Shown piece after piece: positions 1 through 64,000 of a DNA stretch of 64,000 nt. The position numbers and the translations under genes were made by a program. The stretch covers positions 4,650,001 to 4,714,000 of the forward strand of contig NZ_CP062983.1 in NCBI RefSeq assembly GCF_015500095.1, given 5' to 3'. The notes under the pieces are model-generated. The model had not been told where the DNA came from and did not search any database. It worked only from the letters and a program-made list of their open reading frames with translations. Numbering within the stretch: position 1 is the first letter of the stretch; every line of letters starts with the position of its first letter. This DNA is from Phototrophicus methaneseepsis (GTDB taxonomy: Bacteria > Chloroflexota > Anaerolineae > Aggregatilineales > Phototrophicaceae).

Positions 1-2
1 AG

Positions 3-1757
3 CAGCCAGCAGAAGCCACACCGACCCCACTACCAGAAGCGCAAATCCCGAATGAAGCTCTCGAATGCCCGATACAAGTGCAGGAAGCTGTGACGGCAAC
101 AGAACTCATCTGTACAGACATGCTGCCCGGACAGGCTTGCATCGGCAACGGTATCATTCAGGCACAGCCGCGCACAGCCACAGAAGGCTTCGCGTTCAGC
201 CAGCCCGGCGACCGCACCGAGTTCAGCGGCCTGAACAGCCTCGCGCTAACCACCTCGAACACAGAAAATTTAGTCTGGGCTATCGTCGATGCCGTAGCGC
301 CCTTCACAACGCGTGACAGTGGCACCAGTGCCAATGCGACCTTGATCGCCTTTGGCGATGTCTCCATGAGCAATACAGGCGATACCTACGACCCCAACTT
401 CCAGACAGCGACTGTCCTGGCGCAACAAGGCCTGAACGTACGCCGCACACCTGATGAACGCGGCGTGGTCGTCTACCAGTTGGAGCCATCCCAAGAAGTT
501 GTCGTCACCGGGCGTACTGCTGATAACCAGTGGATTCGTATTGAAATCCCAAGCGCTTTTAGCGGTGTAGGTTGGGTCTATGCGCCCTATATGGGTGTTG
601 ATTTGGAGACACTCGAATATGTCGATGCCGATTCACCTCGCCCGCAATTGGAGGCCCCGGAATTTGGTCCCATGCAGGCCTTCAGCATGCAGAGCACACG
701 TTATGAAAGCTGCGAAAATACGCCCGATAGTGGCCTGCTGATTCAGTCACCCTCCGGCCTGGCGGATGCGGTGTTGGTGCGCATTAATGGCGTACGAATC
801 GAGTTGAATGGCGCGGTCTTCGTGCAGGCACAGCCGGACATGGGTATGGAAGTCGATGTTCTGGAAGGCGAAGCGCTCATTAATGCTGCCGATACAGATG
901 TCACTGCGACAGCGGGCAACGCCGTTCGCGTCGGCATGACCGCAGAGATGACGCCCAACAGTGCGCCTAGCATCTTCGGCTATGATGAAACCGCTGTAGG
1001 CCTGCTGCCAATTAGCTTGCTGCCACGTCCGTTTGGCGTCATGCCAGCCAGTGGTGAAGCAGCGCCAACACCACTGCCAAGCGATGCAGACGATACAACC
1101 CAAACGGCGGACGATACGTCAGCAGCCAGCACCCCAGCCGCGCCCAGTGTGGCTGAATGCCTCATTACAGCCGTTGATGCCCCTAAGAATATCCGCAGCG
1201 GCCCCGGCGTGAGCTTCCCCACAGTGGGGGCTCTGGCATCTGGCAGCAGCACAGTAGCTACAGGTCAGGCCAATGACAGCTTTAACTTTACATGGTATCA
1301 GGTAGAAGAAGGCTGGTTACGCTTCGATACAGTGGAAGCTTCGCCTGGTTGTACGGACCTACCCGTTGTGGAAGCACCAACGCAAGCAGCCGTCACGCCG
1401 ACGATAACGGCAACCCCGTCGATCAGCCTCTCCTCTAGTGAGTTGGGTGCTGTCTGTGCAACTGGCAGCGTCAGCACGAGCGGCACATCGGCCGGTGAAG
1501 AATTGGCCCTGGAACTGGGCGGCACGTGGCAAGCAACGAGTGGCACCCGCATCACGGTGACAACCAATGGTGGCATGTTCCGAGGTGAATATGGCGACTA
1601 CATCCGCCTCACTGACAGCAACGATGTGATCCTGGCGCAATCCGGCGAGAGCACCTCACTGAGCTATACCTTTACAGCAGATACCACCTTTACGATTGGA
1701 TTTTCGGCAGCCAATGGTGATACGGTCCAGGCGACGATAACCTGCGCCTCTGCTTAG
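3..1757 (+). CDS. Secreted SH3b/FecR-like domain protein (5' partial)
   Basis: The reading frame is open to the left edge of the window, so the N-terminus and any signal peptide are missing; 584 codons are visible. A GTG at 78 is in frame but has no reason to be the start. Visible order: a Pro/Thr-rich stretch, an SH3b-like segment (around 'LNVRRTPDERG' and 'GWVYAPYMG'), a FecR-like beta segment ('LLIQSPSGLADAVLVRING' to 'TATAGNAVRVGM'), a Thr/Asp/Ala linker, a second SH3b-like segment ('NIRSGPGVSFPTVGAL'), and a C-terminal beta domain of about 100 residues. Such proteins are usually extracytoplasmic and bind cell-wall or surface polymers; the ligand cannot be told. A clear terminator follows. 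Confidence 0.8.
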   Translation, partial: QPAEATPTPLPEAQIPNEALECPIQVQEAVTATELICTDMLPGQACIGNGIIQAQPRTATEGFAFSQPGDRTEFSGLNSLALTTSNTENLVWAIVDAVAPFTTRDSGTSANATLIAFGDVSMSNTGDTYDPNFQTATVLAQQGLNVRRTPDERGVVVYQLEPSQEVVVTGRTADNQWIRIEIPSAFSGVGWVYAPYMGVDLETLEYVDADSPRPQLEAPEFGPMQAFSMQSTRYESCENTPDSGLLIQSPSGLADAVLVRINGVRIELNGAVFVQAQPDMGMEVDVLEGEALINAADTDVTATAGNAVRVGMTAEMTPNSAPSIFGYDETAVGLLPISLLPRPFGVMPASGEAAPTPLPSDADDTTQTADDTSAASTPAAPSVAECLITAVDAPKNIRSGPGVSFPTVGALASGSSTVATGQANDSFNFTWYQVEEGWLRFDTVEASPGCTDLPVVEAPTQAAVTPTITATPSISLSSSELGAVCATGSVSTSGTSAGEELALELGGTWQATSGTRITVTTNGGMFRGEYGDYIRLTDSNDVILAQSGESTSLSYTFTADTTFTIGFSAANGDTVQATITCASA

Positions 1758-1771
1758 TCACATTCTGAAAC

Positions 1772-1802
1772 AAAAACGCCCTGCTTGTGCAGGGCGTTTT
1801 TT
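1772..1802 (+). terminator. Rho-independent terminator after the SH3b/FecR gene
   Basis: The inverted repeat AACGCCCTG / CAGGGCGTT has a four-base loop, is preceded by an A run and followed by T6. It starts 14 nt after the stop codon and separates this gene from the kinase operon. Confidence 0.85.
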
Positions 1803-1977
1803 GATCCCATTGACGCTTCAAAGAACAAAAATTTACTATATACAAATAATTAAGTAATGTTCAAAAATTAATTCTTATTCAAGAATAACTGGCATAAAAT
1901 AGGCTTAGCTGTCATCATAGTACTTCAGATGACGTGTTTAGTACCTGCGGTATCTGAACTTATATCGGGAGCAGCCT

Positions 1978-3480
1978 ATGCTATCCAAAAACTTGCCCAG
2001 TAATGAAGAATATGCGAGTGAAATCCGTGCGGAGCGGTTGCAGGAGCTGCTACAACAAGCAATTATAGCAGGCGTGCTGCTTCTATTATTCTTACCGTTA
2101 TACAGCGCCATTGAACTTGCCGTCCCGATAGATGCTTTTAACCTTATTTCAACGATACTTGCTGTTGCTGTTGGGCTCTTTTTAACACGCACATTTCTAA
2201 AAGTTGAGCAGCAAACGGCGGCGAGATGGACCTTTGCCGCGACGCTCGTCACAACCATAGCCACCACAATGTACACCACAGATGAGCGTACGATTGAAAT
2301 GTTCCCGTTCGTCGTCATGAGCTTGTCTTTCCCGATGGCGCTCTTATTAGGCACACGCACACGCTATGTGTTCACTATTGCGTCCGTCATCATGATATTA
2401 GCAGCGCCAAGCCTGGCAGCAGGCGAGCTTATCGCTTATCCGCATCAGATAGCGGCAATCATCGGCATGACAATGGCGCTATACCTGGCGGAACGCTCTG
2501 CGCAAGAAATGGTCGAAATGACAGGCTGGGCCTTAAGAACGTATCGTCAGGAACGCAGCACCCACGATGAACTGTTTGATCAGCGAGAAGCACTCCAGCG
2601 TACCGTCATTCGTAGTGAGGTACTGGCTAGAGAAATGAGCCGCAGTAATCGCGATCTGGCAGAAGCGCTGAACCAGGCGGAAGAAGCTGCTACCAAGCGC
2701 GGCCAGTTCCTGGCGAACATGAGCCATGAACTGCGAACACCGCTTAACGCGATCATCGGCTTTAGTGAAACCATGATCAAATTCCCATCTATGTACGATC
2801 AAAATCCCCTGCCTCCGGTCTATGAGCGTGACGTCAGCCAGATTTACAGCAGCGGTCGTCAGTTACTACATATCGTCAATGACATCCTGGACTTGAACCG
2901 TGTTGATGCGGGTGAACTACAGATTAACCAGGAGCGTGTTGTACTGGATGACCTCATTTATGGCGTGACGGCGACAGCTAAAGGCCTGATTGGCGGCAAG
3001 CCCATCCGGCTGGAAGAAGATCTACCGGACCCGCTTCCATTAGCCTATGGTGACGAATCGCGCGTGCGACAGGTCCTCCTGAACCTGTACAGCAATGCCG
3101 TGAAGTACACTGACGAAGGCTTTATCCGACTAACAGTGCGTGCAGAAGAAGACGAAGTAAAGTTCTCACTGCAAGATACGGGCCGTGGTATTCCAAAAGA
3201 TGAGCACGGCAAGCTCTTTAACCAGTTTGAACAAGCGACCAACCGCCGCAAAGATCCCAGTTCAGGCACAGGCCTGGGCCTCGCTATTTGCCGGGAACTT
3301 GTCACATTGATGAGCGGGGATATCTGGTTCGAAAGTGAAGTCGGTAACGGCAGTACATTCCACTTTACAGTGCCACGTTACCGTGGCGAAGAAACAACCA
3401 TTCACTCGAAACCGTCCATCATAGCCACCATGGATACAACCACCGATAAGCATACCAGTTCGCCAGAAGCTCAAGCCTGA
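1978..3480 (+). CDS. Membrane-bound sensor histidine kinase (first of a tandem pair)
   Basis: 500 aa. The N-terminal half carries about five or six hydrophobic segments (roughly residues 20-175) with no recognisable extracellular domain. A coiled-coil-like linker follows, then HisKA with the phospho-acceptor H250 in 'ANMSHELRTPLNAIIGFSE', then a HATPase_c domain with N box 'NLYSNAVKYTDEG', G1 'DTGRGIP' and G2 'GTGLGLAI'. The last 25 residues are Thr/Ser/Ala-rich. It is expected to autophosphorylate on His and donate phosphate to a receiver. The second kinase starts 31 nt downstream and the receiver gene follows, so all three likely form one operon. The signal sensed is unknown; with no periplasmic domain it may be a membrane or intracellular cue. 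Confidence 0.92.
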   Translation: MLSKNLPSNEEYASEIRAERLQELLQQAIIAGVLLLLFLPLYSAIELAVPIDAFNLISTILAVAVGLFLTRTFLKVEQQTAARWTFAATLVTTIATTMYTTDERTIEMFPFVVMSLSFPMALLLGTRTRYVFTIASVIMILAAPSLAAGELIAYPHQIAAIIGMTMALYLAERSAQEMVEMTGWALRTYRQERSTHDELFDQREALQRTVIRSEVLAREMSRSNRDLAEALNQAEEAATKRGQFLANMSHELRTPLNAIIGFSETMIKFPSMYDQNPLPPVYERDVSQIYSSGRQLLHIVNDILDLNRVDAGELQINQERVVLDDLIYGVTATAKGLIGGKPIRLEEDLPDPLPLAYGDESRVRQVLLNLYSNAVKYTDEGFIRLTVRAEEDEVKFSLQDTGRGIPKDEHGKLFNQFEQATNRRKDPSSGTGLGLAICRELVTLMSGDIWFESEVGNGSTFHFTVPRYRGEETTIHSKPSIIATMDTTTDKHTSSPEAQA

Positions 3481-3511
3481 GCCAGAAGGAAGTTAATCCA
3501 AGGGAGGCCGT

Positions 3512-5065
3512 ATGGACACAATGGAAATGAAACCCAATGAGTACGTCAGTGTCATCATGACACGGCGTCTAAAGCGCATTTTGCACTTATCCATTGCGAT
3601 GGCTGGTGCGCTTATCATCATGGCGCTTGCTTTCTCTATCGGGGAGACCACCAGCCAGCTACATATTGTCGGCTCTGGCGTCTTGCTCCTGAGCGGCTGC
3701 GTGATCGCGCTCAACCAGCTAGATCGCATCGGGTTTGATCGCGCGACATGGTTATTACTTGGTAGCCTCATCATCAGCCAGAGCATTATGCTGATCTTTG
3801 GCGATATACGGGACCAGCAGATTGTGCTGCTGCTGACCCCCATTGTCATCGTCATTGCTTCCCAGGTCGTACAATCCGAACAACTCTGGAGTTACGCTCT
3901 GGTATGTATCGCCATGATTATCATAGGGCCGCTGTTTGATCGCAAACCGGGGATGCCCGTCTTTCAAATGGTTTCTGTCGTGCTGACCCTTATCGCAGCA
4001 TTCTTGCACATGCGCATGATGGGTACAATTAACAGCATTATCCAGTGGTCGCTGGCAAACTACACGCGTGAAAATGCCAGTAACAAAGAAATCAACGATA
4101 AACGGGCTATGCTGGCGAAGAACCTGCAGCAAAACGAAGAAATGGCAAACCGTCTGCGGCAGATCAACGAACAGCTAGAGAGCACACGTGCCCGTGTAGA
4201 AGAAGCGCGTCACTTCCGTGGGCAATTCCTGGCGAATATGAGCCACGAATTGCGGACGCCCCTTAATGCCATCATCGGCTTTAGCGAAACCATGCTGCGC
4301 TTCCCCATCATGTACGACGACCAGGAACTGCCCCAAAATTACGAAACAGATCTAGGGGAAGTGCACGAAAGTGGCAAGCACCTGCTCCTTGTCGTCAATA
4401 ACATCCTGGACTTGGCGAAGATTGACGCTAAGAAGCTGGAGATTGAAGCACGTCGCCTGGAGCTAAAGCCCCTCATTAATGACCTCATCACGTTTACGAA
4501 AGCTGCCATTGCGAATAAGCCCATTAATGTCACTTATCAGGGGCCGGACGTGCCGCCTGACGTGGTCGCAGATCAAAATCGGCTCATGCAGATCATGCAG
4601 AACCTAGCTGATAACGCAGCAAAGTATACCGATGAAGGAAACATTACATTTGTAATCGATACGCTCGACGATTCTATGTTAGAATTTTCGATTGTTGATA
4701 CAGGTTGCGGTATCTCTGAAGAATTACACGATACCCTCTTCGAAGAATTCCAGCAGGCACGCCGCGCCAGCCGCGACCCAAGAGATGGTTCCGGCCTGGG
4801 GTTGGCCCTGGCCCGCGCCCTGATTGAACTCATGGATGGGACGATAGCCGTTAAGAGTGTACCTGGTAAAGGTAGCACGTTCTCAATAACGATCCCGCTC
4901 TATGTCGAAGAAGTCAAATCAACTGAAACAACAGCGCCATCGACACAACAAGCAGCCGCCCCTGCGCTATCAGATCCAAAAACAGAGGCACCAACATTAG
5001 AAGCACCTGCATTGAATATTGCAGAAAAACAATCGCAGAAGGCGGCAACACAGGCCGCATTATAA
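3512..5065 (+). CDS. Membrane-bound sensor histidine kinase (second of a tandem pair)
   Basis: 517 aa with the same plan as the preceding kinase: a multi-pass N-terminal membrane region, a helical linker, HisKA with H245 in 'ANMSHELRTPLNAIIGFSE', and HATPase_c with 'NLADNAAKYTDEG', 'DTGCGISEE' and 'GSGLGLALA'. The HisKA core is nearly identical to its neighbour while the membrane parts differ, which points to duplication followed by divergence of the sensor. The C-terminal 50 residues are a low-complexity Ala/Thr/Pro/Glu tail. GGGAGG-like bases ('aagggaggccgt') precede the ATG. The receiver gene begins 54 nt after the stop, so both kinases probably feed it. Confidence 0.92.
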   Translation: MDTMEMKPNEYVSVIMTRRLKRILHLSIAMAGALIIMALAFSIGETTSQLHIVGSGVLLLSGCVIALNQLDRIGFDRATWLLLGSLIISQSIMLIFGDIRDQQIVLLLTPIVIVIASQVVQSEQLWSYALVCIAMIIIGPLFDRKPGMPVFQMVSVVLTLIAAFLHMRMMGTINSIIQWSLANYTRENASNKEINDKRAMLAKNLQQNEEMANRLRQINEQLESTRARVEEARHFRGQFLANMSHELRTPLNAIIGFSETMLRFPIMYDDQELPQNYETDLGEVHESGKHLLLVVNNILDLAKIDAKKLEIEARRLELKPLINDLITFTKAAIANKPINVTYQGPDVPPDVVADQNRLMQIMQNLADNAAKYTDEGNITFVIDTLDDSMLEFSIVDTGCGISEELHDTLFEEFQQARRASRDPRDGSGLGLALARALIELMDGTIAVKSVPGKGSTFSITIPLYVEEVKSTETTAPSTQQAAAPALSDPKTEAPTLEAPALNIAEKQSQKAATQAAL

Positions 5066-5119
5066 TATCAATCAGTAAATGAAGTTTGTTGCAAGCTCGA
5101 CAAATAATAAGGATTTCAC

Positions 5120-5632
5120 ATGCGTATTCTCTACGTTGAAGACAACCCGGCGAACGTCTATCTGGTCAAGCGTGTCGCCCGCGCAGGCCAGCATGAAGTC
5201 ATCAACTACGTTGATGGCGGGCGTGTCCTGCGTGACTTCGGCCAGATTAACCCGGATCTCGTGTTGATGGACATCCAGCTTGTCGGTGAAATGAGCGGCA
5301 TTGATGTCGTTAAAAAACTGCGTTCAGAGGGCCATCAGGTACCCATCATCGCGGTGACCGCTTATGCCATGATGGGTGACCGTGATCGCTGCCTGGATGC
5401 CGGCTGCAATGACTATATGGCGAAACCGCTGCCGATCCCGCAGTTGTTGGAGATGTTCAGCAAATACGAAAACACAGCGCATGATACGGCACCCGATGCC
5501 ACAACATCCACAGATACATCTGAGCCTGTCTCTGCGGCACCTGCGGTAGATAACGTAAAAACGCCTGAATCCGTGACGCCTGCCTCACAAAATAGCGACA
5601 CGACCACAAACAGCGATAAGCCGGTCAATTAG
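5120..5632 (+). CDS. Stand-alone CheY-like response regulator with disordered tail
   Basis: 170 aa. Residues 1-118 form one receiver domain with the expected acidic pocket (E7, D8), phospho-acceptor D51 in 'LVLMDIQL', T80 and K102 ('MAKPL'). There is no DNA-binding or enzymatic output domain. From about residue 120 the protein is a Thr/Ser/Pro/Asp-rich tail resembling the tails of the two kinases before it. It probably acts by protein contact, as single-domain receivers do, or passes phosphate onward. RBS 'aaggat' lies upstream. It is the last gene of the kinase operon and is followed by a terminator. Confidence 0.92.
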   Translation: MRILYVEDNPANVYLVKRVARAGQHEVINYVDGGRVLRDFGQINPDLVLMDIQLVGEMSGIDVVKKLRSEGHQVPIIAVTAYAMMGDRDRCLDAGCNDYMAKPLPIPQLLEMFSKYENTAHDTAPDATTSTDTSEPVSAAPAVDNVKTPESVTPASQNSDTTTNSDKPVN

Positions 5633-5658
5633 GCCAGCTTAGCAGGACAACCAGGACG

Positions 5659-5683
5659 TAAAAAGCAGCCATAGGCTGCTTTT
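5659..5683 (+). terminator. Bidirectional terminator between receiver and lipid-kinase genes
   Basis: AAAAGCAGCC / GGCTGCTTTT form a 10-bp stem with a three-base loop. Arms with A and T runs suit both the plus-strand kinase operon and the convergent minus-strand gene ending at 5729. Confidence 0.8.
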
Positions 5684-5728
5684 GTGCTGTTATCTTCAGG
5701 ATAGAAAACGCTTCAATGCTGTTCACGC

Positions 5729-6643
5729 CTACCATAGCATCTGTAAAGTTTGTGGCTGGAGTTTGAACAGCATTTTTCTGGCTTCAGCAGGTTCCCCATC
5801 AAGGTCCATCCCCAGGGCGCGCCCGTCGCTCTCCACGCGCACCTCGCGCGCACGACCTACGTGCACCCGTGGATGGTCCATATGCGCGCCACGGTAAATC
5901 AGTTGTAAGCTCATCAGGATTTGCCAGCGCGGCATAGCTTCTACAACGATGACATCGAACCAGCCATCATCGACCTTTGCATCAGGCGCGACACGCATCC
6001 CATAGCCGAAGGTCGTCCCATTCGCCACAGCGACAAGATAAGCATCATTATCATAAAAGAGTTCACCATCCAGCCAGATTTTGACAGGCTCCGGGTGATA
6101 ATGCAGCAGGCTCTGGACCGCCGCAACTAAGAACGTCCATGGCTGACGATCCCCTGCCGCCTCCACACGCTGCACCACATCGTTACTGATACCCGCACTG
6201 GCGATATTGAGGAAATACGCGCTCTGATCATCGTAGACCACGTGCCCAACATCGATCATGCGTGGCATGGCATCCGCTAGGCGCAAAATCGCTTCGGAAG
6301 GATCCAGCGAAAAGCCAGAACCACGCGCGAAATCGCGCCCTGTTCCAGCAGGGATGATGCCATAACTCACCGGGTCATCCGGCGTGGCGATGTTATGCGT
6401 CATCAGCGCATTGAGCACAGCATGATTTGTACCATCCCCACCTACGGAGATGATGCGGCGCGTCCCAGCATCGGTTGCTTCTGCCAGAGCATCGGGCAAA
6501 TCGCGGACATGATGGGTCACAGTGACGGTGACATCCCCCAGGCGATTGAACACCTCTGCTTCGTGCTCTGCCCAGATCTTCCCGGCGCGTCCGCCAGCAG
6601 CATATGGATTGACGATGACTAAGGTAGACGTCATGCGTTTCAT
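5729..6643 (-). CDS. Diacylglycerol/lipid kinase family protein (YegS/DagK type)
   Basis: 304 aa from the chosen start. The DAGK catalytic signature is present: 'VIVNPYAAGGRAG' near the N-terminus, 'SVGGDGTNHAVLNAL' (nucleotide-binding GGDGT) and 'GIIPAGTGRDFARG'. The family phosphorylates diacylglycerol or related lipids at the membrane face; the substrate here is unknown. The frame stays open upstream to an ATG at 6688. I prefer the ATG at 6643 (MKRMTST), which has AGAAAG just before it and puts the conserved strand at its usual place. A 17-bp tandem duplication covers this start (see findings). Single gene, convergent with the receiver gene. Confidence 0.85.
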   Translation of the reverse strand: MKRMTSTLVIVNPYAAGGRAGKIWAEHEAEVFNRLGDVTVTVTHHVRDLPDALAEATDAGTRRIISVGGDGTNHAVLNALMTHNIATPDDPVSYGIIPAGTGRDFARGSGFSLDPSEAILRLADAMPRMIDVGHVVYDDQSAYFLNIASAGISNDVVQRVEAAGDRQPWTFLVAAVQSLLHYHPEPVKIWLDGELFYDNDAYLVAVANGTTFGYGMRVAPDAKVDDGWFDVIVVEAMPRWQILMSLQLIYRGAHMDHPRVHVGRAREVRVESDGRALGMDLDGEPAEARKMLFKLQPQTLQMLW

Positions 6644-6671
6644 TGTCTTTCTGATTTCATTGTCTTTCTGA
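6638..6671 (-). repeat. 17-bp perfect tandem duplication at the lipid-kinase start
   Basis: On the minus strand the 17-mer TCAGAAAGACAATGAAA occurs twice head to tail. Each copy contains an AGAAAG purine tract and an ATG. Because 17 is not a multiple of three, the upstream copy's ATG is out of frame with the gene. Confidence 0.9.
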
Positions 6672-6825
6672 ATTGTATTTAACATCACCAGAAAACGCTG
6701 TATCTTACCATCATTGCTGCGGCTGGCGACAAAAAGAAATGCGATGGATGTTCTTTTAAAAAATCTTCAGGCAGCAAAAAATCTATAAGCACTATTCACA
6801 ACCCCAAACCAGCCAATCCGATGCA

Positions 6826-6862
6826 ATAAAAAGGCCGCTGAGCACCTCGGCGTCAACGGCCT
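6826..6862 (-). terminator. Rho-independent terminator after proA
   Basis: On the minus strand AGGCCGTTGA pairs with TCAGCGGCCT (10 bp, one G-U) around an 11-nt loop, followed by TTTTTATT. It lies just beyond the proA stop codon and closes the proBA unit. Confidence 0.8.
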
Positions 6863-6895
6863 GCTTTTACGCTTAATCGCTGGACATTATATGCA

Positions 6896-8173
6896 TTATG
6901 GGCGGCTTGTATAATCGCCTTTGACAATCCACTTATACGTCGTCAGTTCTTCCAGAGCCATCGGGCCGCGTGCATGCATCTTCTGCGTGCTGACGGCGAC
7001 CTCCGCACCTAACCCTAACGCGCCGCCATCGTTAAAGCGCGTACTGGCATTGACGAATACAGCCGCACTATCGACCTCATTGAGGAAGCGCGTCGCATGG
7101 GCATCGTCTTCTGTCAAGATGCCATCGCTGTGCTGTGTGCTGTGTTCGCGGATATGTTCAATCGCTTCATCAAGGCTACCGACGACTTTTAGCCCCAGGA
7201 TGAGCGCCGTCCACTCGGTGTCGAACTCACGCTCACCAGCAGCTTCAACGCGGTCATCATTTAACAAAGCGAGCGCTTGAGGCTCTGCTTTGAAGACAAC
7301 GCCATCTTTCCCTAAATAATCGACCACACGCGGCAAAAACTCAGCCGCGACGCTCTTGTGTACCAGCACGGTATCCAGCGCATTACACACTGCGGGGCGC
7401 TGCGTCTTGGCATTGTGGATCACCGGCAAAGATGCATCCAGATTAGCCGTTTCATCAACATAAAGATGGCAAACGCCAATACCACCTGTAATCACGGGTA
7501 TGGTGCTATTCTCACGGCAGAAGGTATGCAGGCCACTGCCACCGCGCGGAATAATCATATCAATGTGCTTATCCAGGCGCAGCATCTGACGGACATAATC
7601 ACGATTGGTGCTGGCGATATACTGGACGGCATCGGACGGAATACCATTGGCAGCAAGCGCTTCTTGCAGCACGCGCACCAGTTCCAGATTGCTATTGAGC
7701 ACATCGGAGCCGCCCCGTAAGATCACAGCGTTCCCCGTCTTGAGCGCCAACGTGGAAATATCAATGGTGACGTTGGGACGAGATTCGTATATGACACCGA
7801 GCACGCCAAAAGGCACGCGTTGTTTATGCGCATGAATGCCGCTGGGTAATTCCGCTTCGCTATAGACGCGCCCAACCGGGTCCGGCAGTTGGGCTACTTT
7901 GCGCACATCTTCGATGATGCCTGCCATACGCTTTTTCAGGTCCATGCGGTCGCGTATCCAGATAGGGTCAACCCCATTGGCGACTGCCGCGTCGATATCG
8001 AGCTGATTCTGCGCCAGGATGTGATCCGTGTTGGCTTCCAGGGCGTCGGCAATAGCCAGCAGCGCAGTATTCTTCTGCGCCGTGGTCAGGGTCGCCAGCA
8101 TATAAGACGCCTGCCGTGCGCGCTGGCCCATCGCTTCCATATTGATGGTTGTTTCCAGTGTTGCCTGGGTCAT
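6896..8173 (-). CDS. proA: Gamma-glutamyl phosphate reductase
   Basis: 425 aa, normal length for ProA. It reduces gamma-glutamyl phosphate to glutamate semialdehyde with NADPH, the second step of proline synthesis. Family landmarks are 'VPFGVLGVIYESRPNVTID', 'LKTGNAVILRGGSDVLNSN', the catalytic-Cys region 'VITGGIGVCHLYVDE', and the C-terminal 'FVNASTRFNDGGALGLGAEVAVSTQKMHARGPMAL' region (aldehyde dehydrogenase fold). It lies 91 nt downstream of proB on the same strand and is almost certainly co-transcribed with it. Confidence 0.97.
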   Translation of the reverse strand: MTQATLETTINMEAMGQRARQASYMLATLTTAQKNTALLAIADALEANTDHILAQNQLDIDAAVANGVDPIWIRDRMDLKKRMAGIIEDVRKVAQLPDPVGRVYSEAELPSGIHAHKQRVPFGVLGVIYESRPNVTIDISTLALKTGNAVILRGGSDVLNSNLELVRVLQEALAANGIPSDAVQYIASTNRDYVRQMLRLDKHIDMIIPRGGSGLHTFCRENSTIPVITGGIGVCHLYVDETANLDASLPVIHNAKTQRPAVCNALDTVLVHKSVAAEFLPRVVDYLGKDGVVFKAEPQALALLNDDRVEAAGEREFDTEWTALILGLKVVGSLDEAIEHIREHSTQHSDGILTEDDAHATRFLNEVDSAAVFVNASTRFNDGGALGLGAEVAVSTQKMHARGPMALEELTTYKWIVKGDYTSRP

Positions 8174-8264
8174 GAGGGTTCTCTTGTGAAATCTAATAAG
8201 CGGGTTGGCGGATCACTTCAGTATACAGAAAAGTCAGGGGCACCTCAAGCAGCCGCCTACGTTA

Positions 8265-9401
8265 TCAATCCAGCAGCACCATCTGGTTACGATGAATGGC
8301 CGCATCGCCATAACTGTAGCCGAGCACATCGCTAATTTCATGCGATTTCTTGCCCATAATCTGACGGAGTTCACTGCTGGCATAGTTACTCAGCCCATGT
8401 GCGATTTCAGCGCCGGATGGACCACAGATTGAAAGCGTCGCACTGCGTTTAAAGTTGCCCTCAATACGCGTAATGCCAACTGGCAGCAAGCTGGCCCCAT
8501 CGGTAGCCAACAAGGCGCGCTCGGCGCCAGCATCAATATACACAGCCCCCTGGGTACGATCCGTCAGCAGCCAGCGTTTACGACTCTCTCGATGCGTACC
8601 TGTTGGTTCAAAACGCGTACCGATGAGTTCACCAGAGGCAATGCGCGTCAGCACATTGGTTTCGTCACCCGATGCGATAATCGTCATAACGCCGCTGCGG
8701 GCTGCTGTACGGGCGGCTTCCAGCTTGGTGACCATGCCCCCTGTCCCAGCGACAGTCCCAGCCCCACCAGCCAGCTTCATCACATCCGTATCAATGCGCG
8801 GCACCGTCGGGATGAGTTCTGCTTCCGGGTCCTGGCGTGGGTCCGCTGTATAGAGGCCGGGTTGATCTGTCAGCAGCACGAGCAAATCCGCTTCTAAGAC
8901 GCTGGCGACCAACGCAGACAAATTGTCATTATCCCCAACACGGATTTCATCCGTCGCTACGGTGTCATTTTCATTGATGATCGGAATAATGCGCTGCTCG
9001 ATTAACGTGAGGAGCGTATCGCGCGCGTTCAGGTAGCGAGATCGTATGCTGAGGTCATCACGTGTCAGCAATATCTGCGCCACAATGACGTCAAAAATAT
9101 CGAACAAGTCGCTATAGTGGCGCATCAAGTAGCTTTGCCCAACCGCGCTTAACATTTGCTTGGCGGGCACGGACCGGGGTAACTCCGGTGAATTGAGGCG
9201 TCCACGCCCGGCAGCTTGTGCCCCTGAGGAGACGAGTATGATCTCATGGCCATGCTGATGCAGCTTCGCCACCTGTTCCACAATAGCAAGCATATTCTGC
9301 GGTCGTAGCTGCGACCCACCACCAGTGAGCGTGCTGGTGCCGATCTTAACAACGATACGCTTTGCCGTTGGTAACTTGGCCGCAACTTGCTTGGATGACA
9401 A
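8265..9401 (-). CDS. proB: Glutamate 5-kinase with C-terminal PUA domain
   Basis: 378 aa. The amino-acid-kinase domain (about 1-260) has 'IVVKIGTSTLTGGG', 'LVSSGAQAAGRGRL', 'INENDTVATDEIRVGDNDNLSA' and 'GTGGMVTKLEAARTA'. A PUA domain follows from about residue 275 ('GAVYIDAGAERALLATDGASLLPVGI'). It phosphorylates glutamate and is the usual target of proline feedback inhibition. It is the first gene of proBA. A good -10 element with a fair -35 lies about 55-80 nt upstream. Confidence 0.97.
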   Translation of the reverse strand: MSSKQVAAKLPTAKRIVVKIGTSTLTGGGSQLRPQNMLAIVEQVAKLHQHGHEIILVSSGAQAAGRGRLNSPELPRSVPAKQMLSAVGQSYLMRHYSDLFDIFDVIVAQILLTRDDLSIRSRYLNARDTLLTLIEQRIIPIINENDTVATDEIRVGDNDNLSALVASVLEADLLVLLTDQPGLYTADPRQDPEAELIPTVPRIDTDVMKLAGGAGTVAGTGGMVTKLEAARTAARSGVMTIIASGDETNVLTRIASGELIGTRFEPTGTHRESRKRWLLTDRTQGAVYIDAGAERALLATDGASLLPVGITRIEGNFKRSATLSICGPSGAEIAHGLSNYASSELRQIMGKKSHEISDVLGYSYGDAAIHRNQMVLLD

Positions 9402-9454
9402 GGAATCCCCCTCTTATATAGCCGATTTGTCCTGTGGTTCATCATCTGATGCCG

Positions 9455-9483
9455 ATTATAATCGGGCACTATACAGGCGACAA
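9455..9483 (-). promoter_or_regulatory. Likely proBA promoter
   Basis: Minus strand: TTGTCG, a 17-bp spacer, then TATAAT (perfect -10). The expected start point leaves a leader of about 45 nt before proB. The -10 sits in the palindrome CCGATTATAATCGG, so it could also be an operator. No leader peptide or terminator is visible. Confidence 0.5.
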
Positions 9484-9543
9484 CACGCAAGACAACGCAC
9501 ATCACATTCAACAGCGCATTCAACAGTACCCAAAGGAACACCT

Positions 9544-10128
9544 GTGAGTACCGCCCAATCAAATCAAGATAAAGATATGCCCCATAGCACGCCTGCATCA
9601 CAAAACCAGCCAGAAGAAACCAAGCAGCAAACCTGTAGCATTACATTCCGCATCTATGATAACACCCGCTATGAGATCTTCCGGCGGTTTTACCTGCCCT
9701 TAGAGCGCTGGACACAGGACCGCAGCGGCATCGACATTGTGCGCCCGCTGGAAGAAACAGCCCCGCCGCGCCCTATGCTGAACACGCCTGCAGATTGGCT
9801 TATGCTGCTGCTGCCGAAAGACCTGGAAACACTGAATTTACCCGATGTCATCACCAGCGAGAAGCTGCTCACACAATGGGCGGATATAGATGTAAAGGCG
9901 CGTCTCGGTCAGGCTGATACATCCGAAAAACAGCGCTTGGCAGACTTTATGGACTTAATCGATTTTTTGAACGAGATTGACTTTACGATGACGAATTGTG
10001 AGAAGATCAGTCCGGATGCTGCTCGTCTATCTCTCATAGCACCCCAAACCCCGTTGAAAAAGCGTTACATCCTGGAGGAGCTGCTCATGTTCTTTGGCCT
10101 GTTCATCATAATTGATAGCGATTGCTAG
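9544..10128 (+). CDS. Hypothetical protein, divergent from proB
   Basis: 194 aa from GTG 9544, chosen because AAAGGA sits 6 nt upstream; the frame is open further 5' but that part is antisense to proB. I do not recognise the family. After a polar Gln/Ser-rich N-terminus of about 25 residues, the body reads as a soluble mixed alpha/beta protein ('CSITFRIYDNTRYEIFRRF', then 'TPADWLMLLLPKDLETLNLP'), ending in a hydrophobic stretch 'ELLMFFGLFIIIDSDC'. It may share the proB control region. A cytoplasmic location is likely; no function can be assigned. Confidence 0.6.
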   Translation: MSTAQSNQDKDMPHSTPASQNQPEETKQQTCSITFRIYDNTRYEIFRRFYLPLERWTQDRSGIDIVRPLEETAPPRPMLNTPADWLMLLLPKDLETLNLPDVITSEKLLTQWADIDVKARLGQADTSEKQRLADFMDLIDFLNEIDFTMTNCEKISPDAARLSLIAPQTPLKKRYILEELLMFFGLFIIIDSDC

Positions 10129-10316
10129 CGTGCAGCCCCTCAAAGCCGGAAAGTTTGTAGATACAAACGCAAATCAAAGCAATTTAAGCTGTATCATTAC
10201 AAAAACGTTTGTAAACTGATGTCAACGACGACACAAATAAAACACTTCATAAAATATGAAGTGATAACGAAACAGTTGTTTACCTGATCGATTCACCCTA
10301 GCGTTAGGATCGCGTT

Positions 10317-10907
10317 ATGCCGCAAAAACAACGCCGCCGCATCTACTGGACAACAGCCATCGTGTTCTTCGCGACGGTCTTCGTTGCGTTTGCCCAACCT
10401 GCGTTGAACTATGTCGTCGTCGCCGGGGATGTGCTGGATTTGATTGCGCTGGAATATGATGTTTCGCTATCTTGCGTCGCTGATGCCAACACGCTAAATG
10501 ATCCTGGCCTGATTTTCCCCGGTGATGTCATCACCATCCCCCAGGAGTGCCCCGCCTATAATGGTCAGAGCTATATCCCCGGCATTTCTGATCAGCGTGA
10601 TCAGGTGATCGGGCAGGGAGGCGGCAGCGTAAGCGTTATGGTGGAATCTCAGGGGCGGTTACGGACAACCTGTAACTACGACCCCATCTTGCAACGCAAC
10701 TTTAACGGCAGCACATATACGGTTCAGCAGTTCGATATGCTGGATTTCATCGCCTGTGACCTGGACGTCCAGACGAAGTGCCTTGCGGAAGCCAACAATC
10801 TCTCGAATCCGGGTTATTTGCAGATCGGGCAAGAGCTCAGTGTCGATGTCAGTTGCCCGGCCTGGGGCGAGCCTATCAGCAGTGAAGCCATTGAAAATAT
10901 CAGTTAA
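10317..10907 (+). CDS. Membrane-anchored or secreted protein with two LysM-like domains
   Basis: 196 aa. Residues 10-28 form a hydrophobic signal or anchor after a basic start (KQRRR). Two LysM-like modules follow: 'YVVVAGDVLDLIALEYDVSLSCVADANTL...IFPGDVITIP' (about 31-76) and 'YTVQQFDMLDFIACDLDVQTKCLAEANNL...LQIGQELSV' (about 132-180), joined by a Gly/Ser/Gln linker. Each module carries paired Cys residues that could form disulfides outside the cell. LysM domains bind peptidoglycan or chitin-like glycans. The second module lacks the usual GDTL, having FDML in its place. It stands alone between two intergenic gaps and ends at a strong terminator. Confidence 0.85.
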   Translation: MPQKQRRRIYWTTAIVFFATVFVAFAQPALNYVVVAGDVLDLIALEYDVSLSCVADANTLNDPGLIFPGDVITIPQECPAYNGQSYIPGISDQRDQVIGQGGGSVSVMVESQGRLRTTCNYDPILQRNFNGSTYTVQQFDMLDFIACDLDVQTKCLAEANNLSNPGYLQIGQELSVDVSCPAWGEPISSEAIENIS

Positions 10908-10942
10908 GCACATCGCCTTGGTTCAAGGTATGCTATAAAAAC

Positions 10943-10972
10943 AAAAGGGCACAGCTTACTGTGCCCTTTTTT
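10943..10972. terminator. Bidirectional terminator between LysM and aldolase genes
   Basis: AAAAGGGCACAG / CTGTGCCCTTTT form a perfect 12-bp stem with the four-base loop CTTA. It sits between the plus-strand LysM gene and the minus-strand aldolase ending at 11019, and its A and T arms suit both. Confidence 0.9.
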
Positions 10973-11018
10973 ATATCTGCTGATTCGATGTGCTGCCTCA
11001 GCGCGCAAACACTTCTCG

Positions 11019-11678
11019 CTATGCTTCCCACATGGGTTCATCACCACGGGCAACGGCGACAGCGTTCTTCAGGATTTGCCCACGGGAACGCAGACGAGAC
11101 GCGGGCCATGTACCATCCCCTGTGAGCCAACCCGCCATGCCAACCGCGACCGCCCCAGCCTGGATGAATTCCGAGGCATTGCTATCGTTGATGGCGCCGT
11201 TACACATAAACCGCATATGGTTCAGTGGGCCAAACATCGCTTTAAAGTAATCAATCCCCAGCGCGCCGATTGGGAACAACTTCAACAACTTCACGCCCAT
11301 CCCCCACGCAGCCACAGCCTCAGAAGGTGTTGCCACACCGGGTGCCATTAAGATATCGCGCGCCATAACAGCCTGGACGATCTCTCGCTGGAAGGCAGGC
11401 GACACGATGAAATCCGCCCCCGCATCCATCACGCGCACGGCATCTTCTACAGCCAGCACAGTGCCCATCCCAGCGCATACAGAATCGCCAAAGGTCTCTT
11501 TAACAGCCTGCATTGCTTCGATAGGCTGTTCTGAGTTATAGGTAAACTCAAAAACGCGGATACCTATTTCCAGCAACGTCTCGACCAATGGCAGCGCCAC
11601 ATGTGGCGGGAAAGCACCGCGCATCCCGGCAACGATGACGGTATCTTCAATCAGGTTATAGGCTTGTTCTGCGCGCAT
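11019..11678 (-). CDS. KDPG/KHG-type aldolase (2-keto-3-deoxy-phosphogluconate family)
   Basis: 219 aa, typical class I Eda-family length. Visible landmarks: 'VFEFTYNSEQPIEAM' (position of the catalytic Glu strand), 'GMGTVLAVEDA', 'FIVSPAF', 'LMAPGVATPSEAVAAWGMG' and the Schiff-base Lys in 'VKLLKLFPIGALG'. The phosphate-loop region reads 'FMCNGAI' where Eda has P-T-G-G-I, so the substrate may differ from KDPG. It would cleave a 2-keto-3-deoxy (phospho)sugar acid to pyruvate plus an aldehyde. RBS 'taggaggtt' is strong. It is the last gene of the long minus-strand run, behind a terminator that ends the aldo/keto reductase message. Confidence 0.85.
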   Translation of the reverse strand: MRAEQAYNLIEDTVIVAGMRGAFPPHVALPLVETLLEIGIRVFEFTYNSEQPIEAMQAVKETFGDSVCAGMGTVLAVEDAVRVMDAGADFIVSPAFQREIVQAVMARDILMAPGVATPSEAVAAWGMGVKLLKLFPIGALGIDYFKAMFGPLNHMRFMCNGAINDSNASEFIQAGAVAVGMAGWLTGDGTWPASRLRSRGQILKNAVAVARGDEPMWEA

Positions 11679-11694
11679 CTTAACCTCCTACAGC

Positions 11695-11720
11695 AAGAAA
11701 GGCGGGCCACAACCCGCCTT
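11695..11720 (-). terminator. Terminator between aldo/keto reductase and aldolase
   Basis: Minus strand: AAGGCGGG, loop TTGTGG, CCCGCCTT, then TTCTT. It lies downstream of the reductase stop and just before the aldolase RBS, so the aldolase may have its own promoter or depend on read-through. Confidence 0.65.
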
Positions 11721-11807
11721 CACAAATGATTGAGGAAATTGTAGTGTGTAATCTCACCAGATGCTACTGATTAGACCGGGCCATTTTTACGGCTGACCAT
11801 ATGCAGC

Positions 11808-12755
11808 CTAGTCGCCATCCAATATCTCCTGGATTTCGTCAACGACATCCTCAGCGAGGTTTACACCGGCGGCTTTGACATTATCCTCTAACTGTGAGAC
11901 GCGTGTCGCACCTGTAATGACGCTGCTCACACCCGGCTGGCGCAGATTCCAGGCCAGAGCCAATTGTGCACGCGTCAGGCCGAGATCTTCCGCAATCGGC
12001 TTGAGCGCACGTACACGCTCGACATTTTCATCCGTGAACAAGCGTTGACGCGCCCAATCCTGCCGTCCAAGGCGAGAATCTTCCGGTACGCCATCATCGT
12101 ACTTACCCGTCAGCATCCCCTGTGCCAGCGGCGAGAAGGTCACCAAGCCGATGCCGCGAGGTTCTGTAGCGGGTAAAATTTCACTTTCTACCCGTTCCCG
12201 GTACAGCATAGAATAATTGGGCTGCTCCACCTGGGGCAAATGCCAGCCATAACGCAAGCAAATTTCATAAGCCTCAACGATCTTGCTGGCAGGCCATTCT
12301 GAGGTTCCCCAATACATGACTTTGCCCTGTTCGATGATGTCGTTCATAGCGCGGGCTGTTTCGTATATCGGCGTTTCGGGGTCCGCCCGGTGGCAAAAGT
12401 ATATATCAATGTAATCCATGCCCAGGCGTTCCAGCGTCCCATCAATGCTTTCCAGAATATGCTTGCGCGATAAGCCACGATCATTAACATCGTCACTCAT
12501 CGGCCAGAACAACTTACTGGAAACAACCAGCGTTTTACGTGGGAACTGATTGAGGATGGTCCCCATCTCTTTTTCAGCTTCACCGTTACCATAAGCATCT
12601 GCCAGATCAAAAAAGTTGATGCCTTTTTCATAGGCGGCTTCTACGATAGTACGGTTCAGGTCACGGGCTACCGAGCCTTCGCCAAAGTTAATCCAGCCAC
12701 CGAGCGAGATAACACTCACTTTCATCCCTGCATGACCAAGACGACGATACTGCAT
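11808..12755 (-). CDS. Aldo/keto reductase, potassium-channel beta-subunit-like
   Basis: 315 aa from ATG 12755 (MQYRRLGHAGMKVSVISLGG), chosen because AGAGGAG lies 8 nt upstream; an earlier in-frame ATG at 12854 would overlap a terminator hairpin. TIM-barrel AKR signatures: 'FFDLADAYGNGEAEKEMGTIL' (Asp and Tyr of the tetrad), 'VVSSKLFW' (Lys), 'IDIYFCHRADPETPI' (His), and the NADPH-binding end 'PGVSSVITGATRVSQLEDN'. It is expected to reduce aldehydes or ketones with NADPH; the substrate is unknown. It sits between livM and the aldolase with terminators on both sides. Confidence 0.92.
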   Translation of the reverse strand: MQYRRLGHAGMKVSVISLGGWINFGEGSVARDLNRTIVEAAYEKGINFFDLADAYGNGEAEKEMGTILNQFPRKTLVVSSKLFWPMSDDVNDRGLSRKHILESIDGTLERLGMDYIDIYFCHRADPETPIYETARAMNDIIEQGKVMYWGTSEWPASKIVEAYEICLRYGWHLPQVEQPNYSMLYRERVESEILPATEPRGIGLVTFSPLAQGMLTGKYDDGVPEDSRLGRQDWARQRLFTDENVERVRALKPIAEDLGLTRAQLALAWNLRQPGVSSVITGATRVSQLEDNVKAAGVNLAEDVVDEIQEILDGD

Positions 12756-12773
12756 AGTCGTTTCTCCTCTCTT

Positions 12774-12797
12774 ATAAAAAGCGAGCCACAACCCGCT
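12774..12797 (-). terminator. Terminator at the end of the liv operon
   Basis: Minus strand: AGCGGG, loop TTGTGG, CTCGCT (6 bp with one G-U), then TTTTTAT. It uses the same six-base loop as the terminator at 11695-11720. Confidence 0.65.
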
Positions 12798-12887
12798 CCA
12801 ACATTTTTCTACAAGAGATTTTAGTGGGGCGCTATGCCAGATGCCATGCGCCACTTATAACCATAAAACAGAACACAGCGGTCAAGG

Positions 12888-14000
12888 CTAATCCGGCACT
12901 TTCCGGCTGAAGCGTGTGCGCAGCCGCTGCCAGGTCCCCACGACACCATAAGGGAACACCAGCACTACCAGGACAAAGATAAAGCCTAAGATGAGTTGCC
13001 AGCGCTCGCCAATATCAATTGTGAGAGGGCCAATCGTGATGACAGCCTCTCGCAGGAAGTTCTCCAGCAAGTGCATGCCCCCCGCGCCGATGACCGGCCC
13101 CGTAAAGGTGCCTACACCGCCGATGATGGTCATCAACAGCGCATCAACCGTCACGCCAACATTCAGAATTTCTGGTCGTGCTTCCTTGTTCATAATCGCA
13201 AGCAGCATACCCGCCAATCCGGCCAGCATACCCGCCGTTGTGATCGAAAACAATTTATAGCGCAGGGTATTGTAACCGAGCACCTGGGCACGTTCTTCAT
13301 TCTCACGGATCGCCTGGAACACACTGCCCACCGGGGAATTCACCAATCGCCGGATCAATAAGAAGGCGAAGACGAACAACGCTAGCCCCACGTAATACAC
13401 GGCGATGCGGTTGCGCGACGGGTCAATCCACTCTGGCAGAGAGGCGACATTAAGGCCATCCTCGCCATTCGTCAGTGGCAGCCCACGGAAGAACAGCCAG
13501 CCCATCTCCGCAATCGCTAAGGTAAAAATGGCGAAGTAGATACCACGCAATCGCAGCGAGACAATCCCTATGAAGAAGCCAATCACCCCGGTGACGAGCA
13601 GCACCACCAGCAGAGAAACGACCAACGCTATATTGGGGTCCATGCCGCCAAATTCCAGGATGATGCCCATCAGGTAACCACCCAGGCCAAAAAACAAAGC
13701 ATGGCCGAAGGAGATCACCCCTGTAAAACCGAACATCAGATTATAGCTCATGACCAGCACAGCCAGCCCGAAGACGTTAATCAATATAGACTGCGCATAG
13801 ACGGATTCGCCGCGCATCACCATACGATCACCACGGGGCGTCCCAAAGGGACTGTCACCCGTCAGCCAGCCAACCAGAAACGGGAAGATCAGCAAAAAGA
13901 TCAGCACCAGCCAGTAAAACCAATTCTCACGGATACCTGCCAGGATGCCGCTGCTACTGTTGGAAGCCTTTGCAGTCGATGTCATCGGTATATCTGCCAT
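12888..14000 (-). CDS. livM: Branched-chain amino acid-type ABC transporter permease
   Basis: 370 aa integral membrane protein with about ten hydrophobic segments after a polar N-terminus of about 25 residues. The LivM signature is clear: 'MFGFTGVISFGHALFFGLGGY', 'LRLRGIYFAIFTLAIAEM', 'FQAIRENEERAQVLGYNTLRYKL' and 'AGMLAGLAGMLLA'. It forms the translocation pore with LivH. Its ATG overlaps the livH stop by one base (TAATG), implying translational coupling. Last gene of livJGFHM. Confidence 0.93.
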   Translation of the reverse strand: MADIPMTSTAKASNSSSGILAGIRENWFYWLVLIFLLIFPFLVGWLTGDSPFGTPRGDRMVMRGESVYAQSILINVFGLAVLVMSYNLMFGFTGVISFGHALFFGLGGYLMGIILEFGGMDPNIALVVSLLVVLLVTGVIGFFIGIVSLRLRGIYFAIFTLAIAEMGWLFFRGLPLTNGEDGLNVASLPEWIDPSRNRIAVYYVGLALFVFAFLLIRRLVNSPVGSVFQAIRENEERAQVLGYNTLRYKLFSITTAGMLAGLAGMLLAIMNKEARPEILNVGVTVDALLMTIIGGVGTFTGPVIGAGGMHLLENFLREAVITIGPLTIDIGERWQLILGFIFVLVVLVFPYGVVGTWQRLRTRFSRKVPD

Positions 14001-15016
14001 TAGCGCGCCTCCCCAAACAAACCTTGTGGCCGCACCAGCAACACCAATACCAGCAGCAGCATAGGCGTGATCGTCGAGAGCACAGGCAGGCTCACCTGAA
14101 TGCTGTACTGCTGCATGGTCGCCATGGCTAACCCGACGATGATGCTGCCGACAGCGGTACCCTCATAACTGCCCAGGCCACCCAGCACAATCACTGCGAT
14201 GGCCGCAATCAGGAAGGTGCTGCCCAGGCTAATCGTCGCACCCAAGAAAGGCGCTGCAACTGCGCCACCAAAGGCCGCCACAGCACAACCCAGCGTGAAG
14301 ACCAGCGTGAAGACAACGCGCACGTTAATCCCCAACGCGCTGACCATCTCCGGGTCTTCTACCCCGGCGCGGACGATGATGCCAATCTGCGTGCGCCGCA
14401 GCAAAAAAGCGATGCCGAAAATGAGCAGCAACCCTACAGCGATCACAAATAAGCGATACATGCTAAAGGCCTGCCCAAATAACATGAACTGCGCATCCCG
14501 GATGCTAAAATAGTCGGTCCAACTATAGGGCGTCGTGTTCCAGATGCCCTTAATCGCCTCCAGCATGATGATCGACACACCGAAGGTCAGCACCAATTGG
14601 AATAAAGGCCGATCATATAATGGGCGCAGCAAAAAGCGCTCCAGGGCCCAACCCAGGATGCCCCCGACGATCACCGCAACGATGACGCCAATCACAAAAC
14701 GGATATTGGGGTCCGGCACCGCTTCCGTGATATTGAAGATGCCCGTTGAATGCTGCAAATCATAAGCGAGGTACGCCCCCACCATGAAATAAGCGCCCTG
14801 AGCGAAGTTGAGGATATCCATCAGGCCAAATACCAATGACAGGCCCGACGCCACCAAAAACAACAGCATCCCCTGGAACAAGCCAGAAATCAGCGTGATG
14901 CCAAAGCTGCTCAGTTCAAATTCCGATGTATACAGCGCGAACACGACCACAGCGACGATCATCCCAAGGACGAGCAGCCATGCATCGCGTTTATCGCCTA
15001 ATAAGCCCTTACCCAT
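14000..15016 (-). CDS. livH: Branched-chain amino acid-type ABC transporter permease
   Basis: 338 aa from ATG 15016 (MGKGLLGDKRD), chosen because AGAGAGG lies just upstream and because a longer start would run into livF. It is a multi-pass membrane protein with the LivH motifs 'GLSLVFGLMDILNFAQGAYFMVGAYLAY', 'RRTQIGIIVRAGVEDPEMVSALGINV' and 'VIVLGGLGSYEGTAVGSIIVGLA'. It pairs with LivM. It starts 22 nt after livF ends and overlaps livM by one base. Confidence 0.93.
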   Translation of the reverse strand: MGKGLLGDKRDAWLLVLGMIVAVVVFALYTSEFELSSFGITLISGLFQGMLLFLVASGLSLVFGLMDILNFAQGAYFMVGAYLAYDLQHSTGIFNITEAVPDPNIRFVIGVIVAVIVGGILGWALERFLLRPLYDRPLFQLVLTFGVSIIMLEAIKGIWNTTPYSWTDYFSIRDAQFMLFGQAFSMYRLFVIAVGLLLIFGIAFLLRRTQIGIIVRAGVEDPEMVSALGINVRVVFTLVFTLGCAVAAFGGAVAAPFLGATISLGSTFLIAAIAVIVLGGLGSYEGTAVGSIIVGLAMATMQQYSIQVSLPVLSTITPMLLLVLVLLVRPQGLFGEAR

Positions 15017-15038
15017 AAAAAGACCTCTCTTCCGGTGC

Positions 15039-15758
15039 TTATGCCACGCCGAGATAGCGCTGCACAAGCGCACTGTCTGTTGTCAGGTCGGCCATGCTGC
15101 CGCTGGCGACACTGCATCCATCGTCAATGATCACGTAATAATCCGCCAGCAAGCTCGCTACTCTGAAGTTCTGCTCCACCAGCAGCACCGTCTTGTTAGC
15201 GGCCAATGTGCGTATCGCGCTGATAAGTTGTTGAATGATGATCGGAGCCAGCCCTTCGCTGGGTTCATCAATCAGGAGCAAGCCGTTATCCGGCACCAGG
15301 GCGCGCGCAATCGCCAGCATTTGCTGCTGCCCGCCGGAAAGATGTCCTCCTGGCAGGTGAATGAGGCGTTTGAGATCAGGGAATAGTTCAAAGATAAAAT
15401 CCTCGCTTCGTTCGAGGTCGCCGCGTTTACGGCCTGCGATCTGTAAATTCTCCCTTACAGAAAGTTCCTTGAAGATAGCCCGATGCTCCGGCACATAGCC
15501 GATACCCTTCTGGGCAATGTGATGTGCGCTCCTGCCCACCAGCGATTCACCCATATAGGCGATGTGGCCCTGCGTCACATTGTTAAGGCCCATAATGCTG
15601 CGGAGGGTGGTCGTCTTGCCTGCGCCATTACGCCCCAGCAGGACGGTAATCGCTCCCTTTGGCACACTCACGGAGACGCCTTCCAGAATATGGAACTGCC
15701 CGATGAACGCATGAATATCGCGCACTTCTAAAATCGTTTCGGCTGGTTTCTCGTTCAT
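15039..15758 (-). CDS. livF: Liv-type ABC transporter ATP-binding protein
   Basis: 239 aa ATPase. Walker A is 'LLGRNGAGKTTT', the signature is 'LSGGQQQMLAIARAL', Walker B is 'LLLIDEPSEGLAP', and the switch His is in 'VLLVEQNF'. Q-loop context: 'GIGYVPEHRAIFKELSVRENL', typical of LivF. It works with LivG on the cytoplasmic face. Its start overlaps the livG stop by 4 nt (ATGA). Confidence 0.95.
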   Translation of the reverse strand: MNEKPAETILEVRDIHAFIGQFHILEGVSVSVPKGAITVLLGRNGAGKTTTLRSIMGLNNVTQGHIAYMGESLVGRSAHHIAQKGIGYVPEHRAIFKELSVRENLQIAGRKRGDLERSEDFIFELFPDLKRLIHLPGGHLSGGQQQMLAIARALVPDNGLLLIDEPSEGLAPIIIQQLISAIRTLAANKTVLLVEQNFRVASLLADYYVIIDDGCSVASGSMADLTTDSALVQRYLGVA

Positions 15759-16543
15759 CCGTGACCCCCTGCCATCTCTTCGACGCTGCCATATAGCTCG
15801 CCCAGGTAGACTTCCTGTACGGTACGATTGGCGGCAATCTCCGAGGGTGTACCCTCTGCCAGTACTTCGCCCTGGTTCATCACGCTGATGCGATCAGAAA
15901 TGCCCATGACCACATTCATATTATGCTCAATCATCACGATGGTCTTACCTTCGCGCTGGCGCACACTGTTGATGATCTCGATCAACTCCGGCACCTGCTC
16001 TGAAGCCATGCCCGCCGTGGGTTCATCCAGCAGCAGCACCGATGGATCCGGCGCGAGCAGCATCGCCAGTTCCAGTTTGCGCTTCCCCCCATGTGGCAGC
16101 AGGGTCGCAGGGGTATGGATCTGCTCACTCAGGCTTACCATATCCAGCACAACCAACGCGCGCTCAATGAAATGGTCGAAGTGGGCCGCTCGCCGCCAGA
16201 AGTTAAAGGTATGGTCACTAGTCGCCTGGGCTGCAAGCCGCACATTTTCCAGTACGGTCAGGTTGGGGAAGATATTCGTAATCTGGAAGGACCGCCCAAT
16301 CCCCATATGAATGCGCTTATAGAGCGGCACAAGGGTTATATCTTCGCCCTTAAAATATACAGAGCCGCGCGTCGGTTTATAGCGACCACTCAGCAGATTA
16401 AAGAAGGTCGTCTTGCCCGCGCCGTTTGGCCCGATGATGCTGTGCATCGACCCCGCCGCCACATCCAGGCTCACATCCGCGACGGCGATCAAACCGCCAA
16501 ATTCTTTACGCAGGTTCACCGCCTGCAAAATAACATCGCCCAT
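15755..16543 (-). CDS. livG: Liv-type ABC transporter ATP-binding protein
   Basis: 262 aa ATPase. Walker A 'IIGPNGAGKTTFFN', LivG-type 'GIGRSFQITNIFPNLTVLENVRLAA', signature region 'LLPHGGKRKLELAMLLAPDPS' (the usual LS[GY]G is replaced by LPHGG), Walker B 'VLLLDEPTAGM' and 'IVMIEHNMNVVMG'. The changed signature loop also occurs in some LivG-like proteins and need not abolish function, but it is a deviation. It lies 103 nt after livJ, with a long hairpin in that gap. Confidence 0.93.
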   Translation of the reverse strand: MGDVILQAVNLRKEFGGLIAVADVSLDVAAGSMHSIIGPNGAGKTTFFNLLSGRYKPTRGSVYFKGEDITLVPLYKRIHMGIGRSFQITNIFPNLTVLENVRLAAQATSDHTFNFWRRAAHFDHFIERALVVLDMVSLSEQIHTPATLLPHGGKRKLELAMLLAPDPSVLLLDEPTAGMASEQVPELIEIINSVRQREGKTIVMIEHNMNVVMGISDRISVMNQGEVLAEGTPSEIAANRTVQEVYLGELYGSVEEMAGGHG

Positions 16544-16577
16544 AAGCGACCTTTACTCATTATCCTACGATCAGTAG

Positions 16578-16611
16578 ATGGGTGAGGCATAGCAAGCCAT
16601 GCCCCACCCAT
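16578..16611 (-). promoter_or_regulatory. 16-bp intercistronic hairpin between livJ and livG
   Basis: The two 16-nt arms (16578-16593 and 16596-16611) pair completely with two G-U pairs and a two-base loop. No T tract follows on the minus strand, so it is not a typical terminator. In this position it would block 3' decay of the livJ message. Confidence 0.75.
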
Positions 16612-16646
16612 TGAACAACGGGTTCATCTGAACGATTGACTCGTCG

Positions 16647-18035
16647 TTAGCCGCCCGATTCCTCTGTGGCTTCTTCGGTCATATCTTCGGACATGTCGCT
16701 TTCCATGTCTTGGCCCATGTCACCCATACCGGCTTGGATAGATTCCATGAATTCTGCGTCCATGTCACAACGATCAGCCATAGATTCTGGCAGAGAGCAT
16801 GGCGGGGCCGTATCCAATGCGGAAACTTCCGACAGCAGTTCCAGGAATTTGTATTCAGGATCATCCAGGTTATCCAGGCGAGCGATATACATCGGCACCA
16901 GCGCTTGATGATCCGATGGGCGCACGTAGTAAGTGCCCTTCGGCCCTTCGAAGACGAGGCCCTCAACAGCCGGGATCATCGCTTCTGGCAAGGTATCGCC
17001 TTCCGTCGCGCTGACGGTTTCATAAATTGCCTGGGCTGTCGCAAAGCTGCATTCTGTGAACAGGTCTGGGTAATCTGTTTCGCCAGTTAACGGATTGGGG
17101 AAGTAAGCAACGTGCTTTTCTACCAGCCAGTCATTGGCTTCTGTCTGCGGGAACGTGTAGTGATACACAATCCAGCTCACGCTGCCGATGGTGCTGGGGT
17201 CGCTGACTGCGACGATGTCGTTGCTATTGAAAGCGCCGACAACCGCCATCTGGTCACCTACGCCCAGTTCTTCGAGCTGCTGATACAGCGGAACGGTGGT
17301 ATCGCCAGCCCAGATTGGCAGCAGCACATCAGCCCCACTATTCATGACTTCTTGCAAGTAACTTGTGAAGTCCGATGTTTCCAGCGGTGCGTAGATCGTA
17401 TCCTGGACGAAGGTCACGCCATAAGCGGATAACGTCGCTTCGAAGGCGGCAGCACTCGCACGGCCGAAGTCATAATCCGCCGCCAGGATGACCCAATTTT
17501 CACCCAGACCTTCCGTGGCAAATGTCGCCAGGGCCAGCGAATCCTGGATGGTATTACGGCAAACGCGCACAGTATTCACATTGAAGGATTCACCTGTAAT
17601 GCTTGGCGAAGCGCCCGGTGCTACGTACAACATCACTTCGTTATCGAGCGCGACCTGCTGCAAGCCGAGCGTCACACCGGAGCTTGGCGCACCGACAAGG
17701 ATTTCAGCACCTTCAGATTCGATCAACTCACGGGCCTGGTCTGCTGCCACTGCCGGATCGCTGCCATTATCGCGCACAAGGATTTCCACCGGTCGGCCAG
17801 CAATCTCGACTGCTGCCAGGGCATCATCGACACTGTCGTAATCTGCCGGATCGATACCAGCGGCGTATAGCAAGCCCAGCTTGAAGCCATATTCCAGTTC
17901 ATAGCCATAGACCGTCAATGCACCGCTCTCGTCGGTCAAGATACCGATTTTGAGTGGCTCACCTTCCTGGGCAGCCGTCACGCCGACCAGCAGAACGAGT
18001 GCTGTAACCATCAAAATAAGGGTTTTACGAAGCAT
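16647..18035 (-). CDS. livJ: Periplasmic-type substrate-binding protein of the Liv (HAAT) transporter
   Basis: 462 aa from ATG 18035 (MLRKTLILMVTALVLLVG), chosen for AGGAGG at good spacing and because it gives a clean Sec signal ending near 'VTAAQE'; no lipobox Cys is present. The mature part is a type I periplasmic binding fold: 'PLKIGILTDESGALTVYGYELEYGFKLG' start, 'ILVGAPSSGVTLG' and 'YDFGRASAAAFEATLSAYG'. The last 35 residues are a Met/Asp/Glu/Ser-rich acidic tail. It delivers substrate to LivHM. The ligand may be a branched-chain amino acid, amide or carboxylic acid; the flanking acyl-CoA ligases favour a carboxylic acid. Confidence 0.93.
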   Translation of the reverse strand: MLRKTLILMVTALVLLVGVTAAQEGEPLKIGILTDESGALTVYGYELEYGFKLGLLYAAGIDPADYDSVDDALAAVEIAGRPVEILVRDNGSDPAVAADQARELIESEGAEILVGAPSSGVTLGLQQVALDNEVMLYVAPGASPSITGESFNVNTVRVCRNTIQDSLALATFATEGLGENWVILAADYDFGRASAAAFEATLSAYGVTFVQDTIYAPLETSDFTSYLQEVMNSGADVLLPIWAGDTTVPLYQQLEELGVGDQMAVVGAFNSNDIVAVSDPSTIGSVSWIVYHYTFPQTEANDWLVEKHVAYFPNPLTGETDYPDLFTECSFATAQAIYETVSATEGDTLPEAMIPAVEGLVFEGPKGTYYVRPSDHQALVPMYIARLDNLDDPEYKFLELLSEVSALDTAPPCSLPESMADRCDMDAEFMESIQAGMGDMGQDMESDMSEDMTEEATEESGG

Positions 18036-18091
18036 AATTTGCCCTCCTGAGCACATAAGATGCCTTTTACAGAACTTTATTTGGTGAATTA

Positions 18092-18105
18092 CAGGGCATG
18101 CCCTG
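18092..18105. promoter_or_regulatory. Perfect 14-bp palindrome upstream of livJ
   Basis: CAGGGCATGCCCTG lies in the 93-nt gap between the acyl-CoA ligase and livJ, 57 nt before the livJ start. It may be an operator for a dimeric regulator; no binding protein is identified. Confidence 0.4.
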
Positions 18106-18128
18106 GTCATTCCGTGCAAATCAGCGCC

Positions 18129-19670
18129 TTACCCGTGCTTGACGGGGAGCTTAGCCAGCTCGCGCTTGAGTATCTTGCCAGCGCCAGAAATAGGCAGTTC
18201 ATCCATAACTTCTACATAGCGCGGCACTTTATACCCGGCTAGATGGTGCTGTAGATGCGCGATGAGGTCTTCTTCGGTGGCTGTCGCCGTGGGCTTAAGC
18301 ACGACAAAGGCTTTGCCAACTTCGCCCCAGCGTTCATCCGGCACCCCGATCACAGCACACATCTGCACATCCGGGTGCTGATACAGCACATGTTCGATCT
18401 CAGTCGGGTAAATATTCTCGCCGCCGCTGATATACAAATCTTTCTTGCGGTCCACAATGAAGAAATAATCTTCACTATCGCGCTGGGCCAGGTCACCGGT
18501 ATGGAACCAACCCTCATTATCGACGGCGTTGGCAGTTTCTTCTGGCTTGTTATAGTAGCCGCTGCATAGCGAAGGCCCACGTAAAACCAATTCACCGACT
18601 GTATCCGGCCCGACTTCCTGGTTCTCATCATCGACGATACGTGCATCAACGAAGAAATTGGGGCGTCCGATACTGCCTGCCTTACGAATCGCATCTTCCG
18701 GCGCGAGGGCGAAGACACCCGGCCCAAACTCAGACATGCCAAAGCCCTGCTTAAACTGAATACCTTTTTGCTGGTTAAAGGTGCGCACAAGCTGCACAGG
18801 GAGCGGCGCGCCGCCGCTGGTGCAAAAGCGCAGGCTGCTGAGATCGGCCTCTGCCCAGTTAGGCGCACTGAGCAGCATCTGATATGTCGTCGGTACGGCA
18901 GCATAGACTGTCGCGGCGTATTCCTGGATCAGATTCAGCACCTGCTCAGCGTCGAATTTGTGCGTCAGCACGACCGTACCACCCAATATCAACAGGGGCA
19001 TGGTATAAACCAGCAAACCGCCCGTATGGAACAGGGGGAAGATATTCACGGTGATGTCGCCATGGCGTAAATCATGAATCACCGTGTTGAGCGCGTTCCA
19101 GGCAATCATACGATGACTGATCTGCGCACCTTTGGGCATGCCGCTCGTCCCACCTGTAAAGATCAGGCAGGCGATGTCTTCTTCCGTGATGCTCTCAGTT
19201 GTCACGGGGCGTAGGATGGAATCGCTGAGTGTCTTCTCAAAATAACGGCTGTTTGGCAGGCCCTTGCCATCAATATGGAGTACATGCTTGAGGCAGCCTG
19301 CATACTCCACCAAATGGCTGACGCTCTCTTTAAACTCATCCGAATAGATGAGGACTGTTGGGGTTGTATCTTCAATCAAGGCGAGCAGTTCGCGCCAGTG
19401 CAGCCGCCAGTTCAACGGCACATGAATAGCCCCCAGCTTGCCACAAGCGAAGAACGTATCCAGATGTTCAACACCGTTATGTGCCAGGATCGCCACACGG
19501 TCGCCCTTCTGGATGCCCGCCCCATCGCGCAGCCAGTTCGCCAGACGATTGGCCCGGTTATTCATTTCGCTGTACGTAAAGGGGCGATGTGGCTCTTTAC
19601 CTGCATCAACAACCGCCAGTTGGTCCGGCGTGTACAATGCGCGTCGCCCTAAAATATCGCCAACAAACAT
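18129..19670 (-). CDS. AMP-forming acyl-CoA synthetase (class I adenylate-forming)
   Basis: 513 aa, full length. ATP-binding loop 'CLIFTGGTSGMPKGAQISH', A5 'GFGMSEFGPGVF', A7-A8 'GWFHTGDLAQRDSEDYFFIVDRKKDLYISGGENIYPTEIE', and C-terminal catalytic Lys in 'PISGAGKILKREL'. It activates a carboxylic acid to its CoA thioester; the acid is unknown, though the family includes medium/long-chain and aromatic acid ligases. It is followed by livJ after 93 nt, suggesting that it activates what the transporter imports. Two 12-bp direct repeats lie upstream. Confidence 0.92.
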   Translation of the reverse strand: MFVGDILGRRALYTPDQLAVVDAGKEPHRPFTYSEMNNRANRLANWLRDGAGIQKGDRVAILAHNGVEHLDTFFACGKLGAIHVPLNWRLHWRELLALIEDTTPTVLIYSDEFKESVSHLVEYAGCLKHVLHIDGKGLPNSRYFEKTLSDSILRPVTTESITEEDIACLIFTGGTSGMPKGAQISHRMIAWNALNTVIHDLRHGDITVNIFPLFHTGGLLVYTMPLLILGGTVVLTHKFDAEQVLNLIQEYAATVYAAVPTTYQMLLSAPNWAEADLSSLRFCTSGGAPLPVQLVRTFNQQKGIQFKQGFGMSEFGPGVFALAPEDAIRKAGSIGRPNFFVDARIVDDENQEVGPDTVGELVLRGPSLCSGYYNKPEETANAVDNEGWFHTGDLAQRDSEDYFFIVDRKKDLYISGGENIYPTEIEHVLYQHPDVQMCAVIGVPDERWGEVGKAFVVLKPTATATEEDLIAHLQHHLAGYKVPRYVEVMDELPISGAGKILKRELAKLPVKHG

Positions 19671-19743
19671 AAGATGTTGCCCTCAATTCCATGTCTACAG
19701 CGTCTGGACAGCGATTTTCATCACCTTTTATAGCCTCAAGCGC

Positions 19744-19786
19744 CTATCGTTCTCTTGAATCTTCTGTCAGGTATCTATCGTTCTCT
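19744..19786. repeat. Two 12-bp direct repeats 31 bp apart upstream of the acyl-CoA ligase
   Basis: CTATCGTTCTCT occurs at 19744-19755 and 19775-19786. The 31-bp spacing is close to three helical turns, so both copies face the same side of the DNA. They lie in the 162-nt gap between the Lrp-type gene and the ligase gene, as expected for a regulator site. Confidence 0.5.
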
Positions 19787-19832
19787 ATCAGGAGCTACAA
19801 CTTCGACTTCGTTCCTGTACAGGCGTCAAATA

Positions 19833-20312
19833 TCAATCCAGGGGTAGATGTGTCGTATCTTTACCTGTGTTCAGCACAATACTGGTTTCAATCCGCTGCA
19901 CAGTCTCATGATCAGCCAACTCCGCGACCAGCCCAGCCAGCACACGTCGATTTTCAGCGACGACTTTTAGCAGCAAGTCCGCCCCGCCTGTGAGTTGGTG
20001 GCAAGCCAGTACTCGGCAGCGCTGGTACACATCGTTTAATAATCCCTCTACCGCCTCTGATGTATGGTTCGCCAGTGTGATTTGCAAGAAGGCCATCAGG
20101 TCAAAGCCTATTTGCTCATGATCCAGCAAGGCGACATAGCCCTTGATGATGCCTTCTCGCTCTAGGCGCTTAATGCGATTATGAACCGCTGGCTGCGAGA
20201 GATGAATCTGCCGCGCCAGATCGGCCACACTGATGCGCCCATCAGCTTGCAGCGCCTCCAGAATGGCCTGATCTAAATTATCAAAGCCCCGGTTTTGCAG
20301 CGATTGTTTCAT
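19833..20312 (-). CDS. Lrp/AsnC-family transcriptional regulator
   Basis: 159 aa. N-terminal winged HTH ('LDQAILEALQADGRISVADLARQIHLSQPAVHNRIKRLEREGIIKGY', residues about 13-60) followed by a RAM/AsnC ligand-binding domain ('LMAFLQITLANHT', 'LACHQLTGGADLLLKV'). Such proteins bind DNA as dimers or octamers and sense amino acids or related effectors. The ATG overlaps the stop of the upstream hydrolase (ATGA), so the two are translationally coupled. It is a good candidate controller of the adjacent ligase and liv genes. Confidence 0.93.
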   Translation of the reverse strand: MKQSLQNRGFDNLDQAILEALQADGRISVADLARQIHLSQPAVHNRIKRLEREGIIKGYVALLDHEQIGFDLMAFLQITLANHTSEAVEGLLNDVYQRCRVLACHQLTGGADLLLKVVAENRRVLAGLVAELADHETVQRIETSIVLNTGKDTTHLPLD

Positions 20313-21376
20313 GCGTCATAGCGTTGTATATGAGCATGGAAATGCTGGTTAAATTCATCCGGCTTTTCCAGATAAGGCGAGTGCCCCGTCTCTGGCAAGA
20401 CGACTTCCTCATAGTCGCCACCACTGGCCTGATACTGTTCGAGCACGGCCCGTGTCTGGGAGACCATGGGCTGCGGCGGGAAGACATCCGCCCCCGGCCA
20501 GCCGGGGACAGCGCCCATCTGCCCTAACGCACCCATATCGACCATGGAATTGTCACTGACGATCAGGTCTTCAGCGCCGCGTATCCACAACACAGGCGGC
20601 TTAGGATCAATCGCGTAGAGTTGGCTGACGTCGCCCTGATAATTCGGAGCGAGTGCGTTATTGGGGCCGAATTTACCAGGGGCCGCCATCGGCCAGTTTT
20701 CTGAGGGCTGAGCATCGCCAGGATAGGCATTCTCGCCAGTATGGATGCTGAGTGCTGATGAGAGGAGTTCTTCTTCTCGTGCTGGTTTGAAGGGCGGCTT
20801 CCAGTACAAGCTGTTGATGACGTTGCGCATTGAGGTCGGGCTGTCGGCACTACGATCCTGGGCGATGATGTTCTTCACCATCTCCGGGTTGACGATACCT
20901 GCCCCACTGCCTGCCCCATCAGGGTAGTTGATTTCGCCATTTTCGCCTTTGCTGCCACCAAACCCATACGGTGACCCTGGGGCTGCCTGCGTCACAGTAC
21001 GGATGCGCTCTGGGTAATCTATCATGAACTGCCAGAGCACCGACCCGCCGAGCGAATGCCCCACGACATGAGCAGTTTCAATACCGAGGGCATCCATGAG
21101 CGCGGCCAAATCATCGGAGAGATCGCGCACGCCACGCGTCGCATCAATCTTCTTACTGGGGTCCGCACCGCCATAGCCGCGATTATCCGCCGCAATGCCC
21201 CGGTAGCCTGCTGGCAAGGCCATCATCAAGTCTTCCCAATACGTTGCAGACGAGACGTTGCCATGTACGAACATCACAGGGATACCGTCTTCTGGGCCGC
21301 TGAATAAAACACGGGTTGTCAGGCGGTCGCTGGTGACCGTTTTAGCGGTGATGCCGTCTAAAGTTGGAATGTCCAT
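20309..21376 (-). CDS. Alpha/beta hydrolase
   Basis: 355 aa. Fold landmarks: oxyanion region 'MFVHGNVSSATYWEDLM', 'IAADNRGYGGADPS', nucleophile elbow 'VVGHSLGGSVL' (Ser), late acid strand 'PPVLWIRGAEDLIVSD' and catalytic His in 'VVLPETGHSPYLEKPDEF'. A long cap insertion (about 135-250) lies between. It is an esterase, lactonase or C-C hydrolase by fold; the substrate is unknown. The Ser nucleophile distinguishes it from dehalogenase-like OleB. RBS AAAGG precedes the ATG. Coupled to the Lrp gene by a 4-nt overlap. Confidence 0.9.
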   Translation of the reverse strand: MDIPTLDGITAKTVTSDRLTTRVLFSGPEDGIPVMFVHGNVSSATYWEDLMMALPAGYRGIAADNRGYGGADPSKKIDATRGVRDLSDDLAALMDALGIETAHVVGHSLGGSVLWQFMIDYPERIRTVTQAAPGSPYGFGGSKGENGEINYPDGAGSGAGIVNPEMVKNIIAQDRSADSPTSMRNVINSLYWKPPFKPAREEELLSSALSIHTGENAYPGDAQPSENWPMAAPGKFGPNNALAPNYQGDVSQLYAIDPKPPVLWIRGAEDLIVSDNSMVDMGALGQMGAVPGWPGADVFPPQPMVSQTRAVLEQYQASGGDYEEVVLPETGHSPYLEKPDEFNQHFHAHIQRYDA

Positions 21377-21482
21377 TTTTAAACCTTTAGTTAAAAAGTA
21401 AGCTTTGAACTTTTAATTATTCCTGCTAGGCTCCACGGTCTTGCTTAAAGAGCGTATGGTCTAAGTTTTAAGGTCACTAAAT

Positions 21483-23057
21483 TCATGATGATGATGCCGC
21501 CTCAGGAACGTATTGCTTACGCAGTTCCCGCTTGAGCACTTTACCAGCGGCATTGCGTGGCAGTTCAGCCACAAATTCCACAGTCACGGGCACTTTGAAC
21601 TTGGCAAGGTTCTGCTTGCAATAATCAATAATGGTCTCCCGGGTGATTTGCTGCCCTTCTTTGACGACCACAATCGCCTTACCACACTCGCCCCATCTGT
21701 CATGTGGCACGCCAATAATAGCGACATCCCCCACAGCCTCTAGCTGGAAGATGACCTGTTCTACTTCCGCAGGGTAGACGTTTTCGCCACCGCTGATATA
21801 CATATCTTTATAGCGGTCCACGATGTAAATACAGCCTTCATCATCAATCATGCCGGCATCACCGCTGTGCAGCCAGCGATTGCCATGCTCATCAATGCTA
21901 AAGCTATCTTCATTGGCATCGGGCCGCCGCCAATATTCCGGCGTGATATTCGGGCCACTGATGACGACCTCCCCCACTTCACCAATCGGCATATCCTGCA
22001 ACTGATCGTTCACGACGCGCACGCGCGTATGCATCAAGGGCTTACCAACAGAAGTTGGCTTTGCCAGGGCGCGCCGCTTGGCGATGAGGAATACCGTGGG
22101 GCTGGTCTCCGTCATGCCAAAGCCCAATTGAATAATGATATTGCGCTCTGCATAAGTCTTGAGCAGGCTGGCCGGCATAGGGGCCCCACCACATCCCCAG
22201 GATTCAATCCGGCTCAGGTCCGTTTTATCAAAATCAGGATGTTGGCTCATGAAAAGGTAAATCGCGGGGACGCCAAAGAAGTGCGTCACACCCAGTTCAG
22301 GATCGCTCAAGGTCCTGAGCGTCAGACCGGGGTCATTCTCACGGGCGATAATGCTCGTCCCACCACAGTGCACCAATGGATTCGCATATAAGTTCAGTCC
22401 GCCGATGTGGAACGTCGGCAGGACGACGTACTGTGTGCTGTGATGGCTAATACCCGTCGGCGTACCAATGTTAATCGCATTCCAGAAGTTCATGCCATGC
22501 GTGATGAGCACACCCTTGGGCCGCCCGGTTGTGCCAGACGTATACATAATGATCACAGGGGTATCATGCGTCGTTTGCGGGTCCATGACCACATCCGGCG
22601 CAGCATTGGCAATCGCTTCTTCAAATGACGGGGCGGCATCTAGTGGCGCCTGGCCCAGGTCGATACGCAGCGTATGGGCGACAGTCGTCTTTTGCACCAG
22701 CGGGGGTATACGTTCAGCAAATTCATTATCGTAGACAAGCCCGCTGGCTTCCGCATTATTCAGGATGAAATCCAGCTCTTGTTCTGCAAGCCGCCAGTTG
22801 AGCGGCAGCATCATCGCACCCAATTTGATGCAAGCAAATTGAAAGACGAAGTAATCCACGGAGTTCTTCGCCAGGATTGCCAGCCGATCCCCGGCTTTAG
22901 CGCCCCAGCTATCGCGCATATAAGTCGCAAGGCGTGCGGCACGGTCATTGAGTTGTTCATAGGTCAGGTGCTGCCCGGTATACTGGTCGATCATCGCCAG
23001 CTTATCCGGGGTGCGGTCGGCATGAAATGCGACCCAATCCGATGCAAGAATCATCAT
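21483..23057 (-). CDS. AMP-forming fatty-acyl-CoA ligase
   Basis: 524 aa. 'VIIMYTSGTTGRPKGVLITH' ATP loop, 'IIQLGFGMTETSPTVF', 'WLHSGDAGMIDDEGCIYIVDRYKDMYISGGENVYPAEVE' and C-terminal 'LPRNAAGKVLKREL'. It is a paralogue of the ligase ending at 18129, with clearly different sequence, so the pair may take acids of different kind or length. It lies 41 nt downstream of the KAS III-like gene and is probably co-transcribed with it. Confidence 0.92.
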   Translation of the reverse strand: MMILASDWVAFHADRTPDKLAMIDQYTGQHLTYEQLNDRAARLATYMRDSWGAKAGDRLAILAKNSVDYFVFQFACIKLGAMMLPLNWRLAEQELDFILNNAEASGLVYDNEFAERIPPLVQKTTVAHTLRIDLGQAPLDAAPSFEEAIANAAPDVVMDPQTTHDTPVIIMYTSGTTGRPKGVLITHGMNFWNAINIGTPTGISHHSTQYVVLPTFHIGGLNLYANPLVHCGGTSIIARENDPGLTLRTLSDPELGVTHFFGVPAIYLFMSQHPDFDKTDLSRIESWGCGGAPMPASLLKTYAERNIIIQLGFGMTETSPTVFLIAKRRALAKPTSVGKPLMHTRVRVVNDQLQDMPIGEVGEVVISGPNITPEYWRRPDANEDSFSIDEHGNRWLHSGDAGMIDDEGCIYIVDRYKDMYISGGENVYPAEVEQVIFQLEAVGDVAIIGVPHDRWGECGKAIVVVKEGQQITRETIIDYCKQNLAKFKVPVTVEFVAELPRNAAGKVLKRELRKQYVPEAASSS

Positions 23058-23098
23058 TTATGTCCTCAAAAAACAGACCAGAGGGGTTACGCTGTAGG

Positions 23099-24112
23099 TT
23101 ATCCCCAGCGCAGTGCGATGCTACTCCACGTATAACCAGTGCCAGCCCCCGTGAGCAGGACGACATCCCCTGCTTTAATTTTGCCTTGCTCCAAGCCCAG
23201 TTCCAGGGCCAAAACCTGGTCAACACTCTGAATGTGACCATAATCTTCTAAGTAAACCGACTGCTCCGGCGTGAGGCCAATCGCTTCCAGAATTTGCAGA
23301 TAAAACGAGCGCTTCATATGGGTGATGCCCAGGAAAGCCACATCATCAAGGGTATAGCCACTCTTTTCAACAGCTTGCTGCATCACCTTGATGAAGTTCT
23401 CCATCGAGGTTTCGCCCAGCCGCTGCCCCATATAGTCGCTGTTGCGCACATCGAGCATGCCATAGTAATCGCCTTTGATAGCGTCCCCATCAAGCGCTTC
23501 TGGCTCCCGCGTGAGCATGACAGTCTCCGATAGACTACCATCCGTGATAGCCGATGCACCCAGGATCACGTTTTTATCCGCGCCCCGGCGTAGGATCATG
23601 GCACCGCCGCCTGCACCAAAATTAAACATAAAGCGCGCGCGTGGATTACTCAGGTTAATGAGGTCATTTTCTCGGCTGGCTGCAGCCAGCAAGACTGTTT
23701 CAAGGGCGGGGTCAGCCAGCATCATGCTGCGAGCCATGTTCATGGCGATAGGCGCCCCCGCACATAAGGCGTACATCTCAAAGGCGAAGGCATTAACCGC
23801 CCCAACCTCATGCTGAATCTTACCAGCAGCATTCCAGACCACATGGTCTTTATATTCGCTGCCATGAGAAATCACCATGTCGATTTCTGTAGGGTCAATA
23901 CCTGCGGCAGCGATAGCTTTTTTAGCAGCTTCGCTAGCCATATAGCTGATGGTATCCGCTTCGCTGGCGATATGCCGTTGGCGAATCCCCATCTTTTCTC
24001 TGAGGATGTCTTCTGGGATCTGGGTACGATCAACGAGATCAGCCGCTACTTCCACCTGTTGAGGGAAGTAGGTGCCTGTGCCGATAATGCCAATGGGAGG
24101 ATTATTCATCAT
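23099..24112 (-). CDS. KAS III-like (FabH/thiolase-fold) condensing enzyme with altered triad
   Basis: 337 aa, FabH-like length and order: 'IGIIGTGTYFPQQVE' start, active-site Cys C117 in 'YALCAGAPIAMN', His H265 in 'ITHMKRSF', and 'LTGAGTGYTWSSIALRWG' at the end. Where FabH has Asn in G-N-T-S, this protein has 'DYGHIQSVD' with H293, so the third catalytic residue is His. It likely performs acyl transfer or condensation on acyl-CoA/ACP, but probably not standard FabH priming. First gene of the 13-kb minus-strand run, next to an acyl-CoA ligase. Confidence 0.85.
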   Translation of the reverse strand: MMNNPPIGIIGTGTYFPQQVEVAADLVDRTQIPEDILREKMGIRQRHIASEADTISYMASEAAKKAIAAAGIDPTEIDMVISHGSEYKDHVVWNAAGKIQHEVGAVNAFAFEMYALCAGAPIAMNMARSMMLADPALETVLLAAASRENDLINLSNPRARFMFNFGAGGGAMILRRGADKNVILGASAITDGSLSETVMLTREPEALDGDAIKGDYYGMLDVRNSDYMGQRLGETSMENFIKVMQQAVEKSGYTLDDVAFLGITHMKRSFYLQILEAIGLTPEQSVYLEDYGHIQSVDQVLALELGLEQGKIKAGDVVLLTGAGTGYTWSSIALRWG

Positions 24113-24188
24113 CTGAAAAGACCAACGAACACAAACAAGTCATAAGTGACACAAATTATAATTCGTCAGCAGTGTAGCATGCCGCCCC

Positions 24189-24207
24189 CGTTTGTCATGA
24201 ACAAACG
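24189..24207. promoter_or_regulatory. Inverted repeat upstream of the KAS III-like gene
   Basis: CGTTTGT-CATGA-ACAAACG has 7-bp arms. A TATAAT on the minus strand (24155-24160) suggests a promoter for the KAS III-like gene; the repeat would lie just upstream of its -35 region. Candidate operator. Confidence 0.4.
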
Positions 24208-24273
24208 ATAATTTATGACGTCTTTGCATCTGTTTACGAAAGATTCTTAGGTCCAGGAGCAGCCTAAAGCCGA

Positions 24274-24294
24274 AAAACGCCAATTTATGGCGTG
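24274..24294 (-). terminator. Terminator overlapping the stop of the small Cys protein gene
   Basis: Minus strand: ACGCCA, loop TAAAT, TGGCGT, then TTTT. The TAA stop codon lies inside the hairpin. Confidence 0.55.
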
Positions 24295-24668
24295 TTGTCT
24301 ACTTGTGTATTGTCTACCTGGACGAGAATGAGATCCGCAATGGAGGAACCCGCCTCTTGGGCAGCAAACAACCGTACATCGTCCAAGGCGGTATTGAACA
24401 GGGCCAGGAGTTCTTCGTCTTTGCCTTTATAGCGCTTTAAGGTCTGGATGGAGCAGTTATCACAGCCGCGCATCGCCCGGTAGCTATCTGTTTCGCAGTG
24501 AAGGCAGTCATTGAGCCGGATCATCATGAGCATAAACGCCAGGACGCGTTCATGGGTCTGCGACCGTTCGACAACATCATCGACTAAACTTGCCCAAATA
24601 GGACCGCGAATATTCCGCAAGGCGCTTATGGCCTCATAGGGGAATAGAATATCGTTACTAGCGTACAT
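24285..24668 (-). CDS. Hypothetical small cytoplasmic protein with a Cys cluster
   Basis: 127 aa from ATG 24668 (MYASNDILFPYE), preceded by GGAAAG. No family recognised. The protein is mostly helical in appearance, lacks a signal, and has a cluster of Cys and His residues in 'LNDCLHCETDSYRAMRGCDNC' (residues about 55-75) that could bind a metal. The C-terminus ends in a short duplicated motif, VDNTQVDNTP. Stand-alone gene with its own terminator. Confidence 0.6.
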   Translation of the reverse strand: MYASNDILFPYEAISALRNIRGPIWASLVDDVVERSQTHERVLAFMLMMIRLNDCLHCETDSYRAMRGCDNCSIQTLKRYKGKDEELLALFNTALDDVRLFAAQEAGSSIADLILVQVDNTQVDNTP

Positions 24669-24957
24669 AGTTCGCTTTCCATGTTCAATGGACGAGGCAC
24701 CTATTAGCAACTAGTACTTAATTGCCAGGAAAGTTACAGCCCCATGCCACACAGCATAGCGATTGAATCATCACAAAACAAGAGACAGCTCATGATTTAT
24801 AGAACTTCTTTACATTTATTCATAGAGGCCTGCCATAGCAACCGCAGCCCTTATACGGGCAGTCAGGCGTATCTCGTCAGCTTCGAGCGCGTATTGAACC
24901 CTAAATGACGCTATAATCAGGGTAGTCCATTGAAAAAACCATGGCGTTGGAGTCCTT

Positions 24958-26181
24958 ATGAAAGCGTTATTCCGTAGACGATTACTCGTTTTTGCCATCC
25001 TGATGAGCACCTTGCTGGTGGGGTGCAGCAGTGGCGCGGTCGTTTACGTGCCGACGCCTTTACCGCCGGAATCCAACCCTCAGCGCTATGAGCATCCTAG
25101 TGGGGCTTTTAATGTCGTCATGCCGCCGAACTGGTCGGCCTATTCCCAAAACCTGACAAATCTCGCAACCGCTTCTTTCTCTCCGCCGGATAGCCGTGTG
25201 CCATTGGTGACGGTTGCCGTCATCAATATGGGCGATGATATTGAGATTGAAGAATTGGACGAGATGCGCCGCACCTACCAATCGCAAATCCGGCCAGACC
25301 TGGGGCACTATACGGAACAGGATGCCGATGCCCAGGGTGATGGGGCCTGGCGCATGGTCGGCGTGCGCCAGACGGCCACGGGCGAAACAGAAACGGTCAA
25401 TACCTTCTTTGAGCGACGTGGTTCCCTGCTTGGCGTCACCGACGTGGTCATCCCGGCAGATGCACACCTCGTGGCGGATTTGCAAACGATCATCAATACA
25501 ATTTTCCTGGGCGATAGCGATACCGTCCAGTTGGAGCCTACGACACTAAACACGCTGGCACTAGCCGCTTCAACCGGGCTGGAAACCATCAATATCTCGA
25601 CATGGACAACAGACGATGGCGTCTTCTTCGTCACGGGCGAAGTTACGAACCGGGGCGGCACGACTGTTTACGATGTCCCCGTTAAAGTCACGCTCTCCCG
25701 CCAGGATGGGACTGAAGTCGTCGAGGCTCAGGATACCGTTATGGGGTATGGCATTGTACCGGGTGGGTTTGTACCTTTCAGCCTGCGGTTTGGACAAGGC
25801 CAGCCAAGCGACGCCAGCGCCTTTTCTGTCGCTATTGGGGATATTGCCCCTGCAGAAAGCGACGATCTCCAGCCAGATATTATCAGCGAGCCTGCGCTTG
25901 TATGGACAGATGCCATGGAGAACAGTGCGAACGGCACGCTCTACGTCATCGGTCGCGTTTCGAACACGAGCGATGAACCTGTGCGCCAACCTCAAGCAAT
26001 CGTCACGATCTTCGACCAAGCAGGGCGCGTCATCGCGGCAGGCTTCGCAGATGCAGATGTCGATGTGCTCCCAGCAGGCGAAAGCGCATCATTCAATATC
26101 GCCGTACCGGAACAAGGGGGTGAGGCTGTGAATTACCTTGTGAGCGTCCAGGCCCTGGCCTGTGATAAAACGTGCGAATAG
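24958..26181 (+). CDS. Lipoprotein with two FxLYD-like domains
   Basis: 407 aa. A type II signal with lipobox 'LLVGC' (C23) predicts lipid anchoring. Residues about 40-185 resemble a PsbP/DUF1795-like beta domain ('HPSGAFNVVMPPNWSAYSQ'). Two related beta-sandwich modules follow, 'FVTGEVTNRGGTTVYDVPVKVTLSRQDGTEV' and 'YVIGRVSNTSDEPVRQPQAIVTIFDQAGRVI', each matching the FxLYD pattern of extracytoplasmic proteins. The function is unknown and probably structural or binding. A TATAAT lies near 24912. The HAD gene starts 21 nt after the stop and may be co-transcribed. Confidence 0.82.
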   Translation: MKALFRRRLLVFAILMSTLLVGCSSGAVVYVPTPLPPESNPQRYEHPSGAFNVVMPPNWSAYSQNLTNLATASFSPPDSRVPLVTVAVINMGDDIEIEELDEMRRTYQSQIRPDLGHYTEQDADAQGDGAWRMVGVRQTATGETETVNTFFERRGSLLGVTDVVIPADAHLVADLQTIINTIFLGDSDTVQLEPTTLNTLALAASTGLETINISTWTTDDGVFFVTGEVTNRGGTTVYDVPVKVTLSRQDGTEVVEAQDTVMGYGIVPGGFVPFSLRFGQGQPSDASAFSVAIGDIAPAESDDLQPDIISEPALVWTDAMENSANGTLYVIGRVSNTSDEPVRQPQAIVTIFDQAGRVIAAGFADADVDVLPAGESASFNIAVPEQGGEAVNYLVSVQALACDKTCE

Positions 26182-26202
26182 CCTGATTTTGATCTGTATC
26201 TT

Positions 26203-26958
26203 ATGCCAATAACGCACATTTTCTTTGATTTACATGGCACGCTCGTCCACACAGCGCGCCTAGCACCCTGCTTTGCGGAAAGTATCGGCCATATGATGGC
26301 CGGAAATTATGGCGGCCAACCGCAGGATTGGGCTAAAGCTTATCGACACATTCAAGCGGATTGGACCAGTTACTTTGCGGATTTACACCTGGGTGGAGAT
26401 GAAGGGCTGGCGAATTTGCGCGAAGGCCTTTACCGTACAACGCGTGCACTGTTCCGGCTCATGCATGTAAAAGAGCCATCCCAGCCCCAATTGATGGAAC
26501 TCGCTATCCAATTGGCGGAAAACGCCCCCTCTCACTGCAAAGATGTTTTCTATGAAGATGTGCAGGCATGTCTTCAGGCGCTCCATGCTGAGCCCTATCA
26601 ATTAGGCATTTGCAGCTATGCCCTGGCACAGCAAGCCCGCTCCTTATTGATGCGTGCGGACCTGATGACTTATTTTACAGGCCCCATCATCGGGCCAGAT
26701 ATTGCCGAACGGTTCGAGAAGAGCACCCAATTTTATGAAGCCGCTGTGCGGCTGGCTGGCACATCATCCCAACATTGTCTCGCTGTTGATGATAGCCTCA
26801 GCGATCTGAGCAGCGCTCACCAAGTCGGCATGATGACGGCTCATCTGGATCGACCGGGCATGCATCCATCTGCTAATGCAGATGTCTACAAGGCAGATCT
26901 CATCCTTGGTGACAACCTGCATTCACTCATCAACGCCATGCACAGCCATGCCCTATAA
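26203..26958 (+). CDS. HAD-superfamily protein with D-x-H in motif I
   Basis: 251 aa. HAD motif I reads 'IFFDLHGTLVHT': nucleophile D9 is present but the second Asp, the general acid/base of phosphatases, is His (H11). Motif II Ser is in 'LGICSYAL', motif III Lys in 'ERFEKSTQFY', and motif IV is 'CLAVDDSLSDLSSA'. The long helical insertion after motif I is a C1-type cap. The D-to-H change argues against ordinary phosphatase action. The stop codon abuts that of the convergent lipoprotein gene. Confidence 0.85.
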   Translation: MPITHIFFDLHGTLVHTARLAPCFAESIGHMMAGNYGGQPQDWAKAYRHIQADWTSYFADLHLGGDEGLANLREGLYRTTRALFRLMHVKEPSQPQLMELAIQLAENAPSHCKDVFYEDVQACLQALHAEPYQLGICSYALAQQARSLLMRADLMTYFTGPIIGPDIAERFEKSTQFYEAAVRLAGTSSQHCLAVDDSLSDLSSAHQVGMMTAHLDRPGMHPSANADVYKADLILGDNLHSLINAMHSHAL

Positions 26959-27534
26959 GCCAATGGACATCAATTCAGCGACGAATTCCTTATAAGCCTG
27001 TGGCATCCTGTTATCATCTGATTGAATCGTGCGTTCAACACCTGCGCGGTTGACTGTGACCACATAGGTAAACATAAATTCATCACCACCAGGGCCCAGC
27101 ATATCCCCCGCAATGTTGAAGAAGTTCAAGCTATCCAACAGGGTATCAATTTCAACGACGCGTTCCGGCGTGATGACGCCTGAGGTACCGTTTCTCGTAT
27201 AGGTGCCATCGGCTTGCAGCATCAGCTCAATCGTCTCTGCACCTTCGCCACCGCCAACACGCACAAAACGGATACTATCGAACATGGCATCCGGGTTGGG
27301 GTCTTCCGTCACTTCGACGCTTTCATCAACAGCACCGAATGGATTATCTGAGGGGTCACGCGTCACCACAATGACAGCCTGAGTGGGATTTACTGCTGCG
27401 GCCTGGGTCGGTTCTTCTGGGGCGTTCGTCGCCGCCGGAGCATCACCACCGCTGCATGCTGCTAATATCAACGCCAGTACAATGAGCAGCATACTGATCT
27501 TCATGGTTTTTTGCTCCATGGTCTTTTGCTCCAT
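26953..27534 (-). CDS. Small lipoprotein of unknown function
   Basis: 193 aa from ATG 27534. A lipobox 'LILAAC' follows a hydrophobic stretch, so the mature protein is lipid-anchored. The mature part is Ala/Thr/Pro-rich for about 60 residues, then a compact domain from 'FDSIRFVRVGGGEGAETIELMLQADGTYT' to 'MPQAYKEFVAELMSIGL'. Several in-frame ATGs exist (27555, 27546, 27534, 27519, 27504); the true start is uncertain because of a tandem repeat here (see findings). Convergent with the HAD gene, its TAG lying directly beside the other TAA. Confidence 0.75.
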   Translation of the reverse strand: MEQKTMEQKTMKISMLLIVLALILAACSGGDAPAATNAPEEPTQAAAVNPTQAVIVVTRDPSDNPFGAVDESVEVTEDPNPDAMFDSIRFVRVGGGEGAETIELMLQADGTYTRNGTSGVITPERVVEIDTLLDSLNFFNIAGDMLGPGGDEFMFTYVVTVNRAGVERTIQSDDNRMPQAYKEFVAELMSIGL

Positions 27535-27546
27535 GTCTCGCTCCAT
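27505..27546 (-). repeat. In-frame tandem repeat of an RBS-ATG unit at the lipoprotein start
   Basis: Minus strand: a 12-nt unit (ATGGAGCGAGAC), then two 15-nt units (ATGGAGCAAAAGACC, ATGGAGCAAAAAACC), then ATGAAG. Each unit brings an ATG and a GGAG placed correctly for the next ATG, all in the same frame. Confidence 0.85.
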
Positions 27547-27567
27547 TCGCATTCGCCGTGCATTCAC

Positions 27568-27844
27568 TACCGTAACCAGTGTGCGCTAGAACACATCCAC
27601 AAAACAATAGGGATTTTGTCCGAGATTCCTACACAACTGGCCCTGAAAAGCCATCAGAATAAGCAACCCCGTCCATTCACTTAACTACCAGTCATTTTAA
27701 TATGTGCCCGTTACAGCATTTGTTACAGCGCATTTAACAAACACTCATGAATGCCTACGAGCTTTTTATACGCATCCCATTTTATGTGTATCCAGGAGCG
27801 TTATTCTTTTGGCATCTGATGGATACATAGAGAGGAATCACATC
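27568..27844. other. Intergenic region, 277 bp
   Basis: It holds the control regions of the divergent lipoprotein and small membrane protein genes. I see a direct repeat of GTTACAGC (27710-27717 and 27722-27729) and an inverted repeat TGTATCC/GGATACA (27787-27793, 27821-27827), but no convincing promoter. Confidence 0.4.
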
Positions 27845-28009
27845 ATGTTGAAGTGGGCACTTATTTTACTTGTGGTTGGCGCAGTTTTAGCTCTGTTTGG
27901 TTTCGGTGGCGCGGCTGGTCTGGCCTTTGAAGGCGCACAGTTGCTCGTCGTTGGTTTTGTTGCCCTGCTGATTATTGGTGCTATCCTGTACCTGTTCCGG
28001 TCAGCTTAA
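27845..28009 (+). CDS. Small membrane protein, DUF1328/YtjA type
   Basis: 54 aa, the usual size for this family. It starts 'MLKWALILLVVGAVLALFGF', then the Gly/Ala-rich 'GGAAGLAFEGAQLL' and a second hydrophobic helix to 'YLFRSA', giving two membrane segments. AGAGGA lies 9 nt before the ATG. The family has no established biochemical role. The gene is followed by a very strong hairpin. Confidence 0.85.
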   Translation: MLKWALILLVVGAVLALFGFGGAAGLAFEGAQLLVVGFVALLIIGAILYLFRSA

Positions 28010-28053
28010 CTGAGCGAAAACAGCGTTATGCAAATTAACGCTATAAAATACAG

Positions 28054-28093
28054 AAAAAAGAAAAGTGACCATTTAGCGGTCACTTTTCTTTTT
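28054..28093. terminator. Strong bidirectional terminator
   Basis: AAAAGAAAAGTGACC / GGTCACTTTTCTTTT form a 15-bp stem with a seven-base loop. It lies between the plus-strand small membrane protein gene and the minus-strand serA ending at 28151. Confidence 0.9.
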
Positions 28094-28150
28094 ATGTTAC
28101 AGGGTTACTATAATTTCCATATCACGGCATGGTATCGCCATAGGCACATG

Positions 28151-29746
28151 CTATAGGTAAATGCGATGCAAATGTCGGACGAACTCCAGGTTTTCCAGTT
28201 CGGTAAACGTTTCTTCTTCGATGACGTTATCTAGCGTCAACACCGTGAGCGTATGCCCCCCTGGCTCTGAACGTCCTGTATGCCAGCTCGCAATATTCAC
28301 ACCGCGCTCCGCCATTAAAGTACCCACACGGCCAATGACACCCGGCTTATCGTAGCTACCCATCAAGAGCATATGCCCCACGGGGACAAAGTTCATACGA
28401 TAATGATTGATCTGCACGATATAAGGCATCTTATGATCGAGCAAGGTACCGCTAATGGTGATTTCTTCGTTATCTTCCAGGATGACCTGACAAGTCACTG
28501 CGTTGCTATAATCGCTCTTTTGCACGCCTTTGACCTGCGTAATTTGCCAGCCACGCTCAGTCGCAAGGATTGGCGCATTCACAGTGCTGACGGCTTCGCC
28601 CAAAATCGGCACGAGCAGCCCTTTGAGAATACCGACTGTGATCGCTTTAATCAGGCCGTTCAGTTCATCACCGCGCACCTCAACCGCGATGCGGCGCACC
28701 GGGTTGCGCGACAGGGCCTGTAATAACCCACCCATGCTTTCTGCCAATTTGAGATATGGCCGAACCTGCTCATAATCCACACCTGGCATCAGCGGCATAT
28801 TAACCACATTGCGGTAATCTCGGTCAAAGAGCGCATCCAGGACCTGCTTAACAACCGTAATACTTAAATCCTGCGTGGCCTCCAGCGTGTTATCGCCAAT
28901 ATGCGGCGTATGAATCACGCTATCTAACCCAATCAGTGGGCTACTATAAGGCGGCTCTTCACGGTAGACATCAACCGCCGCGCCGCTGAGGTGGCCGGAT
29001 TTTAAGGCATTTGCCAGGGCCATTTCATCAATAGCCGCGCCAAATGATGTGTTGATTAAGCGCGCCCCCGGCTTCATCTGTGCAATAGCATCTGCGTCAA
29101 TAATACCCTGTGTCTCCCGCGTATAGGGCACATGCAGACTGACAAAATCACTATGCGAAAGCAGCTCTTTTATCCCGACCAGATGCACACGGTCCGGGGC
29201 GTTATCCTCGCTGACGTAGGGGTCATAAGCCAGGACGTTCATATTGAAGGCCAGCGCACGCTGTGCAACTACACGACCTACACGCCCCAGGCCAACCAGG
29301 CCAATCGTCTTGCCCGCCAATTGAGTACCCACCTGCCGCTTACGCTCCAACAGCCAATAGCCCTCTCGCAGGCTGTTATGAGCGGCCATCAGGCGGCGAC
29401 TGAGCGCCAACATCAGCGCGAAGGTATGTTCACCAGCAGCGATAGAACTGGCACCGGGCGTATTCATCACCAGGATGCCGCGTGTGGTGGCAGCTTCCAT
29501 ATCCACATTGCCCAGACTGGGCGAAACACGTGCAATCAGCTTGAGATCAGGCGCATTCGCCAAAATATCCGCATCCAGCCGCAGATCATCACGTGTGATG
29601 ATCGCTGTGGCCGTTCCGATGTGATCATGCACCTGCTCAATCTTGGGCACAATCGTCTTCACAGTGACGCCCTCAGCCTCTTTTAACAGCGCCAAGGCAT
29701 CATCGGTCAGGTCAGTGGCTACAAGGATTGTCTTCAGTTCAGTCAT
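28151..29746 (-). CDS. serA: D-3-phosphoglycerate dehydrogenase, long (ACT) form
   Basis: 531 aa, the length of type I SerA with extra regulatory domains. NAD-binding motif 'GKTIGLVGLGRVGRVVAQRA', substrate Arg in 'LINTSFG' / 'LIARVSPSLGNVD' regions, and catalytic His in 'VIHTPHIGDNTLEA'. An allosteric substrate-binding domain (about 320-450) and a C-terminal ACT domain ('LLMGSYDKPGVIGRVGTLMAERGVNIASWHTG') follow. It makes 3-phosphohydroxypyruvate for serine synthesis and is probably feedback-controlled by serine via ACT. It follows the middle HAD gene by 12 nt in the serB-HAD-serA unit. Confidence 0.96.
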   Translation of the reverse strand: MTELKTILVATDLTDDALALLKEAEGVTVKTIVPKIEQVHDHIGTATAIITRDDLRLDADILANAPDLKLIARVSPSLGNVDMEAATTRGILVMNTPGASSIAAGEHTFALMLALSRRLMAAHNSLREGYWLLERKRQVGTQLAGKTIGLVGLGRVGRVVAQRALAFNMNVLAYDPYVSEDNAPDRVHLVGIKELLSHSDFVSLHVPYTRETQGIIDADAIAQMKPGARLINTSFGAAIDEMALANALKSGHLSGAAVDVYREEPPYSSPLIGLDSVIHTPHIGDNTLEATQDLSITVVKQVLDALFDRDYRNVVNMPLMPGVDYEQVRPYLKLAESMGGLLQALSRNPVRRIAVEVRGDELNGLIKAITVGILKGLLVPILGEAVSTVNAPILATERGWQITQVKGVQKSDYSNAVTCQVILEDNEEITISGTLLDHKMPYIVQINHYRMNFVPVGHMLLMGSYDKPGVIGRVGTLMAERGVNIASWHTGRSEPGGHTLTVLTLDNVIEEETFTELENLEFVRHLHRIYL

Positions 29747-29758
29747 GTATGGCCTTGC

Positions 29759-30421
29759 CTATGCTTGAGTACGCAGTTCTTCCAAGATAGCGCACAGATC
29801 TTTGTACACGTGCGGCGTAATCTCTTTAAAGCGGGATGGGTCACTGTGGAAATCAGGCACCACATAGCAGGTCATACCAGCAGCAACAGCCGCCGTAGCC
29901 CCTGCCGGGCTATCTTCAAAGACGAGGCAGTCTTCTGGTGCGACGCCAAGCTGCTCGGCTGCATAAAAGTAGACGTCCGGGGCAGGTTTACCATGTGCGA
30001 CAAGATCAGCCGTATAGGTCTGCGGGATTAATTCTTGCCAGCCCTGGGCCGCCACTGTCGCATCAATGATGACCTGGGGTGAACTGCTGGCGATGCAATA
30101 AGGCACACCCAATTCAGACACATACTCGATCAACGCTTGGGCGCCTGGTTTAACTTCCACATCAGCCAACAAGGGCAGCATGCGGTCGATAAGCTCCTGC
30201 TGCAATACCTCGACAGTCTCCGTCAAGCCGAAAATCTCGATCAACTTGAGGAAAAACTCATCCAGCCGCATACCGATGACTTTTTCACGGACTTCATCGG
30301 TATAAATATGTCCTCGATCTTTAAACATGGCGATTTCAGCTTCTCGCCAGATGACTTCACTATCGACCAGGGTGCCATCCATGTCAAAGATAATACCAGC
30401 AAACGGAAACGGGGTCTTCAT
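29759..30421 (-). CDS. HAD-superfamily phosphatase/phosphoglucomutase-like
   Basis: 220 aa. Intact motif I 'IIFDMDGTLVDSE' (D13, D15), motif II 'YCIASSSPQ', motif III Lys in 'VAHGKPAPDVYFYAAEQLG', motif IV 'CLVFEDSPAGATAAVAAGM'. The Lys-Pro-x-Pro-Asp motif and size match the beta-phosphoglucomutase/hexitol phosphatase/2-deoxyglucose-6-phosphatase branch. It lies between serB-like and serA genes with a 4-nt overlap upstream and a 12-nt gap downstream, so it is co-expressed with serine synthesis, though no such step is known to need it. Confidence 0.9.
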   Translation of the reverse strand: MKTPFPFAGIIFDMDGTLVDSEVIWREAEIAMFKDRGHIYTDEVREKVIGMRLDEFFLKLIEIFGLTETVEVLQQELIDRMLPLLADVEVKPGAQALIEYVSELGVPYCIASSSPQVIIDATVAAQGWQELIPQTYTADLVAHGKPAPDVYFYAAEQLGVAPEDCLVFEDSPAGATAAVAAGMTCYVVPDFHSDPSRFKEITPHVYKDLCAILEELRTQA

Positions 30422-31272
30422 GATCCTGTCACATCCTCAAATGCCGCTGCGAACGCTGCACGTTGGTCCGCACTCTTAAATAAAACGTCACTACTCAGTA
30501 CCATCTCAATCCCCTTCTCGAAGAGACTTTGATAAGGGGTACCAAGCACCTTTTCATAACCAGCCGGCCCTGTCGCCAGGGGCAGCACGGGAGCAAGCGA
30601 AAGCGCCTTGATAAATACATCCGAATTGTTCTGGACCTTATCACGGGCGACAACGCCACCATAGCCAACGAATAAATCGACAACAGGCTGTGTCGCCAGA
30701 TCGGACGAGCCGTCGCCAATCATAAAGCGACGTCCTGGATCACTGCCAGCCAGTTCAGCGATAATTTCCGGCTTACCGCTGGAAATTGTCAGCGGGCCTT
30801 CGACATATTCCATATAGGTCTGTTTATGCTGTGTTTCTGGCTCATGATAACGCCACCAATCGCCACTGAGCTGGTTATATTCCAGTTCCACAGCGCGGAT
30901 ATGCTCCGGCGCGACGCCAAGCCTACGGCCAAAGCCGCGCACAGCATCGACCAAGCCACCACTGATGATGAACACTTCTTTGCCGATATACTGTAAGGCA
31001 GCAATGACTTCAATGGCGTCTTCGACGACAGTTTCCCAGTAACGTTCTTCCACAGCTTTAAGCTGGCCGCGTGTTGGGCGGATCGCCTTCAGCCGTTTGC
31101 CGTACACTTCGCTTAAATCAAGGTCACCATTCATGGCCTTGTCTGTCAGAATACCGACGCGCCCCTCTTTACCCTTTAGCTTCGCCAGTTCATCGATGCC
31201 TTCAATGGTTGAGAGCGTGCTGTCACAATCAAAGAAGATGAGATCGTAGCTTGTCCAACGAGTCGTCTGCAT
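30418..31272 (-). CDS. serB: Phosphoserine phosphatase-like HAD protein
   Basis: 284 aa. Motif I is 'FFDCDSTLSTIEGIDELA' (D15, D17), the D-x-D-S-T variant typical of phosphoserine phosphatases. 'VFIISGGLVDAVRGFG' is motif II, 'SSGKPEIIAEL' carries the motif III Lys, and 'FMIGDGSSDLATQPVVDLFVGYGG' is motif IV. The C-terminal 60 residues are extra. Linkage with serA in one operon supports a role in the last step of serine synthesis. First gene of the unit, with a candidate promoter just upstream. Confidence 0.88.
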   Translation of the reverse strand: MQTTRWTSYDLIFFDCDSTLSTIEGIDELAKLKGKEGRVGILTDKAMNGDLDLSEVYGKRLKAIRPTRGQLKAVEERYWETVVEDAIEVIAALQYIGKEVFIISGGLVDAVRGFGRRLGVAPEHIRAVELEYNQLSGDWWRYHEPETQHKQTYMEYVEGPLTISSGKPEIIAELAGSDPGRRFMIGDGSSDLATQPVVDLFVGYGGVVARDKVQNNSDVFIKALSLAPVLPLATGPAGYEKVLGTPYQSLFEKGIEMVLSSDVLFKSADQRAAFAAAFEDVTGS

Positions 31273-31303
31273 ACTGTCTCCAAAATCGTCACCTCAGAGG
31301 GCG

Positions 31304-31332
31304 ATTATAATCGTCATCCCCTTAGATAAGAA
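31304..31332 (-). promoter_or_regulatory. Candidate promoter of the serB-HAD-serA unit
   Basis: Minus strand: TTCTTA, a 17-bp spacer, then TATAAT. The -35 match is weak, the -10 perfect. The expected leader is about 25 nt. The -10 is embedded in CGATTATAATCG, the same palindrome as at proB. Confidence 0.4.
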
Positions 31333-31453
31333 CCCCACCAGTGCGATAAGATGCATGAAATTAACCCGGTGATTTATACAGAGATTGGGCCAATTGGCTT
31401 GCATCCAGCTAAAAATGCTGCCTTAGCGCCAGGTTAAGCCCTGTCGCAGGCGC

Positions 31454-31482
31454 TTGATAGACGCACAGGGCGCGGTTATAAT
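31454..31482 (+). promoter_or_regulatory. Promoter of the TetR gene
   Basis: TTGATA, a 17-bp spacer and TATAAT (11 of 12 consensus bases). The expected start is near 31489, giving an unusually long leader of about 170 nt. Confidence 0.6.
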
Positions 31483-31616
31483 CAAATATGAATTAGATTA
31501 TTCTGTTGTGATGGCTCGTGTGGGCGTTTTCATCTCGTTGGATGTTACGTTGATTAGATGTAACGGAAAACAACACACCAGCCGATACCAAACAATCCGC
31601 AAATAATGTTCTTAAA

Positions 31617-31644
31617 TATGATTTTGCAAATATCATTTTGCAAA
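31617..31644. promoter_or_regulatory. 14-bp tandem repeat containing two TTTGCAAA palindromes
   Basis: TATGATTTTGCAAA and TATCATTTTGCAAA lie head to tail with one mismatch, 13 nt before the TetR GTG. Each has the 8-bp palindrome TTTGCAAA. Likely autoregulatory operator of the TetR protein. Confidence 0.5.
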
Positions 31645-31657
31645 AGAGAGGGAAATC

Positions 31658-32326
31658 GTGGCCCGTAAACCTGCCGATCAATCTGTCAGTCGTCGGGAAA
31701 TTATCATCGCCGCTGCAGATGTGCTGCGCGAAAATGGCTATGATGCCACTACCATGAAAGACATTGCTGCACGCGTCAACCTGACGGCAGCCAGCCTGTA
31801 CCACCATTTCAAGAGCAAAGATTTCCTATTATTAGCCGTGCTGGAAGTTGGGCTGGATATTGCGATTGAAGAGATCGAGCCTATTGCCAGGGATAACACG
31901 ATCACCAACACGGCAAAACTGCGCCAGATGATCCAATCCCATATTACGGGCGTCACCAGTAATACCGCATTTGGTGCGGCGATGGTCTTTGAAATTAAAT
32001 CATTGATGTCGGCGGGGTTTGGCCCACGCGGCAGCAGCACCAATGAACAAGAATCCATTGATGAATTCATTGCACGGCGCGATGCCTTCTTCTCCCGACG
32101 TGACGAATTTGAAAAATTATTCCGCAGCGTCATTGAAAGCGGCATCGCAGCGGGTGAATTCCGGCAGGTGGATGCCGCTATCGTCGCCAAGGCAATGCTC
32201 GGTGCGCATAACTGGGTGGGGGTCTGGTTTAAGCCGGATGGCCGCCTGAGTGGTCAGCAGGTGGCGGATATTATGAGCGATACGTTCCTCGTTTCGTTGA
32301 TGACAACCCAGGAACAGCCTGCCTGA
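31658..32326 (+). CDS. TetR-family regulator of the beta-oxidation cluster
   Basis: 222 aa from GTG, with GAGAGGG upstream. N-terminal TetR HTH: 'REIIIAAADVLRENGYDATTMKDIAARVNLTAASLYHHFKSKDFLL' (residues about 12-60); the rest is a helical ligand-binding domain with a TetR_C-type end. In other bacteria, TetR regulators beside beta-oxidation genes (FadR, KstR2, PsrA) bind acyl-CoAs and derepress them; the two SDRs, the FadN-like fusion and the thiolase downstream make that the likely role. Repeats at 31617-31644 are the best operator candidate. Confidence 0.9.
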   Translation: MARKPADQSVSRREIIIAAADVLRENGYDATTMKDIAARVNLTAASLYHHFKSKDFLLLAVLEVGLDIAIEEIEPIARDNTITNTAKLRQMIQSHITGVTSNTAFGAAMVFEIKSLMSAGFGPRGSSTNEQESIDEFIARRDAFFSRRDEFEKLFRSVIESGIAAGEFRQVDAAIVAKAMLGAHNWVGVWFKPDGRLSGQQVADIMSDTFLVSLMTTQEQPA

Positions 32327-32469
32327 TCGACCTGATCCGACAATCACCAGGGCACAATTTGTAAGACGCGACTCTGGTATGCCATCACACGATATATCGC
32401 AGTAAAAGTAAGTATGCCCGTACCCATTTCACCTATTGATATTTATTGACTCTTGCACAAGGAAAAGCC

Positions 32470-33291
32470 ATGTCACTCTTACAGGACCAAGTTGCGATTG
32501 TTACTGGCAGTGGGCGCGGTATCGGCGCAGCAACCGCCAAGCTCTTCGCACAGTACGGCGCGAAAGTCGTCGTAACCGATATTGACCCGGAACCTGCCAA
32601 TGCCGTTGTCGAAGAAATTAAAGCCGCAGGCGGGGACGCTATCGCTGTCGTCTGTGACGTCACTAAAGATGATGACATAAAATCATTGATCGCAAAGGCC
32701 GTTGAAGCATTCGGCGCGATTGACATTCTCGTCAACAACGCAGGCTACACGTGGGATGGCCTCATCCACAAGATGAGTGATGAGCAATGGGATGCCATCA
32801 TTGCTGTTCATCTCACAGCGCCCTTCAAGATCATTCGCGCCGCCATCCCCTACATGCGAGAAGTCGCCAAAGCAGAAATCGCGGAAAAAGGCGCAGCCAA
32901 AGCACGTAAAATCATCAACGTCAGCAGCACAACCGGCACACGCGGCAACATCGGTCAGGCCAATTATGCCTCTGGCAAAGCGGGCATTATCGGCCTGACG
33001 AAGACACTCGCCAAGGAATGGGGCGCGTTCAATATTCAGGTGAACGCTATCGCTTTTGGTTACATTGAAACACGCCTGACACAATCCAGAGACCTGGGCG
33101 AAAAAACAGAACGCGAAGGCCAGGAAATCACCCTCGGTATGCCGGATAAAGTGCGCGACCTCGTCAATACGACAATCCCAATGGGGCGCTCCGGCACTAC
33201 AGATGAAGCTGCCGGGCCGATGCTCTTCTTCGCCAGCCCCTTATCGAATTATGTCAGCGGCCAGGTGCTGGAAATCGCAGGGGGCATGTAG
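32470..33291 (+). CDS. Short-chain dehydrogenase/reductase, FabG-like
   Basis: 273 aa from ATG 32470 (MSLLQDQVAIV), preceded by AAGGAAAA. Cofactor motif 'VTGSGRGIGAATA', 'DVTKDDDIKSL', 'LVNNAGYTWDGL', active-site Ser in 'NVSSTTGTRGN', and Y166-x-x-x-K170 ('YASGK'). D43/D45 after the second strand ('VVTDIDPEP') suggests NAD(H) preference. A longer loop than FabG precedes the Ser strand. Given its place after the TetR gene and before FadN-like and thiolase genes, it may act as a 3-hydroxyacyl-CoA dehydrogenase; that is inference. Confidence 0.9.
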   Translation: MSLLQDQVAIVTGSGRGIGAATAKLFAQYGAKVVVTDIDPEPANAVVEEIKAAGGDAIAVVCDVTKDDDIKSLIAKAVEAFGAIDILVNNAGYTWDGLIHKMSDEQWDAIIAVHLTAPFKIIRAAIPYMREVAKAEIAEKGAAKARKIINVSSTTGTRGNIGQANYASGKAGIIGLTKTLAKEWGAFNIQVNAIAFGYIETRLTQSRDLGEKTEREGQEITLGMPDKVRDLVNTTIPMGRSGTTDEAAGPMLFFASPLSNYVSGQVLEIAGGM

Positions 33292-33415
33292 GCCGTGTGT
33301 TTGTGTCGTTAGGCTATTCATTACCGCCTAATTGATACGCCTTATGATGCTATTTTGACTGAAAAGCGCACACCAGACGTGTGCAAACCGGACGATGCAA
33401 TAAGTTGGAGCCGTC

Positions 33416-34114
33416 ATGCAACGTATTCTCATTACAGGCAGCAACCGGGGCATTGGCCTCGCCCTGACGAAAATCGCGCTGGAAAATGGCGATACTGTCT
33501 TCGCGGCCTGTCGTAATCCCGCCCAGGCCAACGATTTAAGGGCTTTAAAAGATGAATACCCTCAACATCTGCAAATCATTACGTTAGATGTCAATGATGA
33601 AGCCTCTATCATGGATAGTGTTGAGCAAGTACGGGCGTTTACAGGTTCACTCGATGTACTCATCAACAATGCGGCAATCAATCCGCCATCAACCCAGAAT
33701 CTGGATACGCTCACGATGGATGAAGTCGACCATGTCCTACGGGTTAACATTGCTGGGCCACTCCTCACCGTCAAGGCTTACCTGCCTCTATTGAAGAAAG
33801 GCAATCATCCACGCGTTTCTATGACGACTTCCGGCCTGGGGTCGATCACGCTCAACGCGGGCAGCACTTACGCTTATAGCATCAGTAAAACAGGTCTCAA
33901 CATGGCCGCGCACTTGCTCGCGATTGACCTGCGGTCCGAGGGCATCATCGTCATTGCGCTCGATCCGGGCTGGGTCAAGACAGATATGGGTGGACCGGGT
34001 GCCGTTATGGAGCCCAGCACAAGTGCCCGCAAACAGTGGCAAATCATCAATAATCTGACGATCCAGGATACAGGGCGGTTCTTACGCCATGATGGGGCCA
34101 ACGTCCCCTGGTAG
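33416..34114 (+). CDS. Short-chain dehydrogenase/reductase, C-factor/sniffer type
   Basis: 232 aa. 'ILITGSNRGIGLALTKIA' cofactor motif, 'FAACRNPAQA' (Arg after strand 2 suggests NADPH), 'DVLINNAAINPP', Ser region 'SMTTSGLGSI', Y154-x-x-x-K158 ('YSISK'), 'ALDPGWVKTDMGGPGA'. The last motif resembles the CsgA/carbonyl-reductase-like branch. The substrate is unknown. It is in the same direction as the beta-oxidation genes but separated from the preceding SDR by 124 nt. Confidence 0.9.
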   Translation: MQRILITGSNRGIGLALTKIALENGDTVFAACRNPAQANDLRALKDEYPQHLQIITLDVNDEASIMDSVEQVRAFTGSLDVLINNAAINPPSTQNLDTLTMDEVDHVLRVNIAGPLLTVKAYLPLLKKGNHPRVSMTTSGLGSITLNAGSTYAYSISKTGLNMAAHLLAIDLRSEGIIVIALDPGWVKTDMGGPGAVMEPSTSARKQWQIINNLTIQDTGRFLRHDGANVPW

Positions 34115-34194
34115 CTTATGGCGCACACAACCGCCAGCGTCACTGAATGAATTCGTAAAAATGCTTATTGGATTATGAAAGGCAACGACAGGAT

Positions 34195-36591
34195 ATGACT
34201 TATCAAATTAAGAAAGCCGCCGTAATTGGTTCCGGCACGATGGGCGGTGGTATCGCTGCCCTGTTGGCAGGGGTTGGCATCCCCACCCTGCTGCTGGATA
34301 TTCCTGCCAAAGAGTCCCAACCCGGTGACCCTGCCTCACAGCGCAATGCCATCGTGGAAGGCAACCTCAAGACCCTGCAAAAAATGCGCCCTGCGCAGCT
34401 ATTCAGCGCTGACGACATCAGCCGCATCAGCATCGGCAATATTGAGGATGATCTTGAAAAAGTCGCCGATGTGGATTGGGTGATCGAAGTCGTGGTCGAA
34501 CGGCTGGATATTAAACGTAACCTGATGGCAAAACTGGCAGAAGTCGTCAATGGCAATACGATTGTCAGTACCAACACATCCGGCCTGCCCATCAGCCAGA
34601 TTGCAGAAGGCCTGCCAGAATCTTTCCGTAAGCGCTTTTTGGGGACGCATTTCTTCAATCCGCCGCGGTATTTGCGCCTACTGGAAGTGATCCCCACGCC
34701 GGATACAGACCCGGAACTCGTTAATTTTATGCTGGATTTTGGCAGCCGTACCCTGGGTAAGGGCGTGGTCGTCGCCAAAGACACGCCAAACTTCATCGGC
34801 AATCGCTTCATGTCGATGTCTGGCATGCAAGCCATGAATTATGCATTGGACCATGATTACACCGTAGAAGAAGTCGACGCACTCACAGGGCCGCTAATTG
34901 GCCGCCCCAAGACAGCAACCTTTAACCTGAACGATCTGGTTGGCTTCGATATTGCCGTACATGTGGCGCGCAACCTGTACCCCAACATTCCTGATGATTC
35001 AGCCCGTGAGGTGCTCAATCATCCGGCGGCGAATGCCTTATCGGATTATATGCTGGAGAATAACCAGCTTGGCCGCAAGACAGATAAGGGCTTTTACTGG
35101 ATGCGGCGCGAAGATGGGAAAAAAGAGCTGTGGGCGCTCAACCTGAAGACCCGTGAATACGAGCCGCCCAGCAAAGTCAGCTTTGATAGCGTTAAGGAGC
35201 ACGGCAAGGTCAAGCCCCTTGGGGAGCGCATCCGTTTGCTAATGAATGCCGATGACCGCGCCGGACAATTCCTCTGGCATATGCACGCCTTTTACCTGGC
35301 TTATGCTTCTAACCGCGTGCCGGAAATTACCGAGAGCATTGTTAATATTGATAACGCCCAGAAATGGGGCTTCGGCCATGAGATGGGCCCGTTTGAAATT
35401 TGGGACGCAATTGGGGTTTCCAACACCATTGACGCTTTTGAGGAGGCAGGCTATCCCGTTGCCCAATGGGTTAAGGATATGGTCGCCAGCGGCAAAGAAA
35501 CCTTCTATCAGAAAAACGAGGCAGGCAAGGTCATCGGCTATTATAGCCCGCAAGCTAGCGATTACGTCCCGCTGGAACGTGATCCCATGGCGATCACCAT
35601 CGCAGACCTGCAAGCAGATGGCAAGCAAATCTGGAGCAACGGCGCGGGTAATCTCTACGATATGGGCGATGGTGTCCTGCTGTGGGAATTCGCAACCAAG
35701 CAGAATACGATCACACAGGGCTTTATTGATGCAGGCTATCACGCGTTGGAAATACTGGAAGCGCCGGAATGGAAAGCGCTGGTCATTGGCAACGATGCAG
35801 AGCGCTTCTCAATCGGGGCCAACCTGATGGAAGTCTTGCAGGGCATCCAGGAATACGGCATCGAGGGCCTGGATGCCTATATCAAGCGCCTGCAATACCT
35901 CACGATGGATATTAAGTACGCTTCCAAGCCTGTTGTGGTCGCCGCGTTTAACATGGCGCTCGGCGGCGGCGCAGAGATGATTATGTCCGGCAACGCGGTC
36001 GTTGCCCATGCAGAACTATACATGGGCCTGGTAGAAGTCGGCGTGGGTATTGTGCCTGCGGGCGGTGGCTGTAAAGAATTGGTGCGCCGTTTGATTAACC
36101 CGGTTGCCAGTAGTGGCAGCGATGACTTGCTGGCCCCTATGCAAAAAGCCTTTGAGAATATCGCCACGGCCAAAGTCTCAGAGAGTGCCAAGCAAGCCCG
36201 TGAGATGGGCTTCCTGGCGGCAACCGATAAGATCATCATGAACCGGGGCTATTTGCTGGGCGAAGCCAAAGCACATGCCCTCTCAATGGCGAACAGCTAC
36301 GACCCCGGTGAGCCGGAAAAAGTCTACGCCGCTGGGCGAGATCTATACAGCGCGCTGCTGGTAGCTGTAGAAGGCTTTAAAGAAGCGGGCTATGCCAGCG
36401 AGTACGATGGCGTCATCGCCCAGAAAGTCGCCAGAATCCTGACGGGTGGCGCCCTATCACAGCCGCAGTGGCTGTCACAGGATGTATTCCTGTCGTTGGA
36501 ACGCGCGGCCTTCATGGAATTGTTTATGGAGACGAAATCTCAGGAGCGTATGATGTACATGCTCCAGAACAACAAGCCATTGCGCAATTAA
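34195..36591 (+). CDS. fadN: 3-hydroxyacyl-CoA dehydrogenase / enoyl-CoA hydratase fusion
   Basis: 798 aa from ATG 34195 (MTYQIKKAAVIGSGTMGGG); an in-frame TTG nine codons earlier is possible. Order is dehydrogenase first, hydratase last, as in Bacillus FadN and opposite to E. coli FadB. Visible: NAD motif 'GSGTMGGGIAALLAG', dehydrogenase His in 'LGTHFFNPPRYLRLLEVI', two C-terminal HCDH domains ('TPNFIGNRFMSMSG', 'KGFYWMRRE'), then the crotonase region 'FSIGANLMEVLQG', 'LGGGAEMIMSGNAVVAHAELYMGLVEVGVGIVPAGGG' with the catalytic Glu and oxyanion Gly. It carries two consecutive beta-oxidation steps. The thiolase gene follows 64 nt later. Confidence 0.95.
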   Translation: MTYQIKKAAVIGSGTMGGGIAALLAGVGIPTLLLDIPAKESQPGDPASQRNAIVEGNLKTLQKMRPAQLFSADDISRISIGNIEDDLEKVADVDWVIEVVVERLDIKRNLMAKLAEVVNGNTIVSTNTSGLPISQIAEGLPESFRKRFLGTHFFNPPRYLRLLEVIPTPDTDPELVNFMLDFGSRTLGKGVVVAKDTPNFIGNRFMSMSGMQAMNYALDHDYTVEEVDALTGPLIGRPKTATFNLNDLVGFDIAVHVARNLYPNIPDDSAREVLNHPAANALSDYMLENNQLGRKTDKGFYWMRREDGKKELWALNLKTREYEPPSKVSFDSVKEHGKVKPLGERIRLLMNADDRAGQFLWHMHAFYLAYASNRVPEITESIVNIDNAQKWGFGHEMGPFEIWDAIGVSNTIDAFEEAGYPVAQWVKDMVASGKETFYQKNEAGKVIGYYSPQASDYVPLERDPMAITIADLQADGKQIWSNGAGNLYDMGDGVLLWEFATKQNTITQGFIDAGYHALEILEAPEWKALVIGNDAERFSIGANLMEVLQGIQEYGIEGLDAYIKRLQYLTMDIKYASKPVVVAAFNMALGGGAEMIMSGNAVVAHAELYMGLVEVGVGIVPAGGGCKELVRRLINPVASSGSDDLLAPMQKAFENIATAKVSESAKQAREMGFLAATDKIIMNRGYLLGEAKAHALSMANSYDPGEPEKVYAAGRDLYSALLVAVEGFKEAGYASEYDGVIAQKVARILTGGALSQPQWLSQDVFLSLERAAFMELFMETKSQERMMYMLQNNKPLRN

Positions 36592-36655
36592 TGCGCTTAA
36601 CATCGTCACAATAGAGTAGATGCTAAAAAGTCGATAGCTAAAAGGATTTATTGAG

Positions 36656-37840
36656 ATGCGAGAAGCAGTGATTGTAGCTGGGACGCGCACTGCCGTTGGC
36701 AAAGCGGTCCGTGGCAGCACGAAAACCGCTCGTTCTGATGAAATGGCGGCCACCGTCATTAAGGAATTACTCAAGCAGACAGAAGGCAAGCTCGACCCGC
36801 ACGACATTGATGACGTGATCATTGGCTGTGCAATGCCCGAAGGCAGCCAGGGTATGAACTTCGCCCGTGTCATCGCTTTGCGCGCTGGCCTCCCTGTAGA
36901 AATCCCTGGGCAGACAGTGAATCGTTTCTGCTCAAGCGGCCTGCAAACGATCGCTATGGCCGCTAACAGCATCATCGCCAATGAAGCCGACATCATCATT
37001 GCAGGTGGTGCGGAAAGCATGTCTTCTGTGCCAATGACCGGGCATCACCTCAGCCCGAACCCGTATATGGCTGAAAAGGACCCGAACGTCTATATGAGCA
37101 TGGGACTGACGGCGGAACGGGTCGCCAGTGAGTTTGGCGTCAGCCGAGAAGAACAAGATGCTTTCGCCGCTCGCAGCCATCAGCGGGCGACAGCAGCAAC
37201 AGATTCGGGCAAATTCGCGGAAGAAATCGTGCCCTTTGAATGGGAAGAAACGTTCATCGGTGAAGACGGCTTGCCACAATCCAAAACGATGCGCCTGGAT
37301 GCAGATGAACATCTGCGGCGCGGCACCACCGTCGAGACCTTGGCCGGCCTGAAGCCTGTTTTTAAGCAAGGCGGCAGCGTTACAGCCGGGAACAGCAGCC
37401 CGCTCAGCGATGGAGCTGCAGGCGTCATCATCATGGAGCGCGCAAAAGCAGAGGAGCTCGGTCTCACACCTTTGATGCGCTTCGTCGGCTTTGCGGTTGC
37501 AGGCGTCCGGCCCGAAGTGATGGGCATTGGTCCTATGGAAGCTGTGCCGAAAGTGCTCAAGCGCACAGGTCTAACCATAGAGGACATCGACCTTGTGGAA
37601 CTGAATGAGGCCTTTGCGTCGCAGTCATTGGCCGTCATCCGCGAACTGGAACTCGATCCAGAAATCGTCAATGTAAACGGCGGCGCGATTGCTCTGGGTC
37701 ACCCATTAGGCTGCACCGGGGCCAAGCTAACCGTCCAGCTTATGAATGAGATGCGTCGTCGTGGTGGCAAATACGGCATGGTGACGATGTGCATCGGCGG
37801 CGGTATGGGCGCGGCTGGCATCTTCGAGAATTTGCAGTAG
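36656..37840 (+). CDS. fadA: Acetyl-CoA acyltransferase (3-ketoacyl-CoA thiolase)
   Basis: 394 aa, normal thiolase size. Nucleophile C92 in 'NRFCSSGLQTIAMAA', H349 in 'ALGHPLGCTGAKL', and second catalytic C379 in 'MVTMCIGGGMGAAGIFE'. It cleaves 3-ketoacyl-CoA to acetyl-CoA and a shortened acyl-CoA, completing the cycle begun by the upstream fusion. RBS 'aaaagga'. It ends the cluster at a strong terminator. No acyl-CoA dehydrogenase gene is seen in the cluster, so that step must be encoded elsewhere. Confidence 0.96.
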   Translation: MREAVIVAGTRTAVGKAVRGSTKTARSDEMAATVIKELLKQTEGKLDPHDIDDVIIGCAMPEGSQGMNFARVIALRAGLPVEIPGQTVNRFCSSGLQTIAMAANSIIANEADIIIAGGAESMSSVPMTGHHLSPNPYMAEKDPNVYMSMGLTAERVASEFGVSREEQDAFAARSHQRATAATDSGKFAEEIVPFEWEETFIGEDGLPQSKTMRLDADEHLRRGTTVETLAGLKPVFKQGGSVTAGNSSPLSDGAAGVIIMERAKAEELGLTPLMRFVGFAVAGVRPEVMGIGPMEAVPKVLKRTGLTIEDIDLVELNEAFASQSLAVIRELELDPEIVNVNGGAIALGHPLGCTGAKLTVQLMNEMRRRGGKYGMVTMCIGGGMGAAGIFENLQ

Positions 37841-37867
37841 ATAACGTTTTGCAGTGAGTCCTTCATC

Positions 37868-37899
37868 GAGGCGTGACTTCATCGTCACGCCTCTTTTTT
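37868..37899 (+). terminator. Terminator after the thiolase gene
   Basis: GAGGCGTGA / TCACGCCTC form a 9-bp stem with an eight-base loop, followed by T6. Confidence 0.88.
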
Positions 37900-37983
37900 G
37901 TTGCGAATCATTCCCTGTAGGGCCCCAATTGGCAATAACCGGACTTAAGCCCGATACGCAATTGGCTATGCTAGCGCGCCTCG

Positions 37984-39273
37984 TCAGGCGATATGCCAGA
38001 CGACACGCCAACGCAGCAGAATCGCCAGCGCCAAGCTACCATTGATTATGCCCGTTATCACCAACGTTTGCGGTGTGCCGATGACGCTCGCCAGCGCACC
38101 AATGACCAAGGCACTTAACGGTGTCAGGCCCAGGAAGGTCAGTGTGAAAAGGCTCATCACCCGCCCACGATAATTATCAGGTACTTCTAGCTGAATCATG
38201 GTGTTGGTATTGACGAAGAACAGCACGAACGCAAACCCGAAGATGATCATAAAGAAGATTGCCACCGGGACTTGAGTGCTGTTTGCCAGCAAGATCAGGC
38301 TGAAGGACCAGACCAGTATCATGACAGAAACCACGCGCCCATGGCCGAAGTAGTTGACAAGCGGCGTCAGAAGAAGCCCCGCAATCACGGCACCCACGCC
38401 CTGCGCAGCACTCAGCAGCGATAAGCCATCAACTGGGGAGTGCAAGACGACATCCGCAAAAGCAGGTAACAGCGTCACTGTGTTGACTGCAAAGATCGAA
38501 CCCACTGCCGCCAGCAAGAGCAAGGGCAAAATCGAGTGATGACGAAGCGAAAAAGCCAATCCTTCGCGCATTTGCCGGATAGGGGAGCCGCTACCGACGC
38601 CCGGAACGCGATAAGCTTCATGAATCATCAATAATGAGAACAACACGGCCAGGAACGTCACACCATTGACGAAGAAGCACCAACCAGCGCCAAGGCCAGC
38701 GAGCAGCACACCCGCCAACGATGGGCCCAACACACGCCCACCATTGACCATAATCGAATTGAGCGTGATCCCGCTGGACATATCGTCCCGGCCCACCATA
38801 TCTTTGATGAAGGCCTGCCGCGCTGGCGCATCAAGGCACTTCGTCAGGCCCAGCACAAAAGCCAGGATCACAACATGCCACACCTGCACAGTCTCCGCAA
38901 AGACGAGCGCAGACAGGATGAAGGCTAGGATCATTTGAATCGTCTGGGTGAAGATCAGGATATTACGACGTGAAAAGCGGTCGACAATAACGCCAGCGAA
39001 AGGCGATAAAAACAGGGACGGTATCCCACCTGCACAGGCCACAAGGCCCAGGGCCAATTCTGAATGCGTGAGTTGGAACACCAACCAGCCTTCAGCCAAC
39101 GTTTGCATCCAGGAACCAGAAATTGAGATGAACTGCCCGCCAAAATACCACCGGAAATTGCTGTGTCGCAGCGCTGAAAACATGCTGCTGTGTGTTGTTT
39201 GTGCGATTGTAGCCACGTGATTGACGATCCAATTTTCTGTGTTTTGAAGGTATTCGGAAATCATCGCACACAT
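37984..39273 (-). CDS. MFS transporter, DHA3/EntS-like
   Basis: 429 aa, about twelve membrane segments. The conserved opening 'FSALRHSNFRWYFGGQFISISGSWMQTLAEGWLVFQLTHS' with the following 'GVIVDRFSRRNILIFTQ' loop (motif A type) matches the DHA3 drug/siderophore exporter group. The middle reads 'CLDAPARQAFIKDMVGRDDMSSGITLNS', also typical. Substrate unknown. No start has a clear RBS; ATG 39183 (MFSALRHSNF) would match the family's usual N-terminus better than ATG 39273. Stand-alone gene. Confidence 0.88.
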   Translation of the reverse strand: MCAMISEYLQNTENWIVNHVATIAQTTHSSMFSALRHSNFRWYFGGQFISISGSWMQTLAEGWLVFQLTHSELALGLVACAGGIPSLFLSPFAGVIVDRFSRRNILIFTQTIQMILAFILSALVFAETVQVWHVVILAFVLGLTKCLDAPARQAFIKDMVGRDDMSSGITLNSIMVNGGRVLGPSLAGVLLAGLGAGWCFFVNGVTFLAVLFSLLMIHEAYRVPGVGSGSPIRQMREGLAFSLRHHSILPLLLLAAVGSIFAVNTVTLLPAFADVVLHSPVDGLSLLSAAQGVGAVIAGLLLTPLVNYFGHGRVVSVMILVWSFSLILLANSTQVPVAIFFMIIFGFAFVLFFVNTNTMIQLEVPDNYRGRVMSLFTLTFLGLTPLSALVIGALASVIGTPQTLVITGIINGSLALAILLRWRVVWHIA

Positions 39274-39450
39274 ATTGGGCTTAACGCATTAAGTCCAACA
39301 CGGTCCAAGCATAGGCGTAGGATGATCATTGCTTAAGAAATATCCGGCATGCTGGGTATGGGGCGATTTTGTACGATTGACCAGATGATAGCCTCTGAGA
39401 ATAAGGTATGATCGAATGCGCTATCGTATAAAACACAGAGGCAAGCCCCC

Positions 39451-39873
39451 ATGATATGGCCCGCACACCTCCCCGTTCGCAGCGTCCGTTTCGCCCGGCC
39501 TACAAATCAGCTTGATGCAATCGTCGCATTTTACCGGGATGCTATTGGACTGCCAGAAATAGGCCGTTTTGAAGACCACGATGGCTATACGGGCGTGATG
39601 CTCGGCCTGCCGGGGGAAGGCTACCATCTGGAGTTCACCTCTCATGTCGATGGCGTCTCAGGCGAGGCTCCGACACGAGATAACCTGCTCGTCTTTTATA
39701 TCGACGATCAAGCTGCGCTGGAACGCCTCATAGAACGTATGCGCAGCTATGGGCATACCCCCGTGCCGCCAGAAAATCCGTATTGGGAGAAGGGTGGCGT
39801 CGCTTATGAAGACCCTGATGGCTGGGGCGTGATCTTCATGAATATGGTTGAGCATCGCAGACTGTTAGACTAA
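39451..39873 (+). CDS. VOC-superfamily (glyoxalase/bleomycin-resistance fold) protein
   Basis: 140 aa with the paired beta-alpha-beta-beta-beta layout: 'VRSVRFARPTNQLDAIVAFYRDAIGLPEIGRF', 'GYHLEFTSH' (a metal-site-like His/Glu strand), then 'NLLVFYIDDQAALERLIERMRSYG' and 'GGVAYEDPDGWGVIFMN'. The family includes dioxygenases, lyases and antibiotic-binding proteins; which one applies cannot be told. Convergent with the NADAR gene. Confidence 0.88.
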   Translation: MIWPAHLPVRSVRFARPTNQLDAIVAFYRDAIGLPEIGRFEDHDGYTGVMLGLPGEGYHLEFTSHVDGVSGEAPTRDNLLVFYIDDQAALERLIERMRSYGHTPVPPENPYWEKGGVAYEDPDGWGVIFMNMVEHRRLLD

Positions 39874-39914
39874 GCGACCAGAGGGCAAGTCAGGACAAAG
39901 CTATTATTACTCCA

Positions 39915-39944
39915 TAGTCCTCAGTAGTCCTCAGTAGTCCTCAG
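39915..39944. repeat. 10-bp perfect triple tandem repeat
   Basis: TAGTCCTCAG occurs three times head to tail in the 73-bp gap between the convergent VOC and NADAR genes. It has no hairpin potential and ends two bases before the NADAR stop codon. Confidence 0.9.
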
Positions 39945-39946
39945 TG

Positions 39947-40390
39947 TTATTCTCTCCGTAAGAGAGCGCGTGTTTCCATCAGAATTTTGCCGAGCATATT
40001 CTTGCCAGTACCATCTGGCCCAGCACCCCAATAGCGGTCACCGGGTGCATTTTCGACAATGGGTTCGTCACCCGTTGCCAGGAGCAGTTGCCTAATGTCC
40101 GCATGGGTCTCGAACTTCTTCAAAACGCCCTGTCGCATGATGTCATCTTTGACAGCTTCCCAATCGGTGCGCAGCGGACGACTTCGATCTCGCCCAATTG
40201 ATGCCGCCATTTTCGGCGTTGGGGCACGTCGCACACTGTCCATATCTTCTTCCGAACCCATGAACTTCATCGCCTGGAAGTAATGTTCGCTTGTTTTGTA
40301 ATAAACGCCATCCATTTCAAAGCTATGCTTGGAAAAATTAGAAAAACAGCCATACGGGTCTTCCAGTGCACTATAAAAATAGATTGTCAT
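39947..40390 (-). CDS. NADAR-family N-glycosidase (YbiA-like)
   Basis: 147 aa, normal size. Family signature: 'IYFYSALEDPYGCFSNFSKHSFEMDGVYYKTSEHYFQAMKF' and the end 'NAPGDRYWGAGPDGTGKNMLGKILMETR'. Characterised members hydrolyse N-glycosidic bonds, for example in reactive riboflavin-pathway intermediates, and some remove ADP-ribose from DNA. AGGAG lies 7 nt upstream of the ATG. No toxin-like partner is adjacent, so a metabolite-repair role is the simpler guess. Confidence 0.92.
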   Translation of the reverse strand: MTIYFYSALEDPYGCFSNFSKHSFEMDGVYYKTSEHYFQAMKFMGSEEDMDSVRRAPTPKMAASIGRDRSRPLRTDWEAVKDDIMRQGVLKKFETHADIRQLLLATGDEPIVENAPGDRYWGAGPDGTGKNMLGKILMETRALLRRE

Positions 40391-40457
40391 AATGGGTGCT
40401 CCTGTTCCCCAAAATCAATTTTTGCCGTTAACGGGTCTGCCTATTTGCCCGTGACTT

Positions 40458-41381
40458 CTATTGGCCGAGCCGCTCAAAAATATCCGCGACGAACCACGCA
40501 TGGACTTCGCGCATGTGGCGTTCATCGTCTGCATTCCAGGCCCATTCTGAGATTTGCCCTGCCGGGCGCAGCGCTGCAAATAAATCCCACTGTGCCAGAT
40601 TGGCATAATCCAGTTCTGGCCGCAACGCTTGATACAGCCGCGTAAAATCGCGCATGGCCTCGGTGCCAAATGCCCACAAAACCTCAATGCGGCTGTTACT
40701 CAAGTCCGCAAGCGGGTCGCCAAGCGCCACATCTTCGAAGTCAATCACCGCAGCAAGCATCTCATCACGCCACAGCACATTCCCCGGCCAATAATCCCCA
40801 TGCAGCAGATTAACGGCATTCATCCTGGAAAACGGCCAAAACGCCGCTAACGCCTGGCGGATACGCCCTTCCTGTAAGGTATCGTCCAGGGTAGCTGGCT
40901 GATTTTGAACTTTTAACGTGTAGGCATCATGTAAGTTCGGCAGAGGTTGTAAAGCGGGCAGGCTTGCGTCCACAATATGGATACGCACCAACTGCTGCGT
41001 AAATTGTTCCAGATAACGCGGCAGATCAGGTGGTGCAAATTGGGCCTCACCGTCGATGTACTCCATGATGAGGAAAGGAAAGTCCAGCAGAGTCCGCGTG
41101 TCGTCCTGGTAAATCAGCCCAGGCACAGCAACCCCTGCATCCTTCAGGCATACCATGGCATGGGCTTCTTTCGCAATACCGCCAGGGTCCACGCGATAGC
41201 CGTAATCACCCTGCTGCCGGATAACCCACTTTTTGAGGGTATCATCCGGCAGCCTGATTTCCAGTGCTGTCACCTGGGCAGAAATCCCACCCATCAGCGG
41301 CCATGCCCGCAGGAGATGCGCGTCTGGCACCAGCTTACGGACCAATTGTATAAAGCGAGGGTCTACCGATACATCATCCAT
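40458..41381 (-). CDS. Aminoglycoside phosphotransferase (APH)-family kinase
   Basis: 307 aa from ATG 41381 (MDDVSVDPRF), preceded by AGGGG at short spacing; a TTG 21 nt earlier is less likely. Kinase-like landmarks: N-lobe 'WVIRQQGDYGYRV', catalytic loop 'LLHGDYWPGNVLWRDE' (HGD...N) and metal-binding 'VIDFEDVALGDPLADLSN' (DFE in place of DFG). Such proteins phosphorylate small hydroxyl compounds such as aminoglycosides, choline or homoserine. The substrate is unknown and resistance should not be assumed. It starts 25 nt after the FAD oxidase gene ends. Confidence 0.88.
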   Translation of the reverse strand: MDDVSVDPRFIQLVRKLVPDAHLLRAWPLMGGISAQVTALEIRLPDDTLKKWVIRQQGDYGYRVDPGGIAKEAHAMVCLKDAGVAVPGLIYQDDTRTLLDFPFLIMEYIDGEAQFAPPDLPRYLEQFTQQLVRIHIVDASLPALQPLPNLHDAYTLKVQNQPATLDDTLQEGRIRQALAAFWPFSRMNAVNLLHGDYWPGNVLWRDEMLAAVIDFEDVALGDPLADLSNSRIEVLWAFGTEAMRDFTRLYQALRPELDYANLAQWDLFAALRPAGQISEWAWNADDERHMREVHAWFVADIFERLGQ

Positions 41382-41406
41382 AGTCACCCCTGACGAACTC
41401 AAACCA

Positions 41407-42678
41407 CTAGGCGTAGATGTAGCTCTCTAAAAAGCTGTTACCGAATTTATGCTGTGGGTCATATTTCTGGATGAGCTGCTGAAAATCCGGCAGACGTTCG
41501 TAGCGCGCCTGTACTGCTTCTGCGGGCATGGTAAATAACTTACCCCAATGCGGGCGCGGCTGGTACGGTGCCAGCACAGATTCAATCAGCGGCAGCACCG
41601 TTTTCACAGCAGGCCAATCCTGCTTCCAGGTGAAGTGGAAAGCCAGGCAATCCTGATGGTAGCAGGGGCTTAGCCACAGGTCATCCGCGGCAATCGTACG
41701 TACTTCGGAAATCAACAGATGCGGCGCGATCTGCTCACCAATAGTACGCATTGCTGCAATGGCTTCCTGCGCATCCTGCCGGGGAACAAAATATTCTGTT
41801 TGCAGTTCTTCCCCATGGCTGGGTGTGAACTCCATGCGGAAGTGAGGCAGCCGTTCATGCCAGGAGCCTACCACACCTAGCTGCTGCGTCACGTTCTCAA
41901 CGGGCACATCTGCGATAGGCCCCATTGCCTCCGTCGCCAGCACGGCTTTATAGAACTGCGGGGCAGAATCTAGCGCGCCTGCATCTGTCACGCGCTGCTT
42001 GAGCCACGCCTGGGCGAAGGAATCCCCCTCCCAGGTCGTAAACAGGCTGAGGCTGTAGGCCCCTGCCAGGATGTCATCAATCTGCCCTTCTAACTCCGAC
42101 ATGGGCAAATTCAAATATACAGTCTGTTGAACATCATAGCGGGGTTCTAGCTTTAGCGTCATGCGCGTAACGATGCCTAGCGCCCCCAGGCCCACGACAG
42201 CCCCCAGGAAGCCTTCATCCCCTTCGGCAAGCGTCACCAATTCGCCATCCGCCGCCACAAATTGCAAGCCCGTGACCCCTGTTGCCAGATTGCCATTCTT
42301 CACGCCGGAGCCGTGCGTCGCTGTAGCGCAGGCCCCGACAACGGATATGTGCGGCAAAGAAGCCATGTTATGCAGCGCAAAACCCTCAGCATCCAGATAC
42401 GTCCCTAATTCACCATAGCGCACGCCGCCTTCAATCGTGACAGTCTGCTGGTCTGGATCAAGCGACACAATGCGATTGAGGCCAGCCATTGAAATATGGT
42501 CAGCGGCAGTATCTGCAATGCTATTAAAAGAGTGACGCGAGCCAAGCGCCTTCACCTGGCTGGCTTGCCGCACAACATCTTGCACCTCTTCAACAGTTTG
42601 CGGCTCGTGTACCTGCGACGCATTATAGTAAAAATTGCCCGCCCAATTCTTATGCGGCTGATTATCTGTGTTTGTCAT
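41407..42678 (-). CDS. FAD-linked oxidase, aldonolactone/alditol oxidase family
   Basis: 423 aa from ATG 42678 (MTNTDNQPHKNWAGN). The longer frame reaches back through a terminator hairpin, so I reject the earlier start. PCMH-type FAD domain: 'VKALGSRHSFNSIADT', 'VTIEGGVRYGELG', 'ISVVGACATATHGSGVKNG' with the His used for covalent FAD in this family. The C-terminal ALO domain has 'PHWGK', the HWxK-type motif, and 'KYDPQHKFGNSFLESYI'. It oxidises a sugar lactone or alditol with O2 or another acceptor. Probably co-transcribed with the APH-like gene. Confidence 0.92.
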   Translation of the reverse strand: MTNTDNQPHKNWAGNFYYNASQVHEPQTVEEVQDVVRQASQVKALGSRHSFNSIADTAADHISMAGLNRIVSLDPDQQTVTIEGGVRYGELGTYLDAEGFALHNMASLPHISVVGACATATHGSGVKNGNLATGVTGLQFVAADGELVTLAEGDEGFLGAVVGLGALGIVTRMTLKLEPRYDVQQTVYLNLPMSELEGQIDDILAGAYSLSLFTTWEGDSFAQAWLKQRVTDAGALDSAPQFYKAVLATEAMGPIADVPVENVTQQLGVVGSWHERLPHFRMEFTPSHGEELQTEYFVPRQDAQEAIAAMRTIGEQIAPHLLISEVRTIAADDLWLSPCYHQDCLAFHFTWKQDWPAVKTVLPLIESVLAPYQPRPHWGKLFTMPAEAVQARYERLPDFQQLIQKYDPQHKFGNSFLESYIYA

Positions 42679-42744
42679 AACGCTATTCCATGCTTGCCAA
42701 CGGTCAAAAAACAGGCCTGCAGTATAGCGATTAGCAAGCAGAAC

Positions 42745-42773
42745 AAAAAGAGCCGCCCGAAGGCGACTCTTTA
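42745..42773 (-). terminator. Terminator after the four-repeat secreted protein gene
   Basis: Minus strand: AAAGAGTCGCC, loop TTCG, GGCGGCTCTTT (11 positions, one mismatch), then TT. It has a stable UUCG tetraloop. Confidence 0.85.
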
Positions 42774-42795
42774 AATTCAGCACATTGTGACGCTG

Positions 42796-44154
42796 CTAGC
42801 CTGTGATCGAAACCGTCAGCGTATAATTCAACGTACCCGTCCCAGATGGGTTCGAAACACTGACGCGATAATCGCCGGTCTCTGGCAAGGTCGTCGTCAT
42901 CGTCGTTGCACCCGCCTGGGCACGCGCTAAAGGCGACCCTGAAGGCGAAACCACCGTCAGATAGGCACCTTCAACCGTCACGGTCATGCTCTGGCCCGCA
43001 AAAGCATAGAGCACATAATTATCCATGGCTGCATCGGTGATGGTGCCCGTCAGGATAGCGCTCACAGCACCCGGCGCAAAGCTGATGCGTTCGGTTTCTT
43101 CATGGCGGATGATTGCCCCTGTAACAGTAGTCGTCAGAGAGTAGTTCGTCGCAGCCTGGGTTGGTGCTAACGAAACCACAATGCGATAGTCACCTGTTTC
43201 CGGCAGCGTCTGGCTGAAGTTACGCACAGGCTCAGCGGTGACGGTACCACGCACCAACGGGACACCCGATGGCGAAACAACCGTCAACGTCGCGGCGTTC
43301 AGCGTAATCGACATCTGCTGGCCAGCAAAAGCGCGCAACACATAGCTCGCGGTATCGGATGGATTCAGAGCACCAGTTACCGTAGCGCTGATCGCACCCG
43401 GCGCGAAGCTAATGCGCTGAACATCATCCGTTTCACCGGGCAAGGCATCGACCGAAACATCCAGCGTATATGGCAGCAAAGCGGTACCCGATTCATGGAC
43501 CTGAATGGTGTAATCGCCTGTTTGTGGCAGCGTCTGGTTAAAGACCTGGACGAAATCCGTATCCACAGTGCCATGATCAATCAAGACAGTACCCGTTGGT
43601 GAGATCAACGTAATTGAAGCAGAGAGTAAATCCAGGGCAATTTCCATATTCTGCCCAGCAAAAGCATAGAGCAGATATTTATCGCTGCTGGATTGACTCA
43701 CCCATCCGTTAACCACAGCTCCGGTCATACCGGGTTGGAAGCTAATACGCTCTGCATCCGTCTTACGGATTGCATCCCCTGTGATCGAAATTGTCAGACT
43801 GTAATTCGTCGCGCCTGTACCCGAAGGTATGGAAACCAAAATCGTATAATCACCTGTTTCTGGCAGGATGTCGTTATAGGCATGAACAGGGTCAGCGGTG
43901 ACCGTGCCACGAACCAGCGGGATGCCTGATGGCGAGACGAGCGTCAGCGAAGCAGCATTCAGCGTGAGGTCCATACGTTGACCTGCAAATGCATACAACA
44001 CATACGCTCTCGAACCTGTCCCATCAACCGTCCCGCTGACGGTGGCACTCGTTGCCCCAGCCGCGAAACTGACGCGCTCAGCCGTACTTGGCTGTGCTAA
44101 AACCGACGTTCCGAACATCAGTAGCAAAATGGTTAAAACAATGACTCGCTTCAT
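42796..44154 (-). CDS. Secreted protein made of four PPC-like beta repeats
   Basis: 452 aa from ATG 44154 (MKRVIVLTILLLMFG), chosen for AAGGAA upstream and because it gives a typical Sec signal cleaved near 'SVLAQPS'. The rest is four repeats of about 105-110 residues. Each has a block like 'ISFAPGAxSATVTG', a strand 'YVLYAFAGQ', 'LTVVSPSGxPL' and 'LPETGDYxIxVS', ending 'NYSLTxxITG'. This resembles bacterial pre-peptidase C-terminal beta-sandwich domains. There is no enzymatic domain and no anchor, so it is probably a secreted binding or matrix protein. Stand-alone. Confidence 0.85.
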   Translation of the reverse strand: MKRVIVLTILLLMFGTSVLAQPSTAERVSFAAGATSATVSGTVDGTGSRAYVLYAFAGQRMDLTLNAASLTLVSPSGIPLVRGTVTADPVHAYNDILPETGDYTILVSIPSGTGATNYSLTISITGDAIRKTDAERISFQPGMTGAVVNGWVSQSSSDKYLLYAFAGQNMEIALDLLSASITLISPTGTVLIDHGTVDTDFVQVFNQTLPQTGDYTIQVHESGTALLPYTLDVSVDALPGETDDVQRISFAPGAISATVTGALNPSDTASYVLRAFAGQQMSITLNAATLTVVSPSGVPLVRGTVTAEPVRNFSQTLPETGDYRIVVSLAPTQAATNYSLTTTVTGAIIRHEETERISFAPGAVSAILTGTITDAAMDNYVLYAFAGQSMTVTVEGAYLTVVSPSGSPLARAQAGATTMTTTLPETGDYRVSVSNPSGTGTLNYTLTVSITG

Positions 44155-44275
44155 TCTATTCCTTCTTTTCTCCGTCCCATATGAGACCATAATCAAGTAT
44201 ACAGGCGTTGCCTGAGTGCTCGCTTTAATGCCTGCAAAAACTACGTTAAAATCCAAGTTTCCCGGTAAGCCAGTC

Positions 44276-44304
44276 TTGACACCCCAGGGGCGCTCTGCTA
44301 TATT
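44276..44304 (+). promoter_or_regulatory. Promoter of tRNA-Asn
   Basis: TTGACA (perfect), a 17-bp spacer, then TATATT. The expected start is about 16 nt before the tRNA 5' end. Confidence 0.8.
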
Positions 44305-44326
44305 TCCCTCGCGTCACACACCATAA

Positions 44327-44398
<72 letters not shown>

Positions 44399-44401
44399 CA
44401 G

Positions 44402-44430
44402 AAAACCTCGCATTGCGCGGGGTTTTTTTG
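44402..44430 (+). terminator. Terminator of tRNA-Asn
   Basis: AAAACCTCGC / GCGGGGTTTT form a 10-bp stem with one T-G pair and loop ATTGC, followed by more T. It starts four bases after the tRNA. Confidence 0.88.
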
Positions 44431-44550
44431 TTGGTGTTTGCCATATGACATGCGTCAATATCATGGCTCACCCTGTTGTAAAACAGCACACTGCGGTATA
44501 CATGCCAGCAGTTCCGCCCTGAGCAGCATATCGCAACCAGGAGACCCAGC

Positions 44551-46380
44551 TTGGCAAACCAACCCAACGCCTCAGTTACAAACTCTATGCATATAGACGA
44601 CACCATACAGGCAAAGGTTCCCGATTGGTGGGCGGCAGTTGTGGCGTTGATCATCGCTTTTGCCGTGCTGATCCTGGGTATTTACCGCATTCAACTACGC
44701 CCAGACGAAGGCTTCACCTTCACCAATATGCAATACAGCTTTGTGGAATCCATGACGCGTCTCGCATTCCGCAACAATCAGGCCCATCTGTGGTGGATGA
44801 ATATCTGGGGCTGGCAGCGTCTGGTTGGCACGCACGAAGTGCCCATGCGTGTGAACTCGATTCTATACGCGATGCTGAGCCTATCTATTGTCTACCAGAT
44901 CGCCAAATCGTGGTTCAAGAGCAGGCAGATTGGCCTGTTTGCAATGGTCCTGCTGCCTGTAAATACCTTCTTCTTCCTCTACAACCTGGAAATGCGCATG
45001 TATGCGCTCGCCATGCTGGCGACTGTGCTCAGTATGCGCTTCTTCCAGCTCTGGCTGCAAAAGCGGACGCTCAAGCTGGCTCTTTTCTATGGCCTGACCG
45101 TACCGCTCATGATGTATACGCATTACTATCTGGCCTTTGTGGTCATCGTGCAGGTGCTGTATTTCATCCTGCGCCATGGGCTGAATTGGCGTTTATGGCG
45201 GCAGGCCATTGCCGCGGCCCTGCTAGCGCTGGTGGTATGGCTGCCTGGTATCCTGATTTTATACAGCCAACTCACGCTGATTGACTTTGCAGAAGTCGGT
45301 GGCCTCAAAATCCCTACCGACCCCACCACGCCAGAAACAATCTGGGAACTGATCCTGAGTGTTACGAATGGCTTCTGGTTTATCTATGTGCCGCTGCTCG
45401 TGCTGGCATTGGTACGCTGGTGGCGCAGTAGCAACTTCTGGTTGGCGGTGACGTGGGGCATCGGCATCCCGGTCGTCATACTGGTGGTGAACTTATTCGG
45501 GCCCATCTATACGCAGCGCTACGTCTCGTTTTTGATCGTTGGATTGGGGCTGTTGTATGCAGCGGGTTTGACCGTTTTGCCAAGGCCAGTTGCCTGGCTG
45601 CTGCTCATTGGGCTGTTCATCGGCGGATATGCCACCGTCACCAATAACATGCTGGTGCGTATCCCCTACCGCGACATTTACACCCCCATGGGCGAAATGG
45701 CCGAGCCAGATGATGTGATCTTCGTGCAGCATGACGCGGATAACTTCAAGTTCGAGATGATGGCGCGCTATCTGCCCGATGGTTTGATGGATAATCTCAT
45801 CTATACGCTGGAAGAAGCAGAAGGGCATCGCCGCGTCTGGCACCTGACGCACGAATTCCTGACGCCAGCCGTGCAGGAAACATTTAACGCGCTTAAGCAA
45901 GACCGCGTTGTGCTCTATAATCCGCCTGCCTCGAATTGCACACGTGCTTATTGCTATGTCGCCCAACTGCTGGTTGGCCCGCCGGATGATACAATCACCT
46001 ACTTTGGGGAGCAAGTCGGCTTCAGAGGGGCGGATATCGTCGACATAACGGACGAGCAGCTCCAAATGCACCTCTGGTGGTACAGTGAAGCCACACCCGA
46101 CCGTGACTATTCCATCAGCGTGCAAATGCTAGATGAGGACGGCGCGCTTGTCACACAGACCGATGGCCCGGTCACGTCTTACTTTGGCGGCCAGACTATC
46201 CAGACAAGCGCCATGATGCCCAATACCATTTATCTGGGTGTGCGCAATCTCAATATCACAAATGTATCGCCAGGGGAATATACGTTGGCGTTGGTCGTCT
46301 ATTGGTGGGAAGACGGCGAGCGGCTGTTGCTACCCGATGGCAGCGACAGCCTCACCCTACAAACGGTCACCATTCCATAA
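44551..46380 (+). CDS. Multi-pass membrane glycosyltransferase, GT39/ArnT-like
   Basis: 609 aa from TTG 44551, supported by AGGAG 8 nt upstream; the next ATG is at 44587. The N-terminal two thirds carry about ten hydrophobic segments. The first periplasmic loop has 'IYRIQLRPDEGFTF', whose acidic pair matches the catalytic position of lipid-linked-sugar transferases, and 'NLEMRMYALAMLATVLSM' follows the pattern of the PMT/ArnT group. The last 200 residues are a soluble extracytoplasmic beta domain. It should transfer a sugar from a polyprenyl-phosphate donor on the outer face; acceptor unknown. Confidence 0.85.
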   Translation: MANQPNASVTNSMHIDDTIQAKVPDWWAAVVALIIAFAVLILGIYRIQLRPDEGFTFTNMQYSFVESMTRLAFRNNQAHLWWMNIWGWQRLVGTHEVPMRVNSILYAMLSLSIVYQIAKSWFKSRQIGLFAMVLLPVNTFFFLYNLEMRMYALAMLATVLSMRFFQLWLQKRTLKLALFYGLTVPLMMYTHYYLAFVVIVQVLYFILRHGLNWRLWRQAIAAALLALVVWLPGILILYSQLTLIDFAEVGGLKIPTDPTTPETIWELILSVTNGFWFIYVPLLVLALVRWWRSSNFWLAVTWGIGIPVVILVVNLFGPIYTQRYVSFLIVGLGLLYAAGLTVLPRPVAWLLLIGLFIGGYATVTNNMLVRIPYRDIYTPMGEMAEPDDVIFVQHDADNFKFEMMARYLPDGLMDNLIYTLEEAEGHRRVWHLTHEFLTPAVQETFNALKQDRVVLYNPPASNCTRAYCYVAQLLVGPPDDTITYFGEQVGFRGADIVDITDEQLQMHLWWYSEATPDRDYSISVQMLDEDGALVTQTDGPVTSYFGGQTIQTSAMMPNTIYLGVRNLNITNVSPGEYTLALVVYWWEDGERLLLPDGSDSLTLQTVTIP

Positions 46381-46407
46381 TGCGTCAAAAATGCGTCGGG
46401 TATGCCC

Positions 46408-47184
46408 CTACGCATCCTTGTTGAGTTCGTAAATATAGCGCAAGCCATCCAGCGTCAACGTTGGCGCAATCGTATCAATGCGCTCCACATATTGGTTAAA
46501 CAACGGGGCCAATCCGCCCGTTGCGATGACCTTCGTTGCATCACTACCAAGTGACGCCACAATACGAGAAAGAATGCCATCAACGAGGCCGACATAGCCA
46601 TAAAAAATGCCCGATTGCATCGCATGGATCGTATTACGCCCAATCGGGTCTGGTGGCGGCTGAATATCAACCTTGTGCAACTTGGCGGCACGGCTGACGA
46701 GCGCATCATGCGCTAAGTTAATCCCTGGTGCAATCGCCCCACCAATATACTGATTTTCACTGGAAACGACATCGAAGTTTGTCGATGTCCCAAAATCGAC
46801 CACCACAGCCGGCCCACCACCATGCAGGCCCACGACAGCCGCCGCGTTCACCAGACGATCCGCACCCGCTTGCTGGGGCTGATCAATCGCAATCCCAACG
46901 CCGAGGCGCGTCTGATGCGTGATGATAAGCGGCGTTTTCTGGATATAACGCTCAACAAGTTCTTTAAATGTCGCCGTTAGCGGGGGCACCACACTGCTGA
47001 TGACCACCCCTGTGACCGCCGCATAGCCTAAATCCGCACTACTGAGAAAGTTCCGCACCAGCACACCATATTCATCGGGCATTTTCTCCGCAACGGTACG
47101 TGCCCGCCAGGATGGCTGCCACTCATCACCCTGCCACAAACCCATATGAATATTGGTATTGCCAATGTCAATCGCTAATAGCAT
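46408..47184 (-). CDS. coaX: Type III pantothenate kinase
   Basis: 258 aa, normal CoaX length. 'MLLAIDIGNTNIHMGLW' phosphate-1 motif, 'GADRLVNAAAVVGLH', 'VVVDFGTSTNFDVV' (phosphate-2) and 'ATGGLAPLF'. It catalyses the first step of CoA synthesis and, in this family, is insensitive to CoA feedback. Convergent with the glycosyltransferase gene, 27 nt apart; stand-alone. It is relevant to the CoA-heavy metabolism encoded in the rest of the window. Confidence 0.96.
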   Translation of the reverse strand: MLLAIDIGNTNIHMGLWQGDEWQPSWRARTVAEKMPDEYGVLVRNFLSSADLGYAAVTGVVISSVVPPLTATFKELVERYIQKTPLIITHQTRLGVGIAIDQPQQAGADRLVNAAAVVGLHGGGPAVVVDFGTSTNFDVVSSENQYIGGAIAPGINLAHDALVSRAAKLHKVDIQPPPDPIGRNTIHAMQSGIFYGYVGLVDGILSRIVASLGSDATKVIATGGLAPLFNQYVERIDTIAPTLTLDGLRYIYELNKDA

Positions 47185-47341
47185 GCTTGCATTCCATCTC
47201 TACAAGGGCCTACGAAACTACCCATTCCCCTGCCCAATGCCAACCAAAATTTAACAAGGGCATTCTAACTCAGCTTGGGCGAAAGTGTTACAATGAAGAT
47301 GTAGATTGGCAGTGAGTGTGTAGCGAGTACAAGTAAACACC

Positions 47342-48265
47342 ATGCGAACCCGCCCAGCGACATTAGACGACACACAAGCGATCAGCGCCCTGTTCCAGGC
47401 ACGAATCAGCCGCTGGCAGCGCCTCTGCGAAGATGGTCAGGTCCAGGATATCCCTTATGAAGACCTGACTGTATATGAGCGCTGGCTGCATGGCGGCCCG
47501 TGGATGAGCACCGAGACGGGCGCTATCTGGCTCAGTCATCTATGCCATGGGGCCGGGGTACCCATTGTGCTCATTGATGACCAGGAGAAAATCCTCGGTT
47601 ACAGCGAAGCATTCCCCGGCAGGGAACCTCTGCCACTGGGTAAGCACCTTTATATCGGTGACATCGCCGCTGCCGATGAAACAGCACACAACAGCCTCAT
47701 GCAACATTGGCTGAACCAGCCGCAGCCGTTTAAGCGCCTCATCATGAGCGTAGCTTCTACGGATAGCGAACGTCGTGCTGGCTATGAGCAATACGGCTTC
47801 CAGCCACTCACTGAGCTATATGGCGTGCAGGTTAGCGCACAACAGGGGCAGGGTTTTTATCGCACAGAAGATCACCTCAATGCAGAGGCCTCACAGATCA
47901 TCGACATGATTATGCCGGTTGGCTGTATTACCAGCGCTCGCCAACAATGGGAGACACTCTGGCCCAGCCATTGGGACGCCATTCCCCAGATTATGAGCCA
48001 ACAAAAACACCGTTTGCATTTTTCTGCTGCTGCACAAGATGCCTTCGTACTTTATGAGCAGCACCTGTACGATCCACGTGCTGCCACTGTGTACTGCTGG
48101 TCTAACAAGCCACTCAGTTCACAACTGCTCGTCGCCATCCGCGATTGGGCCCACCGGGCAGGCTATCGCAGCCTTTACCTGACCGTCAACGAGAAGTTAG
48201 CACGCAGCATCGTAGGCGATGACCTCGGCAGCCCTCAGGTCACGATTTACGCTCGCGATGCTTAA
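47342..48265 (+). CDS. GNAT-like acetyltransferase-fold protein
   Basis: 307 aa. The first half reads as a GNAT fold: 'MRTRPATLDDTQAISALFQARI', 'IVLIDDQEKILGYSEAFPG', 'HLYIGDIAAADE', 'RRAGYEQYGFQPLTELYG'. The second half may be a second degenerate GNAT domain ('LLVAIRDWAHRAGYRSLYLTVNEKLA'). The acetyl-CoA loop is not well conserved to the eye, so activity is uncertain. It precedes the dienelactone-hydrolase-like gene by 26 nt, so the two may be co-transcribed. No clear RBS. Confidence 0.65.
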   Translation: MRTRPATLDDTQAISALFQARISRWQRLCEDGQVQDIPYEDLTVYERWLHGGPWMSTETGAIWLSHLCHGAGVPIVLIDDQEKILGYSEAFPGREPLPLGKHLYIGDIAAADETAHNSLMQHWLNQPQPFKRLIMSVASTDSERRAGYEQYGFQPLTELYGVQVSAQQGQGFYRTEDHLNAEASQIIDMIMPVGCITSARQQWETLWPSHWDAIPQIMSQQKHRLHFSAAAQDAFVLYEQHLYDPRAATVYCWSNKPLSSQLLVAIRDWAHRAGYRSLYLTVNEKLARSIVGDDLGSPQVTIYARDA

Positions 48266-48291
48266 ACAGCTAACGTCAATGAGGAGGCGCG

Positions 48292-49041
48292 ATGCCCATT
48301 CACGATTCTAACCGCATTGAGTTTGCCATCGAGAACGGCAACATCCATATCAGCTCGGCATCTGGCGAGGCGCTACCGGCTTATTGGGCACACCCCGTCA
48401 CAGGCGATGAGTTCCCGGCAATTGCCCTCTTGCATGATTGGTGGGGCCTGACGAATCTGCATCGCCTATTGGCGAACTTTTACGCTCATTTGGGTTTCTA
48501 TGTGATTGTGCCGGATATGTTCCAGGGAGAAGTGGCAACCACGCCACAACAAGCGCTCCGCTTGATGACGCAAACCGAAAAAACGCGCTATCCCATTGTG
48601 GAAACTACTATAGCTGTGCTGGAAAAACATCATCGCACCAACGGGCACACCGCTATCGTTGGCAGCGGTATGGGCGGCTCCTTAGCATTCGAAGCAGGCG
48701 TCAACCGTACGGATATCGAAGCTGTGGTGGCGTATGGGGGCTTCCCGCAGCGTTATTGGTTCCAGTTCGAGCAGTGCCAGACCCCCATTCTGGCTATTTA
48801 TGGCAGCAAAGAACCTTATATCAAACCCCAGGAAATCATCCGTTTGACGGAAACCTTCCAGCGTTCCGCGCGTGCGAAAGATCATCGTGTGGAAGTGATC
48901 GCAGGAGCAGGGCATAACTTCTTCACAGAAGATGATACGGAAGAAGGGCGCGAACATAGCAAGCAAGCCACCAATCTCACGTTGGCCTTTCTGGAGCGTT
49001 ATATCGAACGGCCCGACATCAGCGAATACGCACAATATTAA
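48292..49041 (+). CDS. Dienelactone hydrolase-family protein
   Basis: 249 aa. 'AYWAHPVTGDEFPAIALLHDWWGLTNLHRLLANFYAHLGFYVIVPDMFQGE' is the family's N-terminal half. The nucleophile elbow 'AIVGSGMGGSLAFEAG' has Ser where the classical enzyme has Cys. Acid 'ILAIYGSKEPYI' and His 'VIAGAGHNFFTEDD' complete the site. It hydrolyses an ester or lactone; substrate unknown. GAGGAGG lies just upstream of the ATG, one of the best RBSs in the window. Confidence 0.9.
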   Translation: MPIHDSNRIEFAIENGNIHISSASGEALPAYWAHPVTGDEFPAIALLHDWWGLTNLHRLLANFYAHLGFYVIVPDMFQGEVATTPQQALRLMTQTEKTRYPIVETTIAVLEKHHRTNGHTAIVGSGMGGSLAFEAGVNRTDIEAVVAYGGFPQRYWFQFEQCQTPILAIYGSKEPYIKPQEIIRLTETFQRSARAKDHRVEVIAGAGHNFFTEDDTEEGREHSKQATNLTLAFLERYIERPDISEYAQY

Positions 49042-49065
49042 CAACACACAAAGTCATACAAACCC

Positions 49066-49467
49066 ATGAAGCCATTCCCACCCAAGAACCCGTGCCCATG
49101 CCACAGCGGCGACACCTATATGGCCTGCTGCCGCCCATTCCACCAGGGCAAAGCCGCGCCAACCCCCGTCAAGCTTATGCGCGCCCGCTATAGTGCCTAT
49201 GCCTTGCAAAATGCGGAATTCATCATGCAAACAACCCACAGGGAAAGCCCTCACTATAAAACTGATAAGCGTCTCTGGCGTGCTGAAATCCTTGCCTTTA
49301 CACAGCAAACGGAATTCATCGCCCTGACAATCCTCAATACCACAGCCGATACCGTCACCTTCCGCGCGGGGCTCTTACAAAACCAACGCGACGCCAGTTT
49401 TACAGAGCGCAGCACCTTTAAAAGAATGGATGGCAAGTGGCAGTATGTCAGTGGTGTATATGACTGA
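49066..49467 (+). CDS. YchJ-like SEC-C zinc-motif protein
   Basis: 133 aa. The N-terminal SEC-C motif 'CPCHSGDTYMACCRPFH' should bind zinc, followed by the conserved 'APTPVKLMRARYSAYALQNAEFIMQTTH' of the YchJ/UPF0225 (NTF2-like) family, and an end 'FKRMDGKWQYVSGVYD'. The function of the family is not established. It starts 24 nt after the dienelactone-hydrolase-like gene and is probably in the same unit. Confidence 0.9.
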   Translation: MKPFPPKNPCPCHSGDTYMACCRPFHQGKAAPTPVKLMRARYSAYALQNAEFIMQTTHRESPHYKTDKRLWRAEILAFTQQTEFIALTILNTTADTVTFRAGLLQNQRDASFTERSTFKRMDGKWQYVSGVYD

Positions 49468-49659
49468 TGACACCGTATGACACCTCGCAATCTCCGTATA
49501 ATAGGGCGCATGATGGTCTGCTATGCTTCACTGTGTTCAATTTAAATTGCGTTTTTAGTTGGCGTTATTGATCTTAGATTTTTCATTCTTCTGGTGTATC
49601 CCTTACACTTAATGATTGATTCAGGCTTTTTTTGATTCGTTCAACGTGTGAGGAACACT

Positions 49660-50469
49660 GTGACTATTGCTGCAAGCCATCACTCTCACAAACCGGAACT
49701 CGACCGTGAAGAATTACGCGATGTGATCCGCCTGTCATTGTGGGCGGGCCAAATGCTGCTGCAAAGTGGTGCAGATACGAAACGGGTCGAAGAAACGGTC
49801 CATAAATTGGGCACTGGCCTCGGCGCGGATTGGATGGATATCGTCATCACGCCAGATGCCATCATCGCGACAACGATCAATAATTACGAATTCCGCACAA
49901 AAGTCCGGCGCGCCCCCTCTCGCGGCGTCAATTTTTCCGTCATTGCAGAAGTAACCGATCTTAGTTTCCGCGTGCAATCAGGCGAAATCGACCGCTTTGC
50001 CCTGGGCGATGCCCTGGTTGAAATCGCCAAGATGAAGCCCCATTACAATCGCTGGACAGTCGTCTTCACTGTAGGGCTCGCATGTGGTGCTTTTAATAAA
50101 TTATTCGGTGGCGATGATGTCACCTTCCTCGTGACGATCATTGCAGCCTCAACAGCCATGTTCGTGCGGCAAGAACTCCACCATCGCAACTTCAACGCCT
50201 TGCTAAACTGGGTCGTGACCGCCTTTGTGGCTGGCATCATTGCCAGCTTGGTGGAGCGATTTGGTATGAGCCCCGTATCAGGGACGGCGATGTCAGCGTC
50301 TGTGCTGCTGCTGGTACCCGGTGTCCCCCTTATTGATAGCATTGAAGACTTCTTGAATGGGCACATCAATAATGGCGTTTCTCGCACAGTATGGGGTGCC
50401 CTCCTCTCCTTAGGGATCGCAGCGGGGCTTTCTTTGGCAATTTATCTCATGGGAGTAAACGGCTTATGA
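49660..50469 (+). CDS. thrE: Threonine/serine exporter, N-terminal subunit (ThrE/DUF1212)
   Basis: 269 aa from GTG 49660, preceded by GAGGAA; another GTG lies 12 nt upstream. The soluble N-terminal part reads 'RLSLWAGQMLLQSGADTKRVEETVHKLGTGLGADWMDIVITPDAI', typical of ThrE domain 1, and is followed by about five membrane helices ('GLACGAFNKLFGGD', 'GMSPVSGTAMSASVLLLVPGVPLIDSIEDFLNGH'). It works with the next gene product as a split exporter for Thr/Ser. The two genes overlap by 4 nt (ATGA). Confidence 0.9.
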   Translation: MTIAASHHSHKPELDREELRDVIRLSLWAGQMLLQSGADTKRVEETVHKLGTGLGADWMDIVITPDAIIATTINNYEFRTKVRRAPSRGVNFSVIAEVTDLSFRVQSGEIDRFALGDALVEIAKMKPHYNRWTVVFTVGLACGAFNKLFGGDDVTFLVTIIAASTAMFVRQELHHRNFNALLNWVVTAFVAGIIASLVERFGMSPVSGTAMSASVLLLVPGVPLIDSIEDFLNGHINNGVSRTVWGALLSLGIAAGLSLAIYLMGVNGL

Positions 50470-50939
50470 TTGACCTCTGGCCTATTGTTGTCGATGCATT
50501 CTGGTCTGGCATTGCCGCAACCGGGTTCGCTATTCTGTTCAATGTGCCGCGTCGCGCCCTGATCTACTGCGCTTTGTTAGGTGCCCTTGGGCACGCAACG
50601 CGTACCTTCATGATGCATCAATTCGGTTTAGGCATTGCCCTAGCGACCTTGATAGGCGCGCTCAGCATCGGCTTCCTGGCAAAGCTTCTGGCCCACCGCC
50701 TCAAAATTCCGTCGATGATTTTCGGCGTCAGTGCAGCAATCCCTATGGTACCGGGGGTCTTTGCTTATCAAACCATGATTGGTTTGCTGGAACTCGTCTC
50801 GCTGGAGCCGGAACAGGGCCAATACATCCTGACGGAAGTAGCCGTTAACGCGGTGCGTACAGGTGCCATCTTAGCCGCGCTTGGCCTGGGCATTACCACG
50901 CCAGCCTTCTTGCTAGAGCGAAAGAAACCCGTCGTTTAA
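50466..50939 (+). CDS. Threonine/serine exporter, C-terminal subunit (ThrE_2/DUF3815)
   Basis: 157 aa, about five membrane helices. 'VPRRALIYCALLGALGHATRTFMMHQFGLGIALATLIGALSIGFLAKLLAHRLKIPSMIFGVSAAIPMVPGVFAYQTM' is the family core. It corresponds to the C-terminal half of single-chain ThrE. Its ATG overlaps the stop of the upstream subunit gene, indicating coupled, roughly equal synthesis. Confidence 0.9.
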   Translation: MIDLWPIVVDAFWSGIAATGFAILFNVPRRALIYCALLGALGHATRTFMMHQFGLGIALATLIGALSIGFLAKLLAHRLKIPSMIFGVSAAIPMVPGVFAYQTMIGLLELVSLEPEQGQYILTEVAVNAVRTGAILAALGLGITTPAFLLERKKPVV

Positions 50940-50998
50940 CCTAGCAGACATGGTAAACTGAGCGGTCATAACCTATCCACACTGAGACTGAACCCGTT

Positions 50999-52318
50999 AT
51001 GGCCGCCACATCCGCCAATCAGAAACCTCTCCCACCTGGCAGCCTGGGCCTCCCTTTCATTGGGGAGCCGCCGCGCCTGCTAGATACCTATTACCTGATG
51101 GCACAATACGCTAAATATGGCCCGGTCTATAAAACGCGCGTCCTGGGCCGCAATGTCGCCGTCTTTATGGGGCCGGAGGCCAATCGCTTTCTGCTGCAAA
51201 CAGGCATGCATCACTTTATCTGGCGCGATGGTTGGCCGCCAACATTTAAAGAACTGCTGGGCGAATCGCTGTTCGTGCAAGATGGAGATGAACACCGCAT
51301 CAAACGCCGCCTGATTATGCCCGCCTTCCACCGCCAAGCACTGCACCATTATCTGGGCACCATGGACGAAATTGCCCGTCGTTACGTCGCGAAGTGGGCG
51401 CAGATGGGCCAATTCGGCTGGTTGCAACAAAACAAGCAGTACACTTTTGAAGTCGCCAGTACGCTGCTGACGGGCAGCCAACCAGGTGACGACATCGAAC
51501 GGCTGAGCCACCTGTTTGTGACGTTGACGCGGGGGTTTGTAACGCTCCCTTTACGCTGGTCCTGGACACCCTACGGCAGAGCATTAGCGGCACGCCAGGA
51601 ACTCCTGAAATACATTGACCGCGCTATCGAAAATCGACGCCAAAACCCGACGCATGATGCACTTAGCTTGCTGGTGCAAACGCGCGATGAAGAGGGTAAC
51701 GCGCTCAGCAATGAGGAGTTACAAGCCCAGACGCTGCTGCTGCTCTTCGCAGGGCACGAAACAAGCGCGAGTATGCTGACATCGCTGGCGATGGCACTGG
51801 CCCAATCCCCGCATGTATGGGAAAAAGCCCGTGCGGAACAAGAAGCGCTTCATATCGGCGATGCGCTGACAATGGAACACCTGCGCCAAATGCCTTATCT
51901 GGACCAAGTGCTAAAAGAAGTCGAGCGCATGTACCCACCGGTACCGGCTGGCTTCCGCGCTGTGACGGAAACATTCGAGTTCAATGGCTATACTATCCCC
52001 AAAGGCTGGACAGCCCTCTATCCGATTAATGCTGCTCATCGTGACCCGGCAGTCTATACCGAACCAGATGCTTTTGACCCGGATCGCTTCAGCCCAGAAC
52101 GCAACGAAAACAGTGCGCCATTTAGTTTAGTGGGATTTGGGGGCGGCCCGCGCGTGTGTGTCGGCTTCGCCTTCGCCCAATTGGAAATGAAGGTGCTGCT
52201 ATCACATTTGCTGCGCGGCTATACCTGGGAACTCCTACCGCGTCAGAACCTGAGCACGTATTATCGCCCCACCCTGATGCCGAAAGACGGCATGCAGGTT
52301 ATCTTCCACAAGCGGTAA
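50999..52318 (+). CDS. Cytochrome P450, CYP120-like
   Basis: 439 aa, soluble (no membrane anchor). Pro-rich start 'LPPGSLGLPFIGE', C-helix 'DGDEHRIKRRLIMPAFH', I-helix oxygen motif 'LLFAGHETSAS', ExxR in 'LKEVERMYPP', and heme-binding 'FGGGPRVCVGFAFAQLE' with the thiolate C387. The overall pattern recalls CYP120/CYP26 types. It would hydroxylate a lipophilic substrate using an external redox partner. The flavodoxin encoded at 54482 is a conceivable electron donor, but the genes are not in one operon. Confidence 0.95.
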   Translation: MAATSANQKPLPPGSLGLPFIGEPPRLLDTYYLMAQYAKYGPVYKTRVLGRNVAVFMGPEANRFLLQTGMHHFIWRDGWPPTFKELLGESLFVQDGDEHRIKRRLIMPAFHRQALHHYLGTMDEIARRYVAKWAQMGQFGWLQQNKQYTFEVASTLLTGSQPGDDIERLSHLFVTLTRGFVTLPLRWSWTPYGRALAARQELLKYIDRAIENRRQNPTHDALSLLVQTRDEEGNALSNEELQAQTLLLLFAGHETSASMLTSLAMALAQSPHVWEKARAEQEALHIGDALTMEHLRQMPYLDQVLKEVERMYPPVPAGFRAVTETFEFNGYTIPKGWTALYPINAAHRDPAVYTEPDAFDPDRFSPERNENSAPFSLVGFGGGPRVCVGFAFAQLEMKVLLSHLLRGYTWELLPRQNLSTYYRPTLMPKDGMQVIFHKR

Positions 52319-52324
52319 AACATC

Positions 52325-52347
52325 GTAGGGGCACCCTGTGCCCCTAC
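52325..52347. repeat. Perfect 10-bp palindrome between convergent genes (REP-like)
   Basis: GTAGGGGCAC-CCT-GTGCCCCTAC fills most of the 44-bp gap between the P450 and glycoside hydrolase genes. There is no T tract on either side, so it is not a standard terminator. Confidence 0.8.
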
Positions 52348-52362
52348 AGAAGCTAAAAGTTG

Positions 52363-54243
52363 CTATTGCAGTTCCAGCACCAGCGCCTGACCATGGGCGA
52401 GACCTCCCAGCACGATTTGACCGCCTTCAACGGTATATACATCGCCGCTGAGCAGGTCTTTGAGCTGAGCGCCATCAACGATGCCGCCCTGCCAGACGGG
52501 AACGTGGTAATCAGGCGCATTATCCAGCCCGCGATAAGCCGCTACAATCAATGTCTGGTCCGGCAAGTGGCGCTGATAAGCGAGCATATCGCCTTCTGCG
52601 AGCAGCAGTTGGAAGCCGCCAGTTTTCAAAGCCGGACTGTTGTGGCGGATTTCAATCAATCGCTGATGAAAGGCGCGCATATCCTGGTCCCAGTCGGTTT
52701 CATCCCAGGGCATCGTCCGGCGATTATCCGGGTCCTTGCCACCCGTCATACCAACCTCATCGCCATAGTAAATGCAGGGCACACCAGGGAAGCCCATCAA
52801 AAGCGCAGTACCCGCCTTCACAAGGGCTTTATCTTCTCCAGCGACATGCAAAATGCGCGTCGTATCGTGGCTGCCTAATTGATTGAATTGCTGTAACGCA
52901 ATCACGTAAGGCACAGCCCCCATAAAGCGCTGCCACTGATAAGCCACCGCGTCGCTTGGCAGCAGAGACATATCCCCGTGTGGGTGCTTATCCTGCGTGC
53001 CAACGTCAGCCCCACCCAGCCAGCGCCGCACAGAGATATTGAAACCAGCATAATTCATGGAAGCATCCAGTTCATCGCCACCCAGGTGTGGCGTGCCATC
53101 CATGAAGTACTCACCCAGAAGATAAGCATCCGGCTTAACCTGCTTGATGTGAGGTCGCATCTCACGCCACACATCATGATCCAATTGATGTGTACGCAGA
53201 TTGCCCGTCATATTGGCGACATCCAGCCGCCATCCATCAATACAGTAAGGCTCTTTCAGCCAATAGCGCAGCGCGGCATCATCATCTCGATACATACGGT
53301 CGCGTAGCTTCTGGCTTGTGTAATTGAGCTTAAGCAGGATAGGCACCCCTAGCCAGGTATCGATCTCCCCCGTCGTCGGGTTGAAGTCGAAGAATTCGGC
53401 TGTATCTGCATCCGGGTTATCGCGCGCATCCAGGTACCATGTGTTTTGATGGCCGATGTGGTTGGTCGTAATATCCAGGATGATGTGCATCCCGCGTTCA
53501 TCCAACGCCCTGCGCAGCTCGGCAAGGGCTTCATTGCCGCCGAAGTGTGGGTCAATCTGCCAAAAATCGTTAATATCGTATTTGTGGTTGGTCCCCGCCA
53601 AAAAGATCGGGCACAGATAAAGCGACGTCACACCGAGATCACGCAAGTAATCCAGCTTCTGGGTAATGCCCTGCAAATCCCCACCGAAGAAATCCATACT
53701 GCGCCCTTTAGCCCAGGGAATCGGCAACTCGCCCCATTGGCGCTTCATGCTCTTGACGCCAGCGTGCTCGAACTCACCATTTTGCGTATCGTTGCTGGGG
53801 TCACCATTGTAAAAACGATCCGGGAAGATCTGGTAAAAGATGGCATCACGCACCCAAAGCGGGGCTTTATAATCCGCCAGGAGCGTAAAATCATCCGCAT
53901 CAGGCGTATCAGCATGGCTCATACCCAGGGCTGTGTAGTAATAAGAGCCTTCGTCGAGCATGATCTTAAAACGATAATCCAGGCGAGGCTGTGCAACAGT
54001 CAGCGGCCCAGCCCATATTTGCGACGTTTTTGTCTCTTCTTGTATGCGCATCGGCACCCAATGATATTCACCATCGACCATAGCGCGGATAAAGACATGG
54101 CGTATCGGCGCAGCAAGCGGCGTGCGCAGTTTAATCGTAACAGTCTCGTTGAGTTCCGGCAGGGGATTGGTTACATACATGACGGAGCCGTCATGGTGCA
54201 CACCCGCTGTCCATTCAGGTAAATCAGGCATATGGATTGGCAT
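52363..54243 (-). CDS. Alpha-glucan hydrolase, GH13 (neopullulanase/maltodextrin glucosidase-like)
   Basis: 626 aa. An N-terminal beta domain (about 1-125) precedes the GH13 barrel: 'FYQIFPDRFYNGDPSNDT', region I 'DITTNHIG', nucleophile D341 in 'IDGWRLDVANM', acid/base E378 in 'YLLGEYFMDG', and transition-state D460 in 'LGSHDTTR'. A C-terminal beta domain closes the protein. No signal peptide is visible, so it should act on intracellular maltodextrins or cyclodextrins. It fits with MalQ about 0.9 kb away on the same strand. Confidence 0.94.
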   Translation of the reverse strand: MPIHMPDLPEWTAGVHHDGSVMYVTNPLPELNETVTIKLRTPLAAPIRHVFIRAMVDGEYHWVPMRIQEETKTSQIWAGPLTVAQPRLDYRFKIMLDEGSYYYTALGMSHADTPDADDFTLLADYKAPLWVRDAIFYQIFPDRFYNGDPSNDTQNGEFEHAGVKSMKRQWGELPIPWAKGRSMDFFGGDLQGITQKLDYLRDLGVTSLYLCPIFLAGTNHKYDINDFWQIDPHFGGNEALAELRRALDERGMHIILDITTNHIGHQNTWYLDARDNPDADTAEFFDFNPTTGEIDTWLGVPILLKLNYTSQKLRDRMYRDDDAALRYWLKEPYCIDGWRLDVANMTGNLRTHQLDHDVWREMRPHIKQVKPDAYLLGEYFMDGTPHLGGDELDASMNYAGFNISVRRWLGGADVGTQDKHPHGDMSLLPSDAVAYQWQRFMGAVPYVIALQQFNQLGSHDTTRILHVAGEDKALVKAGTALLMGFPGVPCIYYGDEVGMTGGKDPDNRRTMPWDETDWDQDMRAFHQRLIEIRHNSPALKTGGFQLLLAEGDMLAYQRHLPDQTLIVAAYRGLDNAPDYHVPVWQGGIVDGAQLKDLLSGDVYTVEGGQIVLGGLAHGQALVLELQ

Positions 54244-54335
54244 ATTCTAGACACGCCCTTTTCATTATCTTTACATGTGGCAAGCAGGATAGCACACATG
54301 CATTGTTCACGTCATGTAGCGATTTACAAAGGAAT

Positions 54336-54354
54336 TGTTCATTTTTAATGAACA
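54336..54354. promoter_or_regulatory. Inverted repeat upstream of the flavodoxin gene
   Basis: TGTTCATT-TTT-AATGAACA has 8-bp arms and lies about 130 nt before the flavodoxin ATG. A second inverted repeat, TGTACTT/AAGTACA, lies at 54393-54414. Either may be an operator; neither matches a site I can name. Confidence 0.4.
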
Positions 54355-54481
54355 GTGGCCGTGCCATAATGGAAATTTAAGGTCGTTCTATTTGTACTTA
54401 TAGGCACAAGTACAGACAATTGACGGAAGTTTTGTTATAGTTTTTGGCAGCATTCGTATCAACTGTATAGGAGCACCCTCG

Positions 54482-55006
54482 ATGGGCAAGATTGGTTTGT
54501 TCTTTGGCAGCAATACCGGCAACACGGAAGCTGTGGCTTACCAGATGCAAGAAAAATTTAACGAGCTTCAGAGCGATCTGGTCGACGTCTTCAATATTGG
54601 CGGCACCACGCCGGAGCAAATCCTGAAATATGATTACATCATTCTGGGCATCCCCACCTGGAACGTGGGTCAGCTACAGGATGACTGGGCGATCTTCTTG
54701 CCCAAGATGGAGAATATGAACTTCAAAGGCAAAAAAGTGGCGCTCTTTGGCCTGGGCGACCAAAACGGCTATGGATTTAACTTCTTAGATGCAATGGGCA
54801 TCCTGGCAGATGAGGTCTTCATCCAGGGCGGCACAGTCTTTGGCTTCTGGTCAACAGCACGCTACCAATTTGAGGAATCCCTGGCGACTGAAGAAAATGG
54901 CGAAGCCTTTATGGGCCTGGGTATCGACCAGGAAGGCCAGGCCAGCATGAGCGAAGAACGTATCGACAAATGGGCGCGCCAGGTCAAAGAAGAATTCGGC
55001 CTATAG
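54482..55006 (+). CDS. Flavodoxin, long-chain type
   Basis: 174 aa. FMN phosphate loop 'FFGSNTGNTEAVAYQM' at residues 7-22, isoalloxazine-binding loops 'GIPTWNVGQLQDDW' (Trp) and 'FGLGDQNGYGFNFLDAMG' (Tyr). The roughly 20-residue insertion in the last strand ('TARYQFEESLATEENGEAFMGLGID') makes it long-chain. It carries one or two electrons at low potential in the cytoplasm. AGGAG lies 8 nt upstream of the ATG. It stands alone between the two glucan genes on the other strand. Confidence 0.96.
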   Translation: MGKIGLFFGSNTGNTEAVAYQMQEKFNELQSDLVDVFNIGGTTPEQILKYDYIILGIPTWNVGQLQDDWAIFLPKMENMNFKGKKVALFGLGDQNGYGFNFLDAMGILADEVFIQGGTVFGFWSTARYQFEESLATEENGEAFMGLGIDQEGQASMSEERIDKWARQVKEEFGL

Positions 55007-55124
55007 ATGCCCTGCTGGCCCACATCGTAGATTGCAATCCCCGATAACACCTCTGCGTTGGCAAACCAAGGGGTAGACGCCTGACCTGATACTGAAAGGA
55101 TCACAGTGCATTGCTGCTGTGAGT

Positions 55125-55152
55125 TGTTCCCTCTCCGCATGGAGAGGGAACA
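55125..55152. repeat. Perfect 12-bp palindrome between convergent genes (REP-like)
   Basis: TGTTCCCTCTCC-GCAT-GGAGAGGGAACA lies in the 164-bp gap between the flavodoxin and malQ stops. No T tract follows on the plus strand. Like the repeat at 52325, it sits between convergent genes. Confidence 0.8.
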
Positions 55153-55170
55153 CAGGCTCAAAACTCAGGT

Positions 55171-56712
55171 TTACTTCTTCACAGCCACATCGCCATAGAC
55201 TTTTTCCTGCTGGTCGGGACGGCGCATATACAGCCACGTCAACTGGCCCAACAGATACTTATTCTCATTGTCGAAGTCAGCTTCCGTAAAGCGCCACGTC
55301 CAGTTACCGCCCTGCTTACCGGGGGTATTCATACGTGCTTCGGCACCGAGCGCCAAAACATCCTGCATCGGGAAGATAGCCGTATGCGCTGGCGATCCCA
55401 TCGCCAACCGGATCAACGTCCAATGGGGTGTTGTGACTTCTCTGGCGAGGTAATCCTGCATGAACTGGCGCGTCTCGTCATCCACTTCGCTATGCCACCA
55501 GCCCACTGTCGTATTGTTATCGTGCGTGCCGCTGTAGACAACAGCATTCTGTGGGTGGTTATGTGGCAAAAATGGATTCTGTGGATCGCCCCAGGCAAAT
55601 TGCAGCACTTTCATACCCGGCAGGTCGAAGTCGTCACGTAAGCGCTCCACGCCTTCTGTGATAACACCCAGGTCTTCCGCAATGATGGGGAGTTCGCCAA
55701 GGGCCGCCTTCACCGCGAAGAAGAGATCATGCGCCGGGCCGGGGATCCATTTGCCATTAATGGCGGTCGGCTCTGTGGCCGGGATTTCCCAATAGGCTTC
55801 AAACCCACGGAAATGATCAATGCGGATGTAATCTACAAGGCTCAGGATGGCCTTGAAGCGGGCAATCCACCAGCGATAGTTATCATCCTTCATGACATCC
55901 CAGCGATAAAGCGGGTTGCCCCAACGCTGCCCGGTCGGGCTGAAATAATCCGGTGGCACGCCAGCAATTACCGTCGGGTTACCTGTTTCATCCAGGTAGT
56001 AACGGCTCTGATTCGCCCATACATCACTGCTATCGTGCGCCACAAAAATCGGGATATCCCCAAATAGGCGAATCCCCTTGTTATTGGCATAAGCTTTAAC
56101 AGCCAACCACTGTTTGAAGAACAACCACTGGCGGAATCGCTGCTCATCAATCGCCTGAGCATGCTCTTTGCGGGCTTTTTCCAGCGCTTGCTCTTCATAA
56201 GCAATGAGGTCTTTATCCGGCCACTCAACCCATGCGCGGCCGCCAAAGTGCCGCTTGAGCGCCGCAAACAAGGCGAAGTCATCCAGCCAGCTCGCTTCTT
56301 CCGCACACCATGCTTCGAAAGCTTTTTTATCGGCGGCGGGTGCGCTCTTGTTAAAGCGGCTGTACGCGACGCTCAATTTTTCATCGTGATACGGGATAAT
56401 CCAGCCATAATCGACATGATCCGCCGGGAAATCCGGCACATCTGCCAGATCATCCCCTGTGAGATAACCATCTTCCACCAGCAAATCCAGGCTGACGAGG
56501 TTAGGATTGCCAGCAAAGGCGGAGAGCGTCTGATAAGGTGAATCCCCATAGCTGGTGGGGCCCAGCGGCAGCACTTGCCAGATTGTCAGGCCAGCATCCG
56601 CCAGCCAATCTACAAAACGATAGGCATTCGCTCCCAGATCACCGATCCCATAACGCCCTGGCAACGACGTCGGGTGGAGCAATACCCCGGCAGAACGAGG
56701 GAATAAGGACAT
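55171..56712 (-). CDS. malQ: 4-alpha-glucanotransferase (amylomaltase)
   Basis: 513 aa from ATG 56712 (MSLFPRSAGVLLHPTSLPG), with AAAGGAAG 5 nt upstream. GH77 landmarks: 'LHPTSLPGRYGIGDLG', nucleophile Asp in 'YIRIDHFRGFEAYWEIP', acid/base Glu in 'PIIAEDLGVITEGVE', and Asp in 'YSGTHDNNTTVGWW'. It transfers alpha-1,4-glucan segments, supplying glucose and longer dextrins. A weak promoter (TTATCA-17-TATACA) can be seen upstream near 56773-56801. Confidence 0.96.
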   Translation of the reverse strand: MSLFPRSAGVLLHPTSLPGRYGIGDLGANAYRFVDWLADAGLTIWQVLPLGPTSYGDSPYQTLSAFAGNPNLVSLDLLVEDGYLTGDDLADVPDFPADHVDYGWIIPYHDEKLSVAYSRFNKSAPAADKKAFEAWCAEEASWLDDFALFAALKRHFGGRAWVEWPDKDLIAYEEQALEKARKEHAQAIDEQRFRQWLFFKQWLAVKAYANNKGIRLFGDIPIFVAHDSSDVWANQSRYYLDETGNPTVIAGVPPDYFSPTGQRWGNPLYRWDVMKDDNYRWWIARFKAILSLVDYIRIDHFRGFEAYWEIPATEPTAINGKWIPGPAHDLFFAVKAALGELPIIAEDLGVITEGVERLRDDFDLPGMKVLQFAWGDPQNPFLPHNHPQNAVVYSGTHDNNTTVGWWHSEVDDETRQFMQDYLAREVTTPHWTLIRLAMGSPAHTAIFPMQDVLALGAEARMNTPGKQGGNWTWRFTEADFDNENKYLLGQLTWLYMRRPDQQEKVYGDVAVKK

Positions 56713-56862
56713 AGTCACTTCCTTTGTAAAAGCAGGTTTTACCACCTGTAACAAAGCGATCATGCTCTGCCAGATTGTATAAAGCCCGCTTTTCTGCGTG
56801 ATAAGTCACCCTATTGTATAGTGGAGGCGGCTTGTGATCCAAGTGTTGTTCGTCTTTACTAC

Positions 56863-58206
56863 TCAGATATTCACCATTTCCGTAATCTTCGCCGCTGCAT
56901 CAGCGATGGAAACCGTCGCTTCTTCGCCATCACGCAGCCGCTTGAGGCCAACTTTGCCCTGGGCGATCTCCTCTGGGCCAAGCGTCGCCACCAGCGGGAT
57001 CCCCTTCTTATCTGCATAGCTGAACTGCTTACCTAGCTTAAACTTGCTGTCGCTCATATAAAGCTCTGTACGGATGCCCGCTGCACGTAAAGTCGCCGCC
57101 AGGTTAGCTGAAGCTGCCTGCGTGTCATCATCGAAGACTGTCACCAAGACATCGACCACGGTTGCAGAAACCTGTGCCGGGAATAAATCCAGTTCGGTCA
57201 TAATGTCGATGATGCGCTCAATACCCAGGGACATGCCCACCGTTGGCAAGCTTTCGCGCCGGAACAAGCCAATGAGTTCATCATAGCGACCGCCCCCCGT
57301 GATGCTGCCCAGGTTTGGCTCTTCGATGGTTGTCTCGAAGATGGGCCCGGTGTAATAACTCAAGCCGCGTACCATCGTGAAGTCGAAGGCATAAGCTTCT
57401 TCAGGCACATTAAGGTTCGCCAGGTGGCTCGCCATCTCACGCAATTCCTGGATGCCCTTCTGTGCCGCTTCGATGTGTCCCATCGCTTCTTCAACGACAT
57501 CAAGGTTTTTCACACCTGGCTCATGCGATTGAATCAGTTCCATCATGCGCCGCACCGCTTCAGCCGGGATACCCCGTTCGACCAGTTCTTTTTCGACGCC
57601 ATCCGCGCCGATTTTGTCAAATTTATCCACACTGCGATACAGGTCCGGCAGCTGAGAATCCGGCACGCCAGAATAAACACCCATGCCCGTCAGCAGCTTG
57701 CGATTGTTGATCTTGATGATCGGCTTAGGCAGGTTGAGCTGCACATAGACACTGTGCATCACGCTGATGATCTCGGCGTCGGCTTCCATCCCCGCCACAC
57801 CGACGATATCCGCATCACACTGATAAAATTCACGGTAGCGTCCCTTTTGTGGGCGCTCGCCACGCCATACCGGGCTAATCTGGTACCGCCGGAATGGAAA
57901 GTTCAGGTCATTTTCGTATTGGCCCACCACGCGCGAAAGCGGCACGGTCAGGTCATAGCGCATGGCGACTTCGTCGCTTTTGCTGCGCCCGTGCTGCGCG
58001 CTGTAGATGAGTTGCTCCGCATCTTCGCCATATTTGCCATAAAGAGTCTCGCGCATTTCTAAAACAGGCGTCTGTAACGGCTCATAGCCGTACATCTGGA
58101 AAACACGCTCAACGGTATTGATCACGTACTGACGTTTGAGCATATCCGCTGGCAAAAAATCGCGGAAGCCTTTCGCCAGGCGGGGTTTAATCTTCGTCTG
58201 GGCCAT
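56863..58206 (-). CDS. hisS: Histidyl-tRNA synthetase
   Basis: 447 aa, class II synthetase. Motif 1 region 'GYEPLQTPVLEMRETLYG', histidine/ATP-site 'MRYDLTVPLSRVVGQYENDLNFPFRRYQISPVWRGERPQKGRYREFYQCDADIVG' (motif 2), HisA 'GLSYYTGPIFET' and motif 3 'TGGGRYDELIGLFRR'. A C-terminal anticodon-binding domain (about 350-440) follows. It charges tRNA-His. The gene has a leader of about 200 nt holding a His-rich short frame and a terminator hairpin, so expression is probably attenuated in response to charged tRNA-His (see findings). Confidence 0.97.
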   Translation of the reverse strand: MAQTKIKPRLAKGFRDFLPADMLKRQYVINTVERVFQMYGYEPLQTPVLEMRETLYGKYGEDAEQLIYSAQHGRSKSDEVAMRYDLTVPLSRVVGQYENDLNFPFRRYQISPVWRGERPQKGRYREFYQCDADIVGVAGMEADAEIISVMHSVYVQLNLPKPIIKINNRKLLTGMGVYSGVPDSQLPDLYRSVDKFDKIGADGVEKELVERGIPAEAVRRMMELIQSHEPGVKNLDVVEEAMGHIEAAQKGIQELREMASHLANLNVPEEAYAFDFTMVRGLSYYTGPIFETTIEEPNLGSITGGGRYDELIGLFRRESLPTVGMSLGIERIIDIMTELDLFPAQVSATVVDVLVTVFDDDTQAASANLAATLRAAGIRTELYMSDSKFKLGKQFSYADKKGIPLVATLGPEEIAQGKVGLKRLRDGEEATVSIADAAAKITEMVNI

Positions 58207-58272
58207 TTTTTCACATCCTTGTTGATGATTTATCGCTGTAAGTCATTTGTAAACGGAAAGTCGTCTGTAAAT

Positions 58273-58299
58273 AAAAAAAGCGCGAACCAACGTCGCGCC
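58273..58299 (-). terminator. Attenuator terminator in the hisS leader
   Basis: Minus strand: GCGCGA, loop CGTTGGT, TCGCGC, then T7. It ends 66 nt before the hisS ATG and lies downstream of the hisS promoter, so it can only act on the hisS leader transcript or on read-through from the radical SAM gene. Confidence 0.85.
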
Positions 58300-58329
58300 T
58301 TCAGGTCTCGCTGTGACGTCAGTTAACGC

Positions 58330-58377
58330 TTATAAATGGCTGAAATGATGGCCGAAGCCGTATTCAATGATCATCAT
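58330..58377 (-). CDS. Candidate His-rich leader peptide of hisS
   Basis: A 15-codon frame encodes MMIIEYGFGHHFSHL then TAA, with His at positions 10, 11 and 14 (all CAT). It begins about 30 nt after the predicted transcription start and ends 31 nt before the attenuator hairpin. The RBS is weak (AAGAA about 4-8 nt before the two ATGs). I know of no protein homologue and propose a regulatory role only, as in the his-operon leader of enterobacteria. Confidence 0.65.
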   Translation of the reverse strand: MMIIEYGFGHHFSHL

Positions 58378-58412
58378 GCATTCTTGGTGACGCTAACTTT
58401 GCAATTAGTAAC

Positions 58413-58441
58413 AGTATAGGCAAACCAACCTCAAATTGCAA
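58413..58441 (-). promoter_or_regulatory. Promoter of hisS
   Basis: Minus strand: TTGCAA, a 17-bp spacer, then TATACT. It places the transcript start near 58405, just before the leader frame. Confidence 0.65.
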
Positions 58442-58567
58442 CATCATGAGCGAATGCCCATCCCTCCCCCACGTCCAGAGATGGGCACTCGAATCCTACA
58501 GTATTTTGCTGTGCAGTCGAAATCCCACCACGGAAGCAAGCAACAGCCCTGTAGGCGTGTATTATTT
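58442..58567. other. Region between the radical SAM gene and the hisS promoter
   Basis: It contains an inverted repeat TGCCCATC/GATGGGCA (58455-58462, 58480-58487) that could end the radical SAM transcript, though it lacks a T tract. No gene is supported. Confidence 0.4.
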
Positions 58568-59686
58568 TTAATTCACAGCATCCACGCTAATGAGCGAGCG
58601 GGTCTGAGGATCATAAGCACAGAATGGCTCCTCAGCCATGTAATTACCCGTCGTACCATAGGCGCGTGCGCGGCAGCCACTGCACAGATTCTTGAACTGG
58701 CAGATGCCACATTTGCCTTCGAGCTGGTCTGGATCGCGCAATTGTTGGAAGAGAGGGCTATCCTGCCAGATGTCAGCGAAGTTCTCATTGCGGATGTTGC
58801 CAGCGGCCACGGGGAAATACCCACATGGGAAGATTTCCCCACGATGTGAGACGAAGCAAACACCCGTCCCGGCCAGGCAGCCTTTCGTCGCAGCATGCAT
58901 AGATGGATGCCCATGCACTTGGCGATCGTGGCTAGCGGGCAGTTCATGCTCAACACCGTTCCGGCGTTCCTCCGCACGGCGGGTGCGCATAACGCGGAAA
59001 TAATGGGGCGCACACGTCGCCTTAAGCTGTAACTCCGGTTCCTGCTGCTCCACATCGTATAACCAGTTCAAGATGCGTTCGTATTCCTGTGCGCTGATCA
59101 TCTGCTCTTCAGCGATAGAGACGCCACAGCCCACAGGCACCAGCAAAAACAGGTGCAAGCCAACGGCGTCAATCTCTTTAGCCAGCGAGCGCATGGATTC
59201 CATCTGGGCTTCATTATGCTTGGCAACGGTTGTATTGATCTGCACAGGTAAGCCCACATCGCGCAGTGCCTTAAAACCCCGCTTGGCCGCCTCGAACGAC
59301 CCTGCAAGGCCCCGGAACATATCATGCGTGGCTGCGTCGGAGCCATCGAAAGAGATACTTACGCGCCGCACGCCAGAATCTTTAATCCGCTGCGCCACCG
59401 CATCATCAATCATCGTGCCATTGGTTGCCAGGGCGACAGGCAGCCCCGCATCCGATGCATAACGTGCGATCTCATAAATATCAGGCCTAAAAAGTGGCTC
59501 ACCGCCAGAAAGCACAAAAACCGGGCGACCTACAGCAGCAATCTGGTCAATCAGTTGAAAAGATTCTTCAGTTGTTAAATCCTGAGGCGTCAACTGGTCA
59601 GCAATCGTAACACGCCGGCAGTGAATGCATTTTAAGTTACAACCGGCGGTCGTCTCCCAGAAGACAAGGCGTGGCGCTGGATACAT
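58568..59686 (-). CDS. Radical SAM/SPASM protein, AhbD/NirJ-like
   Basis: 372 aa. The radical SAM cluster motif is 'TTAGCNLKCIHCRR' (CxxxCxxC) near residue 15, with the glycine-rich SAM region 'VFVLSGGEPLFRPDI'. The C-terminal SPASM part has Cys in 'GCLAGTGVCFVSHRGEIFPCGYF' and 'CGICQFKNLCSGCRARAY', enough for one or two auxiliary 4Fe-4S clusters. This layout matches the group containing AhbD (decarboxylates Fe-coproporphyrin in alternative heme synthesis) and NirJ, as well as peptide-modifying enzymes. With no other ahb/nir genes or small precursor peptide nearby, the exact role is open. AGGGG precedes the ATG. Confidence 0.87.
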   Translation of the reverse strand: MYPAPRLVFWETTAGCNLKCIHCRRVTIADQLTPQDLTTEESFQLIDQIAAVGRPVFVLSGGEPLFRPDIYEIARYASDAGLPVALATNGTMIDDAVAQRIKDSGVRRVSISFDGSDAATHDMFRGLAGSFEAAKRGFKALRDVGLPVQINTTVAKHNEAQMESMRSLAKEIDAVGLHLFLLVPVGCGVSIAEEQMISAQEYERILNWLYDVEQQEPELQLKATCAPHYFRVMRTRRAEERRNGVEHELPASHDRQVHGHPSMHAATKGCLAGTGVCFVSHRGEIFPCGYFPVAAGNIRNENFADIWQDSPLFQQLRDPDQLEGKCGICQFKNLCSGCRARAYGTTGNYMAEEPFCAYDPQTRSLISVDAVN

Positions 59687-59862
59687 TGCATACCCCTTAT
59701 AATGTTCATTTGATGCAGAAGTCTACGTCTCAATTCTGCAAAAATCGACCAAAATACGGCGATTTCTGACATTTATCATGGGGATGTGGTGTCTTCTTAC
59801 GCTGGGTAATAGGGCTTACCAAATAAGGGGATAACAGAAGTGGCGTTTAAGAAATTCTCGAA

Positions 59863-59898
59863 AAAATAAGCGAAGGGCACGAGATCATCATGCCCTTC
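59863..59898 (-). terminator. Terminator after the DinB-like gene
   Basis: Minus strand: GAAGGGCA / TGCCCTTC (8 bp), an 11-nt loop, then GCTTATTTTTT. It starts within 20 nt of the stop codon. Confidence 0.75.
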
Positions 59899-59913
59899 AA
59901 GCTTAAATGCATT

Positions 59914-60516
59914 CTAGGTGGTCTGGCGGGCAGCCAGGGCTTGCTGACGTGCATCAACAATCTGGTCATAATGGCCGACTTCGTGGCTCAATCCCATCAG
60001 GGCGGCTGCTGTGGCGTTCACTTTGCCAAAGTAAGCTTCAAAACGCTCAGAGACGCCCGCCCGCAGGACGTCCATATGCGGTTCATCCGGCCAGGCATCG
60101 AAGTAAGCAAGGCGAATGCGGCGGCTTTCTTCTAGGCGCTGCACGCACTGAGCATAGGTTGTTACGTCCTGCCAGGGTGTTTCGTAACGTGGCCGCTCAG
60201 AAGCTGCAATCCCGCGCGCCAGTAAAGAACTCATCGCCGCGCCTTCTTCGCTGCTAGCCGTCACATGGACGATGATATGCGCGATGCTCCAGCCGATTTT
60301 TTCTTCGCCCGGCTTGGCATGGGGGTCATCTGCTTCTTCATCAACGGGGTCAAATGTGATATCCGCGTCTGTCAGCCCCTCAATCAGGCTCAACAGGTGG
60401 TCAATACTCTGGTTCGTCGCCAGCCGCAGATCCTCCAGCGATAAATCTGCGCCTATATCGTCTAGTTTTGCTTCTTTTTTAAACCAGGGATCAAAGTCAA
60501 TTGCGGTGAAAGTCAT
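59914..60516 (-). CDS. DinB-like four-helix metalloprotein
   Basis: 200 aa. The helical bundle has the metal-ligand pattern of the DinB/YfiT group: a first His in 'KIGWSIAHIIVHVTASSEEGAAM' and a late pair in 'LSHEVGHYDQIVDARQQA'. Proteins of this fold bind Zn or Ni, and some are thiol-dependent (bacillithiol or mycothiol) transferases; the substrate here is unknown. Stand-alone gene with its own terminator. Confidence 0.85.
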   Translation of the reverse strand: MTFTAIDFDPWFKKEAKLDDIGADLSLEDLRLATNQSIDHLLSLIEGLTDADITFDPVDEEADDPHAKPGEEKIGWSIAHIIVHVTASSEEGAAMSSLLARGIAASERPRYETPWQDVTTYAQCVQRLEESRRIRLAYFDAWPDEPHMDVLRAGVSERFEAYFGKVNATAAALMGLSHEVGHYDQIVDARQQALAARQTT

Positions 60517-60850
60517 CAGTCATCCTTCGTGTGTCTGTCTCGGCAGCGGGGTCATCGGCTGCCAAATCAATTCCACCTCCTAGATGAGAGCACCGCTGAA
60601 TTGCTTACGAAATCCAGCGCAGGCAATCCATAATCAGTGACAAAGAACACGTCTTAGCTGTTCAAATCAGGCGCGCATGTCATTGGAGAATCTACGGGCC
60701 AATGGTAAACTGAATTTAAAGTATCTATTGTCTATCATCGGCATTTATATGCCGATCCTATTTTTATCGACACAATTTATATTGAACTTCATAGGCAGCA
60801 ATAGACGCATCTGCCATTGCCTGAACTAGCTTTCTTGAGAGGACGTCTCA
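60517..60850. other. Divergent control region upstream of the Fe-S oxidoreductase, 334 bp
   Basis: It holds no supported gene. The main feature is the inverted repeat at 60737-60756; the last 100 bp are AT-rich and likely hold the promoter, though no clean -35/-10 pair stands out. Confidence 0.4.
60737..60756. promoter_or_regulatory. 20-bp inverted repeat upstream of the Fe-S oxidoreductase gene
   Basis: ATCGGCAT-TTAT-ATGCCGAT has perfect 8-bp arms and lies about 95 nt before the ATG. Suitable operator for a TetR-like or other dimeric regulator. Confidence 0.5.
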
Positions 60851-62899
60851 ATGCTATCCCCCATCGAAAAGTTGCTATTTATTCTGCTAGCCCTGTTCTC
60901 AATCGGCGCGACCTATGCAGGGTTGCGCGATATGTACGCCGTCATCCAACGTGGCGAAGGCAAACTGCACTTTAGCGGCATCCTGGGGCGAGCATGGAAG
61001 GCATTACGTATCTACATCACCCAGGAAACAACGCTCAAAACGCGCCGCTTCGTCAGTCTGATTCACTGGGGTGTCGTGCTCGGCTTCACTTATTACATCC
61101 TTGTCAACATCATCGATGTTCTGGCGGGCCTGTTCGAAGAAGTGGAACAAGCCCTGGAAAATCTCGATGGATTCGGGCTAGCGGTTTATGATGCTTATCG
61201 GCTGATGGGCGATGTGCTCAGCGTGGTGGTATTGGTTGGCGTCGCTTACTTTATTTTGCGGCGGCTGGTCCTGCCCAATAAAGACGACCTCACCTATCAT
61301 GATAATATCTTGCTGCATCCCAAGGTCGCCCATGGCAGCCAACTAACAGATTCTATGATCGTGGCGATTTTTATCCTGCTGCATGTGGGCGCACGCTTCT
61401 TGGGCGAATCTGTCATCATCGCTGGGAGCGAAGGCGACGTCTTTATGCCGTTTGCAACGCTCGTCTCTCCCATATTCGGCAGTGATGCCGCCGCCAACGA
61501 AGGGCTACGCCATCTGCTGTGGTGGGTCGCTATTGGGGGCATTCTGTTGTTCACCCCTTACTTCCCCTATACCAAACATGCGCACCTATTCATGGCCCCG
61601 GCTAACTTCCTGACACGCCCCAAGCGCACGTCATTGGGCGAACTACGCCCCATCGATTTTGAAGACGAAGACCGCGAGCAGTTCGGCGCGGATAAGCTGG
61701 AACACCTGCCCATGACGCAAATCCTGGATGCCTTCGCCTGCATTCAGTGCAACCGCTGCCAGGATGTATGCCCCGCTTACGTCACAGGCAAAGAGCTATC
61801 CCCTTCCGCGTTGGAAGTCAATAAGCGTTACTACATCAACGAGCACATGACCGAACTGGCGAATGGCGAAGAATCAGATTGGTCCCTCATGGGTACCACC
61901 ATCAGCGAATCTGCCATTTGGGCCTGCACAAGCTGCGCAGCTTGCATCGACATCTGCCCAACTGGCAATGAGCCTATGATGGACATCTTCGACATTCGCC
62001 GCAATCAGGTCCTTATGGAGGCAGATTTCCCGGATGAACTAGCCGCTGCCTTCAACGGTATGGAGCGCCAGGGCAACCCCTGGGGCATCGGCGAGAGCCG
62101 CTTTGCCTGGGCCGATGGTCTGGATGTCCCCGTGCCTACTGTCGAAGAAAACCCAGATTTCGACATCCTCTATTGGGTGGGCTGCGCCGCCAGCTACGAC
62201 GACCGCGCCAAGAATACAGCACGCTCCCTGGTCAAAGTGATGAACGCCGCGGGGGTTAACTTCGCCGTCCTGGGCGAGATGGAAAATTGCACTGGCGACA
62301 GTGCCCGTCGTGGTGGCAATGAATATCTATACTTTGAACTCGCTAGCGCCAATGTCGAAACGCTCAATGAAGTGAATCCGCCGCGTATCGTCGTCACCTG
62401 CCCACACTGCCTGCATAACCTGGGCAAAGAGTATCACCAATTTGGCGGCGAATATGAAGTCATCCATCACACAGAACTTATCGAAGAATTGATCCAGGCA
62501 GGCAAGTTACCGGCCACAGCCCGCCCAGGCACATGGAGCAACGTCACCTTCCATGATCCCTGCTACCTGGGCCGTCATAATGACATCGTTGAAGCGCCGC
62601 GCAATGCCCTTAGCAGCCTGGGCGTAGACCTCATCGAGATGCCGCGCAACAAGAAAAATTCGTTCTGCTGTGGCGCGGGGGGTGCGCAATTCTGGAAAGA
62701 AGAAGAACACGGCGAACAAGCCGTCAACCTCGCTCGCTACGAAGAAGCCATGCAAACAGGTGCAGACGTCGTCGCGGTGGGCTGCCCTTTCTGTATGCAA
62801 ATGTTTGAATCCGCCCGCAGCGATAAAGGTGAAGGGCCGCAGGTCAAAGACGTGGTCGAACTCATCGCGGAGCAGATGACGGTCCCGGCTGGCGACTAG
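60851..62899 (+). CDS. Membrane Fe-S oxidoreductase, ETF:quinone oxidoreductase-like (FadF/EMO type)
   Basis: 682 aa. The N-terminal 260 residues form a NarI-like membrane domain of about five or six helices. A dicluster ferredoxin region follows with C297, C300, C303, C307 and C359, C362, C365, C369 ('CIQCNRCQDVCP', 'CTSCAACIDICP'). Two CCG (heterodisulfide-reductase-type) modules end the protein ('CPHCLHNLG', 'HDPCYLGRHNDIVEAPR', 'FCCGAGGAQFW', 'GCPFCMQMF'). The same order is found in proteins proposed to pass electrons from ETF to menaquinone during acyl-CoA oxidation. AGAGGA precedes the ATG. It fits the beta-oxidation and 2-oxoacid genes in the window. Confidence 0.9.
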   Translation: MLSPIEKLLFILLALFSIGATYAGLRDMYAVIQRGEGKLHFSGILGRAWKALRIYITQETTLKTRRFVSLIHWGVVLGFTYYILVNIIDVLAGLFEEVEQALENLDGFGLAVYDAYRLMGDVLSVVVLVGVAYFILRRLVLPNKDDLTYHDNILLHPKVAHGSQLTDSMIVAIFILLHVGARFLGESVIIAGSEGDVFMPFATLVSPIFGSDAAANEGLRHLLWWVAIGGILLFTPYFPYTKHAHLFMAPANFLTRPKRTSLGELRPIDFEDEDREQFGADKLEHLPMTQILDAFACIQCNRCQDVCPAYVTGKELSPSALEVNKRYYINEHMTELANGEESDWSLMGTTISESAIWACTSCAACIDICPTGNEPMMDIFDIRRNQVLMEADFPDELAAAFNGMERQGNPWGIGESRFAWADGLDVPVPTVEENPDFDILYWVGCAASYDDRAKNTARSLVKVMNAAGVNFAVLGEMENCTGDSARRGGNEYLYFELASANVETLNEVNPPRIVVTCPHCLHNLGKEYHQFGGEYEVIHHTELIEELIQAGKLPATARPGTWSNVTFHDPCYLGRHNDIVEAPRNALSSLGVDLIEMPRNKKNSFCCGAGGAQFWKEEEHGEQAVNLARYEEAMQTGADVVAVGCPFCMQMFESARSDKGEGPQVKDVVELIAEQMTVPAGD

Positions 62900-62922
62900 C
62901 CCTCACTGATACTTCAACAGTC

Positions 62923-62950
62923 AATCCCCTGGCCTGCCGGGGGATTTTTA
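62923..62950 (+). terminator. Terminator after the Fe-S oxidoreductase gene
   Basis: AATCCCC / GGGGATT form a 7-bp stem around a 10-nt loop that can pair further, followed by TTTTAT. Confidence 0.8.
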
Positions 62951-63052
62951 TTCCTCTAGCACTCTCTAGACATGCATCATATAGCGAATTCTAAGGATAT
63001 ATCCCCTACATTAGACACATATCTTGTATAATACAGCTAACTAAAGTAAGGC

Positions 63053-63071
63053 AATTTGCACAAATTATAAT
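63053..63071. promoter_or_regulatory. Palindrome and -10-like elements upstream of the E1 alpha gene
   Basis: AATTTG-CA-CAAATT (63053-63066) is a 14-bp inverted repeat that runs into a TATAAT (63066-63071); another TATAAT lies at 63027. The -35 boxes are poor. The palindrome overlapping a -10 suggests repressor control. Confidence 0.4.
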
Positions 63072-63126
63072 ATTGATGCTTTTTGCGGTATGCTAATTAT
63101 TATCTGAAGCGTTTTTAGGAGACGTT

Positions 63127-64000
63127 ATGGATTCCCCCGTGACCCAGGCGCAGTACGCAACGCAGCTCTCAGATGACACTTTACGCGATATGTACCGAGC
63201 AATGCTGCTCTCCCGCCGCCTGGATGAACGCTGTTGGGCACTTCATCGGCAGGGTAAGATCGCCTTCCATGTTTCAGCCATCGGCCATGAAGGCTTACAG
63301 GTCGCAGCAGCATTCGCCCTCAATCGTGGCATCGATTTCACCTACCCTTATTATCGAGATTTAGCCTTTTGCATCGCGCTCGGCCTGACGCCGCTGGACT
63401 TTATGCTGTCCGTCTTTGGCAAAGCGGGCGAACCAAGCAGCGGTGGCCGCCAGATGCCCAGCCATTGGTCCAGCAGAGAAAAACACATTGTTAGCCAATC
63501 TTCCGTCGTCGCGGTACAGGTACCGCAGGCCGCCGGGACGGCCTTCGCCATCAATTACAAGCGCAAGGTAGGATTGCTGGCCGCCGATGATACGACACAG
63601 CCGCGTCTGGCCTATGCCTCTGTTGGCGAAGGTGGCACCAGCCAGGGCGAATGGCACGAAGCCATGAACTGGGCTGGCATACACAAATTACCCTTCATCT
63701 GTATGGTTGAGAACAACCAGTACGCCATCTCCGTCCCCTTCGATAAACAATCGGCTGTTCCCCTGGTAGAACGCGCACATGGCTATGGCGTCATCGGCGT
63801 CCAAGTCGACGGAAATGACGTCTTCGCGACGTATGATGCCGTCCGTGCAGCGGCGGAACGTGCTTACACAGGCGAAGGCGCAACGTTGATCGAAGCCATA
63901 ACCTATCGGCTCGTGCCCCATAGCAGCGATGATGATGATCGCAGCTACCGCACGCGGGAAGAAGTGCAGGAATGGAAACAGAAAGACCCGCTTTTGCGCT
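63127..64000 (+). CDS. 2-oxoacid dehydrogenase E1 component, alpha subunit (3' partial)
   Basis: 291 codons are visible before the window ends in frame. AGGAG lies 5 nt upstream of the ATG. Thiamine-diphosphate motif 'GEGGTSQGEWHEAMNWAGIHKLPFICMVENNQYAIS' (G-E-G ... N-N), substrate region 'FTYPYYRDLAFCIALGLTP', and the phosphorylation-loop-like 'YRLVPHSSDDDDRSYRTREEV'. The last motif and 'IGHEGLQVAAAFAL' favour a branched-chain (BCKDH) or acetoin/pyruvate E1 alpha; BCKDH is my preference. It should pair with an E1 beta gene just outside the window. Likely role: oxidative decarboxylation of branched-chain 2-oxoacids to acyl-CoA. Confidence 0.93.
   Translation, partial: MDSPVTQAQYATQLSDDTLRDMYRAMLLSRRLDERCWALHRQGKIAFHVSAIGHEGLQVAAAFALNRGIDFTYPYYRDLAFCIALGLTPLDFMLSVFGKAGEPSSGGRQMPSHWSSREKHIVSQSSVVAVQVPQAAGTAFAINYKRKVGLLAADDTTQPRLAYASVGEGGTSQGEWHEAMNWAGIHKLPFICMVENNQYAISVPFDKQSAVPLVERAHGYGVIGVQVDGNDVFATYDAVRAAAERAYTGEGATLIEAITYRLVPHSSDDDDRSYRTREEVQEWKQKDPLLR

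Follow-up and report, generated by a model that had tools for sequence, protein, structure and literature searches.

A candidate histidine leader-peptide attenuator upstream of hisS in Phototrophicus methaneseepsis and its relatives

The leader region of hisS is very probably a ribosome-mediated transcription attenuator that tunes hisS to the charging of tRNA-His, as judged from comparative sequence analysis and modelled folding. A sequence-only reading of this DNA had proposed histidine leader-peptide attenuation of hisS, and the proposal is now supported by the recurrence of His-His codons in relatives, by a covarying antiterminator, and by a ribosome position that switches the predicted fold. 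From the sequences we infer the start of transcription, translation of the leader, stalling, read-through, and the response to histidine. Transcription would begin just upstream of the leader frame. With charged tRNA-His plentiful, the ribosome would reach the stop codon and cover the antiterminator strand that starts there; with this strand covered, the terminator would fold and transcription would end before hisS. With charged tRNA-His scarce, be it through histidine starvation or through too little HisRS, the ribosome would stall at His10-His11, leaving the antiterminator strand free to pair with the loop and the 3' arm of the terminator, and hisS would be transcribed.

The elements of the region were located in the window, which is the whole stretch of 64,000 nucleotides that was analyzed (Table 1). 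The region had been described as a promoter, a 15-codon frame with His codons, a hairpin with a T7 tract, and 66 nt from that tract to the hisS ATG (58206), and every element and distance was confirmed by direct reading. The antiterminator strand (58331-58315) is a new part, absent from that description. The leader His residues are at codons 10, 11, and 14, and no clear Shine-Dalgarno sequence is found at the leader ATG of the present genome. An overlapping mini-frame, ATG CAT GAT GAT CAT TGA (MHDDH; 58364-58381, minus strand), begins 4 nt ahead of the leader ATG and has two His codons; it is probably due to chance.

Table 1. Features of the hisS leader region, with positions in the window
Feature	Position	Strand	Basis
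-35 element TTGCAA	58436..58441	-	Direct reading; TTGCAA-17-TAYACT in 18/46 leader-bearing sequences, including the present genome
-10 element TATACT, spacer 17 nt	58413..58418	-	Direct reading
Leader frame MMIIEYGFGHHFSHL	58330..58377 (ATG 58377; TAA 58332-58330)	-	15 codons; His-His leader in 46/135 genomes
CAT CAT, His10 and His11, predicted sensing codons	58345..58350	-	Direct reading and codon-by-codon fold profile
Third CAT, His14, probably too late for sensing	58336..58338	-	Fold profile
Antiterminator 5' strand AAGCGTTAACTGACGTC, starting within the leader stop codon	58315..58331	-	Folding, pairing, covariation
Antiterminator 3' strand GACGTTGGTTCGCGCTT, comprising the inner end of the terminator 5' arm, the loop, and the 3' arm	58278..58294	-	Folding, pairing, covariation
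Terminator hairpin GCGCGA-loop-TCGCGC	58280..58298 (GCGCGA 58298-58293, TCGCGC 58285-58280)	-	Reading, terminator scan, covariation
T7 tract of the terminator	58273..58279	-	Direct reading
hisS, histidine--tRNA ligase, 447 aa	56863..58206	-	Protein family matches

The product of the downstream gene matches TIGR00442 with 391.8 bits (cut-off, 286.75), and in a profile search of the whole genome, a single contig of 5.63 Mb, hisS was the sole match above that cut-off. The closest named relatives of this HisRS come from Anaerolineae or Chloroflexi MAGs, which points to a member of the Anaerolineae and not to a Firmicute. The gene upstream of hisS encodes a radical SAM/SPASM protein (PF04055, PF13186), and the next gene beyond it encodes a DinB_2 protein (PF12867). 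The radical SAM/SPASM gene (58568-59686, minus strand) is closest to heme b synthase AhbD, at 466.7 bits, under the cut-off of 500.

Within the window alone the leader elements are weak: 3 kb of it hold two promoter-like sites (2.9 expected) and five terminator-like sites (3.0 expected), and the stability of the leader fold is not better than that of shuffles (z, -0.75). The significance of the elements thus comes from comparison across genomes. In the order, hisS was detected in 142 of 154 genomes (E 1e-60), and the upstream stretches of 135 of these were compared, the other seven being three without a gene start and four that were not retrieved. The scan required a leader of 6 to 45 codons with adjacent His codons followed, 15 to 95 nt on, by a hairpin of -9 kcal/mol or lower and a T-run. 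Such a His-His leader with a terminator precedes hisS in 46 of the 135 genomes, spread over 26 of 51 genera and five of eight families, and the scan was not passed by the remaining 89 regions. By family, the carriers number 32/89 (f1), 2/5 (f2), 6/15 (f3), 4/4 (f4), 0/1 (f5), 2/2 (f6), 0/10 (f7), and 0/9 (f8); in genus g17 they number 1/34. Two loci with a particular reason for failing were counted as misses, namely L171, whose contig offers just 86 nt upstream, and L008. In the latter (genome G006), a six-His leader, MIIFNIHPHQHHPHSH, lies about 190 nt before hisS with no recognizable terminator; either this copy has degenerated or it works by another mechanism.

The same scan was passed by 5 of 2,700 dinucleotide shuffles and by none of the 135 reverse strands. 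When 20 amino acid doublets were compared in leader frames with a terminator, HH was found 47 times, RR 24, AA 22, LL 17, and SS 17; the 47th HH case (L137) was removed by hand, as its frame resembles part of an upstream gene. Together, the shuffles, the reverse strand, and the doublet control rule out a chance origin of the His frame. An earlier pass over distinct upstream regions, in which L137 and a few repeats from the same genome were included, had given 36 of 97 versus 2 of 1,940 base shuffles. Conservation of the His codons with the hairpin in relatives had been set as a test of the proposal, and His-His indeed keeps reappearing in peptides that otherwise differ.

The promoter recurs as well. 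Of the 46 leaders, 18 are preceded by TTGCAA-17-TAYACT (TATACT or TACACT), 33 by a looser promoter, and 39 by a -10-like element no more than 110 nt away; the corresponding counts in base shuffles are 0, 6, and 177 of 2,300. The distance from the stop codon to the T-run has a median of 51.5 nt and a standard deviation of 5.2 nt over the 46 sequences; the standard deviation of the distance from the T-run to the hisS ATG is 26. Since the 46 leaders carry 2 to 6 His residues each, the frame might also be read as encoding a small His-rich peptide with a function of its own, such as metal binding, the terminator being incidental. We regard this as exceedingly improbable, because the residues outside the His cluster vary, the lengths range from 9 to 37, and the frame ends at an almost fixed distance ahead of the terminator.

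Outside the order, 57 genomes of the class were sampled, 18 of them with a HisS match at E 1e-40, and four of these 18 hisS loci passed the scan (L332, L343, L345, and L346), a count obtained with no shuffle control. Three of these four have a HisRS 35 to 36% identical to that of the window. Five carriers (G041, G047, G080, G108, and G115) have a HisRS just 35 to 36% identical to the present one, and so the switch is not bound to one HisRS lineage. This suggests that it persists or arises anew across HisRS types.

In the minimum-energy fold, AAGCGTTAACTGACGTC pairs with GACGTTGGTTCGCGCTT. Many sequences have the stop codon within the antiterminator strand, as TGACC or TAACC, with GGTC or GGTT as the pairing partner. 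Covariation was scored in an alignment of 24 of the 32 sequences then available, from which eight whose linker or terminator looked different were left out (L015, L033, L044, L072, L121, L135, L136, and L139), so that the counts for both helices are favored by this choice. In the antiterminator helix, 77.3% of the cells are paired and 6 of 11 pairs have changed on both sides; its covariation score of 0.347 was reached in 0 of 500 shuffles (0.236) and fell to 0.106 or less when the helix was slid, and two of the five measures were not above the shuffles (double-change pairs, 82/500; pair types, 256/500). For the terminator helix, the 99.1% of paired cells, the double changes in 4 of 9 pairs, and the score of 0.325 (0.236 in shuffles, 0/500 as high; 0.166 or less when slid) are partly built in, as the hairpin was a criterion of selection. 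An alignment-free comparison kept all 32 sequences, with the terminator of L139 mis-set. There, the pairing of the linker with its own terminator was better than that of dinucleotide-shuffled linkers (mean z, -1.68; n = 32), and the own terminator had an average rank of 7.0 among the 32 versus 15.5 expected.

These results bear on the reading in which the hairpin does no more than end the upstream transcript, hisS is expressed from a promoter further down, and the short frame is present by chance. A second promoter-like site at 58253-58225 would suit it, as would the terminator-like hairpins before hisS in some relatives without a His leader (L024 and L026). However, the His-His leaders recur at an almost fixed distance to the terminator, a recurring promoter precedes the leader, and the antiterminator covaries, and we consider this explanation very unlikely.

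For an attenuator acting through the ribosome, the geometry was examined in all 46 sequences by folding the RNA that lies ahead of the ribosome, with the front edge of the ribosome assumed to be 13 nt past the first base of the A-site codon. In the present genome, the predicted probability of the terminator was 0.96 when the A site contained the stop codon and 0.00 when it contained His11. Codon by codon, it stayed at 0.00 through codon 12, rose to 0.31 at codon 13, and reached 0.94 at His14. With the edge set at 11 nt it was 0.00 at codon 13, and with the ribosome at His14 it was 0.61, 0.94, and 0.96 for edges of 11, 13, and 15 nt, respectively. Since the terminator stays off through codon 12 and is high at His14, sensing should fall to His10-His11, with hardly any contribution from His14.

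Over the 46 sequences, the mean difference between the stop and the His-His positions was 0.459; shuffling the part of each sequence that separates the His codons from the terminator reduced it to 0.029, the largest of 40 replicate means being 0.088. Clean switching was seen in 22 of the 46 at 13 nt; the others either retained the terminator in both states (21 sequences) or had it unfolded in both (3 sequences), and the two carriers of family f2 showed no switch in this folding. Edges of 9 to 17 nt gave 19 to 23 switching sequences. Without a ribosome, the terminator probability in the present genome varied with the start that was assumed, from 0.36 to 0.84, and of the 22 clean switches 10 terminated and 12 did not; a protector helix, which would bring termination without translation, is not uniformly predicted.

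In the model, the antiterminator forms wherever the ribosome stalls ahead of codon 13, which is what attenuation through slow leader translation as such, without His-specific sensing, would also produce. Against this, HH is the commonest doublet in terminator-followed leader frames (47, the next being RR with 24), and we hold a switch blind to histidine to be highly improbable. Sensing of tRNA-His charging by the translated leader agrees with what the analysis found of the parts of an attenuator: a short frame in which codons cluster for the amino acid that the downstream gene is concerned with, an antiterminator that excludes the terminator, an intrinsic terminator between leader and gene as a sequence prediction, and a ribosome position that chooses the fold in silico. 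The anatomy, the recurrence of the His codons, the covariation of the two exclusive predicted helices, and the fitting geometry can all be traced in the sequences.

A covariance model of the region gave one match in the present genome at E 0.01, and this match lies before hisS. In 61 genomes it gave 20 matches below E 1e-7, distributed over 19 genomes and each located before hisS or a hisS fragment (G002 has two, the second before a hisS fragment); there were also 8 weaker matches at E 0.002 to 0.01, and the statement on gene context covers those below E 1e-7 only. As the model was built from 24 sequences mostly of these genomes, the result shows specificity and is not an independent discovery. 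A match in a genome of another family (G287) was rejected: it is a terminator ahead of an apparent pyruvate phosphate dikinase gene, and no His frame accompanies it. The class-wide search with the model covered 396 genomes and was insensitive because 13 candidates per genome were scored, and a plasmid collection gave no match.

A T-box riboswitch reading uncharged tRNA-His directly would be another way of sensing the same signal, and T-boxes do occur in these genomes: one precedes trpE in all 13 loci given to Rfam (the present genome and 12 relatives; 18 trpE loci in all), and the trpE T-box of the present genome (100.3 bits; L301 1076-1350) served as a positive control for the T-box model. 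Before hisS, however, the T-box core is missing and the leader is just about 130 nt long. No Rfam family matched at the gathering threshold in the whole window; at E up to 10, positions 58150-58560 gave only three chance-level matches far under the cut-offs, with neither a T-box nor a his operon leader among them, and the stretches around the hisS start of 20 relatives gave no match at the cut-off to Rfam families including the T-box. We see next to no chance that hisS is under T-box control here. With a T-box on trpE and a His leader on hisS, both types of sensing would coexist in one genome.

Leaders of this kind were also sought before other genes. No Trp leaders (WW) were found before trpE in 18 genomes and no His leader before the presumed hisZ-hisG of the present genome. 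For pheS, the search for Phe leaders (FF) covered 21 genomes and gave four matches in three loci, one of them in the present genome (L327); they look incidental. An HH frame with a hairpin before hisD of the present genome (L260) was rejected because it resembles the end of an upstream gene; a stretch of it is shared with the frame before hisD of G004 (L262). Before hisD of G039 (L258 1206-1372), a 39-codon frame with HYHH is followed by a terminator and is either a leader or the end of an upstream gene. In the hisG loci of relatives, 4 of 19 have a His-rich leader (4 to 7 His) and a terminator directly before hisG (G037, G044, G038, and G043; loci L287, L291, L280 on the plus strand, and L282 on the minus strand, respectively), and none of these four genomes has such a leader before hisS.

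Tentatively, we raise the possibility of a class-wide histidine attenuator of the Anaerolineae that precedes either hisS or hisG, depending on the lineage, while T-boxes are retained in the phylum for Trp. About half of the clean switchers (12/22) would need no protector helix, the stop codon being part of the antiterminator strand: a terminating ribosome alone would mean off, and an untranslated leader would mean on.

Leader-peptide attenuation is known already, including for synthetase genes, and it is the phylum that is apparently new. Among the matches listed from the titles and abstracts of open PubMed Central, a collection with most subscription journals outside it, none reported that hisS is controlled by leader-peptide attenuation in Chloroflexota. 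If the present reading is true, this control of a tRNA synthetase gene would extend to that phylum, whose amino acid sensors so far, in the portions of the literature consulted, are glycine riboswitches (PMC3766115) and T-boxes, the latter reported from Dehalococcoides for Ile and Trp (PMC2494555). The two sensors of tRNA charging would stand side by side in one genome, a His leader on hisS and a T-box on trpE. The patchy spread, the carriers with 35 to 36% identical HisRS, and the hisG leaders elsewhere make an exchange of sensors between genes testable.

The his operon leader (hisL) of enterobacteria has clustered His codons, seven in all, in a short frame. The hisS leader resembles it in the clustered His codons, the mutually exclusive antiterminator and terminator, and the ribosome position as the predicted sensor. 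It differs in that it would control hisS and not a biosynthetic operon, has three His (2 to 6 in relatives) instead of seven, starts its antiterminator strand at the stop codon, has a protector helix that is not uniformly predicted, and has no Rfam match. Closer in the gene concerned are the His leader peptides predicted on hisS* and hisZ of bacilli, where a T-box serves the main hisS (Naville and Gautheret 2010, PMC2965389). The sequence-only reading knew of no described His leader on hisS in this kind of organism; none was found for Chloroflexota, and for hisS-family genes of bacilli such leaders had already been predicted in that paper (PMC2965389). The two cases, as described, share a His leader peptide and a terminator before a hisS-family gene, whereas the bacilli belong to another phylum and carry the leader on paralogs and the present genome on its only hisS (PMC2965389). 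Attenuators were predicted on trpS and leuS of Streptomyces in a paper that also cites pheST of gamma-proteobacteria (PMC1262725); likewise, as far as described there, a synthetase gene is placed under the leader of its own amino acid, with other amino acids and phyla (PMC1262725). Finally, the His attenuators predicted on Firmicutes his operons (PMC9413887) belong to biosynthesis operons, hisS being unnamed in the main text of that paper, and they are, as described there, like the present leader in having 3 to 5 His codons and a terminator with an antiterminator, outside Proteobacteria (PMC9413887).
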